A program made the position numbers and the translations under genes. This document shows, piece after piece, positions 1 to 45,158 of a DNA stretch of 45,158 nt (position 1 is its first letter; each line of letters starts with the position of its first letter). A model generated the notes under the pieces. It worked only from the letters and a program-made list of their open reading frames with translations, did not search any database and was not told where the DNA came from. This DNA comes from an uncultured Eubacteriales bacterium (GTDB taxonomy: Bacteria; Bacillota; Clostridia; Christensenellales; Aristaeellaceae). The stretch spans positions 1 through 45,158 of the forward strand of contig CACXBB010000014.1 in the NCBI GenBank assembly GCA_902765735.1, written 5' to 3'.

Positions 1-123
1 TTGGCCACGGCGCCGCCGGGATAGCTATGCCAAAAATCAGAAAAATCGCAGAATTCTGAGGGGAAAACCCTCTCTGTTTCGCGACTTTGGGCTGGATTGT
101 GGCTTGTTTTTGTGTGTTGTGCA

Positions 124-160
124 TAAAATATCCGTCCGAAAACTGTGTTTTCGGACGGAT
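124..160 (-). terminator. Intrinsic terminator of the tRNA unit
   Basis: A perfect 13-bp stem (130-142 with 148-160) encloses a 5-base loop. Read on the minus strand it is followed by an ATTTTA tract. It lies 3 bases past the encoded CCA of the tRNA-Ala gene and so ends that transcript. Confidence 0.85.
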
Positions 161-162
161 TG

Positions 163-239
163 TGGTGGAGCATACCGGATTCGAACCGGTGACCTCTACA
201 ATGCGAATGTAGCGCGCTAGCCAACTGTGCTAATGCCCC
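163..239 (-). tRNA. tRNA-Ala (anticodon CGC), CCA encoded
   Basis: Read on the minus strand, the sequence folds as a cloverleaf. The acceptor stem is GGGGCAT/ATGCTCC, the anticodon arm is CTACA-TTCGCAT-TGTAG, and the T arm is ACCGG-TTCGAAT-CCGGT, followed by discriminator A and an encoded CCA at 163-165. The loop places CGC at positions 34-36, which reads the Ala codon GCG. Independent support comes from the third acceptor pair, a G-U wobble, the hallmark identity element of alanine tRNAs. One mismatch in the D stem is tolerated. It is transcribed from the promoter at 375-403 together with the tRNA-like stretch just upstream. Confidence 0.93.
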
Positions 240-240
240 A

Positions 241-350
241 AATTATGGCATAGGTTTTTGTGCAGAACCTACAAACTGTTACCTCTGGGTTATCAGCCAC
301 TTGGGTGATAGTAAGAACTGTTCGTTCTAGCCAACTGTGCTAATGCCCCA
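241..350 (-). other. tRNA-like remnant upstream of tRNA-Ala
   Basis: Bases 327-350 repeat exactly the 5' half of the tRNA-Ala gene (217-240, 24 bases): acceptor 5' strand and D arm. After that point the sequence diverges. It offers hairpins (AGAAC/GTTCT and TATCA/TGATA on the minus strand) but no 7-base anticodon loop or normal T arm. It follows directly after the minus-strand promoter at 375-403, so it is transcribed. I read it as a decayed or rearranged tRNA copy. A structured leader is the alternative. Confidence 0.5.
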
Positions 351-374
351 TGTCCTTTTCTTTCGAACGAACCT

Positions 375-403
375 ATTATAGCACAACTCGATTGAGAATG
401 CAA
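375..403 (-). promoter_or_regulatory. Sigma-A promoter of the tRNA unit
   Basis: On the minus strand there is a -35 TTGCAT (398-403), a 17-base spacer and a consensus -10 TATAAT (375-380). Transcription would start near 368, just before the tRNA-like stretch and tRNA-Ala. Confidence 0.85.
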
Positions 404-481
404 TACCACGGAATGTAAATTTCACGGCAGGAAATCCTTTGCAAATTCCGGGTTACTAACGCAAACTGTGCTTTTCCTTCG

Positions 482-510
482 TTGACACGGCTCCTGTCGC
501 GTGCTATAAT
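482..510 (+). promoter_or_regulatory. Consensus sigma-A promoter of the pyr operon
   Basis: TTGACA (482-487), a 17-base spacer and TATAAT (505-510) match the consensus exactly. The start site near 517 is followed by a leader with a PyrR-type binding loop and a terminator before pyrC. Confidence 0.92.
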
Positions 511-516
511 GCTTCA

Positions 517-604
517 AAACAGTCTTTAAGGCGATCCAGAGAGGTCGGCAAGCTGGTCAGAGGGTTCATTTTACGCGCTTGTCGGCTGGGACAGGCCTTT
601 TTTA
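517..604 (+). promoter_or_regulatory. PyrR-dependent attenuator leader
   Basis: The leader contains CTTTAAGGCGATCCAGAGAGG (from 524), which resembles the conserved PyrR-binding loop of Bacillota pyr leaders (TTTAA...GTCCAGAGAGGCT). A terminator follows: stem GCTTGTC (577-583) with GACAGGC (590-596), then six T residues (598-603). GCAAGC at 548-553 can pair with 577-582, giving the competing antiterminator. By analogy with Bacillus, UMP-bound PyrR would stabilise the binding loop and let the terminator form. No pyrR gene is in the window. Confidence 0.85.
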
Positions 605-640
605 TGCCTGCTCGGCAGGCTGCGACAGGGAGGTAACGGC

Positions 641-1810
641 ATGGCGAAGCTCAAAATCTGCGGCGCGGACTGCGTTCCCGGCTTTTCCATCCTCGCCGAG
701 GCGGCGGGCGAGGCGCTGAGCCATCGTGAGGGCGAGTTTTTCCTGCTTCCCGGTTTCTGTGATGTGCACGTACATCTCAGGGAGCCGGGATTTTCTTATA
801 AGGAGACCATCAAAACCGGCACGCTCTCGGCGAAGCGCGGCGGCTACACCTGCGTGTGCGCCATGCCGAACCTGAACCCGGTGCCGGACAGCCCGGCGAC
901 GCTGAGGGTCGAGCTGGACGCCATCGCCCGTGACGCCGCCATACGGGTGCTGCCCTACGGCGCGATCACGGCGGGCGAAAGGGGCGAGCGGCTGGCGGAC
1001 CTTGAGGGGATGGCCCCCTTTGTCTGCGGCTTCTCCGACGACGGGAGGGGCGTGCAGGACGCCGGGCTGATGCGGGCGGCCATGCAGACGGCGAAGGGGC
1101 TTGATAAGATCATCGCCGCGCACTGCGAAGTCAACGCGCTGCTCAACGGTGGCTACATCCACGACGGCGACTACGCCCGCGCCCACGGCCACCGGGGCAT
1201 CTGCTCGGAGAGCGAGTGGCGGCAGATCGAGCGGGACCTCAAACTGGCCGATGAGACCGGCTGCAAATACCACGTCTGCCACATCTCCTGCAGGGAATCC
1301 GTGCGGCTCATACGGGACGCCAAAAAGGACGGCGTGGACGTGACCTGCGAGACCGGCCCGCACTACCTGCTGCTGGACGAGAACGATCTTCAGGAGGACG
1401 GCCGCTTCAAGATGAACCCGCCGCTGCGCGCCCGTGCCGACCGGGAGGCGCTGCTCGAAGGGCTGTGCGACGGCACCATCGACATGATCGTCACCGACCA
1501 CGCCCCCCACAGCGCCGAGGAGAAGGCCCGGGGGCTTGAGAAGAGCGCCTTCGGCATCGTGGGCCTCGAGACGGCCTTCCCGCTTCTGTACACGTACCTC
1601 GTTAAGAAGGGCGTCATCCCCCTCGAAAGGCTCGTCGAGCTGATGGCCGTCAACCCCCGCCGCCGCTTCGATATCCCCTTCGAGGGCGTCACCGTATGGG
1701 ACCTCGACCGCGAAACCACCGTCGACCCCGCCACCTTCGCCTCAATGGGCAAGGCCACGCCGTTTGGGGGGCGGCGGGTTTCGGGCGAGTGGGTGGAAAC
1801 GATAATATAG
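641..1810 (+). CDS. pyrC: Dihydroorotase
   Basis: This cyclises carbamoyl-aspartate to dihydroorotate, step 3 of UMP synthesis, in the cytosol. The 389-residue protein has the amidohydrolase metal motif DVHVHLREPG (H43, H45), further ligand-type His residues in AHCEVNALL and YHVCHIS, and the catalytic Asp segment IVTDHAPHS. It is a little shorter than the usual 420-430 residues, mainly at the N terminus. The ATG follows a GGGAGGT ribosome site at 628-634. It is the first gene after the PyrR-type leader. A repeat-filled gap of 228 bases separates it from carB. Confidence 0.96.
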   Translation: MAKLKICGADCVPGFSILAEAAGEALSHREGEFFLLPGFCDVHVHLREPGFSYKETIKTGTLSAKRGGYTCVCAMPNLNPVPDSPATLRVELDAIARDAAIRVLPYGAITAGERGERLADLEGMAPFVCGFSDDGRGVQDAGLMRAAMQTAKGLDKIIAAHCEVNALLNGGYIHDGDYARAHGHRGICSESEWRQIERDLKLADETGCKYHVCHISCRESVRLIRDAKKDGVDVTCETGPHYLLLDENDLQEDGRFKMNPPLRARADREALLEGLCDGTIDMIVTDHAPHSAEEKARGLEKSAFGIVGLETAFPLLYTYLVKKGVIPLERLVELMAVNPRRRFDIPFEGVTVWDLDRETTVDPATFASMGKATPFGGRRVSGEWVETII

Positions 1811-2005
1811 ATAATTGGGAATGGGGAATTTGGAATGGGGAATTAGAGAACGACCTCTCAGTCAGCAGGACAAGTCCTGCTGACAGCTCCCCTGGAAGGG
1901 GAGCCAAGGCTGCCGCGCGTCCAAAAGCCTTCCCCTTTCAGGGGAAGGTTGCCCTGCCGGAGGCAGGGTCGGAAGAGGTCGTAACCCCAATTCCCAATTC
2001 CCCAT
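1811..2005 (+). repeat. Composite inverted intergenic repeat between pyrC and carB
   Basis: The element is built symmetrically. A purine-rich outer arm (1816-1844, GGGAATGGGGAATT type) is answered by its complement at 1989-2005. Inside lie two copies of the genome repeat in opposite orientation, 1852-1910 (GACCTCTCAGTCA...GGGGAGCC) and 1926-1980 (CCTTCCCC...GGAAGAGGTC). No protein is encoded. It lies within the operon, so it is transcribed and could fold into a long hairpin. Confidence 0.8.
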
Positions 2006-2038
2006 TTTTACATCCGACCAACCGGGAGGTACAAAGCC

Positions 2039-5000
2039 ATGTCAAAGCGCACCGACATCAAGAAGGTTCTCATCATCGGCTCGGGTCCGATCGTGATCGG
2101 GCAGGCGGCGGAATTCGACTACGCGGGCACGCAGGCGTGTCTGGCGCTGAAGGAGGAGGGCTACGAGGTCATACTCTGCAACTCCAACCCCGCCACCATC
2201 ATGACGGACACCAGCATCGCGGACAAGGTGTACATGGAGCCGCTGACGCTGGAGTACATCGCCAAGATACTGCGCTACGAGCGCCCGGACGCCATCGTGC
2301 CCGGCATTGGCGGGCAGACGGGGCTCAACCTGGCGATGCAGCTTGAGAAGAAGGGCGTATTGAAGGAGTGCCGGGTGGAGCTGCTGGGCACGCCGTTTAC
2401 CTCCATCGAGCGGGCCGAGGACCGGGAGCTGTTCAAGGAGATGTGCCAGTCCATCGGCGAGCCGGTGATCCCCTCCGAGATCACCTATAATATCGAAGAG
2501 GCCAGGGCCGCCGCGCAGCGCATCGGCTATCCGGTGGTGCTCAGGCCCGCGTTCACGCTGGGCGGCACCGGCGGCGGGTTCGCCAACAACGAGGAGGAGC
2601 TGATCGAGGTCGGCCTGAACGGCTTTAAGCTCTCCCCGGTGCATCAGGTTCTGGTGGAGAAGTCGGTCAAGGGCTACAAGGAGATCGAGTTTGAGGTCAT
2701 GCGGGACTCCAACGACCACGCCATCACCATCTGCGGCATGGAGAACGTGGACCCCGTGGGCGTGCACACCGGCGACAGCATCGTGGTAGCCCCGATCCTC
2801 TCCTTAAACGACCACGATCTGAAGATGCTCAACGACTCCGCCATCAAGATCATCCGCGAGCTCAGGATCGAGGGCGGCTGCAACGTGCAGTTCGCGCTGC
2901 ATCCGCACACCAGCGAATACTACCTGATCGAGGTCAATCCCCGGGTCAGCCGGTCGTCGGCGCTGGCGTCGAAGGCGTCGGGCTATCCCATCGCCTCCGT
3001 CACCGCGAAGATCGCGTTGGGCATGGCGCTGGAGGACATCCCCGTGGCCGGCGGCACCGCGGCCATCGAGCCGAGCCTCGACTACGTGGTGGCCAAGTTC
3101 CCCCGCTTCCCCTTTGACAAGTTCGCCACCGCGCCGAACCTGCTGGGCACCCAGATGAAGGCCACCGGCGAGGTCATGGGCATCGGCGCGTCGCTGGAGG
3201 AGTGCATGCTCAAGTCCGTGCGCTCGCTGGAGAACGGCGCGCACCACCTGAGCCTGCCCAAATTCACCGCCATGGACGACGACGGGCTGTGGCGCTACGT
3301 CAAGGACTTCCGCGCCGACGGCATATTCGCCGTCACCGAGCTCATCCGCCGGGGCGCGCGCATGGACAAGCTGAGCGAGATCACCATGATCACCCCGCTG
3401 TTCCTGGAGGCCATCGCCCGGATCGTGGAGATGGAAGGCATCCTGCGGGACAAGAAGGGCGACGTCAAGGCGCTGCGTGCCGCGAAGATGATGGGCTTTG
3501 CGGACAAGACCATTGCGGAGCTGTGGGACACCGACGAGCTGACCGTCTGGCGGCAGCGCCGGGCGGAGGGCATCGCGCCCGCCTTCCCGATGGTGGACAC
3601 GCTGCACACCGGGACCTACATCCCCTACCTGTATTCCTCCTACAACCTGAAAAACGCCAGCATACGCACCGACAAGAAGAAGATCGTGGTACTGGGCGCG
3701 GGGCCGATACGCATCGGGCAGGGCGTGGAGTTCGACTACTCCACCGTCCACGCGGTACAGACCATCCGGCGCAACGGCTACGAGGCCATCATCATCAACA
3801 ACAACCCGGAGACGGTGTCCACCGACTACAAGACCTCCGACAAGCTGTACTTTGAACCGCTGACGCCCGAGGACGTGATGAACGTGATCGACTTCGAGCA
3901 GCCCGAGGGCGTGATCACGTCGCTGGGCGGGCAGACGGCCATCAACCTGGCCCAGCCGCTGATGGCGCGGGGCGTGAAGCTGATCGGCACCGACTGCGCC
4001 GCCATCGACCGCGCCGAAGACCGCGGCAGCTTCGAGAAGATCCTCCAGGACCTGAACATCCCCCAGCCCCAGGGCCGGGCGGTGACCGACATCGAGGCCG
4101 GCGTGGCCGCCGCCTCGGAGATCGGCTACCCGGTGCTGGTGCGGCCCTCCTTCGTGCTGGGCGGGCGGGCAATGCAGATCGTGGCCAACGAGGCACAGCT
4201 TCGGCGCTATCTCAAAGAAGCCGTGGAGATCGACGCCGACAAGCCCGTGCTGGTGGACCACTACATCCAGGGCAAGGAGGTCGAGGTGGATGCCATCTGC
4301 GACGGGCGGGACGTGTTCGTGCCCGGCATCATGGAGCTGGTGGAGCGCACCGGCATCCACTCCGGCGACTCCATCTCCGTCTACCCCGCCTTCTCCATCT
4401 CCAACCGGGTCAAGGGCACGATACTGCAATACGCCAAGAAGCTGGGGCTGGGCATCGGCATCGTGGGGCTTTACAACATACAGTTCATCGTCGACAAGGA
4501 CGAGAACGTGTACATCATCGAGGTCAACCCCCGCTCCTCACGCACGGTGCCGTTCCTGTCGAAGGCCACGGGCTGGTCGCTGGCGGACATCGCCACCGAG
4601 GCCATACTCGGCAAGACGCTCAAGGAGCAGGGCATATTCGACCTCTATCCCGAGGAGAAGAAGCGCCACTATGTGAAGGTGCCGGTGTTCTCGTTCAACA
4701 AGATCAAGGGGCTGGACGCCTACCTCTCCCCGGAGATGAAGTCCACCGGCGAGGCCATCGGCTACGACGACAAGCTCAACCGCGCCCTCTACAAGGCCCT
4801 GCAGGCCGCGGGCATGCGGCTTCAGAACTACGGCACCGTGTTCGCCACCATCGCCGACGAGGACAAGGCCGAGGCCGAGCCGCTGATCCGCCGGTTCTAC
4901 AACCTGGGCTTCAACATCGAGGCCACCCGCGGCACCGCCGCCTACCTCAAGGAGCGCGGCATCCGCACCCATGTGCTCAAAAAGATCGGCGAGAGCGATG

Positions 5001-5209
5001 AGATACTCGACGCCATGCGGCAGGGACACATCGCCTATGTCATCAACACCCGCAACATCAATTCCATGGACGCCCTGTCCGACGGCGTCAGGATCCGCCG
5101 CGCCGCTACCGAGAACAACGTCACCATGTTCACCTCCCTCGACACCGTCCGCGTGCTGCTGGACGTGCTGGAGGAGACCACGCTGACGATCTCCACCATC
5201 GACGCATGA
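2039..5209 (+). CDS. carB: Carbamoyl-phosphate synthase large subunit
   Basis: The 1056-residue protein has the normal family length and the typical duplicated layout. There are two pre-ATP-grasp/ATP-grasp halves, starting KKVLIIGSGPIVIGQ near residue 8 and KKIVVLGAGPIRIGQG near residue 550. A linking oligomerisation domain and a C-terminal MGS-like allosteric domain complete it. It makes carbamoyl phosphate from bicarbonate, ATP and ammonia delivered by the glutaminase subunit CarA. No carA is present in this operon or elsewhere in the window, so the partner must be encoded elsewhere. The start follows GGGAGGT at 2024-2030. Confidence 0.97.
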   Translation: MSKRTDIKKVLIIGSGPIVIGQAAEFDYAGTQACLALKEEGYEVILCNSNPATIMTDTSIADKVYMEPLTLEYIAKILRYERPDAIVPGIGGQTGLNLAMQLEKKGVLKECRVELLGTPFTSIERAEDRELFKEMCQSIGEPVIPSEITYNIEEARAAAQRIGYPVVLRPAFTLGGTGGGFANNEEELIEVGLNGFKLSPVHQVLVEKSVKGYKEIEFEVMRDSNDHAITICGMENVDPVGVHTGDSIVVAPILSLNDHDLKMLNDSAIKIIRELRIEGGCNVQFALHPHTSEYYLIEVNPRVSRSSALASKASGYPIASVTAKIALGMALEDIPVAGGTAAIEPSLDYVVAKFPRFPFDKFATAPNLLGTQMKATGEVMGIGASLEECMLKSVRSLENGAHHLSLPKFTAMDDDGLWRYVKDFRADGIFAVTELIRRGARMDKLSEITMITPLFLEAIARIVEMEGILRDKKGDVKALRAAKMMGFADKTIAELWDTDELTVWRQRRAEGIAPAFPMVDTLHTGTYIPYLYSSYNLKNASIRTDKKKIVVLGAGPIRIGQGVEFDYSTVHAVQTIRRNGYEAIIINNNPETVSTDYKTSDKLYFEPLTPEDVMNVIDFEQPEGVITSLGGQTAINLAQPLMARGVKLIGTDCAAIDRAEDRGSFEKILQDLNIPQPQGRAVTDIEAGVAAASEIGYPVLVRPSFVLGGRAMQIVANEAQLRRYLKEAVEIDADKPVLVDHYIQGKEVEVDAICDGRDVFVPGIMELVERTGIHSGDSISVYPAFSISNRVKGTILQYAKKLGLGIGIVGLYNIQFIVDKDENVYIIEVNPRSSRTVPFLSKATGWSLADIATEAILGKTLKEQGIFDLYPEEKKRHYVKVPVFSFNKIKGLDAYLSPEMKSTGEAIGYDDKLNRALYKALQAAGMRLQNYGTVFATIADEDKAEAEPLIRRFYNLGFNIEATRGTAAYLKERGIRTHVLKKIGESDEILDAMRQGHIAYVINTRNINSMDALSDGVRIRRAATENNVTMFTSLDTVRVLLDVLEETTLTISTIDA

Positions 5210-5224
5210 TCCCCGGAAGAGGTG

Positions 5225-5578
5225 ATGCGCCTGTTGAAGCAAACCTACTGGGCAAACCAGCGCACCCTGGCGCAGATCGAAAAATCCATGCGCCACTCGG
5301 CATGCTACGGCATACGCCACAAGGAGTCAGGCGCGCTGGTCGGCTTCGCCCGGGTCATCACCGATTGGGCTACCACCTACTACCTGTGCGACGTGATCAT
5401 CGACGCGGCGCACCGGGGCAGGGGTCTGGGGAAGGCACTGGTGGCGCACATCGAATCGCAGAGCGAATACGCCGACCTTCGCGGGATGCTCATTACACGG
5501 TACGCCCATGCGCTGTATCAGAAATTCGGCTATGAGGTGCTCAACGGCAGGGCGATGGTGAAGACATTGAACTGCTGA
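5225..5578 (+). CDS. GNAT family acetyltransferase, short N terminus
   Basis: About 117 residues. The acetyl-CoA binding motif A is clear (DAAHRGRGLGKALVAHI). VGFARVITDWATTYYL before it and HALYQKFGYE after it fit the small GNAT family with YWANQRT-like N termini. Relatives usually carry 15-20 more N-terminal residues. Here the same frame runs back into carB and is separated from it only by carB's TGA (5207-5209), so translation probably restarts at GTG 5222 or ATG 5225 by coupling. The substrate is unknown, and a role in pyrimidine synthesis is not established. Confidence 0.75.
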   Translation: MRLLKQTYWANQRTLAQIEKSMRHSACYGIRHKESGALVGFARVITDWATTYYLCDVIIDAAHRGRGLGKALVAHIESQSEYADLRGMLITRYAHALYQKFGYEVLNGRAMVKTLNC

Positions 5579-5596
5579 ACGGCACGAGGAGACAAT

Positions 5597-6331
5597 ATGC
5601 GACAAGTTATCTACACCATCCTTGAAAACACCCCCCTGACCGCCGATGTATATCGCATGCGCCTGCGGGGCGACACCTCGGCCATCGTCGCGCCGGGGCA
5701 GTTCATCAACCTGCAAATTGGCGGGCTGTATCTGCGGCGGCCGGTCTCGGTGTGCGACTGGGATGGCGACGGCCTGGTGATCATCTACAAGGTGGTCGGG
5801 AAGGGCACGGAGGCGCTGTCGAGGATGGCCCCCGGGGAGGCGCTGGACTCTCTGTCAGGCCTGGGCAACGGTTACGACCTGGCCTGTGCCGGGGAAAATC
5901 CCGTATTGATCGGCGGCGGCGTGGGCGTGCCCCCGCTATACGGTCTGGCGAAGCGGCTGGTCGCGCAGGGCAGGGCGGTGACGGTCTGCCTCGGCTTCAA
6001 CACCACCGACGAAATCTTCTATGAGGATGAATTCCGGGCGCTGGGGTGCGACGTGCGGGTGTCCACGGTGGACGGCAGCTACGGCGCGAAGGGGTTTGTC
6101 ACCGGGATACTGCCGGAGCATCCCTCCCACTACTACGCCTGCGGGCCGGAGCCGATGCTCAAGGCGGTGTTCAAAGCCCTGCCCTGCCCAGGGCAGTTGA
6201 GCTTCGAGGCGCGCATGGGCTGTGGCTTCGGGGCGTGCATGGGCTGCACCTGCGAGACGGTCACCAGCTACAAGCGCATCTGCAGGGACGGCCCGGTGAT
6301 GCGAAAGGAGGAGCTCATATGGAACGCCTGA
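5597..6331 (+). CDS. pyrK: Dihydroorotate dehydrogenase B, electron-transfer subunit
   Basis: The 244-residue protein passes electrons from the PyrD flavin to NAD+. An FAD-binding barrel carries RRPVSVCDWD, the NAD-binding part carries LIGGGVGVPPLYGL, and the C terminus carries the [2Fe-2S] cysteine set C209-x4-C214-x2-C217...C229. The start follows GAGGAG at 5587. Its last 13 bases overlap pyrD, whose GGAGG site lies inside pyrK, so the two subunits are translationally coupled. Confidence 0.96.
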   Translation: MRQVIYTILENTPLTADVYRMRLRGDTSAIVAPGQFINLQIGGLYLRRPVSVCDWDGDGLVIIYKVVGKGTEALSRMAPGEALDSLSGLGNGYDLACAGENPVLIGGGVGVPPLYGLAKRLVAQGRAVTVCLGFNTTDEIFYEDEFRALGCDVRVSTVDGSYGAKGFVTGILPEHPSHYYACGPEPMLKAVFKALPCPGQLSFEARMGCGFGACMGCTCETVTSYKRICRDGPVMRKEELIWNA

Positions 6332-7230
6332 AGGTCAACCTCCTCGGCATCAAGCTGGACAACCCGGTGATCCCCGCCTCGGGCACCTTCGGCTACGGGC
6401 AGGAGTTCGCGGCGCTGTACGACATCAACATCCTCGGCACGTTCTCCTTCAAGGGCACCACGCTGCGCCCCCGGCTGGGCAACCCGCTGCCGCGCATCGC
6501 GGAGGCCCCCGCGGGCATGCTCAACGCGGTGGGGCTCCAAAACCCGGGGGTGGACAGGGTGATCTCGGAGGAGCTGCCCGCGCTTGCGAGGGTCTTTCAC
6601 AAGCCGATGATGGCGAACGTCTCCGGGTTCTCCATAGAGGAGTACGCCGAGACCTGTCGCCGCCTGGACGCCTGCGAACAGGTGGGCTGGCTGGAGGTCA
6701 ACATCTCCTGCCCCAACGTGCACCACGGGGGCATGAGCTTCGGCACGGACCCGGCCATGGCGGCGGCGGTCACCCGGGCGGTGAAGGCGGTGACGACCAA
6801 GCCGGTGATCATGAAGCTGTCGCCGAACGTGACGGACATCGCGTCCATCGCCAGGGCCTGTGCCGACGCCGGTGCGGACGGCGTGAGCCTCATCAACACG
6901 CTGATGGGCATGCGCATCGACCTGAAGACCCGGCGGCCCGTCATCGCCAACGTCACCGGCGGCCTGTCCGGCCCGGCGGTGTTCCCGGTGGCGCTCAGGA
7001 TGGTTTACCAGGTGGCGCGGGCCGTGGACATCCCCGTGATCGGCATGGGCGGCGTGTCCTCGGCGGAGGACGTCATCGAGATGATGCTGGCCGGCGCCAC
7101 GGCGGTGGAGGTCGGCGCGGCGAACCTCGTTGACCCGTTCGCGTGCAAGAGGATCATAGAAGCACTCCCGGAGGTCATGGACCGGTACGGGATCGACAAC
7201 ATTTCGGACATCATCGGAGGTGCATCATAA
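6319..7230 (+). CDS. pyrD: Dihydroorotate dehydrogenase B, catalytic subunit
   Basis: This class 1B FMN enzyme of 303 residues oxidises dihydroorotate to orotate. ATG 6319 is chosen because AAAGGAGG at 6304-6311 precedes it and the protein then begins as the family does (MERLKVNLLGIKLDNPVIPASGTF). Visible motifs are the nucleophile-loop segment VNISCPNVHHGG, carrying the class 1B active-site Cys, the FMN-contact region KLSPNVTDI and the C-terminal VIGMGGVSSAEDV. PyrK next door supplies FAD and the iron-sulfur cluster. Confidence 0.96.
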   Translation: MERLKVNLLGIKLDNPVIPASGTFGYGQEFAALYDINILGTFSFKGTTLRPRLGNPLPRIAEAPAGMLNAVGLQNPGVDRVISEELPALARVFHKPMMANVSGFSIEEYAETCRRLDACEQVGWLEVNISCPNVHHGGMSFGTDPAMAAAVTRAVKAVTTKPVIMKLSPNVTDIASIARACADAGADGVSLINTLMGMRIDLKTRRPVIANVTGGLSGPAVFPVALRMVYQVARAVDIPVIGMGGVSSAEDVIEMMLAGATAVEVGAANLVDPFACKRIIEALPEVMDRYGIDNISDIIGGAS

Positions 7231-7928
7231 TGGGCAAGGACGTCATCGTGGCCTGCGACTTCTCCTCGGCGGCGCAGACCCTGCAATTTCTGGACCGGTT
7301 TACGGGCCGCAAGCCCTTCGTGAAGATCGGCATGGAGCTTTTCTACGCCGAGGGACCGGAGATCGTCCGGCAGATCAAGGCCCGGGGGCACAAAATCTTC
7401 CTCGATCTCAAGCTCCACGACATCCCCAACACGGTCAAAAAGGCCATGGCGGTGCTGTCGCGGCTGGACGTGGACATCGTCAACCTGCACGCCGCGGGCA
7501 CCACGGCGATGATGGAGGCCGCGCTTCAGGGCCTGACCCGGCCCGACGGCACCCGGCCGCTGCTGATCGCCGTGACGCAGCTCACCTCCACCGACCAGCA
7601 GAGCATGGAGCGCGACCTGCTGATCCGCGAACCCATCGCCGACGTGGTGATGCACTACGCCCGGACCGCGAAGGCCGCGGGCCTCGACGGCGTGGTGTGC
7701 TCCCCGCTGGAGGCCGCGAAGGTGCACGACGCCTGCGGCGCGGACTTTTTGACCGTTACCCCCGGCGTGCGCTTCGCCGACGGCGATGTGGGCGACCAGA
7801 AGCGCGTCATGACCCCCGCCCAGGCGAAGGCCGTCGGCTCCGACTACATCGTCGTCGGCCGCCCCATCACCGCCGCGGAGGATCCGGTGGGGGCGTATGA
7901 GAGGTGTGTAGAAGAGTTTGTGGGATAA
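7230..7928 (+). CDS. pyrF: Orotidine-5'-phosphate decarboxylase
   Basis: The final step of UMP synthesis, OMP to UMP. The protein has 232 residues, normal for the type 1 enzyme. The start overlaps the pyrD stop by one base (TAATG). The catalytic Asp-Lys array is visible in [16 protein letters not shown], substrate-binding VKIGMELFY precedes it, and the phosphate gripper VTPGVRF and YIVVGRPI follow near the C terminus. Continuous coupling with pyrD and close spacing to pyrE place it firmly in the operon. Confidence 0.96.
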
Positions 7929-7942
7929 TTACGAAAGGGTGT

Positions 7943-8587
7943 ATGACTATGAAACGCATGATCGCAAAGGACTTATTGTCCATCAAAGCTGTGTTTTTAC
8001 GCCCGGAGCAGCCGTTTACGTGGGCGAGCGGGATCAGGTCGCCGATCTACTGCGACAACCGACTGACGCTGACCGCGCCTGAGGTGCGGGGCGACATCGA
8101 GAACGGTCTTGCGGCGCTGATTAAGGAGAAGTACCCGGCGGTGGAGGTGCTGATGGGCACCGCCACGGCGGGCATCGCCCACGCGGCCATCACGGCGCAC
8201 CTGCTGGGCCTGCCGATGGGCTACGTGCGCTCCGGGGCGAAGGACCACGGGCGGCAGAACCGCATCGAGGGTCGGCTGGAGCCGGGCCAGAGGGTGGTGG
8301 TGGTGGAGGACCTGATCTCCACCGGCGGCAGCGTGATCGAGGTGGTGGACGCCCTGCGCGACGCCGGGGCGGAGGTGCTGGGCATCGTGTCCATATTCAC
8401 TTACGGCATGAAGAAGGGCCTGGAGCGCCTCGAGGCGGCGAACGTCGAGAACACCTCGCTGACCGACTTCGACGCGGTGGTGGCGGTGGCCGCCGAGGAG
8501 GGCTACATCTCCCCGACCGACGTATCGCGGCTCATGGCATTTCGGGACAATCCCTCGGACGAAAGCTGGATCGGAGGAAACGCATGA
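7943..8587 (+). CDS. pyrE: Orotate phosphoribosyltransferase
   Basis: Converts orotate and PRPP to OMP. From ATG 7943 (GAAAGGGTG site at 7933) the protein is 214 residues. The PRPP-binding signature is [17 protein letters not shown], and the N-terminal substrate loop [16 protein letters not shown] is typical. It ends in a 4-base ATGA overlap with pyrB. Confidence 0.95.
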
Positions 8588-9507
8588 TGAAGCGAAGCGT
8601 CATCGACATACTGGACCTGACCCTCGAGGAGATCGAGGGCCTGCTGGACACGGCCCAGGACATCATCGCCAACCCGGACAAGTACGCCCGCGCCTGCGCC
8701 CGAAAGAAGCTGGCGACGCTGTTCTTCGAGCCCTCCACCCGCACGCGGCTGAGCTTTGAGGCGGCCATGTACGAGCTGGGCGGCAGTGTGCTGTCGGTGA
8801 CGGACGCGGCCTCCTCCTCCGCCGCCAAGGGCGAGAGCGTGGCCGACACCGCCAAGACCGTCAGCTGCTACGCGGACATCATCGCCATGCGCCACCCCAA
8901 GGAGGGCGCGGCGCTGGTGGCGGCCCACAGCGCCGCCATACCGGTGATCAACGCCGGCGACGGCGGCCACTGTCACCCCACCCAGACCATGGCGGACCTT
9001 TTGACCATCCGCCGCGAGAAGGGCGCGTTCAGCGACCTGACCATCGGCCTGTGCGGCGACCTCAAGTTCGGCCGCACGGTGCACAGCCTCATCAACGCCA
9101 TGGCCCGCTACCCGGGCAACCGCTTCGTGCTGATCTCCCCGGAGGAACTGAAGCTGCCCAGCTACGTCAAGAAGGACGTGCTGGCGAAGAACGGCATCCC
9201 CTACACCCAGACCACCAGCCTGGAAAAGGCCATGCCCGAGCTGGACGTATTGTACATGACCCGCGTGCAGCGGGAGCGCTTCTTCAACGAGGAGGACTAC
9301 CTGCGCTTAAAGGACAGCTACATCCTCGACATGCAGAAGCTCAGGACCGCCAAGCCCGACCTGTGCGTGATGCACCCCCTGCCCCGCGTCAACGAGATCG
9401 CCGTGGAGGTGGACGACGACCCCCGCGCCTGCTACTTCAAGCAGGTTTTGAACGGCAAGTACATGCGCATGGCGCTGATCCTTAAGCTGCTGGAGGTAGA
9501 AGTATGA
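8584..9507 (+). CDS. pyrB: Aspartate carbamoyltransferase catalytic subunit
   Basis: Joins carbamoyl phosphate to aspartate, step 2 of the pathway. The protein has 307 residues. The carbamoyl-phosphate signature [14 protein letters not shown] lies at residues 47-60 (S51, T52, R53, T54), and HPLPRVNEI closes the active site. GGAGG at 8574-8578 serves the start, and the gene overlaps both neighbours by 4 bases. The pyrI gene that follows predicts an allosteric enteric-type holoenzyme. Confidence 0.97.
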
Positions 9508-9926
9508 ACATTGACGCCATACAGAACGGCATCGTCATCGACCACATCACCGCCGGGCGGGGCATGCGCCTCTACGAGCTGTTGGGCCTGGACGCGCTGG
9601 ACGTGTCCGTCGCCCTCATCAAGAACGCCGTCAGCCACCGAAACGGCGGGGTCGGCAAGAAGGACATCATCAAGATCGACTCCGACATCGCCATCAACTT
9701 CGACGTGCTGGGCTTCGTGGACCCCGGCGTCACCGTGAACATCATCCGGGACGGCCAACTCGTCGAAAAGCGGCGCATCGACATGCCCGAGCGGCTCACC
9801 AACGTCATCCGCTGCAAAAACCCCCGCTGCATCACCTCCACCGAGCGCGCCATCGACCACGTGTTCAAGCTCACCGACCGGCGGAACAAGGTGTATCGGT
9901 GCATCTACTGCGAGACGAAGGCGTAG
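9504..9926 (+). CDS. pyrI: Aspartate carbamoyltransferase regulatory subunit
   Basis: This 140-residue protein binds nucleotides and docks to PyrB through a zinc site. The N-terminal allosteric domain (residues 1-100) is followed by a zinc domain with all four ligands, C104, C109, C133 and C136 (CKNPRC and CIYC). PyrI in the operon means feedback control by nucleotides at enzyme level in addition to the PyrR-type leader. No terminator is visible after it; the next promoter starts 13 bases downstream. Confidence 0.96.
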
Positions 9927-9939
9927 GCGTGGCACTTCC

Positions 9940-9968
9940 TTGACACGCCTCCCGTTTCTATGTATAAT
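9940..9968 (+). promoter_or_regulatory. Consensus sigma-A promoter
   Basis: TTGACA (9940-9945), a 17-base spacer and TATAAT (9963-9968). It starts a new transcript for the acyltransferase and thioesterase genes immediately after pyrI. Confidence 0.88.
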
Positions 9969-10005
9969 GCAGGCATGGCATTTGTTGTGAGGAGATGGAC
10001 GGACC

Positions 10006-11166
10006 ATGGCACAGCGCGCAACCCAACGCCCCGGCAGGGCCGAGCAGCTGCAGTTTTTGCGGTTTCTGGCGTTCTGCCTGGTGTACATCTGGCACGCGGA
10101 CGACTGGACCTTCGGCTTCTTTTCCGGGGGCGTCGGGGCCGCCTGCGCGGTGTCCTTCTTCTTTATGCTCAGCGGGCTGGTCACCGGCTATACCCACTTT
10201 GACGACCCTGTCGCCGTCACCCCCCGCGCCGTCGGACGGTACATGTGGCGCAAGATCAGAAAGCTCTACCCGCTCTACATATTTACGATGCTGTTCGCCG
10301 TGACCTCCTCCAAGATCCCGAAGCTGGTGGCTCAGCACGACTTCGAGGCCCTGAGGGAGCCGCTCAAGCTGCTCTTGCGCAACGCGCTGATGATACAGTC
10401 CTGGTTCCCCGCGGACTACTTCTCCTACAACGGCGTGGGCTGGTTCATCTCCGCGATGATCTTCATGTACCTGCTCACGCTGCCTCTGCTGGCGCTGGCG
10501 GGCAAAATCCGGCGCTCGAAGCGGCCCGCGGCGGGCTTGTGCGGCCTGATCGCGGGGTTTTCGCTGGCAGCGACACTCTACTGCTACCTGATGCGCGGCG
10601 AGATGTGGGAGTTCTTCGAATACGTGTTCCCCGTGGCCCGCATGTGGGAGTACGCCATCGGCATCTGCCTGGGCTTCTTGACCCGGCTCATACGGGATCG
10701 GTCCCCCCAGCCCCGGCCCGCGCGGCGCCTGCTGTTGACGCTGGCGGAGGTCGCGGTGTTCGCCCTGTGGATCGCCATGCCCTACGCGCCGTATCAGCAG
10801 TGGTCCCTCACCATCGCCCGGTGGCTTCTGCCCAACGCGTTGCTGCTTTTGACCTTCGCCGTCGGCGAGGGCGGGCTGTCCCGCGTGTTCAGGGCGCGGC
10901 CGCTGGTGGCGCTGGGGGATCTGTCCTTTGAGTGCTTCCTGCTGCACGGCCTGATCATCAACCGCTACACCAAGGACTTCGCCGCCCTGCAGGGCGGGCG
11001 GGCCGGCAACGCCCTGCGGCAGACCCGCCAGGCGGGCGAGACCCTCACCCGGTCAAGCGCCCTGGGGAACGCCTTCAACCTGCTGTTCTGCCTGATGCTC
11101 ACGCTGATGCTGGCCCGGCTGATCCATGGAGCGAAACGGCCGGAGCGCCTCGCTTCACCGAAGTAA
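10006..11166 (+). CDS. Acyltransferase family 3 membrane protein
   Basis: The 386-residue polytopic membrane protein has about ten hydrophobic segments. The N terminus, EQLQFLRFLAFCLVYIWHAD, carries the His typical of the OafA/YrhL acyltransferase-3 family, and RKIRKLYPLY plus SFECFLLHGLI match the later family segments. Such enzymes O-acylate envelope polysaccharides or other surface molecules; the acceptor here is unknown. GAGGAG at 9989 serves ATG 10006. The thioesterase gene follows 36 bases later, probably in the same transcript. Confidence 0.85.
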   Translation: MAQRATQRPGRAEQLQFLRFLAFCLVYIWHADDWTFGFFSGGVGAACAVSFFFMLSGLVTGYTHFDDPVAVTPRAVGRYMWRKIRKLYPLYIFTMLFAVTSSKIPKLVAQHDFEALREPLKLLLRNALMIQSWFPADYFSYNGVGWFISAMIFMYLLTLPLLALAGKIRRSKRPAAGLCGLIAGFSLAATLYCYLMRGEMWEFFEYVFPVARMWEYAIGICLGFLTRLIRDRSPQPRPARRLLLTLAEVAVFALWIAMPYAPYQQWSLTIARWLLPNALLLLTFAVGEGGLSRVFRARPLVALGDLSFECFLLHGLIINRYTKDFAALQGGRAGNALRQTRQAGETLTRSSALGNAFNLLFCLMLTLMLARLIHGAKRPERLASPK

Positions 11167-11202
11167 AACCCATTGACTGTCACATATGACACGGAGGACA
11201 CC

Positions 11203-11646
11203 ATGCCCGATATCACCACCAGCGTACAGATCGTGCTGCCCCAGCACTGCAACGGCTACAAGAAGCCCCGCCTGTTCGGCGGACAGATGATGGCCTGGAT
11301 TGACATCGTGGGGGCGGTGGCCGCCCGGCGCTACACCCAGCGGGCGGTGACCACGGTGTGCATCGAGAACCTGACCTTCCTGAACCCCGCCTACCTCAAC
11401 GACACCGTGGTGCAGGAGGCCCAGGTGACCTGGACCGGCAACACGTCCCTCGAGGTGCGGGTGGACAGCTACGTGGAGCAGCTCGACGGCACGCGCAAGC
11501 GGGTCAACCGGGCCTACGCGGTGTTCGTGGCCCTCGACGACCACGACAAGCCCACGCCCGTGCCCCCCTTCACCCCCGCGACCGACGCCGAAAAGCAGGA
11601 GTACGCCGCCGCGCTGGAGCGCCGACGGTTGCGTCTGGGGCGGTGA
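11203..11646 (+). CDS. Hotdog-fold acyl-CoA thioesterase
   Basis: ATG 11203 follows CGGAGGAC closely and gives 147 residues. The YciA/BACH-type layout is visible: LFGGQMMAWIDIVGAVAARR (helix with the catalytic Asp), then AVTTVCIENLTFLNP, the hotdog strand of acyl-CoA hydrolases. It probably hydrolyses acyl-CoA in the cytosol. Pairing with an acyltransferase suggests, but does not show, a common acyl metabolism. Confidence 0.85.
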   Translation: MPDITTSVQIVLPQHCNGYKKPRLFGGQMMAWIDIVGAVAARRYTQRAVTTVCIENLTFLNPAYLNDTVVQEAQVTWTGNTSLEVRVDSYVEQLDGTRKRVNRAYAVFVALDDHDKPTPVPPFTPATDAEKQEYAAALERRRLRLGR

Positions 11647-12185
11647 GGCAGGGAGTAGGCAGTAGGGAGCAGGGGTTACGACCTCTCAGTCACAGCCTGC
11701 GGCTGTGCCAGCTCCCCTGGAAGGGGAGCCAAGGCTGCCGCGCGGATTGTCGTAGGGGCGCTTCCGCGCTTGCGCCTGCCCCCATCGCCCGTAACCCCAC
11801 CCTCGTCGTAGGGGCGATGCCCCATCGCCCGAAACCCCCGTCGTCGTAGGGGTGATGCCCTCATCGCCCGGAACCCATTCCCGTCGTAGGGGCGATGCCC
11901 TCATCGCCCGCAACCCCATCCCCGTCGTAGGGGCGGCGATGCGCCGCCCGCCCGAGCCTTCCCGTTGAGGGGAAGGTGGATTTCGGTAAAATTGCCTGCA
12001 ATTTTGCCGAAAGACGGATGAGGTGGAATCGATTGCCCGTAATGCTGACATCACCCCGGGCGGGCGCCGAATCGGCGCCCCTACGATGGGTATGCACATG
12101 CCTTCCCCTTCAGGGGAAGGTGGATTGCGCGAAGCGCAAGACGGAAGAGGTCGTCACCCCTACTCCCTATTCCCTACTCCCTCAA
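11647..12185 (+). repeat. Mosaic of intergenic hairpin repeats (540 bases, non-coding)
   Basis: The outer arms are purine-rich GGGAGTAGG-type sequence at 11650-11675 and its complement at 12155-12182. Inside come, in order, a GACCTCTCAGTCA repeat (11680-11735), five copies of a CGTCGTAGGGGCGATG...CATCGCCCG unit (11750-11953, one every 35-50 bases), a long GC-rich unit at 12053-12086 and a reversed CCTTCCCC...GGAAGAGGTC repeat (12100-12152). No credible coding sequence is present. The ribosome site of the MATE gene follows directly. Confidence 0.8.
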
Positions 12186-12209
12186 TCCCCACCCAAAGGA
12201 AGCGATCCC

Positions 12210-13577
12210 ATGGCCCTGCGCGCCGCCTCGACCCGGGACATGACCCGCGGCCCCATCCTCCGGCAGATCCTGCTGTTTTCGCTGCCGCTGATGCTGGGCA
12301 ACGTGTTTCAGATGCTGTACAACACGGTGGACAGCGTGGTGGTGGGCAACTTCGTTGGCAAGGAGGCCCTGGCCGCGGTGGGCGCGACGGCGCTGATCGT
12401 GAACATGATGGTGTTCTTCTTCAACGGCTTCTCCATCGGCGCGGGGGTGGTGATCGCCCGGCACTTCGGTGCCCGGGACCATGAGCGGCTGCACACCGCC
12501 ATCGAGACCACCATGGCCGTGACCTTCATACTCTGCGCGGCGTTCACGGCGCTGGGGCTCATACTGGTGCGGCCCATGCTCCGGCTGATGGCCACGCCGG
12601 AGGACGTGTTCGAGGACGCGGTGACCTATCTGACCATCTACTTCTACGGTTTCTCGGGGCTTCTGATCTACAACATGGGCAGCGGCATACTGCGGGCCGT
12701 GGGCGACACCACCCGCCCGCTTTTGTTTCTGATCCTCACGAGCCTTCTGAACATCGCGCTGGACCTGGCCTTCGTGATCGGCCTCAAGGCCGGCATCGCG
12801 GGGGTGGCCTGGGCTACGATCATCTCCCAGCTCATCTCCGCCATACTGACCCTCCGGCTCTTGACCCGCTCGGACGACATCTACCGGCTGGTGTGGCGGG
12901 ACCTGTCCGTCGATGCCGCCGTGCTCAAGCGCATCGTCGCCGTGGGGCTCCCGGCGGGGCTCCAGTCGGTCGTCACGGCGTTTTCCAACATATTTGTGCA
13001 GTCCTACATTAACTTCTTCGGCTCCGGCTGCATGGCGGGCTGGAGCTGCTACAACAAGGTGGACCAGTTCATCATGCTGCCCATGCAATCCACCGCCATG
13101 GCCGCCACCACCTTCGTCAGCCAGAACATCGGGGCGAAGCAGAACCGGCGGGCGCACCGCGGCACGGTGGCCGCTATCGGCCTGTCCATGGCCATCACCG
13201 GCGGGGTGGGGCTGCTCATCATGGTGTTCGCCGTGCCCGCGGTGAAGCTTTTCAGCCCCGATCCCGTCGTGATCGATTTCGGCGTGCTGTTCATACGCGC
13301 CAACACGCTGTTTCTGCTGTTCAACTGCGTCAACCACACCCTCGCCGGGGCGCTGCGGGGCCGCGGGGATTCCCGGGGACCCATGGCGATCATGCTGCTG
13401 TCCTTCGTGGCCATCCGGCAGGTCTACCTGTTCGTGCTCACGCGCTACATCGTCAACACCCCCTTCTGGGTGGGCTTCGGCTACCCCGTGGGCTGGATGT
13501 GCTGCTTTGTGATCGAGGTGGGGTATTACATCCTCAAGTGGGGCCGCAGGATACATATAGAGGAAGGGACGTCATAA
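12210..13577 (+). CDS. MATE family multidrug/cation efflux transporter
   Basis: A 455-residue protein with twelve hydrophobic segments in the two-bundle MATE layout. The start ILRQILLFSLPLMLGNVFQM and the motif TVDSVVVGNFVGKEALAAVG are diagnostic, and a related motif recurs in the second half (YNKVDQFIMLPMQS). It would export cationic drugs or metabolites in exchange for Na+ or H+. ATG 12210 is preceded by AAAGGAAG and gives the usual N terminus. The stop codon lies in the loop of a terminator-like hairpin. Confidence 0.92.
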   Translation: MALRAASTRDMTRGPILRQILLFSLPLMLGNVFQMLYNTVDSVVVGNFVGKEALAAVGATALIVNMMVFFFNGFSIGAGVVIARHFGARDHERLHTAIETTMAVTFILCAAFTALGLILVRPMLRLMATPEDVFEDAVTYLTIYFYGFSGLLIYNMGSGILRAVGDTTRPLLFLILTSLLNIALDLAFVIGLKAGIAGVAWATIISQLISAILTLRLLTRSDDIYRLVWRDLSVDAAVLKRIVAVGLPAGLQSVVTAFSNIFVQSYINFFGSGCMAGWSCYNKVDQFIMLPMQSTAMAATTFVSQNIGAKQNRRAHRGTVAAIGLSMAITGGVGLLIMVFAVPAVKLFSPDPVVIDFGVLFIRANTLFLLFNCVNHTLAGALRGRGDSRGPMAIMLLSFVAIRQVYLFVLTRYIVNTPFWVGFGYPVGWMCCFVIEVGYYILKWGRRIHIEEGTS

Positions 13578-13588
13578 AGGCGTCCCTT
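13564..13588 (+). terminator. Hairpin over the MATE stop codon
   Basis: AAGGGACG (13564-13571) pairs with CGTCCCTT (13581-13588). The loop holds the MATE stop codon. The T tract is weak (CCTTTT), so termination is probably partial. Its last two bases are also the first two of the next -35 box. Confidence 0.55.
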
Positions 13589-13615
13589 GACCTTTTGGGA
13601 AAACTGGCGTATACT
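13587..13615 (+). promoter_or_regulatory. Sigma-A promoter of the TIM-barrel gene
   Basis: TTGACC (13587-13592), a 17-base spacer and TATACT (13610-13615). It directly abuts the hairpin that ends the MATE gene. Confidence 0.75.
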
Positions 13616-13655
13616 GATGGTATACAGTTCAGAATATGGAAAAACGAGGGATTCA

Positions 13656-14432
13656 ATGATTCCAATCGGCATATGCACCGATTTTACCAACCTGCCCGAC
13701 GCCCACGCGCTGGGCTACGATTTCATGGAGATTCCGCTGGACGCGCTCTCGGCGCTGTCGGACGCCTACTTTGAAGAATTCGCCGCCTGGTGCGCGGGCA
13801 GCGGCGTGCGGGTGCAGGCGGTGAACCATATGCTGCCGGAGGGGCTGAACATCGTGGGGCAGGACGTGCGGGCCCCGGAGCTGCATGCCTACCTGTCCCG
13901 GGCCTTTGAGCGCTGCCGGCGGCTGAAGGTGCGGGTGGTGACCCTGGACGCCGCCCTTGAACGCGCGGTGCCGGAGGGCTTCGACTACCCCATGGCCTGG
14001 CGGCAGCTGGGCAACTTCCTGCGGCTGTGCCAGGGCCACGCAAGGGAGTGCGGCCTGGTGATCGCCGCGGAGCCCCTCAGAAAGACCGACTGCAACCTTA
14101 TGAACCTGGTGTCCGAGGCTACGCTGCTGTCGGGGCTGTTGCAGTTAGGCAACGTGGGCGTGGCGGCCAACACCGGCACCATGGCCATGGCCGCCGAACC
14201 GGTGACTGCGCTTACGCAGACCGGCAACACCCTCTGCCACGTGCACGTGGAGCACCCCCTCACCCGCCGCATGCCCCGGGAGGGCGACGGCGAGGACTAC
14301 TTCAAGCTGATGCGCGTCCTGAAGCGGCAGGGCTACGCCGGCGGGGTCAGCGTGGTTTACGACAAAGCCGTTGATTTTGTCGGAGATGCGAGGGCCGCAT
14401 TGATTTGTCTGAGGGAAGCACAGAGGAATTGA
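13656..14432 (+). CDS. Sugar-phosphate isomerase/epimerase-like TIM-barrel protein
   Basis: The 258-residue protein resembles the xylose-isomerase-like TIM barrel (AP endonuclease 2 superfamily). It begins IPIGICTDFTNLPDAHALGYDF, has VIAAEPLRKTDCNLMN with the family's metal-binding Glu in the middle, and ends with HVHVEHP and a YAGGVSVVYD strand. These proteins isomerise or epimerise sugars or polyols; the substrate is not deducible. ATG 13656, preceded by GAGGG, starts at the first barrel strand; upstream in-frame codons lie over the promoter and are excluded. Confidence 0.78.
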   Translation: MIPIGICTDFTNLPDAHALGYDFMEIPLDALSALSDAYFEEFAAWCAGSGVRVQAVNHMLPEGLNIVGQDVRAPELHAYLSRAFERCRRLKVRVVTLDAALERAVPEGFDYPMAWRQLGNFLRLCQGHARECGLVIAAEPLRKTDCNLMNLVSEATLLSGLLQLGNVGVAANTGTMAMAAEPVTALTQTGNTLCHVHVEHPLTRRMPREGDGEDYFKLMRVLKRQGYAGGVSVVYDKAVDFVGDARAALICLREAQRN

Positions 14433-14564
14433 GAATTGAATAATTGAGAATTGAGAATTATAGAATGCCCGGACGATAGGGCTCCAGTCGATTTGGGAAT
14501 CAGAGAAATCCGTCAGGATTTCCACAACCATTTTCAATTCTCCATTCTCAATTCTCAATTATAG
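14425..14564 (+). repeat. AT-rich inverted intergenic element
   Basis: The left arm of AATTGAG units (14428-14463) is matched by the complementary arm of CTCAATT units (14530-14563), with about 65 unique bases between. It is the AT-rich counterpart of the purine arms flanking other gaps here. The left arm overlaps the stop codon of the preceding gene. Nothing in it codes. Confidence 0.75.
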
Positions 14565-14593
14565 GTATAACCACCCCAAGGGAGGGCTCTTAT

Positions 14594-15964
14594 TTGAACA
14601 TCATCATCGTCGGAAACGGCAAGGTGGGCTACACCCTTGCGCAATATCTGTCGAAGGACGGCCACGACGTGACGGTCATGGACGTGAGCCAGCAGGCGCT
14701 TCTGCGGGCCAGCGAGACGCTGGACGTGATGTGCGTGCGGGGCAACGGCGCCAACGTGAAGGTGCTGATCGAGGCGGGCGTGGAGAACGCGGACGTCATC
14801 GTCGCCGTCACGGGCAACGACGAGCAAAACATGGTTTGCTGTCTGGCGGCGAAGCAGCTGGGCGCGAAATACTCCATCGCCCGCATCCGCGACCCGGAGT
14901 ACACCGAGAGCCTGACGCTTCTGCAAAAGAAGCTGGACATCGACATGGTGATCAACCCGGAGCGCGCCACGGCGCAGGAGATCTCGCGGCTGTTGCGCTT
15001 CCCCTTCGCCATCAACATCGAATCCTTCGCCCACGGGCGGGTGGAGATGGTGGAGTTCCGGGCGGAGAACACCGATCCGATACTGAACATGCCCCTGTCC
15101 CGGCTGCACAACCGCTTCCCGCACATACAGTTCACGGCGGTGCAGCGCAACGGCACGGCCTTCATCCCGGACGGCGCCAGCGTGCTGCTGCCCGGCGACC
15201 GGGTGTACGCCACCGGCGACCGGGAATCGGTAACCAAGTTCTTCAAGCACCTGGGCAAAGACACCCAGCGGCTGAAGTCGGCGCTGTTGATCGGCGGCGG
15301 CCACATCGCCTACTACCTGGCGAAGATCATCGCGGGCATGGGCGTGTACATGCGGCTTATAGAGATCGACGAGAAGAAGTGCCTCAGGCTGTCGGAGCAG
15401 CTCGACAACGTGATGGTCATCTGCGCCGACGGCACCGACCAGGAGGTGCTGGAGTCCGAGAACGTGGCCGACTGCGGCGCGCTGATCTGCCTGACGGACC
15501 GGGACGAGGAGAACCTGATCACCGGCCTGTACGGCGCGAGGCGCGGCGTGCGCAAGGTGATCGTGAAGGTCAACCGCACCAACGCGATGGACGTGATGGG
15601 CGACCTGGGCATCGACTGCGCCGTCAGCCCCAAGCTGACCACCGCCAACGTGATCCTGCGCTCCGTGCGCGCGCTGAACAACTCCCGAAACTCCGTGGTG
15701 GAGAAGGTCTACTACATGCTGGGCGGGTCCGTCGAGGCCTACGAGTTCACCGCGCTGGAGGGCGCGCCCTATCTGAACATCCCCCTGAACCAGTTGAAGA
15801 TCCGCAAGGGCATACTGGTGTCCGTGCTGGTGCGGGACCGCAAGTCCATCATCCCCTTCGGCTCGGATCACATCGAGGCCGGGGACACGGTGATCCTCAC
15901 CGCCCGGGCCGGCACGGTCGTGAACCTGGAGGATGCGTTCGACATTGAGGGTTTGAAGAAATGA
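14594..15964 (+). CDS. trkA: Trk potassium uptake regulator TrkA
   Basis: This 456-residue cytosolic ring protein gates TrkH. It has two RCK modules in tandem, each with a Rossmann nucleotide site: MNIIIVGNGKVGYTLAQYL at residue 1 and ALLIGGGHIAYYLA near residue 230, each followed by a TrkA-C domain. The start is TTG 14594, chosen because GGAGGG lies 7 bases upstream and the Rossmann strand must begin there. It overlaps trkH by 4 bases. Confidence 0.95.
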   Translation: MNIIIVGNGKVGYTLAQYLSKDGHDVTVMDVSQQALLRASETLDVMCVRGNGANVKVLIEAGVENADVIVAVTGNDEQNMVCCLAAKQLGAKYSIARIRDPEYTESLTLLQKKLDIDMVINPERATAQEISRLLRFPFAINIESFAHGRVEMVEFRAENTDPILNMPLSRLHNRFPHIQFTAVQRNGTAFIPDGASVLLPGDRVYATGDRESVTKFFKHLGKDTQRLKSALLIGGGHIAYYLAKIIAGMGVYMRLIEIDEKKCLRLSEQLDNVMVICADGTDQEVLESENVADCGALICLTDRDEENLITGLYGARRGVRKVIVKVNRTNAMDVMGDLGIDCAVSPKLTTANVILRSVRALNNSRNSVVEKVYYMLGGSVEAYEFTALEGAPYLNIPLNQLKIRKGILVSVLVRDRKSIIPFGSDHIEAGDTVILTARAGTVVNLEDAFDIEGLKK

Positions 15965-17442
15965 ACAAGCGATTGACATTTCATCTGATCGGCAACGTGG
16001 TGCGCATGGCGGGGGCGCTGATGGCGCTGCCGCTGATCGTATCGCTGATCTACGGCGGCTCGGACGCCATGCCGATACTGATCTCCATGGCCATCACCCT
16101 CGCGGCGGGCTTCGCGCTGGCGCTGATCCGGCCCCGGCGGGACTTCCTGCGGGCCCGGGAGGGCTTCGCGGTGGTGGCGTTCAGCTGGATACTGGTATCC
16201 TTCTTCGGAGGGCTGCCCTTCTACTTCAGCGGCTACATCCCCTCGCTGGTGGACTGCTTCTTTGAGACGGTGTCCGGCTTCACCACCACCGGCGCGACCA
16301 TCATCCGGGACGTGGAGGCGCTGCCCAAGGGCCTGCTGTTCTGGCGCAGCTTTACCCACTGGGCCGGCGGCATGGGCGTGCTGGTGCTGTCGCTGGCGCT
16401 GATCCCCAAGATGGGCGCGCGCTCGATCCACCTGATGCGGGCGGAGTCCCCGGGTCCCTCCACGGACAAGCTGGTGCCCCGGGTGGCCAACAACGCCAAG
16501 ATACTCTACGCCATCTACGGCGGGCTGTCGGTGCTGATGGTGATCGCCCTTCTGTGCTGCGGCCTCAACCTGTACGACGCGCTGGTGCACATGTTCGGCG
16601 CGGCGGGCACCGGCGGCTTCGGCACCTACGGCAACTCCATCGCCCACTGGAACTCGGCGGCGGTGGACGTGGTGGTCGGCATCTTCATGGCGCTGTTCGG
16701 CGTGAACTTTTCGCTGTACTACTTCATCCTCAAGCGCAACTGGCGCGCCGCGCTGGGCAACAGCGAGCTGAAGCTCTACTGGTGCATACTGCTGGGCGCG
16801 ACGGTGCTGATCGCCATCAACATCATGCCACGGGCGGCGCAGGGCTTCTATTCCATCGCCGACGGCGCCAAGCCGGGGGGCAACTTCCTCACGGCTCTGC
16901 GGTATTCCTTCTTCCAGGTGTCGTCGATCATGACCACCACCGGCTACGCCACCGCGGACTTCAACCGCTGGCCCCAGTTCTCCCGGGTGCTGCTGGTGGC
17001 CATCATGTTCATCGGCGCCTCGGCGGGCTCCACCGGCGGCGGCATCAAGGTCATCCGCGTGCAGCTCCTGATGAAGAGCATGATCCGCGACATCCGCCGC
17101 ACCGTGCACCCCAAGTCCGTCAACACCGTCAAGCTCGACGGCCACACCGTGGACGAAGGCATACTCTCCGGCGTGCAGGGGTTCTTCTTTGCCTACATGT
17201 TCGTGCTGTTCGTGTCCACGATCATCGTGTCGCTGGACGGCTTCTCCTTTGAGACCAACTTCACCGCCGTGGTGGCCACGCTTTCCAACATCGGGCCCGG
17301 CCTGGGTATGGTCGGCCCCACCGGGAACTTCGCCGCGTTCTCCGACCTGTCCAAGATCGTGCTGTCCATGTGCATGCTGATCGGCAGGCTCGAGGTGTTC
17401 CCGATATTGATGCTGGTAGCACCGAGCGCCTGGAGGAAATAG
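15961..17442 (+). CDS. trkH: Trk/Ktr potassium channel-like subunit TrkH
   Basis: The 493-residue membrane protein forms the K+ pore. The family's selectivity-filter-like segments are seen at GFTTTGATI, GTGGFGTYG, TTTGYATAD and NIGPGLGMV, with ASAGSTGGGIKVIR before the last repeat. The start overlaps trkA (ATGA), giving a two-gene operon. A repeat array follows the stop codon, and no classic terminator is seen. Confidence 0.95.
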   Translation: MNKRLTFHLIGNVVRMAGALMALPLIVSLIYGGSDAMPILISMAITLAAGFALALIRPRRDFLRAREGFAVVAFSWILVSFFGGLPFYFSGYIPSLVDCFFETVSGFTTTGATIIRDVEALPKGLLFWRSFTHWAGGMGVLVLSLALIPKMGARSIHLMRAESPGPSTDKLVPRVANNAKILYAIYGGLSVLMVIALLCCGLNLYDALVHMFGAAGTGGFGTYGNSIAHWNSAAVDVVVGIFMALFGVNFSLYYFILKRNWRAALGNSELKLYWCILLGATVLIAINIMPRAAQGFYSIADGAKPGGNFLTALRYSFFQVSSIMTTTGYATADFNRWPQFSRVLLVAIMFIGASAGSTGGGIKVIRVQLLMKSMIRDIRRTVHPKSVNTVKLDGHTVDEGILSGVQGFFFAYMFVLFVSTIIVSLDGFSFETNFTAVVATLSNIGPGLGMVGPTGNFAAFSDLSKIVLSMCMLIGRLEVFPILMLVAPSAWRK

Positions 17443-17660
17443 GGAGTAGGGAATAGGGGCTACGACCTCTTCCGTCACGCTTCGCGTGCCACCTTCCCCT
17501 GAAGGGGAAGGCTTTACGGACTCACCGTAGGGACGCCATTCATGACGTCCGCGGGAATCGCGCCCCCTCAGTCAGCTGCGCTGACAGCTCCCCCTACGCA
17601 GGGGAGCCTGCGCCCCCTCAGTCAGCTGCGCTGACAGCTCCCCCTACGCAGGGGAGCCTG
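17443..17660 (+). repeat. Intergenic repeats, including a perfect 50-bp tandem duplication
   Basis: A purine arm (GGGAGTAGGGAATAGGG, 17443-17458) leads into a GACCTCTTCCGTCA...GGGGAAGGC repeat (17464-17511). A CGTAGGGACG-type hairpin follows (17526-17555). Then a 50-base unit (CAGTCAGCTGCGCTGACAGC core) occurs twice without change at 17561-17610 and 17611-17660. No protein is encoded before miaA. Confidence 0.85.
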
Positions 17661-17699
17661 CGCCCCTGCGATGAATGAATCCCCTCGGGAGGAATGTCA

Positions 17700-18596
17700 A
17701 TGAACGGATTGCCAAAGCTGATCGCGGTGGTGGGCACCAACGCCTCGGGCAAGAGCGGCCTGGGGGTGACGCTGGCCGAACGCTACGGCGGCGAGATCGT
17801 GTCGGCGGACTCCCGGCAGGTGTTTCGCGGGCTGGACCTGGGCAGCGGCAAGATCACCCCGGCGGAGACGCGGGGCGTGCCGCACCACCTGATCGACGTG
17901 TGCGAACCCGGCGACTTCTTCTCGATGCACGACTTCCAGCGCCTGGCCTATGAAGCCATCGACGGCATCCTCTCCCGGAGCCGTCTGCCCTTCCTGGTGG
18001 GGGGCACTGGGCTCTACGTGGCCTCGGTCACCGAGGGCTACGTGATGAGCGACGCCGCGCCCGACCTTCAATACCGGGACTGGCTGGAGACCTTTTCCAC
18101 CCCGGCGCTGTACGACATGCTGGTTAAGGCCGTGCCCGACATCGACATCGAGCGCAACAACCGAAACCGCGTGATGCGCGTGCTGGAAAAGCTGCACGCC
18201 GGCGACGACCACGTGCCCCACAACCGTCCCCGCTACGACTGCCTCAGGCTGGGCGTCACCTGGGAGCGCGAGACCCTCAGGGCCCGCATCGACGAGCGCC
18301 TGGAGCGCAGGCTTGAACAGGGCATGGTGGAGGAGGTGCGGGGCCTCATGGATCGGGGCGTCAGCACGGAGTTCCTCTACAAGCTGGGCCTCGAGTACCG
18401 CTTCATCGCCCAGTACCTCACCGGGGAGATTCCCCGCTATGAAGACATGGTGGAGCAGCTGGGCAACGCCATCAAGAAGTTCGCCAAGCGCCAGATGACC
18501 TGGTTCAGGCGCGACAAGGACATCCTCTGGCTCGATATGACCGGCGATCCCGTCGCCCAGGCGGTCGCGGCCATCGACGGGTTCATCGGGGCATGA
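17700..18596 (+). CDS. miaA: tRNA dimethylallyltransferase
   Basis: Transfers dimethylallyl to A37 of tRNAs reading UNN codons. The 298-residue protein has the P-loop VGTNASGKS (residues 11-19), the DMAPP/tRNA contact DSRQVFRGLD, FLVGGTGLY, and the late FAKRQMTWFRRD segment. Although an ATG lies at 17694, the GGGAGG site at 17687-17692 is one base from it, so ATG 17700 (7 bases away) is preferred. The usual mutL/hfq neighbours are absent. Confidence 0.95.
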   Translation: MNGLPKLIAVVGTNASGKSGLGVTLAERYGGEIVSADSRQVFRGLDLGSGKITPAETRGVPHHLIDVCEPGDFFSMHDFQRLAYEAIDGILSRSRLPFLVGGTGLYVASVTEGYVMSDAAPDLQYRDWLETFSTPALYDMLVKAVPDIDIERNNRNRVMRVLEKLHAGDDHVPHNRPRYDCLRLGVTWERETLRARIDERLERRLEQGMVEEVRGLMDRGVSTEFLYKLGLEYRFIAQYLTGEIPRYEDMVEQLGNAIKKFAKRQMTWFRRDKDILWLDMTGDPVAQAVAAIDGFIGA

Positions 18597-18630
18597 TCTC
18601 TGGTTCTGCGCATTTCACTGTGAAATAGAA

Positions 18631-18822
18631 ACCTCTTCCGTCAGCCCTTCGGGCTGCCACCTTCCCCTGAAGGGGAAGGCAAGACCTCTTCCGTCAGCCC
18701 TTCGGGCTGCCACCTTCCCCTGAAGGGGAAGGCAAGACCTCTTCCGTCAGTCCTTCGGGCTGCCACCTTCCCCTGAAGGGGAAGGCAAGACCTCTTCCAT
18801 CAGCATCAAAGGATGCTGACGC
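18631..18822 (+). repeat. Tandem 53-bp hairpin repeat, 3.5 copies
   Basis: Near-identical units start at 18631, 18684 and 18737, with a diverged partial copy from 18790. Each holds ACCTCTTCCGTCAG, the small hairpin CAGCCCTTCGGGCTG and the hairpin CCTTCCCCTGAAGGGGAAGG. Units abut directly and there are no spacers. The whole gap 18597-18928 is otherwise non-coding except for the promoter at its right end. Confidence 0.88.
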
Positions 18823-18850
18823 AGCCCCTGCTCCCTGTTTCCCCAAACGA

Positions 18851-18879
18851 TTGACAATCTGTGTCAGGAGTGTTAAAAT
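18851..18879 (+). promoter_or_regulatory. Sigma-A promoter of the glycerate locus
   Basis: TTGACA (18851-18856), a 17-base spacer and TAAAAT (18874-18879), 50 bases ahead of the permease start. Confidence 0.82.
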
Positions 18880-18928
18880 AATAACAGTCGAAGGGTACAA
18901 TCGACGCGAGAAGAAAGGGGAAATACGC

Positions 18929-20320
18929 ATGACTGGTGTACCGCTCATTATTGCCTTTATCGTGGCAATCGTGGTGATGATCCTTCTGATCTCGAAGCTG
19001 AAGGTTCATCCGTTCCTGTCCATCATGGGCATTTCGCTGGTCCTGGGCATCATCGCCGGCATACCGCTGGTGGACAAGGTGCTTGAGGACGGCACGAAGA
19101 TCTCCGGTCTGGCCAACGTCATCGGCGCGGGCTTTTCTGGAACGTTTACCTCCATCGGCATCGTGATCATACTGGGCGCGTTCATCGGCTCCGTGCTGGA
19201 GAAGACCGGCGCGGCGCTGAAGCTGGCGGACATGGTGATCTCGCTGGTGGGTGAGAAGAACCCCGAGCTGGCCATCGAGCTGATGGGCTGGGTGGTCTCC
19301 ATCCCGGTGTTCTGCGACTCCGGCTTCGTCATCCTGAACCCCATCCGCAAGGCGCTGGTGAAGCGCACCGGCAAGTCCAGCGTGGCCATGACGGTGTGCC
19401 TGTCCTGCGGCCTGTATATCGCGCACGTGTTCATCCCGCCGACGCCCGGCCCCATCGCCGCGGCGAACACCCTGGGCGTGGGCAGCAACCTGCTGCTGGT
19501 CATGGGCATGGGCGTGCTGTGCTCCATATTCCCGCTGATTGCCGGCCTGATCTACGCCAAGATGATCGGCAAGAAGATCAAGTCCGCCGACGAGCTGAAC
19601 CAGGCCGGCGAGACCGTCAAGACCTATGAGGAGCTCAAGGCCGAGTACGGCGTGCTGCCCGGCGGCCTGAACGCCATCGCGCCGCTGCTGGTGCCGATCA
19701 TACTGATGGCCATCTCCTCCGTGGTCGCCATGGCCGGCGGCAAGGGCGCCATCGCGGACTTCTTCACCTTCCTGGGCACGCCCATCATGGCGCTGGCCGT
19801 GGGCACCGTGCTGGCCGTCATACAGCTTCTCGGCGCGGGCAAGAAGAACGACTTCTACAACCTGACCAACGACACCCTCAAGACCGTGGGCCCGATACTG
19901 TTCGTCACCGCCGCCGGCGGCGTGCTGGGCAAGGTGATCGCGTCCTCCGACATGGTCAACTTCATCAAGGCCCACGCCACGGTGCTCCAGGCCATGGGCA
20001 TCTTCTTCCCGTTCCTGCTCTCCGCGATCCTCAAGAGCGCGCAGGGCTCCTCCACCGTCGCCATCACCACCACCGCGGGCATCGTGGCTCCGCTGCTGCC
20101 TGTGCTGGGCTTTGCCACGCCGGTTGAGATCTCCCTGGTGGTCATGGCCATCGGCGCGGGCGCGATGACCGTGTCCCACGCCAACGACTCCTACTTCTGG
20201 GTGGTCACCAACTTCGGCGAGATGACCCCCGAGGAGGGCTACAAGACCCAGACCCTCATGACCCTGGTGATCGGAATCGCGGCCATGGTGGAAATCTGCA
20301 TACTGAACCTGATTTTTTAA
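18929..20320 (+). CDS. GntP family sugar-acid permease, probably glycerate
   Basis: A 463-residue membrane protein of the gluconate:H+ symporter family, with about twelve hydrophobic segments. Family segments are FIPPTPGPIAAANTLGV, LKSAQGSSTVAITTTAGIV and MTVSHANDSYFWVVTNF. ATG 18929 follows GAAAGGGG. The next gene is a glycerate 2-kinase, so glycerate (or a related hydroxy acid) is the likeliest substrate; this rests on context. An in-frame extension to 18851 overlaps the promoter and is rejected. Confidence 0.9.
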   Translation: MTGVPLIIAFIVAIVVMILLISKLKVHPFLSIMGISLVLGIIAGIPLVDKVLEDGTKISGLANVIGAGFSGTFTSIGIVIILGAFIGSVLEKTGAALKLADMVISLVGEKNPELAIELMGWVVSIPVFCDSGFVILNPIRKALVKRTGKSSVAMTVCLSCGLYIAHVFIPPTPGPIAAANTLGVGSNLLLVMGMGVLCSIFPLIAGLIYAKMIGKKIKSADELNQAGETVKTYEELKAEYGVLPGGLNAIAPLLVPIILMAISSVVAMAGGKGAIADFFTFLGTPIMALAVGTVLAVIQLLGAGKKNDFYNLTNDTLKTVGPILFVTAAGGVLGKVIASSDMVNFIKAHATVLQAMGIFFPFLLSAILKSAQGSSTVAITTTAGIVAPLLPVLGFATPVEISLVVMAIGAGAMTVSHANDSYFWVVTNFGEMTPEEGYKTQTLMTLVIGIAAMVEICILNLIF

Positions 20321-20334
20321 TCGAATGTGTCTGC

Positions 20335-20364
20335 ACAGCAGGGGGTGTCCGCACCCCCTGCTGT
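20335..20364 (+). terminator. Strong hairpin between permease and kinase
   Basis: ACAGCAGGGGGTG (20335-20347) pairs over 13 bp with 20352-20364 around a TCCG loop. Only TATAAC follows rather than a T run, so it may be a partial terminator or an mRNA-stabilising hairpin that sets the permease/kinase ratio. Confidence 0.6.
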
Positions 20365-20387
20365 TATAACACGATAGGAGCGATGAT

Positions 20388-21617
20388 ATGAATACATTGT
20401 TACATGAACACGCCGACCGGATCGTCCGCGAGGCCATCGCGGCGGTGCAGCCCGACGCGGCCGTGCAGCGCGCGCTCAGCGGGCGAAGCTACCCCGGGCG
20501 GCTTCTGCTGGTGGCCACGGGCAAGGCGGCGTGGCAGATGGCCAAGGCCGCGTCCGACTTCATGGGGGATCGCATCGAGAAGGGCGTGGTGGTGACCAAG
20601 TACGACCACGTGATGGGCCCCATCGCCAACTTTGACTGCTTCGAGGCGGGCCATCCCGTGCCCGACGAAAACTCCTTCAAGGGTACCCAGGCCGCGCTGG
20701 ATCTGGTGAGCGACCTGACGGACAGGGACACGGTGCTCTTCCTGCTCTCCGGCGGCGGCAGCGCGCTGTTCGAGGCGCCGCTGGTGAAGGGTGAGGAGCT
20801 GCAGGACATCACAGGCCAGCTGCTGGCCTGCGGCGCGGACATCGTGGAGATCAACACCATCCGCAAGCGCCTCTCCCGGGTGAAGGGCGGCCGCTTCGCC
20901 CAGCTCTGCTGGCCCGCACGCGTGGAGGCCGTGATACTCTCCGACATACTGGGCGACCCGCTGGACATGATCGCCTCCGGCCCCGCCTGCCCGGACTCCT
21001 CCACCGCCGAGGACGCCCTGCGCATCGCGGCGAAGTACAACCTCCGGCTGTCCGACGAGGCGCGGAAGCTGTTGGAGATCGAGACCCCCAAGACGCTGGA
21101 CAACGTGACCACCTGGATCAACGGCTCCGTGCGGGAGCTGTGCGCCGCCGCCGAGGTCACCTGCCGCGCGCTGGGCTATGAGCCCATCGTGCTGACCGAC
21201 CAGCTCTGCTGCCAGGCGAAGGAGGCGGGCAGCTTCCTGGCGTCCATCGTCAAGACCCACGCCGCCGCCGACAGGCCCCTGGCGTTCATCGCAGGCGGCG
21301 AGACGGTGGTGAAGCTCACCGGCCACGGGCTGGGCGGGCGCAATCAGGAGCTGGCGCTGGCCGCCGCCCCCGGCATCGCGGGGCTTAAGGCGGCGGTGTT
21401 CTCCGTGGGCAGCGACGGCACCGACGGCCCCACCGACGCCGCCGGCGGCTACGCGGACGGAGAGACCCTCGCCGAACTCAAGGCCCAGGGGCTGAACGTG
21501 GACGCCGTGCTCCAGGACAACGACGCCTATCACGCCCTCAAGGCCGTGGGCGGGCTGATCATGACCGGGCCCACCGGCACCAATGTCAACGACGTGGCCG
21601 TGGCGCTGGTGCGGTGA
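20388..21617 (+). CDS. Glycerate 2-kinase (MOFRL family)
   Basis: The 409-residue type-2 glycerate kinase phosphorylates D-glycerate to 2-phosphoglycerate. The N-terminal DUF4147 domain shows LLVATGKAAWQMA and FLLSGGGSALFEAP, and RKRLSRVKGG supplies the phosphate loop. The C-terminal MOFRL domain contains GGRNQELALA and SVGSDGTDGPTDAAGG. With the preceding GntP-type permease it forms an uptake-and-activation pair feeding glycolysis. The start follows GATAGGAGCG. Confidence 0.93.
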   Translation: MNTLLHEHADRIVREAIAAVQPDAAVQRALSGRSYPGRLLLVATGKAAWQMAKAASDFMGDRIEKGVVVTKYDHVMGPIANFDCFEAGHPVPDENSFKGTQAALDLVSDLTDRDTVLFLLSGGGSALFEAPLVKGEELQDITGQLLACGADIVEINTIRKRLSRVKGGRFAQLCWPARVEAVILSDILGDPLDMIASGPACPDSSTAEDALRIAAKYNLRLSDEARKLLEIETPKTLDNVTTWINGSVRELCAAAEVTCRALGYEPIVLTDQLCCQAKEAGSFLASIVKTHAAADRPLAFIAGGETVVKLTGHGLGGRNQELALAAAPGIAGLKAAVFSVGSDGTDGPTDAAGGYADGETLAELKAQGLNVDAVLQDNDAYHALKAVGGLIMTGPTGTNVNDVAVALVR

Positions 21618-21634
21618 TGATCGCACAAAAAAAC

Positions 21635-21664
21635 GGGGTGTTGTTTTGATACAGCACCCTTTTT
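21635..21664 (+). terminator. Intrinsic terminator after glycerate kinase
   Basis: GGGTGTTG (21636-21643) pairs with CAGCACCC (21652-21659, one G-T) and is followed by five T residues. A run of A on the 5' side could let it work in both directions. Confidence 0.85.
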
Positions 21665-21762
21665 GGTTCCTCACGACTCCCCCCAGTCAGCTTCGCTGAC
21701 AGCCCCCTCGGAGATGGGGCCATGACGGGAGCCTTTTGGCGGTGAACCCATAGCCTCCCGTC

Positions 21763-21915
21763 CAGCCTCCCTCTTAGAGGGAGGAGGCGCCGCGAAGCGG
21801 TGACGGAGGGAGTCAGCCTCCCTCTTAGAGGGAGGTGGCGCCGCGAAGCGGTGACGGAGGGAGTAAGCCTCCCTCTCCGAGGGAGGTGGCGCCGCGAAGC
21901 GGTGACGGAGGGAGT
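21763..21915 (+). repeat. Tandem 51-bp hairpin repeat, 3 copies
   Basis: Units at 21763-21813, 21814-21864 and 21865-21915 differ at only a few bases. Each carries the hairpin CCTCCCTCTTAGAGGGAGG, then GCGCCGCGAAGCGG and TGACGGAGGGAGT. Read in reverse, the layout (CCGTCA, TTCG hairpin, GCCACCT, CCC hairpin) matches the 53-bp family at 18631. A related CAGTCAGCTTCGCTGACAG copy lies at 21684-21702. The gap 21665-21922 holds nothing else. Confidence 0.88.
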
Positions 21916-21922
21916 TGCCCCA

Positions 21923-23212
21923 TCACAGCTCGCTTTGATGGCCGAGCTCCTCGCCGGGCACGTACAGCGCGACGGCATCGCGGCCGTGGTTCTTGACGTG
22001 GTAGAGCGCCGCGTCCGCCGCCTTGAACAGCTCGTCGAAGCGCCTGCCGTGATCGGGAAAGACGGCGACGCCGATGGACAGCGTGACGCGACCCTCCAGC
22101 TTTTCGCCCTTGAAGGCCCGCTTCACCTCGCTCGACAGGCGGTTCGCGAGCTGCACGGCGTTTTGGGGCGTTTCGATATTGCGCATGAAGATCGCGAACT
22201 CGTCGCCGCCGATGCGTCCCGCCACGTCGAGCGCGCGGCAGTTGTTGTTGATGATGCGGCCCACCTCCGCCAGCACCCGGTCGCCCTCGGCGTGGCCGTA
22301 GGTATCATTGACCTGCTTGAACAGGTCGATGTCGATCATCAGGAGGGCGCAGTGGTCCTCCAGCGTGTGGTAGTTGGACAGCATCATCCGGATCAGGTCC
22401 TGGGAGGCGCTCTTGTTGAGCAGGCCGGTCAGGGCGTCGGTCTTGGCGCGCTTCTCCAGCTCCAGCTTGAGAAGCTGGTAGTCCGTCACGTTGTTGATCA
22501 GCGCGATGATGCCGCTGATTTTGCCGTTCTCGTCGAACACCGGGCGCTTGATCAGCTGCAGGTAGTCCCGCACGCCGTCCTGGTTTTCCTCGATGATGTA
22601 TTCGGTGCCCTCGCCAGTCTCCAGGATGCGCCGGTCGGCCTCCATGGCCTTCATGGCGTTGGCCTTGTCCTTGCGGATGTCGAGGTCGGTCTTGCCGCGG
22701 ATGGTCCAGTTCGGATCGCCGCCGGTGTTCAGGTGGTTCCAGTACTGGGTGGAGAAGACATACCGGCACTCCGTGTCCTTCATAAAGATGCACGCGGGCA
22801 GCACCTTGAGCATCTTCTCGAGCTCCGACAGCGAGAGCGAATCGCTGGCCCGGATGGCGTTGTTGATCCGCTTGCAGATGAGCTCCCTCGGCGCGAAGGC
22901 GGTGATCAGGTCGTAGAAGCCGTGCTCGATGCAGTCCATGTCCACGTGGGTAGGCAGCTCGTCGGAGATCGCGATCATGGGAACGGTGGAGAAGGACGAC
23001 GCCTGCCTGTGCTGCGCTTCGAAGGTGAAGTGGCTCCGGCGCGCCAGCGCCAGCTCGATCAGCACCGCCACCACGTCCTTGCCGCTTTCATTCATGTAAC
23101 GCAGGCCCTCGTCCTCGGTGCTCACGCAGCGCACGGCATAGTATGGCGAGAGTACCTCCGGGAAGTACTCCACGATCGAAGGCTCTTCGGCTATCAGTAA
23201 AATCGTATTCAT
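21923..23212 (-). CDS. Diguanylate cyclase with degenerate receiver and PAS domains
   Basis: A 429-residue cytosolic protein. Residues 1-125 look like a response-regulator receiver, but the phospho-acceptor position reads LIELAL without Asp, so it is probably not phosphorylated. A PAS domain spans about 130-250. The GGDEF domain is intact: RIGGDEF with GGDEF at 335-339, LLMIDIDLFKQVND before it, and an RxxD inhibitory site (R326-D329) exactly five residues upstream. It should make cyclic di-GMP under product inhibition. ATG 23212 is preferred over TTG 23218. No other c-di-GMP gene is in the window. Confidence 0.9.
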   Translation of the reverse strand: MNTILLIAEEPSIVEYFPEVLSPYYAVRCVSTEDEGLRYMNESGKDVVAVLIELALARRSHFTFEAQHRQASSFSTVPMIAISDELPTHVDMDCIEHGFYDLITAFAPRELICKRINNAIRASDSLSLSELEKMLKVLPACIFMKDTECRYVFSTQYWNHLNTGGDPNWTIRGKTDLDIRKDKANAMKAMEADRRILETGEGTEYIIEENQDGVRDYLQLIKRPVFDENGKISGIIALINNVTDYQLLKLELEKRAKTDALTGLLNKSASQDLIRMMLSNYHTLEDHCALLMIDIDLFKQVNDTYGHAEGDRVLAEVGRIINNNCRALDVAGRIGGDEFAIFMRNIETPQNAVQLANRLSSEVKRAFKGEKLEGRVTLSIGVAVFPDHGRRFDELFKAADAALYHVKNHGRDAVALYVPGEELGHQSEL

Positions 23213-23262
23213 GCTCAATACCCCACGTCATCCTTTTTTCCGCGTACAACCCTCCACCATCC

Positions 23263-23291
23263 ATTATAGCAAATATCGGCGATTAAATCAA
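23263..23291 (-). promoter_or_regulatory. Sigma-A promoter of the diguanylate cyclase gene
   Basis: On the minus strand TTGATT (23286-23291), a 17-base spacer and consensus TATAAT (23263-23268). Confidence 0.82.
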
Positions 23292-23320
23292 CCTTAACAT
23301 TGAAAAAAGAAGATATCCCG

Positions 23321-25540
23321 TCAATCGTGCACAACGACCTTGTACGGCCTGTCGGAATCCGCATCGACCAACACCCGTCCCCCCGCGATATGCAGAGTAT
23401 AGGTGGCGGCGACATTTCCCTTCAAATCGGGGACCTTCACGGTGATCGTGCCGTCCTCCGGTTTGAACACGTGCAGCTCCAGGCCGTCGGTGTAGTCGTA
23501 ATCCGGGCGCTCCTCGTTGGCGCCCATGGGGATGACGCTGTTGGGCCGCGCCATCAGCGGCAGGGACAGATGGTCGTGGGTCTCGCGCCGCCAGGTGTCG
23601 CCGGTGACGGCCTCGCCGGAGAGCAGGTTCACCCACTCGCCCGCGGGCAGGTAGTAGTCCACGTGCCCGTCGGCGTGCATCACCGGGGCCACCAGCAGGT
23701 TCGGCCCCAGCATGTACTGGGTGTCGCAGGTCTCGCAGGCCACGCTGTCCGGGAACTCGAGGATCATCGGCCGCAGCACCGGCACGCCTTTTTCGTGCGC
23801 CTCCACGGCGGCGGCGTACAGGTAGGGCATCAGCCGGTTCTTTAAGCGCGTGAACAGCTTCACGACTTCGCTGGCCTCCTCGTCGAACAGCCACGGCACG
23901 CGGTAGCTGGACGACCCGTGCAGCCGGCTGTGGGAGGACAAAAGCCCGAACGCCGCCCAGCGCTTGTACACGTCGGCGGTGGCGGTCTGCTCGAAGCCGG
24001 CGATGTCGTGGCTCCAGAAGCCGAAGCCGGAGTGGCTGATGGACAGGCCGCTTCGGAGCGTCTCCGCCATGGACATGAACGTGGCGCTGCTGTCGCCGTT
24101 CCAGTGCACCGGGAACTTCTGGCCGCCCACGGTGGCGCTGCGGGCGAACACCACCGCGTCGCCCCTGCCGCGGCATGCCTCGAGGGTCTCGTACACGAAC
24201 TTGTTGTACAGGTAGGTGTAGAAGTTGTGCATCCGAAGCGGGTCGCTGCCGTCGAAATACTTGATGCCCTTCACCGGGATGCGCTCACCGAAGTCGGTCT
24301 TGAAGGCGTCCACGCCCATGGCCAATAGCTTTTTGAGCCGCGCGGCGTACCACTCCCGGGCCGCGGGGTTGGTCACGTCGAGGATCGCCATGCCGGGCTG
24401 CCACAGGTCGGTCTGCCACACGTCGCCGTTTTCCTTCATGATGAAGTAGCCCTTCTCCACGCCCTCGTCGAACATGTTGCTCTCCTGGGCGATGTAGGGG
24501 TTGAGCCAGCAGCAGATGTGCAGCCCCCGGGCCTTGAGCTTTTTGAGCAGGCCCTCGGGGTCCGGGAACACGTCGGGGTCCCAGGTGAGGTCGGTCAGGT
24601 GGTTGTCCTTCATCCAGAAGCAGTCGAAGTGGAACACGGAGAGCGGTATGTCGCGCTCGGCCATGCCGTCGATGAAGGAGGTGACGGTCTTCTCGTCGTA
24701 GCTGGTGGTGAACGACGTGGACAGCCACAGCCCGAAGGACCACGCCGGCGGCAGCGCCGGGCGGCCGGTCAGCGCGGTGTATTTTTCCAGGATACCCTTG
24801 GGGTCCCCGCCGTAGATGAGGTCGTAGGTCATCGCCTGGCCCTGCTGGCTGAACTGCACGCGCTCCACCTTCTCGGAGGCCACCTCGAAGCTCACGTCCG
24901 AGGCGCTCTCCACCAGCACGCCGTAGCCGCGGTTGGTCATGTAGAAGGGCACGTTCTTGTACGCCAGCTCGCTGGCGGTGCCGCCGTCGCCGTTCCAGAT
25001 GTCCACCACCTGGCCGTTCTTGACGTAGGCCGTGAAGCGTTCGCCCAGGCCGTAGACCCGCTCGCCCACGTCCAGGTTCAGGGAGTCGATCATGTAGTCC
25101 CTGCCCGTGGGCCTGCAATAGGCGTGGGCCATGGCGTGGTATTCGGACTCGGTGAGCAGCCTGTCGTCGCCCAGATAGCTGACCCGCCAGCCCAGCTCCG
25201 CCTTGCTGATCACGGCCTTCGCCCGGCCGGACTGAAACACGTACTCGGTGTCGGTCTCGGTGATCACGGGCTTCACCGGGCATTCGTTGAGCTCAAAGCA
25301 GGGGCCCTTCTTCGCCGTGCCGCGCCAGTGCTCGAGCTTCACGCGGATCACGTCGGGCATCGGGGCGGTGAAGGTCACGGTCAGCGCCGCGTGGTTCATC
25401 ACGCCCCCGCGGTGGCGCGAGGGCACCGACGGGGCGATGATCTTCAGGGCGTTTTCCGTGATCGTCGCGTCGTAGCTCTCCAGCGCGAAGTGCAAGTCGT
25501 ATTCCGGCCTGTTCAGCCAGTAGCCGTTGGTGAATTTCAT
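23321..25540 (-). CDS. yicI: GH31 alpha-xylosidase (YicI type)
   Basis: The 739-residue cytosolic glycosidase has no signal peptide. The GH31 nucleophile motif AFKTDFGERIP places Asp at residue 416, the same position as in E. coli YicI, and HWNGDSS (D483) supplies the acid/base. The substrate pocket is typical of alpha-xylosidases (FHFDCFWMKDNHLTDLTWDP). It should release alpha-xylose from imported xylo-oligosaccharides such as isoprimeverose. It is the last gene of the ABC importer operon, 27 bases after the second permease, so its substrate probably enters through that importer. Confidence 0.93.
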   Translation of the reverse strand: MKFTNGYWLNRPEYDLHFALESYDATITENALKIIAPSVPSRHRGGVMNHAALTVTFTAPMPDVIRVKLEHWRGTAKKGPCFELNECPVKPVITETDTEYVFQSGRAKAVISKAELGWRVSYLGDDRLLTESEYHAMAHAYCRPTGRDYMIDSLNLDVGERVYGLGERFTAYVKNGQVVDIWNGDGGTASELAYKNVPFYMTNRGYGVLVESASDVSFEVASEKVERVQFSQQGQAMTYDLIYGGDPKGILEKYTALTGRPALPPAWSFGLWLSTSFTTSYDEKTVTSFIDGMAERDIPLSVFHFDCFWMKDNHLTDLTWDPDVFPDPEGLLKKLKARGLHICCWLNPYIAQESNMFDEGVEKGYFIMKENGDVWQTDLWQPGMAILDVTNPAAREWYAARLKKLLAMGVDAFKTDFGERIPVKGIKYFDGSDPLRMHNFYTYLYNKFVYETLEACRGRGDAVVFARSATVGGQKFPVHWNGDSSATFMSMAETLRSGLSISHSGFGFWSHDIAGFEQTATADVYKRWAAFGLLSSHSRLHGSSSYRVPWLFDEEASEVVKLFTRLKNRLMPYLYAAAVEAHEKGVPVLRPMILEFPDSVACETCDTQYMLGPNLLVAPVMHADGHVDYYLPAGEWVNLLSGEAVTGDTWRRETHDHLSLPLMARPNSVIPMGANEERPDYDYTDGLELHVFKPEDGTITVKVPDLKGNVAATYTLHIAGGRVLVDADSDRPYKVVVHD

Positions 25541-25567
25541 GGGTATTAACCTCCGTTAATGTTCAGA

Positions 25568-26425
25568 TTATCCTTTGATCGCTCCCGCCACGACGCCGTC
25601 CACGATATAGCGCTGCAAAAACACGAACACGATCACGGAGGGCAATATGGCGAGGACCATGGCGGCGAGGGCGTAGTGCCACTTGGTGTTGAGGGAGCCC
25701 ACGAAGTTATAGGCCGCGAGCACCAGCGTCTTGGAGGCGGGGGAGCTGTTGACCATCAAAAGGGGCAGCAAAAAGTCGTTCCAGATCCACATCACGTCCA
25801 GCACCACCACCGTGGCGGTAACGGTCTTCAGAAGCGGGAAGATGATCATCAGGTAGGTCTGGAAGGTGGTGGCGGAGTCGATCATGGCGCTCTCGTCAAT
25901 CTCGGTGGGGATGGACTTCATGAAGTTGAAGTAGATGAACGTGGCCATCGGGATGCCGAAGCCCCAGTACTGTATGCCCAGGCCCCAGGTGGTGCCGTTC
26001 AGGTGAATGATGTTCATGAACTTCAGCAGCGTGATCATGATGGTCTGGAAGGGGATCAGCATGGGGGTGATGATGAAGGTGTGCAGCGCCTTGGTGACCG
26101 GCGTCTGCCGGCGGTCCAGTATGTAGGCCGCCATCGACGAAAACGCCACGATGCCCGCGATGCCGATCACGGTGATCACCACGTTGTTCCAGAACAGCCG
26201 GAAATACTCCATCTTCTCGATGACGTAGGTGTAGTTGGCCCACTCGAGGTGCGACGGCAGCGCCAGCACGTTGGTGAGGATCTCCTTGAAGGGCTTCAGG
26301 GAGTTGTCCACCATCAGAAACACCGGGTAGATGTAGAGCGCGGCCAGCAGCACAACGACGATCAGAAACGCGGCGTGCAGCCCGCGCTTTTTGGCGGCGT
26401 ATTTGGCCTCATACCGGGCATCCAT
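25568..26425 (-). CDS. ABC sugar transporter permease, MalG type
   Basis: About 285 residues with six membrane segments. The EAA loop that contacts the ATPase reads IPTEIDESAMIDSATTFQTY, and the end YIVDGVVAGAIKG is the classic MalG C terminus. ATG 26425 overlaps the stop of the partner permease (TGATG). No ATPase gene is in the operon, so a shared multi-sugar ATPase is probably encoded elsewhere, as is common in this group. Confidence 0.93.
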   Translation of the reverse strand: MDARYEAKYAAKKRGLHAAFLIVVVLLAALYIYPVFLMVDNSLKPFKEILTNVLALPSHLEWANYTYVIEKMEYFRLFWNNVVITVIGIAGIVAFSSMAAYILDRRQTPVTKALHTFIITPMLIPFQTIMITLLKFMNIIHLNGTTWGLGIQYWGFGIPMATFIYFNFMKSIPTEIDESAMIDSATTFQTYLMIIFPLLKTVTATVVVLDVMWIWNDFLLPLLMVNSSPASKTLVLAAYNFVGSLNTKWHYALAAMVLAILPSVIVFVFLQRYIVDGVVAGAIKG

Positions 26426-27324
26426 CACTGCTTCACCTCCCGGCGCTCAAAGATCTTCAGCACGATCTGGGTCAGTATCAGCACGATCACGAAGAACACG
26501 ATGGCCTTGGCCGAGCCGAGGCCGTAGTTGTTGTTCTGGAAGGCCTCGCGGTAGATGTCCAGCGTGGCGGAGTAGGTCGCGCCGCCGGGGCCGCCCTTGG
26601 TGAGCGCGAGTATGATGTCGAACACCTTGAGCGAGTTGGTCAGCGACATGAATATGCAGGTCGTGATCGACGGCCCCAGCAGCGGCAGCACCACCCGGAA
26701 GAACCGCTGGCGGCCGTTGGCGCCGTCGATGCTGGCGGCCTCCAGGATCTCGCTGGGGATGGCCTGGAGCCCCGCGATGTAGAGCACGATGTAGAAGCCC
26801 AGCGACTGCCACACGCCCACCAGCGTAAGCGAGTAGAACGCCAGGGACGCGTCGCCCAGCCAGCTCAGATTCCACACCGCCCAGCCGGTCAGCTCGTACA
26901 GCTTTTCAAAGCCCTGGGTGAATATGAACTTCCAGATGAAGCCCACGATGGTCATGGACATGATGTAGGGCAGGAAGAACATGCCCCGCAGGAAGTTGAC
27001 CAGCCGGAACTTTTTTGTAAGCGCCACGGCCAGCGCCAGCGCCAGCACGTTGGAGAAGATGATGAACAGCGCCGAGTACTTGAAGGTGAACACCAGCGCG
27101 TTCACAAACTCCGGGCTGCCCGAGGAAAATATCGTCCTGAAATTGAGAAGCCCGATGAACCTTGGATTTCGGGAAATGCCGTTCCACTCCGTCAGCGCGT
27201 AAAAGCCGCTCATCACGAAGGGGATGTAGATGGCGATGAGCACCATCACCACCGCCGGCAGCGTGAACAGCAGCGTGTCCCGCAGCGCCTTGCGGTTCAT
27301 GGGGCTCATGGATCGCTTGTCCAC
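26425..27324 (-). CDS. ABC sugar transporter permease, MalF type
   Basis: 299 residues with six membrane segments. The EAA loop reads IPSEILEAASIDGANGRQRF, and LTKGGPGGATYSATLDIYREAF is typical of MalF/UgpA permeases. The start is GTG 27324 with AGGAGGAGG five bases ahead. It forms the translocation pore with the next gene. The 223-base gap upstream, towards the binding-protein gene, holds an inverted-repeat element. Confidence 0.93.
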   Translation of the reverse strand: MDKRSMSPMNRKALRDTLLFTLPAVVMVLIAIYIPFVMSGFYALTEWNGISRNPRFIGLLNFRTIFSSGSPEFVNALVFTFKYSALFIIFSNVLALALAVALTKKFRLVNFLRGMFFLPYIMSMTIVGFIWKFIFTQGFEKLYELTGWAVWNLSWLGDASLAFYSLTLVGVWQSLGFYIVLYIAGLQAIPSEILEAASIDGANGRQRFFRVVLPLLGPSITTCIFMSLTNSLKVFDIILALTKGGPGGATYSATLDIYREAFQNNNYGLGSAKAIVFFVIVLILTQIVLKIFERREVKQ

Positions 27325-27362
27325 GGCGCCTCCTCCTCTCGTTGAATGTCTGACATAAATGG

Positions 27363-27518
27363 GGCTGTCTCAATACGCATAATCATTCAAGTGTGTGCAC
27401 GCCGTAGGGGCGGCGATGCGCCGCCCGCCGTGAAGTACGCTGCGTATCGTACCCGGGCGGGCGCCGCATCGGCGCCCCTACGCTTGTTTCATGAATCCAT
27501 ATCCGTTCTGAGACAGCC
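27363..27518. mobile_element. MITE-like element with nested hairpin
   Basis: The ends are a 10-bp perfect inverted repeat, GGCTGTCTCA (27363-27372) and its complement (27509-27518), resembling insertion-sequence ends. Inside is a second, GC-rich inverted pair, GTAGGGGCGGCGATGCGCCG (from 27404) against the complementary segment ending at 27482. It has no coding capacity. It sits between the binding-protein and permease genes of one operon and would form a strong RNA hairpin. Confidence 0.65.
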
Positions 27519-27547
27519 TCGAAGGTACGCGGGAACGTCGTCGGCGC

Positions 27548-28792
27548 TTACGCGCCGGCGCCGTCCAGCTCGACCCACTTGGCCTCGATCTGCTCGCAGC
27601 AGGCGTCCTTGTCGATGCTGCCGCCGATGTAGGCCTGAATGGCCTCGCCCATGGCCTGGTTGAAGCTGTCGGAGGAGTAGCAGATGCTCAGCGCGCCCGC
27701 GCCGTCGGCGGCGGCCAGCTCAGCGCCCTGCTTGATGATCTGCATATCGGCGATCTTGGCGTCGGTGATCGGCGGGATGACGCCAGCCACATCGCAGAAC
27801 CAGCTCTTGCCGTAGTCGCTGGTGTACCACCAGTTGACGAAGTCCATCACGGCGTCGAGGTTGGCGGAATCCTTGTTGATGCGCAGCGCCTGGTCGGAGC
27901 CGGCGATGACCTGGCTCTGGGCCGGGTCGTCGGTCACGGGATAGCCCGCGAAGCCGATCTGGAGCGCATCGTCGATGGAGAGCACGTCGGCCTCGACCCA
28001 GGGGCCCTGGCCGGTGACCATGGCGGCCTTGCCGGTGCCGAAGGCGGAGACCTCGCCCGCGAGGTCGGTCTCCAGCGGCTTGTTGTCGCCGTACTTCACG
28101 CACAGGTCGATGAAGCGGAAGAAGTTGTCATACAGCGCGGGATAGTCCTTGAAGTGGGCCTCGCCCTTCTGGAAGGCGGCGACCAGCGCGGCGGGATCGT
28201 CGGTGGCGGCGTCCAGGAAGTGCTGCATGACGTGCTTGAACACCCACCACTCGGCAAAGCCGGTGGTCACGGGCTGGTAGCCCGCGGCGGAGATGGCCTC
28301 GCAGGCGGCCTCGAAGTCGTCCAGCGTCTTCGGGAACTCGATGCCGACCTCGTCAAAGATGGCCTTGTTGTACAGCATGCCGAAGTAGTTGCCCTTGAGC
28401 GCGAAGCCGTGGATCTCGCCGTCGCCGTAGGTCATCATGGCGGCCACGGCGGGGTCCATCGCCTCGGCGGCGGGGGTGCCGGCGAAGTTGTAGGAATACT
28501 CGGCGTAGTCGGCGATCTCCTTGCCGGAGGTAGTGCCGAAGATGTCGGGGGTCATGCCGGCGTTGATGCGGGTCTTGAGCAGGGTGGGATAGTCGTTCTG
28601 GGTGGTCTCGTAGTTGATGGTCACGTTGGGCGCGACCTCCTTGTAGGCGGCGATCAGCTCGTTCACCGCGTCCGCGTACTCGGGGCTGGGGATGAACATG
28701 TTGATCTCGACGGCCTCCTCGGCCATCGCCGGAACGATGGACAGCGACAGCACCGTCGCAATCGCGATGAGCATGCAAAGCAGTTTCTTCAT
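27548..28792 (-). CDS. Extracellular sugar-binding protein of the ABC importer
   Basis: The 414-residue family-1 solute-binding protein captures the oligosaccharide outside the membrane. It has an N-terminal signal peptide (KK, hydrophobic core, then VPAMA before EEA), with no Cys after the cut. It therefore looks like a signal-peptidase-I substrate rather than the lipoprotein usual in monoderm bacteria. The mature part shows EINMFIPSPEYADAVNELI, INAGMTPDIF and FGTGKAAMVTGQG, typical of the family. It is first in the operon, ahead of the permeases and alpha-xylosidase. Confidence 0.92.
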   Translation of the reverse strand: MKKLLCMLIAIATVLSLSIVPAMAEEAVEINMFIPSPEYADAVNELIAAYKEVAPNVTINYETTQNDYPTLLKTRINAGMTPDIFGTTSGKEIADYAEYSYNFAGTPAAEAMDPAVAAMMTYGDGEIHGFALKGNYFGMLYNKAIFDEVGIEFPKTLDDFEAACEAISAAGYQPVTTGFAEWWVFKHVMQHFLDAATDDPAALVAAFQKGEAHFKDYPALYDNFFRFIDLCVKYGDNKPLETDLAGEVSAFGTGKAAMVTGQGPWVEADVLSIDDALQIGFAGYPVTDDPAQSQVIAGSDQALRINKDSANLDAVMDFVNWWYTSDYGKSWFCDVAGVIPPITDAKIADMQIIKQGAELAAADGAGALSICYSSDSFNQAMGEAIQAYIGGSIDKDACCEQIEAKWVELDGAGA

Positions 28793-28843
28793 GATCGGTC
28801 TCCTCCTTGATTCGCTTGGTCGGGCTCCCGCCCGTTTATTAAT

Positions 28844-28872
28844 ATTATATAATTAACACAACGCCGTGAAAA
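28844..28872 (-). promoter_or_regulatory. Promoter of the oligosaccharide operon
   Basis: On the minus strand TTTTCA (28867-28872), a 17-base spacer and consensus TATAAT (28844-28849), 52 bases before the binding-protein start. The weak -35 suggests an activator, but no operator is clear. Confidence 0.7.
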
Positions 28873-28950
28873 GGCGAAATTGCAAACATTTACGTGCCAA
28901 AAAAGGCACAAACCGACGGATTTTGAATGCCGATGAAGTCAGTGACTGAG

Positions 28951-29007
28951 AGGTCAGCCTTCCCCTTTAGGGGAAGGTGGCAGCCCGAAGGGCTGACGGA
29001 AGAGGTC
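28951..29007 (-). repeat. Single copy of the genome hairpin repeat
   Basis: A reversed copy of the 53-bp family: CCTTCCCCTTTAGGGGAAGG, then CAGCCCGAAGGGCTG and ACGGAAGAGGTC. It lies between divergent promoters. The rest of 28793-29114 holds only the two promoter regions. Confidence 0.8.
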
Positions 29008-29074
29008 GCATCCCTCAACAAACCGCAAAGAACCGACATCCCGGCGCTCCACGCAGCGTAGGTTGCCATTCATG

Positions 29075-29106
29075 CCTCCCTGTGATAGTATGATCGCACA
29101 GGGAGG
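29075..29106 (+). promoter_or_regulatory. Inverted repeat over the start region of the HTH-SOR gene
   Basis: CCTCCCTGTG (29075-29084) and CACAGGGAGG (29097-29106) form a perfect 10-bp inverted repeat with 12 bases between. The right arm contains the gene's ribosome site GGGAGG. A weak promoter (TTGCCA 29063-29068, TAGTAT 29086-29091) lies across it. It may be an operator for the encoded regulator, an RNA hairpin hiding the ribosome site, or both. Confidence 0.7.
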
Positions 29107-29114
29107 TGTTTTAT

Positions 29115-29693
29115 ATGGATAAATACGTGACCGGCGCGATGATCCGCAAGCTGCGCGAGGGCAAGGGCCTGACGCAGGAGGCGCTGGCGGAGCGCATCTA
29201 TGTCAGCGGCAAGGCGGTGAGCAAGTGGGAGACAGGCCAGGGCTTCCCGGACATCAGCCTGCTGGAGCCGCTGGCGGGGGCCCTGGGGGTCTCCGTGATC
29301 GAGCTGCTCTCCGGGGAGGACATCCGCAACCGGAACCGCGCCTCCAACATGCTCCGGGGCCGGTTCTACGTGTGCCCCGTGTGCGGCAACGTCATACAGG
29401 CCACGGGAGAGGCGCTGGTCGGCTGCTGCGGCATCACGCTGCCGCCCCTCGAGGCCGAGTCCGCCGACGCGGCGCACGGTCTGTGCGTGGAGACCGTGGA
29501 GGATGAATACTGCGTCACCGTCGATCACCCCATGACGAAGGACCACTATATATCGTTCCTCGCGGCGGCGTCGGATCAGGGCGTGCAGTTCGTCAAGCTC
29601 TACCCCGAGGGAAGCGCCGCGGCACGGTTCAAGATCAACAGCGTCCGGCGGCTGTACGCATATTGCAACAGGCATGGATTGTTCTGTAAATGA
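29115..29693 (+). CDS. HTH regulator fused to a desulfoferrodoxin/superoxide-reductase-like domain
   Basis: 192 residues. Residues 4-65 are an XRE-type helix-turn-helix (IRKLREGKGLTQEALAERI). The rest matches two-iron superoxide reductase. C87, C90, C104 and C105 give the CxxC...CC desulforedoxin centre. H121, H138 and H144 (HPMTKDHYI) with C184 and H187 (CNRHGLF) match the four-His/one-Cys catalytic iron site. The Glu-Lys before the first His of true reductases is missing, so a redox or superoxide sensor is more likely than an enzyme. The regulator role is inference. ATG 29115 is chosen for its 8-base spacing from GGGAGG. Confidence 0.8.
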   Translation: MDKYVTGAMIRKLREGKGLTQEALAERIYVSGKAVSKWETGQGFPDISLLEPLAGALGVSVIELLSGEDIRNRNRASNMLRGRFYVCPVCGNVIQATGEALVGCCGITLPPLEAESADAAHGLCVETVEDEYCVTVDHPMTKDHYISFLAAASDQGVQFVKLYPEGSAAARFKINSVRRLYAYCNRHGLFCK

Positions 29694-29735
29694 CAGCACC
29701 CCCGGTTTTCGCAATGAAAACCGGGGGCGCTGCTA
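29694..29735. terminator. Bidirectional terminator between convergent genes
   Basis: CCCCCGGTTTTC (29699-29710) pairs over 12 bp with 29716-29727, with further pairing of the flanking AGC/GCT. It lies between the HTH-SOR gene (plus) and the membrane protein gene (minus), whose stop codons face each other. Confidence 0.8.
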
Positions 29736-29745
29736 TCCGTGAAAA

Positions 29746-30882
29746 TTATCCGATGCCCATCTGGTTCTGCATGATCTGCTGCTGTATGATGGATGGGTCC
29801 TGCATATTCGCGGCAGCGTTTTCCAGCGTGGGCTGCTGGGTGACGGTGGGCACGTTGACCGTGGCGGGCGCGCTGCGGGCGGCCTCGGGGGTCAGGTCCT
29901 CGGGCTCGGAGGTGTCGAAGCCGCTGTCGGTCAGCGGCGCGGCCACGCCGGGCTGCACCGTGGCGGTCTGCGCGCCGATGAGCGCCGCGCCGGCGTCGGC
30001 GGGCAGGCTGGTATCAGTCTGGGCCGCGCCGACGGCACTGCCGGCGGCATTGCCGCTCACCTTGACGGGCTCCACCACCTGCCCGGCCAGCACGGTGAAG
30101 TTCACGTCGCTGGGGAAGGGGTAGTAGGCGAAGGTGGCCTTGCGCTTGCGGGGCGGCTTGTAGCCGATCACCAGGCCCAGGTTGTAGATGTCCTCGGTGT
30201 AGAGGGTGCTCACGTCAAAGCAGACCTCCCAGTCCGCGGAGGCGGCGTTCTGGCACAGCGCGCCCTCATGGGTCACGCCGGAGATGCCGGGCTTCATGGT
30301 CAGCTGGTAGGCGATGAGCTGGTTGGTCTTGGTCTGGCTGACGATCAGGAAGCACTGCATCTTGGAGGCGTCGAAGTTGGCGTCGTTGATGTAGCCGTAG
30401 CCCGCGAGGTACATGTATTTGTTGTTGTCTGCCGCGGACACGGCGCACCGGGTGATCGCCGCCTGGCAGTTCTGGGCGGCCTTGCCGGGCAGCGTGAAGC
30501 CCGCGGTGCGCGGCTGGGCCAGCATGGTGGGCGGCAGCGGCGTGGGCGAGGGCGTGGGCTCCGGCGTGGCGGTGGGCTCCGGCGTGGGAGACGGCGTGGG
30601 CTCGGGGGTGTCGGTGGGCGTGGTCAGGTCCACCTCCAGCGGGATCTCGTCGGTCTCCTCCTCTTCTTCCTCCTCCTCGGGCATGTCGAGGGCCTCCGGC
30701 CCGGGCGTCATCTCCACATAGGAGCGCACCGTGGCGTCGGGGTCCTTCATCCGGTCGGAGTAGTCCAGCTCCACCAGCGCAAAATAGATCACGGCCAGTA
30801 TGATCAACAGTATGATTAATCCGATTATGAAATAGACAACCGCCAGGCCCTTCGCCTCGCGCTTGCGTCCCTTCTTGAACAT
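29746..30882 (-). CDS. Membrane-anchored protein with acidic and Pro/Thr linker, function unknown
   Basis: 378 residues. A basic N terminus (KKGRKREAK) is followed by one membrane helix at about 13-38. Then come an acidic stretch of eight Glu near 70-77, a proline/threonine linker of TPEPTPSPTP units at about 88-118, a folded domain at about 125-270 with four Cys, and a low-complexity Ala/Thr/Gln tail. The topology suggests an extracytoplasmic domain held off the membrane by the linker. I do not recognise the domain. GGAGG lies 8 bases before the start. Confidence 0.75.
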   Translation of the reverse strand: MFKKGRKREAKGLAVVYFIIGLIILLIILAVIYFALVELDYSDRMKDPDATVRSYVEMTPGPEALDMPEEEEEEEETDEIPLEVDLTTPTDTPEPTPSPTPEPTATPEPTPSPTPLPPTMLAQPRTAGFTLPGKAAQNCQAAITRCAVSAADNNKYMYLAGYGYINDANFDASKMQCFLIVSQTKTNQLIAYQLTMKPGISGVTHEGALCQNAASADWEVCFDVSTLYTEDIYNLGLVIGYKPPRKRKATFAYYPFPSDVNFTVLAGQVVEPVKVSGNAAGSAVGAAQTDTSLPADAGAALIGAQTATVQPGVAAPLTDSGFDTSEPEDLTPEAARSAPATVNVPTVTQQPTLENAAANMQDPSIIQQQIMQNQMGIG

Positions 30883-30956
30883 TCCGCGTTACCTCCACAT
30901 CCGTTGCTGACGTAATTAGCACATGATTACTTATCCAATTTACATATCCAATCTAT

Positions 30957-30985
30957 ATCTTAAAACACCGCCGGGGCAATGTCAA
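30957..30985 (-). promoter_or_regulatory. Promoter of the membrane protein gene
   Basis: On the minus strand consensus TTGACA (30980-30985), a 17-base spacer and TAAGAT (30957-30962). Confidence 0.68.
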
Positions 30986-31138
30986 TGAAGGTAGATGAAA
31001 TATAAAGATAAAGACGATAATCGGTCACAAATCGGGCGAGGCGGTGTTCTCAGAAGTTACCAGAGTTTAACCTTCATCCCACGCGGCAGTATACATTTGT
31101 GGCGTATCATGCTGACATTCAGGGAGAGGAGGACGGCT

Positions 31139-32680
31139 ATGGCGATTGCGGAGAAGATCATCATACTGGATTTCGGCGGGCAGTACAACCAGCTCATCGC
31201 GCGGCGCGTGCGCGAGGCGGGCGTCTACTGCGAGATACTGAACTACGCCACGCCGATGGAGAAGTGGCGGGACGACGCGCTCAGGGGCGTGATCCTCACC
31301 GGCGGGCCCAACAGCGTCTACGCGGACGACGCGCCGCGGCTGGGCCGGGAGATCTTTGAGCTGGGCGTGCCGGTGCTGGGCATCTGCTACGGCATGCAGC
31401 TGATCAATTACCTGTTCGGCGGCAGGGTGGAGTCCGCGGAGGTGGGCGAGTACGGCCACACCGTGCTGCACACCGAGGACCGGGGTCTCTTTAAGGGCGT
31501 GGGCCGCGAGACCGCGGTGTTCATGAACCACAACGACCGCGTCAGCGCCGCGCCGGAGGGCTTCCACGTGGACGCCTGGACCGACCACTGCCCCGTGGCG
31601 GCGTTCTCCTGCCCGGCAAAGGGCGTGTACGGCGTGCAGTTTCACCCCGAGGTGAAGCACTCCGTGGAAGGACCGGCGATGCTTAAAAACTTCGCCTACG
31701 ACATCTGCGGCTGCTCCGGCGACTACCGCGCCGAGGACATGATCGACCGCATGATCGCCGACATCCGGGAAAAGGTCAGCGGCGGACGGGTGGTCGCGGG
31801 GCTTTCCGGCGGCGTGGATTCCTCCGTGGCCTGCGCCATCGCGGGCCGCGCGTTGGGGCCCGACCAGCTCACCTGCGTGTTCGTGGACCACGGCCTGCTC
31901 CGGCTCAACGAGGCCGAGCAGGTCATGCGCACCTACCGGGACCACCTGGGGCTCAACGTGGTGCACGTGGACGCCTCCGAACGCTTCCTCGAGGCGCTCA
32001 AGGGCGTCACCGATCCCGAGCGCAAGCGCAAGATCATCGGCGAGCTGTTCGTGCGGGTGTTCGAGGAGGAGGCCCGGAAGATCGACGCCGACTTCCTGCT
32101 CCAGGGCACCATCTATCCCGACAAGATCGAGAGCGGCATGGGCGGCTCCGCCACCATCAAGAGCCACCACAACGTGGGCGGCCTGCCCAAGGACAGCCTG
32201 TTCAAAAAGGACCACATCATCGAACCCCTGTCCCTGCTGTTCAAGGACGAGGTGCGCGCCGTGGGCGAGCGGCTGGGCATCCCCCGCGAGATGGTGTGGC
32301 GCCAGCCCTTCCCCGGCCCCGGCCTGGCCGTGCGCGTGATCGGCGAGATCACCCGCGAAAAGCTGGATATGCTGCGCGCCTGCGACGCCATCTACCTGGA
32401 GGAGCTCGAAAATGCCGGCCTCTCCGGTCAGATCTGGCAGTCCTTTGCCGTGCTCACCGGTGTGCATACCGTGGGCTGTATGGGCGATGACCGTACCTAT
32501 GGCTGCTGCGTCGCCCTGCGCGCCGTCATCTCCGATGACGCCATGACCGTCGAGGCCGCCGAGATCCCCTACCCCGTCCTCAAAAAATGTACCAGCCGCA
32601 TCATCAATGAGGTGCGCGGCGTCAATCGCGTGGTGTATGACGTCACCGGAAAACCGCCGGGAACCATTGAGTGGGAATAA
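31139..32680 (+). CDS. guaA: GMP synthase (glutamine-hydrolysing)
   Basis: Converts XMP to GMP. The 513-residue protein has an N-terminal class I glutaminase (GICYGMQLI, nucleophile C83; VQFHPEV), an ATP pyrophosphatase domain ([13 protein letters not shown]-loop) and a C-terminal dimerisation domain ending GTIEWE. ATG 31139 follows AGAGGAGG. An in-frame extension to 30995 is rejected because it lacks family similarity. From about 32430 codon choice becomes less GC-rich, and the 3' end is followed by apparent integration signals, which fits guaA 3' ends being a known insertion site for genomic islands. Confidence 0.96.
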
Positions 32681-32738
32681 GGTACAATCCGAGAAAGTGC
32701 CTGAAAACACGGGCTTTTCGAGGGTTGCGATAACCGGA

Positions 32739-32760
32739 TGATACTGTTTTGATACTATTT
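32739..32760. other. Tandem 11-bp repeats, probable integrase arm sites (attachment end)
   Basis: TGATACTGTTT (32739-32749) is directly followed by TGATACTATTT (32750-32760). Paired TGATACTATTT-like repeats are typical arm-binding sites of tyrosine integrases. They lie 59 bases past the guaA stop, at the switch from GC-rich chromosome to lower-GC accessory DNA. The core crossover site is probably in the last bases of guaA (ACCATTGAGTGGGAATAA); the matching right end is outside the window. Confidence 0.55.
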
Positions 32761-32798
32761 TCCGGGTTTCCATTATTCTGTAGGATAATACAAAAGTT

Positions 32799-32839
32799 GT
32801 CCTCTGGAAAACGACAAGATGTTTTCCAGAGGACTTTTT
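32799..32839. terminator. Strong terminator after guaA, likely bidirectional
   Basis: GTCCTCTGGAAAAC (32799-32812) pairs perfectly over 14 bp with 32821-32834, followed by five T residues. A-rich sequence on the left makes it usable for the minus-strand gene that ends at 32865. Confidence 0.92.
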
Positions 32840-32864
32840 GTATGTCGGGAGGTTTGTAGGATGT

Positions 32865-33161
32865 TTATTCGTCAATATTGGCTGATCTCTCCTTGCGCCG
32901 CTTATCGCGGGCCGCCTGTTCCAATTTGGCCTGGCTGGCGGGGTAGTTGTAGCGCCACTCGTCGTAATCCTGCTTGGTGATCATGCCGTTGGCGAGGCGC
33001 ATGGACTGCTTATGCCAAAGCTCAAGGACGTCATAAAGGTTCATGTCGGGATTGAGGGTGCGATCGAGGTGCAGGCATAACTCGCCGTCGATCTCCGCGA
33101 TCTTGAGACCATACATACTCAAGGATGTACCGATTGTAGCTGCGGCGGCTTCTTGTTTCAT
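32865..33161 (-). pseudogene. 3' fragment of an unrecognised gene joined to abiEii
   Basis: The frame gives 98 residues ending RYNYPASQAKLEQAARDKRRKERSANIDE. Its first 15 residues or so are only the AbiEii sequence read in another frame. From about SMYGLKIAEIDGEL on, it looks like the C terminus of a different protein (LWHKQSMRLANGMITKQDYD). It therefore seems to be a gene end fused to a truncated toxin gene by deletion or insertion. I cannot name the parent family. Confidence 0.5.
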
Positions 33162-33477
33162 CGATATTCGGAATCGTAAGCCCCAGCACCTCCGCAGTCT
33201 CTTTGATTGCTGCTTTCAGCTTTTTCATCTGCCCCTGGGACAGCTTTGTGTCGATTGTAATGTCGATGTCTTCAGAGAACCGTTTGATGACCTTGTGGCA
33301 CTTGGACAGGGAAGTTCCTCCTTTGAAAACCACAAATCCGAGCCGCTCCGAAAGTTCCCGGAGGATCATCGTCACATAATAATCCTTCTCGGCTACCACC
33401 GGGAGGATGTGAAACCGTTCACTTGCCAGGTTAACGGCATTCCTGAATTCTTCTTTGTTTTCATGTAGATACGCCAT
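33111..33477 (-). pseudogene. abiEii: AbiEii-type nucleotidyltransferase toxin, 3' truncated
   Basis: The start (MAYLHENKEEFRNAVNLA) and the nucleotidyltransferase core are normal: FVVFKGGTSLSKCHKVI and RFSEDIDITI with the catalytic acidic pair. Similarity stops after YNRYILEY; the frame then runs through foreign sequence to a stop at 33031. The full protein is near 290 residues, so more than half, including the C-terminal domain, is missing. It overlaps the antitoxin gene by 17 bases, the normal arrangement. Toxicity is unlikely. Confidence 0.75.
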
Positions 33478-34102
33478 TGAGCAACCCCACCTCATACATA
33501 TTCTTATAAATCCGTTCCGGGTAATAGGACAGGTATTTCCTCAAGGAATCAAAGCCTATCCGTTTCTTTTTCATATAACCCACCAATCTGTCCGTAAGCT
33601 CCGTTCCGTCAAGCTCGGAAATATCAACGATCTCTTTTAGGAGATCCAGGAACTGAAGCGTATTGGCATTCTGTTCGTCGATAGTCACATACGGCTTCTT
33701 AAGAATAACCCGCAGATTTGCAAGCTGCGTCTCCCGATACTCGGTAGTGGCCTTGTTGGTATATACCTCATACACCATCGGAACCTGTGTGGTGATCCCA
33801 AGCTGGTTTGCAAAAAGCATTCCGCCAATATATCCACAGCGTCCCGCGCCGTCCATCAGATATTTCTTTTTTATGACTTCTTCAACAGACAGGGTCGAGC
33901 CGGAACGAAATATGGATTTTTTCGGAAGATAATAAATCCCGGTGTCAAACCGCTTAAGCCGGCCATCCTCAGTCAGTTTTTTAAGCTGCTGCCTGACGGA
34001 CACATCCTTCACACCCGGAACACTGATATCCGATAGGAAAATCGGTTCGTTTTCAGAGTAGTTCTGGCGAAGGTACTCGTAAACAGTATCGATCTGCGCC
34101 AT
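33461..34102 (-). CDS. abiEi: AbiEi-type antitoxin / transcriptional regulator
   Basis: 213 residues with an N-terminal winged-helix part (VSVRQQLKKLTEDGRLKRFDTGIYYLPKKS), then a C-terminal antitoxin domain of the AbiEi/DUF6088 type (CGYIGGMLFANQLGITTQVP). Such proteins neutralise AbiEii and repress their own promoter. It looks intact, and GGAGG lies 8 bases before ATG 34102. With the toxin gene broken, it may survive only as a regulator or an anti-addiction remnant. Confidence 0.82.
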   Translation of the reverse strand: MAQIDTVYEYLRQNYSENEPIFLSDISVPGVKDVSVRQQLKKLTEDGRLKRFDTGIYYLPKKSIFRSGSTLSVEEVIKKKYLMDGAGRCGYIGGMLFANQLGITTQVPMVYEVYTNKATTEYRETQLANLRVILKKPYVTIDEQNANTLQFLDLLKEIVDISELDGTELTDRLVGYMKKKRIGFDSLRKYLSYYPERIYKNMYEVGLLNGVST

Positions 34103-34129
34103 ACTTCATTCCTCCATTTAATACATTTT

Positions 34130-34183
34130 AGAAGTATTCTACTTCTCGCTTGTTATTATACGTCTAAAGATCCTGTTTTGCAA
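34130..34183 (-). promoter_or_regulatory. abiE promoter with inverted-repeat operator
   Basis: On the minus strand TTGCAA (34178-34183), a 17-base spacer and TATAAT (34155-34160). Just downstream, AGAAGT (34130-34135) and ACTTCT (34141-34146) form an inverted repeat between the start site and the gene, a natural place for AbiEi autorepression. Confidence 0.75.
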
Positions 34184-34235
34184 GTCCTTTTAAGCAGTTG
34201 CTCTGCAACATTTTTGTAAAGACCCCCTGATAACG

Positions 34236-34293
34236 CAAAAAAGCAGCCCACCAAGCAAGCCATCCAGCGTTTGGATAGCAGCTTAGTGGGCTG
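34236..34293 (-). terminator. Terminator with AGCCCAC stem (copy 1)
   Basis: CAGCCCACCAAGC (34244-34256) pairs, with one mismatch, with 34281-34293; an inner CATCCA/TGGATA stem closes the loop. Read on the minus strand it ends in TTTTTT. It follows the 50-residue gene at 34299-34451. Two sibling hairpins occur at 35178 and 44661. Confidence 0.75.
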
Positions 34294-34298
34294 GTGTT

Positions 34299-34451
34299 TC
34301 AGGCACTCTGGCTTAATTCTGCCCGCAGGACTCTGACCGCATCCTCTCCGACCTTCACCCTGTCAACCTCTTTCAGGAACCACTCGACCGGGAACTCCCC
34401 GTCCTCCGGGTAGCCCATACACTGTGGAAATCTGCAAGGCAGATTTCTCAT
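34299..34451 (-). CDS. Small protein, 50 residues, unknown function
   Basis: The ATG overlaps the stop codon of the upstream gene (ATGA at 34448-34451), so translation is coupled. The sequence starts MRNLPCRFPQCMGYPEDGEF and continues PVEWFLKEVDRVKVGEDAV, giving two short Cys positions and a charged helix. It ends just before a terminator. Continuous reading, coupling and the terminator argue that it is real; I recognise no family. Confidence 0.55.
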   Translation of the reverse strand: MRNLPCRFPQCMGYPEDGEFPVEWFLKEVDRVKVGEDAVRVLRAELSQSA

Positions 34452-34819
34452 TCACCAGTTCCCCGCTGTTTACTGTACTTCTCTTCGGACTGCGGCTTGA
34501 GCTCCTCCAGCGTCCTGGTAACCCGACTCAGATCAGGACGGAAGCTGGCATGCTCATCCTCATCATCCAGATTGGCAAAATCATCCTCGGCAGATGTGGT
34601 TTCCCGGATCGGACGATAAATCGTATCATTTGAGGATACCGCATGCCGACCGTCTCTTATGATGTAAACTACATTATTCTCAACCCCGACCGTCTCTTTA
34701 AGACAGTTAGTGACGGGTTCCGTTGTAGCAAGATGCTCTGGCGGTATGTAGGGATCATACCGGGGTGCTCCGATTATGTTTTGTACATAATATCTTGAGG
34801 TAGCTGTTTTATTGTGCAT
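34448..34819 (-). CDS. Hypothetical protein, element-encoded
   Basis: 123 residues, hydrophilic, with an acidic middle (AEDDFANLDDEDEH) and no membrane segment or known motif. No good ribosome site precedes the ATG, so the true start is uncertain. It lies directly downstream of iteron module 1, whose own start-like codon opens only a short frame, and it may be the rear part of a rearranged gene. It is coupled to the 50-residue gene. Confidence 0.5.
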   Translation of the reverse strand: MHNKTATSRYYVQNIIGAPRYDPYIPPEHLATTEPVTNCLKETVGVENNVVYIIRDGRHAVSSNDTIYRPIRETTSAEDDFANLDDEDEHASFRPDLSRVTRTLEELKPQSEEKYSKQRGTGE

Positions 34820-34876
34820 TTTGTACAGTTTTCAGGCCGCTAAACGGGTATTATTTAGTACCTTATTACAAAAATC

Positions 34877-35173
34877 TGCATCCTCATCTATCTTAAAGAC
34901 GTTCCAAGTTGGTCAGTGGGGATAACCCCCACATGTAGTTCGATAAAGTTTGCCTGCTACTATATATGGTGTTTTCAGTGGGATTCGGCAGATATAACTG
35001 CTTAGTAGGGATAATGTTCATTTTTGAGATGGGGCAAATACCCCAGTAGGGATAATGTTCATTTTTGAGAATTGCCCGGATCAGCCCGGTCAGAGGGGAA
35101 TATGAAGTAGGGATAATGTTCAAAACATAGTAGGGATAATATTCAGATATTATGTAGGTAGGGATAATGTTCA
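34877..35173 (-). repeat. Iteron module 1 (49-bp block, palindrome, five iterons)
   Basis: The 49-bp block at 34877-34925 matches module 2 at 47 of 49 bases. Then come 33 bases, the near-palindrome ACTATATATGGT (34959-34970), 33 bases, and five copies of AGTAGGGATAATGTTCA at about 35004, 35045, 35106, 35129 and 35157. The first two are extended by TTTTTGAGA. The stretch 34820-35313 otherwise holds only a terminator. An open frame through it is just translated repeats. Possible roles are a replication origin, an operator array or insertion-sequence ends. Confidence 0.8.
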
Positions 35174-35177
35174 AAAT

Positions 35178-35246
35178 GAAAAGCCCACCAGGTCGGCTTC
35201 CTTGTTACGATGTGATATCGTTTCTTGGAAACAAACCCGGTGGGCT
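35178..35246 (-). terminator. Terminator with AGCCCACC stem (copy 2)
   Basis: AGCCCACC (35182-35189) pairs with GGTGGGCT (35239-35246). On the minus strand a short TTTT run follows. It ends the zinc-ribbon/HTH transcript just before iteron module 1. Confidence 0.65.
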
Positions 35247-35313
35247 GCTTATTATTCATTCAGTTCTTCAGTGCCTCGTCGAAAGGCGAAAATGTTATGA
35301 CGCTTTATCTCAA

Positions 35314-35520
35314 TCAGCGTCTTCTCTTCTCCCAATCAAGGGAGAAAGCCACATAACCACAATCCTTGCAGATGAATCCATCTGTCGGAGAATAAATCGG
35401 TTGATTCGACCCTCCGAATGGCCACTTCTCTTCTGGACCATTGATAGCAATATGGGTGTTCACATACCCTTTCTCAAGATTCTCGCTTCCGCAGCACAGG
35501 CATTTTTCGTATTTGATCAT
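35314..35520 (-). CDS. Small zinc-ribbon protein
   Basis: 68 residues with two CxxC pairs, CLCC near residue 7 and CKDC near residue 50, spaced as a zinc ribbon. The middle (YSPTDGFICKDCGYVAFSLD) is typical of small Clostridial zinc-ribbon proteins of unknown role. AGGTG precedes ATG 35520, which follows the HTH gene by nine bases, so both share the promoter at 35896-35924. Confidence 0.72.
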   Translation of the reverse strand: MIKYEKCLCCGSENLEKGYVNTHIAINGPEEKWPFGGSNQPIYSPTDGFICKDCGYVAFSLDWEKRRR

Positions 35521-35529
35521 ATCAGCACC

Positions 35530-35856
35530 TCACTCTACATCTTCATCAACCGGCTTCCCGGTCTTCTTGTACTTCCATCCTTCGGAATCCATATATCGTT
35601 CCTCGCCGAGGACGTATTCATGATGGAAGTATTTCACGATATCCAGATCCAGAGCCTCCAGTACCCGGCAGGCCACATCGAATGATGCTGTCCGGAGGTT
35701 CCTCTCCCCGCCCTCAAACTTTTGATAGTGCTGAATCAGGATCCCGGCTTTATCGGCTACCTGCTGCTGTGTAAGTCCGCAGGTTATGCGCCGCTCTTTA
35801 AGAAGCCCATCATTCTTTCATTGTGTATGTACCACTCTGAATCCTTCCAAAGCCAT
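35530..35856 (-). pseudogene. XRE-type HTH regulator with in-frame TGA near its start
   Basis: A good ribosome site (AAAGGAGA) leads to ATG 35856, but codon 13 is TGA (35818-35820). The same frame then continues as a clear helix-turn-helix protein: LLKERRITCGLTQQQVADKA, then DLDIVKYFHHEYV, to a stop at 35530. No alternative start exists before the HTH. Removing one A from ATGAAAGAATGATGG would give a normal start reading MKNDGLLKERR, so either a TGG-to-TGA change or a one-base insertion broke it. Confidence 0.75.
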
Positions 35857-35895
35857 GCTGCATATCTCCTTTTACATCCAGTTGTGTGCAAGGCC

Positions 35896-35924
35896 ATTAT
35901 ACACACAAATGGGTGTACTGTCAA
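35896..35924 (-). promoter_or_regulatory. Consensus sigma-A promoter of the HTH/zinc-ribbon pair
   Basis: On the minus strand TTGACA (35919-35924), a 17-base spacer and TATAAT (35896-35901), both perfect. The -35 box overlaps the last codons of the preceding gene. CACACAAATGGGTGT nearby has dyad character and may be an operator. Confidence 0.9.
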
Positions 35925-36313
35925 TATGCGGGTTTCGTCCTTCCCTCATGCACCTCAAGCGCCTGACACAGGTCAAAATAGACCTTGTGGCTGTCCGGAG
36001 CAAGACGCACCCCAGGCACTCGATATGTCAGCTTCTTCTTCCAACCGCAGCTCTGAAAGACAAACCGCACCAGATCCTTGCTCTTTATGTCATAGTGATC
36101 ACGGCTGAGGTTATCCGGGAGCCTGTTCGCGCCGCCGTCATCGATGTTGCACGGCTCTATCCCAAAAGCCAGGTCTTCCGGACTGAACAGAAAGTGAAAA
36201 TACTCCGGATACCCCATAGCAACAAGGGTCGTCTTGAATATCGTGATCCGGCCGGTATCCACATTAAAAGATATGCCGGGAGCCGAATAATCCCATATGA
36301 TATAGTCATCCAC
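35921..36313 (-). CDS. Element paralogue family member 3, function unknown
   Basis: GTG 36313 is preferred since GGAGGTGA lies five bases upstream, giving 130 residues; an ATG at 36328 includes that site. Segments SKDLVRFVFQSCGWKKKLTYRVPG and KVYFDLCQA correspond to TDSIYEHFGWDKKCRYKMLG and LYFVFDL of the gene upstream. The predicted fold is strand-rich with a conserved GW-K-YR core. It has no enzyme motif. It belongs to a family present at least three times in this 3-kb stretch. Confidence 0.65.
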   Translation of the reverse strand: MDDYIIWDYSAPGISFNVDTGRITIFKTTLVAMGYPEYFHFLFSPEDLAFGIEPCNIDDGGANRLPDNLSRDHYDIKSKDLVRFVFQSCGWKKKLTYRVPGVRLAPDSHKVYFDLCQALEVHEGRTKPAY

Positions 36314-36352
36314 GGTGATCACCTCCATTCTGGACGCACGTGTCCCTTGGCA

Positions 36353-37120
36353 TTACTGGTCGCGTGTGGGCTCCGGTTGTACCGGATCAGGTGATGTGGA
36401 TGCATCCGACTGTAATTGCGGATCTGCTTCCCTGGTCTTTTCCCGCACGCCCGTCAGCATCGCAATCTCCACAAAGCCGTCCATCTCTTTGACCTCGGTC
36501 TCCTTCTTGTACTGCTCCATCGGCACACCGAAGGTATTAGCGATATCATCCGAGTAATAGCCTTTTCTGGTATCGACCTTAACGACCTCGCCATTCTCGT
36601 CCACAGGCTCCTCACCCTTCTTCGGCTTCTCATTAAATATCTGCGGTACATTGAGATCAAAGACAAAGTAGAGTTTACCATCGTATGGGATCAGATATCC
36701 CAGCATTTTATAACGGCACTTCTTATCCCAGCCAAAGTGCTCATATATTGAATCCGTGAAATCAGGGCAGCGCATCCTGCGGCTCTTGCGCTTATCCTGC
36801 TTCGCTACGCACCAACGCAGAGCATGCTTGTCATTCTGGTCGCAGCCGGACACGGAGAAAAGTCCGGTCTCCTCGTCAAACATCAGCTTGACCCAGACCA
36901 CACCCTCCAGTTCCCTGATGCAGGCAGCATTGAATGAGATATTCCCATCCCGGAAAGTGACAGACGGATCTCGCGGACTTGGGAACAACTCCTTACGAAT
37001 AACCTTCATTCTGTCAGGATTGAACATTCCCATCAGTTCTTGCCGACGCGCTTCTCTGGCGGAAGAATCCTGATCCTGATTTATATTCTCGTTGATCTCA
37101 TTGATCTGATCCTCATTCAT
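36353..37120 (-). CDS. Element paralogue family member 1, function unknown
   Basis: 255 residues from ATG 37120, which overlaps the stop of an upstream frame (ATGA). The N-terminal part is rich in Asn, Asp and Gln. The family core NISFNAACIRELEGVVWVKL, then RWCVAKQDKRKSRR, then IYEHFGWDKKCRYKMLGY, then LYFVFDL, spans about 65-175. A variable charged C-terminal tail ends in a Pro/Ser-rich stretch. The core FNxxC, RWC, GW-K-YR and YF-FDL positions are shared with the paralogue at 37756. DNA or RNA binding is plausible from the basic KRKSRR run but unproven. Confidence 0.65.
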   Translation of the reverse strand: MNEDQINEINENINQDQDSSAREARRQELMGMFNPDRMKVIRKELFPSPRDPSVTFRDGNISFNAACIRELEGVVWVKLMFDEETGLFSVSGCDQNDKHALRWCVAKQDKRKSRRMRCPDFTDSIYEHFGWDKKCRYKMLGYLIPYDGKLYFVFDLNVPQIFNEKPKKGEEPVDENGEVVKVDTRKGYYSDDIANTFGVPMEQYKKETEVKEMDGFVEIAMLTGVREKTREADPQLQSDASTSPDPVQPEPTRDQ

Positions 37121-37533
37121 GCTGTCTTCTTCCACCCTTCCATAATCGTTTCTGCTTCCTTCATCAGGGCCGCCAGTTTATCGGCTGTGAAGGTACAGGT
37201 ATGAAGAAGCACCAGGGATCTGCAGGCGCTTTGGACCGGAAACACAGCCCTCAGACTGTTGGATTCCACGCCCGTTCTTATATGCCAGTTCAACCGTTGA
37301 GCGACTGATACTCTTCTCCTTACCTTCGATCCACATCTCGTTTCCGTATCCGTCCACACTTTTCCCGCTATAATGCCGTCCGCCTGAACCGCCCTCCTTG
37401 CTTACCGTATATCTGAACTTCGTAGCATTCTTATGTTCCTTGCCACGGCCGGATGTTTTGAAAGGATAGAGTTGGAAAGCGATCACCGTCTTCCACAGAT
37501 AGTATTCGTGACCGTATTCAACAGAAGCTCCAC
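37117..37533 (-). pseudogene. Degenerate chimeric coding stretch
   Basis: One frame (37178-37533) reads SVEYGHEYYLWKTVIAF, TSGRGKEHKNATKFRYTVSK and SISRSTVELAYKNG, and ends GPKRLQIPGASSYLYLHSR. It resembles a common small Clostridial protein ending in GPKKL...GASYLYP, but lacks a start and is cut short. A second frame supplies a short end (ADKLAALMKEAETIMEGWKK, stop 37117) that is translationally coupled to the next gene. The pieces do not form one intact gene. Confidence 0.5.
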
Positions 37534-37608
37534 GTACTCCACATCCTCAAATTTTCTCAGGCAGGCTGTATTGAACCGCAGCTTGCCGTTTATTACATTT
37601 TTTTGCAT
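37483..37608 (-). pseudogene. 5' fragment of a fourth paralogue
   Basis: ATG 37608 sits at the end of the 49-bp block of module 2, right after AAGGGG. The frame reads MQKNVINGKLRFNTACLRKF, then EDVEYVELLLNT, and stops after 41 residues. The part NGKLRFNTACLRKFEDVEYV aligns with NISFNAACIRELEGVVWVKL of paralogue 1. It is therefore the beginning of another family member, broken where it joins the chimeric stretch. Confidence 0.62.
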
Positions 37609-37794
37609 CCCCTTCTATCTTAAAGACGTTCCAAGTTGGTCAGTGGGGATAATAACAAGATGTAGTGTTTTTATATTTCATAAGCTACTATATATAGTGT
37701 TTTTGACTTGATTCAGGATATGGGACCACCAGAAGGGATAATGTTCATTTTGGGGTCAGGGGATATAGGCAGAAGGGATAATGTTCATTTTTGA
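37604..37794 (-). repeat. Iteron module 2 (49-bp block, palindrome, two iterons)
   Basis: The block 37604-37652 is 47/49 identical to module 1. The perfect palindrome ACTATATATAGT (37687-37698) follows after 34 bases. Iterons AGAAGGGATAATGTTCA start at 37731 and 37771, 40 bases apart, close to the 41 of module 1. The last iteron overlaps the 3' end of the paralogue gene at 37756. Spacing is conserved although the bases between are not, so the layout itself seems selected. Confidence 0.82.
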
Positions 37795-38391
37795 AATCAG
37801 CCAGAATAGACCCGGCTCTATTGGATTCTGGGCTTTCTCTTCAGCCATATCAGCGCGGATCTGCGCTGCATTCTCACCGAGATCAGCATCATCAACGCCT
37901 GCCGCTTCCAACCCGCGCTCCGTAAGAAGATTCTGATCGAACTCATCCAGGTCAAAGTAGATGAGGTACTCATCATCCGTTCCTGCCTCTATCGCCGGAT
38001 ATCCGACAACCCGGTATGAGTAGCCCTTACTCCAACCCATCATTTTATATATCCGGTCTCCGAAGGGCCTGCCCGTTATCTTTCGGCTGGTGCGTTTTCC
38101 ATCCTTATCGTTGCACCATCTCTTGGAATCCTTATCGAACTCCTGCGCTGGCCGGACATAGAGCCTGTGCTTTTTCCGGTCGATATACATCTGGATATGT
38201 ATTACGCCAACCATGCTGCGGACACAGGTTGCATTAAACGTAATCCCGTCCGGCCTGATGTTGGCTGTGATATCCTTAATCCGCGACATCAGCACACGGC
38301 TGACAACTTCGGCCTCGGAAGAATCCACCTCTTTAATTTGATCCTGGTTTATTCCCAGCATTTCCATATCAAACGTGCCGAATTCATTCAT
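37756..38391 (-). CDS. Element paralogue family member 2, function unknown
   Basis: 211 residues from ATG 38391, which overlaps the end of the ATPase gene (ATGAATGA); GGAG precedes it. The core is GITFNATCVRSMVGVIHIQM, RWCNDKDGKRTSRK, IYKMMGWSKGYSYRVVGYPA and YLIYFDLDEF, collinear with paralogue 1. The last residues (KMNIIPSAYIP) are encoded by iteron sequence, so an iteron has been captured as, or has replaced, the natural C terminus. Coupling to the ATPase suggests that they act together. Confidence 0.68.
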   Translation of the reverse strand: MNEFGTFDMEMLGINQDQIKEVDSSEAEVVSRVLMSRIKDITANIRPDGITFNATCVRSMVGVIHIQMYIDRKKHRLYVRPAQEFDKDSKRWCNDKDGKRTSRKITGRPFGDRIYKMMGWSKGYSYRVVGYPAIEAGTDDEYLIYFDLDEFDQNLLTERGLEAAGVDDADLGENAAQIRADMAEEKAQNPIEPGLFWLISKMNIIPSAYIP

Positions 38392-39364
38392 CGCTTCCGT
38401 CTCCATTCAAATCTTCAGTATTCTGGTTTTCCATGTGCCAGTACCATTTGCGCATTTTTCGGAATGAAGAAACTCCGAGCTTTTCCTTCGTTTCTTGCAT
38501 GGTCTTATCTCCGATTCCATATTGCTTCATTATGCTTTTTATCTTCAGAGACTCAACATCGCCTTCTGCAAGAGCTTCCTTAATCAGGATGGCAGCAAGC
38601 TCATGTTTATTCTTTGGAAGATCAGGTCTTTGTAACAGCCTCTTCTTTACAGTATTGTTTTCGACCCATTTGAAGCCTTCTTCTTTGGTCAGCGAAAACA
38701 TCAGATCATCACCGGCTGGAGCAAGGTTGTTCTTTACCTGTCTGACGATTCGCAAATCCCAGTCCTCTGGATCTCGTTCTACCATAAGCACACTTCTTGC
38801 AGCTGCCACCACATCAATACTTCCAAAGCTTCGGTATATATCCTTTTTTCCATCTGATTTGTTTAAATGGCTGATTAAAACAATCGCACACTTGTTAACC
38901 GTAGCCCATGATGCTAACCGGCGCATCAGCTTTCTCGCCTTTGTTATCATAGTGAGATCAGATTGTGTGCCAAGATATGCCTGAATTGGATCGAGTACTA
39001 CAAGACGGGGCCTGAATTCGGCAATCATACGCCCGATCCGCTCATCATCCAATGTAAGTCCATCATGGACTTCCTCATTGATAAAACCTATCTTTGTGCA
39101 ATCAGCCCCACATGAATCGAATCGCGGTTTAATCGTATCACCTGCGTTTTCCTCCGAGCACTGATAAATAACCTTACTTGGTCTTCCGATCTGGGAGCCA
39201 TCCGGCATTGTTCCACCTTTTGAAATCTCTGCTATAAGGTTCATCATCATGGTAGACTTTCCATCCCCCGGATCTCCAGCCACAATGGTAATCTTTCCAA
39301 TTGGGATGTATGGGTACCACAGCCAGTTTACAGTAGTTGCCTTCACGTCGCTATAAAGCGTCAC
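38384..39364 (-). CDS. RecA-fold ATPase, replication-protein (RepA-like) type
   Basis: 326 residues from GTG 39364. Walker A is GDPGDGKSTMM (about 30-40) and Walker B is RLVVLDPIQAYLG; AIVLISHLNKSDGKKDIYRSFGS supplies the sensor region. This is the AAA_25/RepA-like hexameric helicase family found in plasmids and integrative elements. An ideal ribosome site (AAAGGAGGG, 39395-39403) serves ATG 39388, but that frame reads ATG-GAA-TAG before continuing into this protein. Translation must restart at the GTG without a good site, or the gene is damaged. Confidence 0.78.
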   Translation of the reverse strand: MTLYSDVKATTVNWLWYPYIPIGKITIVAGDPGDGKSTMMMNLIAEISKGGTMPDGSQIGRPSKVIYQCSEENAGDTIKPRFDSCGADCTKIGFINEEVHDGLTLDDERIGRMIAEFRPRLVVLDPIQAYLGTQSDLTMITKARKLMRRLASWATVNKCAIVLISHLNKSDGKKDIYRSFGSIDVVAAARSVLMVERDPEDWDLRIVRQVKNNLAPAGDDLMFSLTKEEGFKWVENNTVKKRLLQRPDLPKNKHELAAILIKEALAEGDVESLKIKSIMKQYGIGDKTMQETKEKLGVSSFRKMRKWYWHMENQNTEDLNGDGSDE

Positions 39365-39421
39365 AAGGCTCGAAGAAAGCTATTCCATTGACCATCCCTC
39401 CTTTCCAGCCTGCACACTTGT

Positions 39422-39427
39422 ATTATA
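39422..39427 (-). promoter_or_regulatory. -10 element of the ATPase promoter
   Basis: TATAAT on the minus strand, 34 bases before ATG 39388. I see no good -35 at 17 bases, so an activator or extended site may be needed. The gap also carries one iteron-like CAGTAGGGAT (39491-39500). Confidence 0.5.
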
Positions 39428-39524
39428 CATTCCTCACCGCAATCTCACTACTAACAGGCTGATAGGGTTAGGGGGTTCTACCCTGTCTGCCAGTAGGGAT
39501 TTTCCGTAAGATTTCCTGGTTTTT

Positions 39525-39553
39525 TTAAGATTGCGCTATATTAGGTTTATACT
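39525..39553 (+). promoter_or_regulatory. Promoter of the element HTH gene
   Basis: TTAAGA (39525-39530), a 17-base spacer and TATACT (39548-39553), divergent from the ATPase gene. Confidence 0.6.
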
Positions 39554-39625
39554 CTGTTGCTATGTATTTTTCTTAGAGGTAATATGCACCTGCCTATGCG
39601 GGTAACACTGAAAGGCAGGTTTGTA

Positions 39626-39982
39626 ATGGAAACTGAAAAGAAAGAAATTGATTTTTTGAAAATGGGAGTGCGAATAAAAGCTTTTCGCGCTGACAAGGGC
39701 TTCTCGCAAGAAGACCTCGCTTCGGCTGTAGATGTAGACATCCATCATATAGCCAGTATTGAGAACGGAAGAAGGAATCCCAGTTTGAAATTGTTAATCA
39801 AAATTGCAAATGCCTTGAGAGTATCCGCTGACGATATTCTTTCTGACAGTCTGGATTACTCGAAGTCAACTGCAGGAACCGAAGTCCACTCTATTCTGAT
39901 GGATTGTAACCAAGATGAAATGAAAATGCTGATCAAAACTCTTCATTTCATGAAGGCGCTGTTCTCAGAATTTGGTGTTTAA
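39626..39982 (+). CDS. XRE-type HTH transcriptional regulator
   Basis: 118 residues. The HTH spans about 12-65: IKAFRADKGFSQEDLASAVD, then HIASIENGRRNPSLKLLIKIANAL. A short C-terminal helical part (NQDEMKMLIKTLHFMKALF) may dimerise. ATG 39626 follows AAAGGCAGG; an extension to 39557 has no ribosome site. It is the only plus-strand gene of the element here and is transcribed away from the ATPase gene, so it probably controls the shared gap. Confidence 0.82.
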   Translation: METEKKEIDFLKMGVRIKAFRADKGFSQEDLASAVDVDIHHIASIENGRRNPSLKLLIKIANALRVSADDILSDSLDYSKSTAGTEVHSILMDCNQDEMKMLIKTLHFMKALFSEFGV

Positions 39983-40003
39983 CCTCTGACATCATAACAA
40001 AAA

Positions 40004-40074
40004 ATCTGCCCGCGTAGGCGGCAGCAGCATCCTTGATTTTATCTTGGGTGCTTCTGTCCTCTACACGGGCAGAT
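40004..40074. terminator. Long-loop bidirectional terminator
   Basis: ATCTGCCCGCGTAG (40004-40017) pairs with CTACACGGGCAGAT (40061-40074) with one mismatch. T-rich sequence lies on the minus-strand exit side (TTTTTTG). It separates the HTH gene from the convergent gene at 40092. Confidence 0.72.
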
Positions 40075-40091
40075 ACCTTTTCGTATGTAAT

Positions 40092-40532
40092 TTACGCTAC
40101 GGTCAACCAGCAGTCTGTAATGAATTCGGACATTTCCACGGGCATGGAAGCCACATATTCTTTGCCATCCAATACCGGAAACAGATCATCCCGCATGAAC
40201 TCGATTGTCCGTTCCAGCAGGTTCTCTCCCGGCTGTGCCTGCCACTCCATCGCAGAGATTGTGGCTGCCGTCCTCGCGTTGTCGATCAGCACCGCCAGCG
40301 CATCCCTGTCAATCCCGCTCCACTGTTCTTGCTGTAGTCCTCGGCTTTTCACCGTACCGCCGCGCAAACCCTGCATTTCCGGGCTGACGATCTTCCGAAG
40401 TTCCTCTGGCACCACATCGACTTTCTCGCTCTGCAGATATGCCTTGATCATCGCAGCTACAGTCAGATCCGTTATAGAAAAACCATATTCGTCTGCGTGA
40501 ACGTCGCGCAGAATTCCTGTATTCATCTCCAT
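40092..40532 (-). CDS. Hypothetical protein, element-encoded
   Basis: 146 residues from ATG 40532, eight bases after GGGGAGG. It is soluble with a mixed helical pattern; notable stretches are VPEELRKIVSPEMQGLRGG and IDRDALAVLIDNARTAATIS. It has no recognised motif. It lies downstream of the nucleotide-sugar operon on the same strand, with a 138-base gap, and ends before a terminator. Confidence 0.6.
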   Translation of the reverse strand: MEMNTGILRDVHADEYGFSITDLTVAAMIKAYLQSEKVDVVPEELRKIVSPEMQGLRGGTVKSRGLQQEQWSGIDRDALAVLIDNARTAATISAMEWQAQPGENLLERTIEFMRDDLFPVLDGKEYVASMPVEMSEFITDCWLTVA

Positions 40533-40670
40533 GTACAAAACCTCCCCTGATGAATGTCTGTCACATTACCTGGCTTCCTTGTTTCTCAAGTTACCTCGGG
40601 TTTTCGTACATTGCAAGATTCAAAAGAATCCGAAAGACGGGTATGGTCAACGAAACTGGTGGCAGAATTT

Positions 40671-41732
40671 TCATCTGTAGTACTCAGCGTACCACTCGGC
40701 AAAAGCTCTCAATCCCTCCCGGATGCCAATCTTCGGTGTGAAACCGTAGTCACGCTCCAAGGCTGCACTGTCAGCGTAGGTCACAGGCACATCTCCGGCC
40801 TGCATGCCGACCAGCTCCCGATGTCCCTCGAAGTCGTAATCGGCAGGAAGGACTCCCGCTCTGACCAATTCTTCCTGAAGCGTGGAGATATAGTCCAGCA
40901 GGTTCTCCGGCTGACCGCCGCCGATGTTATATACCGCATACGGCGGAATCGGCAGACCGTCTTCTCCGTTCTTCTTCTCCGGCGCACCCTGCATTACACG
41001 GTACACGCCCTCGACAATATCATCGATGAAGGTAAAATCCCGACGCATGTCGCCATAATTGAAGATCTGGATCGTCTCCCCTGCAACCAGCTTCTTTGTA
41101 GCAGAATAATAGAACATGTCCGGGCGGCCGGCAGGACCGTACACCGTGAAGAAACGGAGTCCCGTGGACGGGATATTGTAGAGTTTGGAATAGGCGTGTG
41201 CCAGCAGCTCGTCGCTCTTTTTGGTCGCGGCATAAAGGCTGACCGGGTTATCTACCTTGTCATCTGTGCTGAACGGCACCTTCTTGTTTCCGCCGTAGAC
41301 GGAGGAAGATGATGCATAGACCAGGTGCTCCACCGGATTGTGACGGCAGGCTTCCAGCAGATTGTAGAAGCCGATGATATTGCTCTCTATATACACATCA
41401 GGATGGTCGATGGAATACCGAACACCGGCCTGCGCCGCAAGGTTTACCACGATATCGAAGTGGTAGGTCTGGAAGAGATCGTCCACCAGGGCCTTATCCC
41501 CAATGGAACCTTTGACAAACACATGCTTGACCGGGGAGGCTTCCGCTGCGTTCTCGACCTGCGCCAGTCTCCACTCTTTGAGGCTGACCTCGTAGTAATC
41601 GTTCATGTTATCAAGGCTGACCACAGTGCCGCCGCTCATTTCCTTCAGCAAACGGATCACAAGGTTGGCACCGATAAATCCCGGTGAGCCGGTCACCAGG
41701 ATGGTTTTGTTGTTCAAATCTATCTTTTGCAT
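40671..41732 (-). CDS. UDP-glucuronate 4-epimerase-like NAD-dependent epimerase
   Basis: The 353-residue short-chain dehydrogenase/epimerase converts UDP-glucuronate to UDP-galacturonate. The Rossmann motif is VTGSPGFIGANLV (normally TGxxGFIG), the catalytic Ser is in YASSSSVYGGN and the YxxxK pair in SLYAATKKSDE. The insert SLDNMNDYYEVSLKEWRL is characteristic of glucuronate epimerases rather than GalE. The gene begins directly after the UGDH stop (TAAATG), preceded by AGGAGA, so the pathway UDP-Glc to UDP-GlcA to UDP-GalA is encoded in one operon. Confidence 0.88.
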   Translation of the reverse strand: MQKIDLNNKTILVTGSPGFIGANLVIRLLKEMSGGTVVSLDNMNDYYEVSLKEWRLAQVENAAEASPVKHVFVKGSIGDKALVDDLFQTYHFDIVVNLAAQAGVRYSIDHPDVYIESNIIGFYNLLEACRHNPVEHLVYASSSSVYGGNKKVPFSTDDKVDNPVSLYAATKKSDELLAHAYSKLYNIPSTGLRFFTVYGPAGRPDMFYYSATKKLVAGETIQIFNYGDMRRDFTFIDDIVEGVYRVMQGAPEKKNGEDGLPIPPYAVYNIGGGQPENLLDYISTLQEELVRAGVLPADYDFEGHRELVGMQAGDVPVTYADSAALERDYGFTPKIGIREGLRAFAEWYAEYYR

Positions 41733-42956
41733 TTAATCTCTCCTGAAGAGGTCACGGGTATAAACCTTCTCTTCCACATCGCCGAGCACATCCTGATCAA
41801 AACGGTTTGCAATGATGACATCGCTTTCCGCCTTGAATTTCTCCAGGTCACTTACAACCTTGGAGCGGAAGAACTCGCTGCCATCGTCCAGTGTTGGCTC
41901 GTAGATGATGATCGGAATGCCCTTTGCCTTGATACGCTTCATGACGCCCTGAATGGCAGAGGCGCGGAAGTTGTCGCTGTTACTCTTCATTGTCAGACGG
42001 TACACGCCGACGGTCTTCGGATTCTTCGCAATGATCTGATCGGCGATGAAGTCCTTCCTTACCGTATTCGATTTCACCACAGCCTCGATCATGGTCTGCG
42101 GCACATCCTTGTAGTTGGCAAGAAGCTGCTTGGTATCTTTCGGCAGGCAGTATCCGCCATAGCCGAAGGACGGATTGTTGTAGTGGCCGCCGATACGCGG
42201 GTCCATGCACACTCCGTCGATGATCATCTGCGTGTCCAGTCCCTTGGTCTGGGCGTAGGTGTCGAGCTCGTTGAAGTAGCTAACGCGGACAGCCAGATAG
42301 GTATTGGCGAACAGTTTGATCGCCTCAGCCTCGGTCAGATGAGCAAGCAGCACCGGGATGTTCTGCGGTTCCTGTCCGGCTCTATGCTCCTCCACTCTCG
42401 CGCCTTCCAGCAGAAGGTCGGCAAACATCTGTCCCTGTTCCTTCTGGTCGTCGTCGCAGCCGACAACGATGCGGCTCGGATGCAGGTTGTCATACAGAGC
42501 CTTGGATTCACGCAGGAACTCCGGGCTGAAGATGATGTTTCTGATGCCGTATTTCTTTCTCACAGATTCCGTATAGCCGACCGGGATCGTGGACTTGATG
42601 ACCATCAAGACATTCGGATTGACTTTCAGCGTCCACTCGATGGCGTCTTCCACAGCGGAGGTATCAAAGAAATGGTTCACATCATCGTAGTTGGTCGGTG
42701 TGGCGATTATGACCAGATCAGCGGAAGCGTAAGCAGCCGCCTTATCCGTTGTCGTGTGGAGGTTCAGCGTTCTGCTACCTTCCCTAGCTTCCTTGAAGAA
42801 CCGCTCAATCTCATCATCCTGGATCGGGCTGATGAACTTATTGAGCTTCTCTGCCTTTGCCTCTGTGGTGGTGATGGCTGTAACTTCATGCTTCTGGGCA
42901 AGCAGAACGGCAAGGCTCAGTCCAACGTATCCTACTCCTGCTACTGTGATTTTCAT
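41733..42956 (-). CDS. ugd: UDP-glucose 6-dehydrogenase
   Basis: 407 residues. It oxidises UDP-glucose to UDP-glucuronate with two NAD+. The NAD-binding N terminus is [20 protein letters not shown]. The catalytic Cys is in [19 protein letters not shown], and [10 protein letters not shown] and [12 protein letters not shown] are family signatures. It is closely related to the fused gene upstream; both end [14 protein letters not shown]. Two UGDH copies side by side suggest duplication within the element. Confidence 0.93.
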
Positions 42957-42974
42957 GTACTTCTGTCTCCTTTA

Positions 42975-44468
42975 TCAATCTCTTCTGAATAAATCTCTGG
43001 TATAAACTTTCTCTTCTACATCATCGAGCGCCGTATCGTAGCGGTTGGCGATGATGCAACCGCACATCTTCTTAAACTTCTTCAGATCGTTGACCACAAC
43101 GGAACCGAAGAATGTCGTTCCATCCTCAAGCGTCGGCTCGTAGATCACTACGGTCGCACCCTTAGCCTTGATCCGCTTCATGACGCCCTGGATGGAGGAT
43201 TGACGGAAGTTGTCGGAATTCGACTTCATGGTAAGCCGGTAAACGCCCACCACAACTTCCTTCTGGCGGCTTTCTCTGGCCGGATCGTAGGATTCGCTGT
43301 TACCGTAGGTCCCGGCAATCTCCAGAACACGGTCTGCGATGAAGTCCTTCCTGGTGCGGTTCGATTCGACGATTGCCTCGATCAGGTTCTCCGGCACATC
43401 CTGATAATTTGCCAGCAGCTGCTTCGTATCCTTCGGTAAGCAGTATCCGCCGTATCCGAATGACGGATTGTTGTAGTAGTCGCCAACTCTCGGATCGAGG
43501 CACACACCCTTAATGATCGGCGCGGTCTTCAGATGCTTCACCTCGGCATAGGTATCCAGCTCATTGAAGTAGCTGACGCGGAGTGCGAGGTAGGTGTTCA
43601 CAAACAGCTTGGTCGCCTCCGCTTCCGTGGTTTCCATGAACAGCACCGGGATGGATGTCTTGATGGCTCCCTGCTGCAGGAGAGCCGCAAACTCCTCCGC
43701 CGCTTTCATGTTCGCCTCATCACTTCCAACGATGATCCGGCTCGGATACAGGTTGTCATAGAGGGCCTTGGATTCACGCAGGAACTCCGGGCTGAAGATG
43801 ATATTGTCCATCCCCATCTTCTCCCGTACATGGACGGTGTATCCAACCGGGATCGTGGACTTGATCACGATGGTCGGCTTGATTTCTCTGTCCGCTGTGG
43901 CAATCTTAATCGCGCCCAACACTGCCTCGACCGCAGAACAGTCAAAGAAGTTGGTTTTCACGTCGTAGTTGGTCGGAGCCGCGATGATGATGAAGTCAGC
44001 GGTAGAATACGCTGTTTCGGCATCTGTGGTGGCCGTAAGACTCAGTCCCCGCTCCTCATGCTCCGCCATATATTTTTCGATGTACTCATCCTGGATCGGA
44101 CTCTTCCAGGTATTGATCTTCTTCACCTTTGCTTCCACGATATCCACAGCCGCCACATCATTGTGCTGGGACAGCAGGACAGCGAGTGAAAGGCCAACGT
44201 AGCCTGTTCCGGCCACAGCGATCTTCTTCCGGTCAACCGCTACCAGCTCCGCCTCGTCATCCACAATGACATCGGTCGGCTTAAAGCCAAGTACAGCACA
44301 GAGGCTAAGAAGTTGGTCTACAGACGGGCTATAGTCCTGCGCTTCAAGTCGTGACAGAATGGAACGGTTTATATTCGCCTTCTGGGAAAGCGCGGTCTGG
44401 GATAGTTTCAGTACCTTCCTCCGGCTGACCACGATATCCGAGAGGAGTTTTAGTGATAAATGCTTCAT
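42975..44468 (-). CDS. HTH-UDP-glucose 6-dehydrogenase fusion
   Basis: 497 residues. Residues 1-75 form an XRE-type helix-turn-helix ([20 protein letters not shown], then [20 protein letters not shown]). From residue 81 a full UGDH follows ([19 protein letters not shown] ... [13 protein letters not shown]), with a 20-residue insert near [15 protein letters not shown] relative to its neighbour. The frame is continuous and the ATG has AGGAGA before it, so it is a true fusion. The enzyme could sense UDP-glucose or NAD and repress its own operon; the upstream repeats support that idea. Confidence 0.88.
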
Positions 44469-44482
44469 GTTTGATTTCTCCT

Positions 44483-44552
44483 GTTGCTATTAGCGTCAAT
44501 AAGTTTTCGTCAGCAACATGAATATAATAACAGGAGAACATGAGAAAAGCAA
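44483..44552 (-). promoter_or_regulatory. Promoter and putative operator of the UGDH operon
   Basis: On the minus strand TTGCTT (44547-44552), a 17-base spacer and TATTAT (44524-44529). Between start site and gene, GTTGCT (44483-44488) and AGCAAC (44512-44517) form an inverted repeat, with TTAGCGTCA (44490-44498) inside it. Confidence 0.7.
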
Positions 44553-44611
44553 GAGAATGTTGTTAGATTAGCGATTAAATGTCGGTTATTTACGGTCTGA
44601 AATGACATTTT

Positions 44612-44660
44612 TGACGCTGTTAGCGTCATTGTTGCAAAAGAAGCTGGTGTTAATAGCAAC
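44612..44660. promoter_or_regulatory. Distal repeats matching the UGDH operator
   Basis: TGACGC-TGTTA-GCGTCA (44612-44628) is a dyad whose TTAGCGTCA repeats 44490-44498. TAATAGCAAC (44651-44660) is the exact complement of GTTGCTATTA at 44483-44492. The paired sites about 130-160 bases apart could allow looping. No gene lies between 44469 and 44725. Confidence 0.6.
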
Positions 44661-44712
44661 AAAAAGCCCACTAAGCCGTTTCCGAAGAGTCTCGGTAGTT
44701 GCTTAGTAGGCT
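44661..44712 (-). terminator. Terminator with AGCCCAC stem (copy 3)
   Basis: AGCCCACTAAGC (44665-44676) pairs with 44701-44712 with one mismatch. On the minus strand it ends in TTTTTG, 14 bases past the recombinase stop codon. Confidence 0.78.
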
Positions 44713-44725
44713 GTCTGATATCTGC

Positions 44726-45158
44726 TCATGATGCCTTTGCCATCTTCACGATCTCCACGCCGTCCTCTGAAACCAGCACCCGCTCGATCTCGGTAAGCTT
44801 CTCCTCCGCTACCTGCTCCCATCCCATCTGGACACAGATGGCTGCAATCAGGTCGGTCTCTCGGATCGTGCGGCAGGTGCAACCGTTCCCCTTCCTGCCT
44901 TTATGCCGCTCCCGGCAGGTCCATGCCTTGTAGCTTGACCCGTCGTAGGCTTTCAGTGTCCTTCTGGTCATCGGCGCTCCGCACTCGTCGCAGAAGATCA
45001 GGCCATATAGAAAGTACGGTTGACCTCCTCTGTGACCGACCGCACTCTCGATTTCCTTCTTCTGTTTTATCTTCTCCTGTACAGCATCCCACATGACCGG
45101 TTCCACGATAGCCTCATGATCCCCTTCCAGGTAGTAGCTCTCGTAGTGTGCCCGCTTG
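44726..45158 (-). CDS. Large serine recombinase, C-terminal part (cut by window edge)
   Basis: About 143 residues are visible; the gene enters from the right edge and its catalytic domain is outside. The seen part contains YYLEGDHEAIVEPVMWDAVQ from the recombinase domain. A zinc beta-ribbon follows (YFLYGLIFCDECGAPM, then CRERHKGRKGNGCTC), then a short helix-strand tail. This is the architecture of integrases of TnpX/phiC31 type that move conjugative and mobilisable elements. A frame start at 45106 is only an internal codon. Confidence 0.88.
   Translation of the reverse strand, partial: KRAHYESYYLEGDHEAIVEPVMWDAVQEKIKQKKEIESAVGHRGGQPYFLYGLIFCDECGAPMTRRTLKAYDGSSYKAWTCRERHKGRKGNGCTCRTIRETDLIAAICVQMGWEQVAEEKLTEIERVLVSEDGVEIVKMAKAS

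Follow-up and report, generated by a model that had tools for sequence, protein, structure and literature searches.

Two iteron modules of an Aristaeellaceae contig as candidate ends of serine-recombinase elements

What might be the role of a precisely spaced array of direct repeats that occurs twice beside a gene for a RepA-like ATPase and a set of paralogous genes? The question is raised by a contig of an uncultured Eubacteriales bacterium of the Aristaeellaceae (GCA_902765735.1, CACXBB010000014.1), of which we analysed one stretch of 45,158 nucleotides, here called the window. An original prediction had offered three guesses, namely an origin of replication, a regulatory array reading into the paralogue genes and reduced ends of IS21 type. 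Here, we describe the modules and their counterparts in related loci (numbered L) and genomes (numbered G), and we argue that, of these guesses, an element end has the most support, though without IS21 character.

Structure of the two modules and their neighbourhood

The features of the region are as follows.

34864..34925, plus strand: outer end (TATTACA...) and end block of module 1, bounded by the identity profile and by the similarity to L018, which stops at 34864
34959..34970, no strand assigned: palindrome of module 1, ACTATATATGGT, present in six of the seven modules of alignment A3 and absent in L098
35004..35173, plus strand: iterons of module 1, 17 bp each, starting at 35004, 35045, 35106, 35129 and 35157
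35182..35246, no strand assigned: terminator-like hairpin AGCCCACC...GGTGGGCT between the iterons and the 3' end of the operon, from sequence and fold
35533..35856, minus strand: operonic HTH gene that has an in-frame stop close to its start, 94% to the L003 HTH by tblastn
35921..36328, minus strand: gene for a 135-aa protein, related sequences of which in distant elements weakly match the paralogue family
36353..37135, minus strand: paralogue gene of unknown family, with 0 Pfam and 0 NCBIfam matches
37117..37596, minus strand: remnant of a CcrB-like serine recombinase gene cut by module 2, residues 406-448 and 591-615 only
37591..37652, plus strand: outer end and end block of module 2, starting where the recombinase remnant stops
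37687..37698, no strand assigned: palindrome of module 2, ACTATATATAGT
37731..37787, plus strand: iterons of module 2, at 37731 and 37771
37756..38406, minus strand: second paralogue gene, its 3' end running into module 2
38384..39364, minus strand: RepA-like AAA_25 ATPase gene, Pfam PF13481, E 7.3e-20
39557..39982, plus strand: divergent HTH gene, Pfam HTH_3

The two modules are real and almost exactly as first described. Their 49-bp blocks, at 34877-34925 and 37604-37652, share 47 of the 49 bases, and the spacing is kept from block to palindrome (33 and 34 bases) and from palindrome to first iteron (33 and 32 bases), the spacer bases themselves being different, with ungapped agreement at 14/33 and 17/32 positions. 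The iterons, AGNAGGGATAATGTTCA, number five in module 1 and two in module 2, the first pairs lying 41 and 40 apart; at up to three mismatches there are seven matches where shuffling predicts 0.20, and seven were reached in 0 of 100 shuffles. Some details required adjustment: the palindrome is present in both modules and perfect in the second only, the description as non-coding holds for the most part, with the exception of the open frame 37756-38406 that reads into module 2, and the similarity between the modules reaches about 13 bases further out than had been stated (a 77-nt family at 34863/37590, 84% identical). Scans for repeat arrays also flagged window positions 11749, 18631 and 21764, the first of which proved to be a degenerate repeat with no relation to the module.

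The conservation of spacing extends to other copies, with the first pair of iterons 39-41 bp apart in all seven modules that have at least two. The gap pattern of module 1 is repeated in L003:6745-6914 and L018, where the first iteron is 10 bp nearer the block, and across the modules the distance from anchor to first iteron is 105, 113-115 or 126 bp. The helical phase of these distances gives R 0.87 (P 0.0008) over all eight modules and R 0.84 (P 0.02) over the distinct lengths, both P values serving only as a guide given that the modules are related. The hairpin at 35182..35246 is likewise kept in L003, L018, L022, L047 and L098.

The operon beside the array comprises the AAA ATPase, a CcrB-like recombinase with a paralogue C-terminal domain, and further paralogues. 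The ATPase next door was correctly recognised (AAA_25, E 7e-20). The large serine recombinase gene that adjoins the array, of which the window retains only a remnant, has Resolvase and Recombinase domains in L003:9356-11203 and CcrB as its nearest family (E 2e-29); the N-terminal part of the cut gene is absent from the window contig. The 36353 paralogue matches 14/120 and 20/308 family genomes, its own included, and 19 phage records. Its predicted structure (mean pLDDT 76) gave no convincing fold match (best PDB E 0.026), sliding clamps being numerous among the top PDB matches with none significant, and one viral match of the structure (E 9.7e-4) is an uncharacterised protein.

A constant place at the border of related elements

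Homologues of the module were found in four other genomes or viral records. Co-occurrence with the ATPase and paralogue operon was observed in L003, L018 and L098, where the module lies 3' of the same operon as in the window; at L003:5446-5760, L019 and L085 there are stray modules that no ATPase or paralogue gene of their own adjoins. Exact core patterns are rare, being present in one of 396 genomes of the order, the window's own, and otherwise in two contigs of the genome collection and one real viral contig, the other viral match being to an unrelated coding stretch. The core match in L020, inside apparent coding sequence, is due to chance. A family-wide search with a module model returned 24 of 308 genomes at E 0.01, strongly only for G000, G024 and G634, which are members of the model; G011 (E 4.8e-6) has a block-like stretch, and the remaining 20 (E 4e-4 or worse) are probably chance matches. 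No match was obtained by blastn of module 1 against plasmids and phages, or by the module model in the phage loci L109 and L133-L139, and a k-mer scan of 12 distant relatives (L051, L053-L060, L100, L104, L105), several of them on short contigs, detected no array in the neighbourhood of the operon.

The place of the array is more widely shared than its sequence. In related elements (L022, L047, L048, L049), arrays of unrelated iterons occupy the same position, between the 3' end of the recombinase operon and the point where copies stop being similar, beyond which lie unrelated, often truncated genes. L048 and L049 share 91% identity across 9.6 kb and diverge at L048:2408/L049:9571, a point 19 bases beyond the last L049 iteron; 15 bases after this point begins rfbB sequence in L049, and the eight rfbB copies of relatives examined have upstream sequence that is alike among themselves and unlike that of L049. 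Module 2 itself begins inside the recombinase gene, with 37498-37591 matching the L018 recombinase gene and 37591-37794 the L018 module. In two distant relatives, L050 and L101, arrays lie near the 3' ends of tmRNA and tRNA-Ala genes, which are classic integration sites. The first L050 repeat is 85 bp beyond the tmRNA and the L101 repeats start 38-106 bp beyond the tRNA-Ala; CCCGTAG occurs 10 times in L050 and at most once in 97 other locus windows, and the L101 motif six times against at most three in 110 other windows, both motifs having been picked after the arrays had been seen.

There is a sharp boundary between element and flank at the module, although the outermost bases differ in three modules. 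The end sequence GATGCA-N6-TGTAAT is found in both window modules, L018 and L085, with TGTGAT instead in L003:5446, and the TGTAAT end is missing in L003:6625, L019 and L098. Modules with GATGCA-type ends have four different flanks, one of which is shared by module 1 of the window and L085. Mean identity over the eight modules is 0.74-1.00 from -15 to +14 relative to the anchor, 0.51-0.58 from -30 to -16 and 0.19-0.34 beyond, about the level of chance outside -31. The six nameable cut genes of the flanks are all cut on the 5' side and all point outward from it. Because the flanks consist of mosaics of gene fragments, deletion could account for some of the junctions. For L047, the oxidoreductase flank is matched in 7 of 29 genus genomes, in all but its own over short pieces only, which leaves no close relative for comparison at that junction. 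The flanks of L048 and L019, by eye a methyltransferase and a sigma-like gene, have no match in Pfam. For the window-type element, the stretches read yielded neither a second end nor a duplicated core or empty site, so that a crossover at the block end is a proposal. Iterons were found at one end only: whole-record scans at up to one mismatch, which diverged copies could escape, gave no second array. In G491, a cluster of four genes resembling recombinases, together with a split phosphoesterase gene, suggests a further integration site that would lie about 560 bp outward of the array end.

A putative terminal recombination region and its rivals

With moderate confidence, we read the module as the terminal recombination region that a prophage-like integrating element has on its operon side, with iterons that would act as phased protein-binding sites. 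The outer block would form the end of the element and probably a core half-site for the recombinase, and the iterons inside it would be bound by an element-encoded protein, the likeliest candidate being the paralogue domain, which extends the CcrB-like recombinase at its C-terminus and is also encoded as separate proteins. Block, iterons and proteins might then assemble into a nucleoprotein complex through which the recombinase is positioned at the element end and integration or excision is determined. As for the presence of two modules in the window, a second, related element (ATPase 38384, paralogue 37756, module 2) probably has its end in the broken recombinase gene of the first (module 1), both elements probably now being decayed.

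The most serious rival is an iteron origin that would serve replication of the excised element, with an initiator brought in by the iterons and the ATPase acting as a RepA-like replicative helicase, a reading that we consider rather unlikely. Plasmid iteron origins also consist of direct repeats near a helicase-like gene, and the window has repeats of about 17 bp with conserved spacing in a stretch richer in AT (GC 0.39-0.40, the window as a whole having 0.60), adjoining an ATPase that matches phage primase/helicase (PHROG, E 5e-13) and DnaB-like (E 2e-10) families. The origin is nonetheless weakened because the arrays lie at the element border and occur in L050 and L101, where no ATPase match was found within the stretch read; the spacing within arrays is moreover irregular for such an origin, and no replication-initiator family was matched among the operon proteins tested, the ATPase matching helicase families. 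The proposed likeness to DnaA boxes stands in so far as TTATCCCCA is one mismatch from the E. coli box. It was set aside as a functional reading because in L003:5446-5760 the block and iterons shift together to GGGTGA (GGGAGA in one iteron), which is unlike a fixed host DnaA box. The modules resemble a docking site at which DNA would be inserted or excised more closely than they do an origin of replication.

Control as an operator or at the level of the transcript, by which iterons and palindrome would regulate transcription past the operon end and possibly outward into the flanks, is in our view unlikely. The array does adjoin the terminator-like hairpin in several relatives, the operon has HTH genes, a perfect consensus promoter (35924-35896, minus strand) precedes the HTH gene and reads towards module 1, a 9-of-12 promoter site overlaps the module 2 palindrome, and the 5'-cut flank genes read outward as if outward transcription mattered. 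However, the number of promoter-like sites (10) shows no excess over shuffled sequence (8.2), and the RNA fold of module 1 is unremarkable on the plus strand (z -1.4) and moderate on the minus strand (z -2.4, the hairpin being the main stem). Rfam gave three matches up to E 5 over 32600-40000, all far below gathering scores and none over a module. The original notion of an array reading into the paralogues is unsupported, given this lack of excess and the position of the array, which in the relatives read follows the operon on its 3' side. A CsrA-type RNA decoy was set aside, as the iteron letters change freely between groups.

Ends of an IS21-like insertion sequence or a MITE merely lodged beside the operon are highly improbable: the stray modules do show the scattering without ATPase or paralogues that had been anticipated for such ends, but no IS21 transposase domain or IstA/IstB-type match was found among the flanking proteins tested (10 in one set and 9 in another), an istA/istB pair between inverted ends was therefore not found there, the neighbours are serine recombinases, whole-record scans at up to one mismatch gave no inverted second array, exact cores are rare among the genomes and viral contigs searched, and the module, like the unrelated arrays of other elements, keeps its place beside operon and, in its own case, hairpin.

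Likeness to known elements and phages

A terminal recombination region with an iteron array would be unusual for its recombinases, since well-studied serine integrases are not known to need iteron arms and are prized for acting on short sites without accessory DNA. Transposable elements such as IS21, Tn7 and Mu combine repeated transposase sites with an AAA+ partner, and share with the present case the site array at the element end, an ATPase in the element (that of the window matches a phage DNA transposition protein family, PHROG, E 4e-11) and unrelated insertion flanks; they differ in that here the recombinases are serine recombinases and not DDE transposases, the array was found at one end only and the ATPase is of RecA/RepA type. 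SCC elements (ccrAB/ccrC with the cch helicase) provide another parallel, in the serine recombinase nearest to CcrB beside an ATPase/helicase-like gene, which in the origin reading recalls the helicase genes of SCC elements (PMC7581432). Unlike SCC, window-type elements have a phage context and an iteron array at one end, and the recombinase scores 102.7 bits for NF047343, far below the equivalog cut-off of 900.

More tentatively, and with well under even confidence, we suggest a group of serine-recombinase prophages with a two-part end, in which a recombinase core is joined to helically phased, lineage-specific iterons read by the recombinase-fused paralogue domain, in effect a serine-recombinase intasome with arm sites; insertion sites would be unrelated in sequence yet constant in orientation to the cut gene, and often in surface-polysaccharide genes. 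A natural family with such an arm-like array and extra recombinase-domain paralogues would represent another means of controlling integration and target choice in gut prophages, and the module offers a concrete marker for finding the ends of this phage group in metagenomes.

The phage context is provided by Ca. Heliusvirales. None of the nine genes shared by these phages was identified in the window by a search that covered part of the nine, nor was any phage structural gene, and the module model is unmatched in all eight phage loci. The G491 contig holds genes for terminase, polA, DUF2800 and an ssDNA-binding family, the former DUF2815. These make up four of the nine genes that PMC9226167 lists as shared; the paper describes Ca. 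Heliusvirales / Heliusviridae as temperate phages of gut Firmicutes, and the words integrase, recombinase and attachment site are absent from its main text. The 36353-type paralogue itself matches these phages, and in all nine annotated phage records examined, each labelled Ca. Heliusvirales, it lies between a recombinase-sized gene and a gene of about 390 bp.

The two modules and the spacing of their parts

As the original prediction had it, the window carries two copies of a module made up of an outer 49-bp block, a palindrome and iterons, arranged about one of the paralogue genes as follows:

about 34864-35173, module 1
36353..37135 (-), paralogue gene (the 36353 paralogue)
about 37591-37787, module 2, starting at 37591 within a recombinase gene

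The similarity between the two copies runs about 13 bases beyond the block, outward. A chance origin of the iteron matches in the window is excluded, because seven are observed against 0.20 expected and a 30-bp core, with up to three mismatches allowed, is confined to the two module sites in the window's whole genome. Exact core patterns were found on two contigs of the genome collection searched, in one of 396 genomes of the order (the window's own) and, in the viral search, on one real contig, L003, which carries two modules; a second viral match, L020, looks like chance.

The distance from the block anchor to the first iteron is 105, 113, 114, 115 or 126 bp, and that from the first to the second iteron is 39-41 bp in all seven modules with two or more iterons. 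Helical phasing was found for the first iteron (R 0.87, P 0.0008, related modules counted; R 0.84, P 0.02 for distinct lengths) and for the second (R 0.78, P 0.01), and is not clear for later iterons (R 0.42 and 0.38, P 0.06 and 0.16). No other observation points as strongly as this spacing and phase to the block and iterons working jointly in a single complex.

Modules and other arrays in relatives

With the 36353 paralogue as protein query, matches came from 14 of 120 family genomes and, at E 1e-20, in 20 of 308, the window's own genome being counted each time. Among the related loci, window-type modules were read in L003 (two), L018, L019, L085 and L098, representing four genomes or records other than the window's (G510, G509, G024 and G634), with a degenerate second module in L018 besides its main one. 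L003, L018 and L098 have a common gene order, namely ATPase, CcrB-like recombinase with a paralogue C-terminal domain, paralogue and 135-aa protein, followed 3' of the 135-aa gene by a hairpin, iterons, palindrome (absent in L098), block and then unrelated DNA; in two of the three, an HTH gene lies between the 135-aa gene and the hairpin.

Different iterons occupy the module's usual place in L022 and L047 (TTAGCCCAACCGTC/TTATCCCATCCGTC, about 31 bp apart) and in L048 and L049 (GCAAGTTGGTAAAA, 31-37 bp apart where read), and the module model recognises the L022 end at E 4.7e-5. In two more distant loci, for which the motif was picked after the array had been seen, the arrays lie 85 bp past the 3' end of a tmRNA (L050) and 38-106 bp past that of a tRNA-Ala (L101); the stretches fetched for both hold no ATPase match. 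A k-mer scan of 31 loci, which left out the short operon loci L052, L099, L102, L103 and L106, found arrays near the operon in the window, L003, L018, L048, L049, L098 and L050, and one without the operon in L085. It missed the arrays of L022, L047 and L101, which were seen by eye, and returned none from 12 operon-bearing loci (L051, L053-L060, L100, L104 and L105), several of them short contigs.

Further short repeat arrays lie in the window at 11749-11935, which on reading looks unrelated to the module, 18631-18798 and 21764-21915. Another, in L062 (17057-17180), consists of GTTCACATCG repeats at intervals of 23 and 40 bp and comes immediately after an apparent transposase gene fragment.

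The outer end of the module and the adjoining genes

Our best reading, held with about even confidence, is that the module is a putative terminal recombination region on the operon side of a prophage-like element. The outer limit is sharp. L048 and L049 are 91% identical across 9.6 kb and diverge at L048:2408/L049:9571, and rfbB sequence picks up in L049 at 9586. The rfbB search gave a match in 11 of 12 genomes (query genome counted); eight of the ten matching relatives were compared further, their upstream sequence being alike over the 45 bases shown. Across eight modules, identity is 0.74-1.00 at -15 to +14, 0.51-0.58 at -30 to -16 and 0.19-0.34 further out. The end GATGCA-N6-TGTAAT is common to the window's two modules, L018 and L085, and L003:5446 has TGTGAT for TGTAAT; outside the block, L003:6625, L019 and L098 differ from ends of this type. 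By eye, window module 1 and L085 share a flank, so the five modules with TGTAAT or TGTGAT ends amount to four flanks. Of 12 flanks translated, six adjoin a nameable gene fragment.

Named gene fragments adjoining modules or arrays
L047: GFO/IDH/MocA oxidoreductase
L049: rfbB
L098: Polysacc_synt_2
L018, second module: UGDH, residues 3-57 only, truncated close to its start as well as on the far side
Window module 2: recombinase
L018: lysin, identified by eye against an L086 protein

In this small sample, each of the six is truncated on its 5' side and oriented away from the module; unnamed open frames beside L048, L019 and L022 have this orientation too. The translations gave no clear flanking frame at window module 1 or either L003 module, and in genome G011 the adjoining frame is not obviously cut at the module. 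Four of the six named fragments are sugar or polysaccharide genes by family or neighbourhood. Whole or fragmentary genes for UDP-glucose dehydrogenase-like proteins and epimerases are found repeatedly next to the elements (window 40671-44468, L003, L018, L098, L022 and L047), some of the dehydrogenase-like ones with an HTH-like start, by eye.

Of the other roles proposed for the module, a replication origin is unlikely, and regulation is slightly more so. That it represents an insertion sequence is improbable.

Proposed window history and phage context

With the module read as an element end, the simplest history of the window would place the end of one element within the recombinase gene of another, with decay afterwards. 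From right to left, the window holds a divergent HTH gene, the ATPase, a second paralogue, module 2, the remnant of the first recombinase gene and the first paralogue, then the 135-aa gene, an HTH gene with an in-frame stop, the hairpin and module 1; beyond lie a flank that L085 has too and genes of the AbiE type. The window contig lacks the N-terminal part of the truncated recombinase gene. Three features accompany this layout:

33031-34102 (-), AbiEii-type nucleotidyltransferase and DUF6088 genes, between guaA and module 1
34640-34720, repeated motif TGTCTTAAAGA..GGTCGG
35896-35924 (-), perfect sigma-70 consensus promoter (12/12, spacer 17) between the 135-aa and HTH genes, directed towards module 1

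By position, the DUF6088 gene is judged AbiEi-like. The repeated motif, which recurs in L085 (8557-8697 and 10469-10609), adjoins the module 1 flank and a polysaccharide-like cluster of L085 and is similar to a portion of the block; it could be part of a separate regulatory system.

Stretches of G491 adjoining the operon carry terminase, polA, DUF2800 and ssDNA-binding family genes. Tail and lysin genes in L048, L061, L098 and L108 were named from reading of translations only, and the L086 lysin has glucosaminidase and endolysin domains. The 36353 paralogue matches 19 phage records, and all nine annotated records opened are labelled Ca. Heliusvirales; as far as its main text goes, the paper on that family does not use the words 'integrase', 'recombinase' or 'attachment site' (PMC9226167). 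No such array appeared in the titles or abstract openings returned by literature searches, although one may have been published.

Clusters in which four or five serine recombinase genes stand in tandem, additional to the paralogue-fused one, were found in L098 (9914-14929) by tblastn and in L086 (3282-10148) and L084 (3980-9230) by eye. One end of the G491 prophage has a complete metallophosphoesterase gene and the other a 3' fragment of it, truncated within the GNHE motif (L048 1358-1846 and L084 9357-10037, with a Pfam match in L084); this gene may serve the recombinase cluster as its attachment gene. In Dorea phage NatCom_31361, close to the end of the record (L109 79-118), three AGGGGATA-like repeats, one inside GGGGGATAACCCC, lie upstream of a recombinase-sized gene and are reminiscent of the window block.
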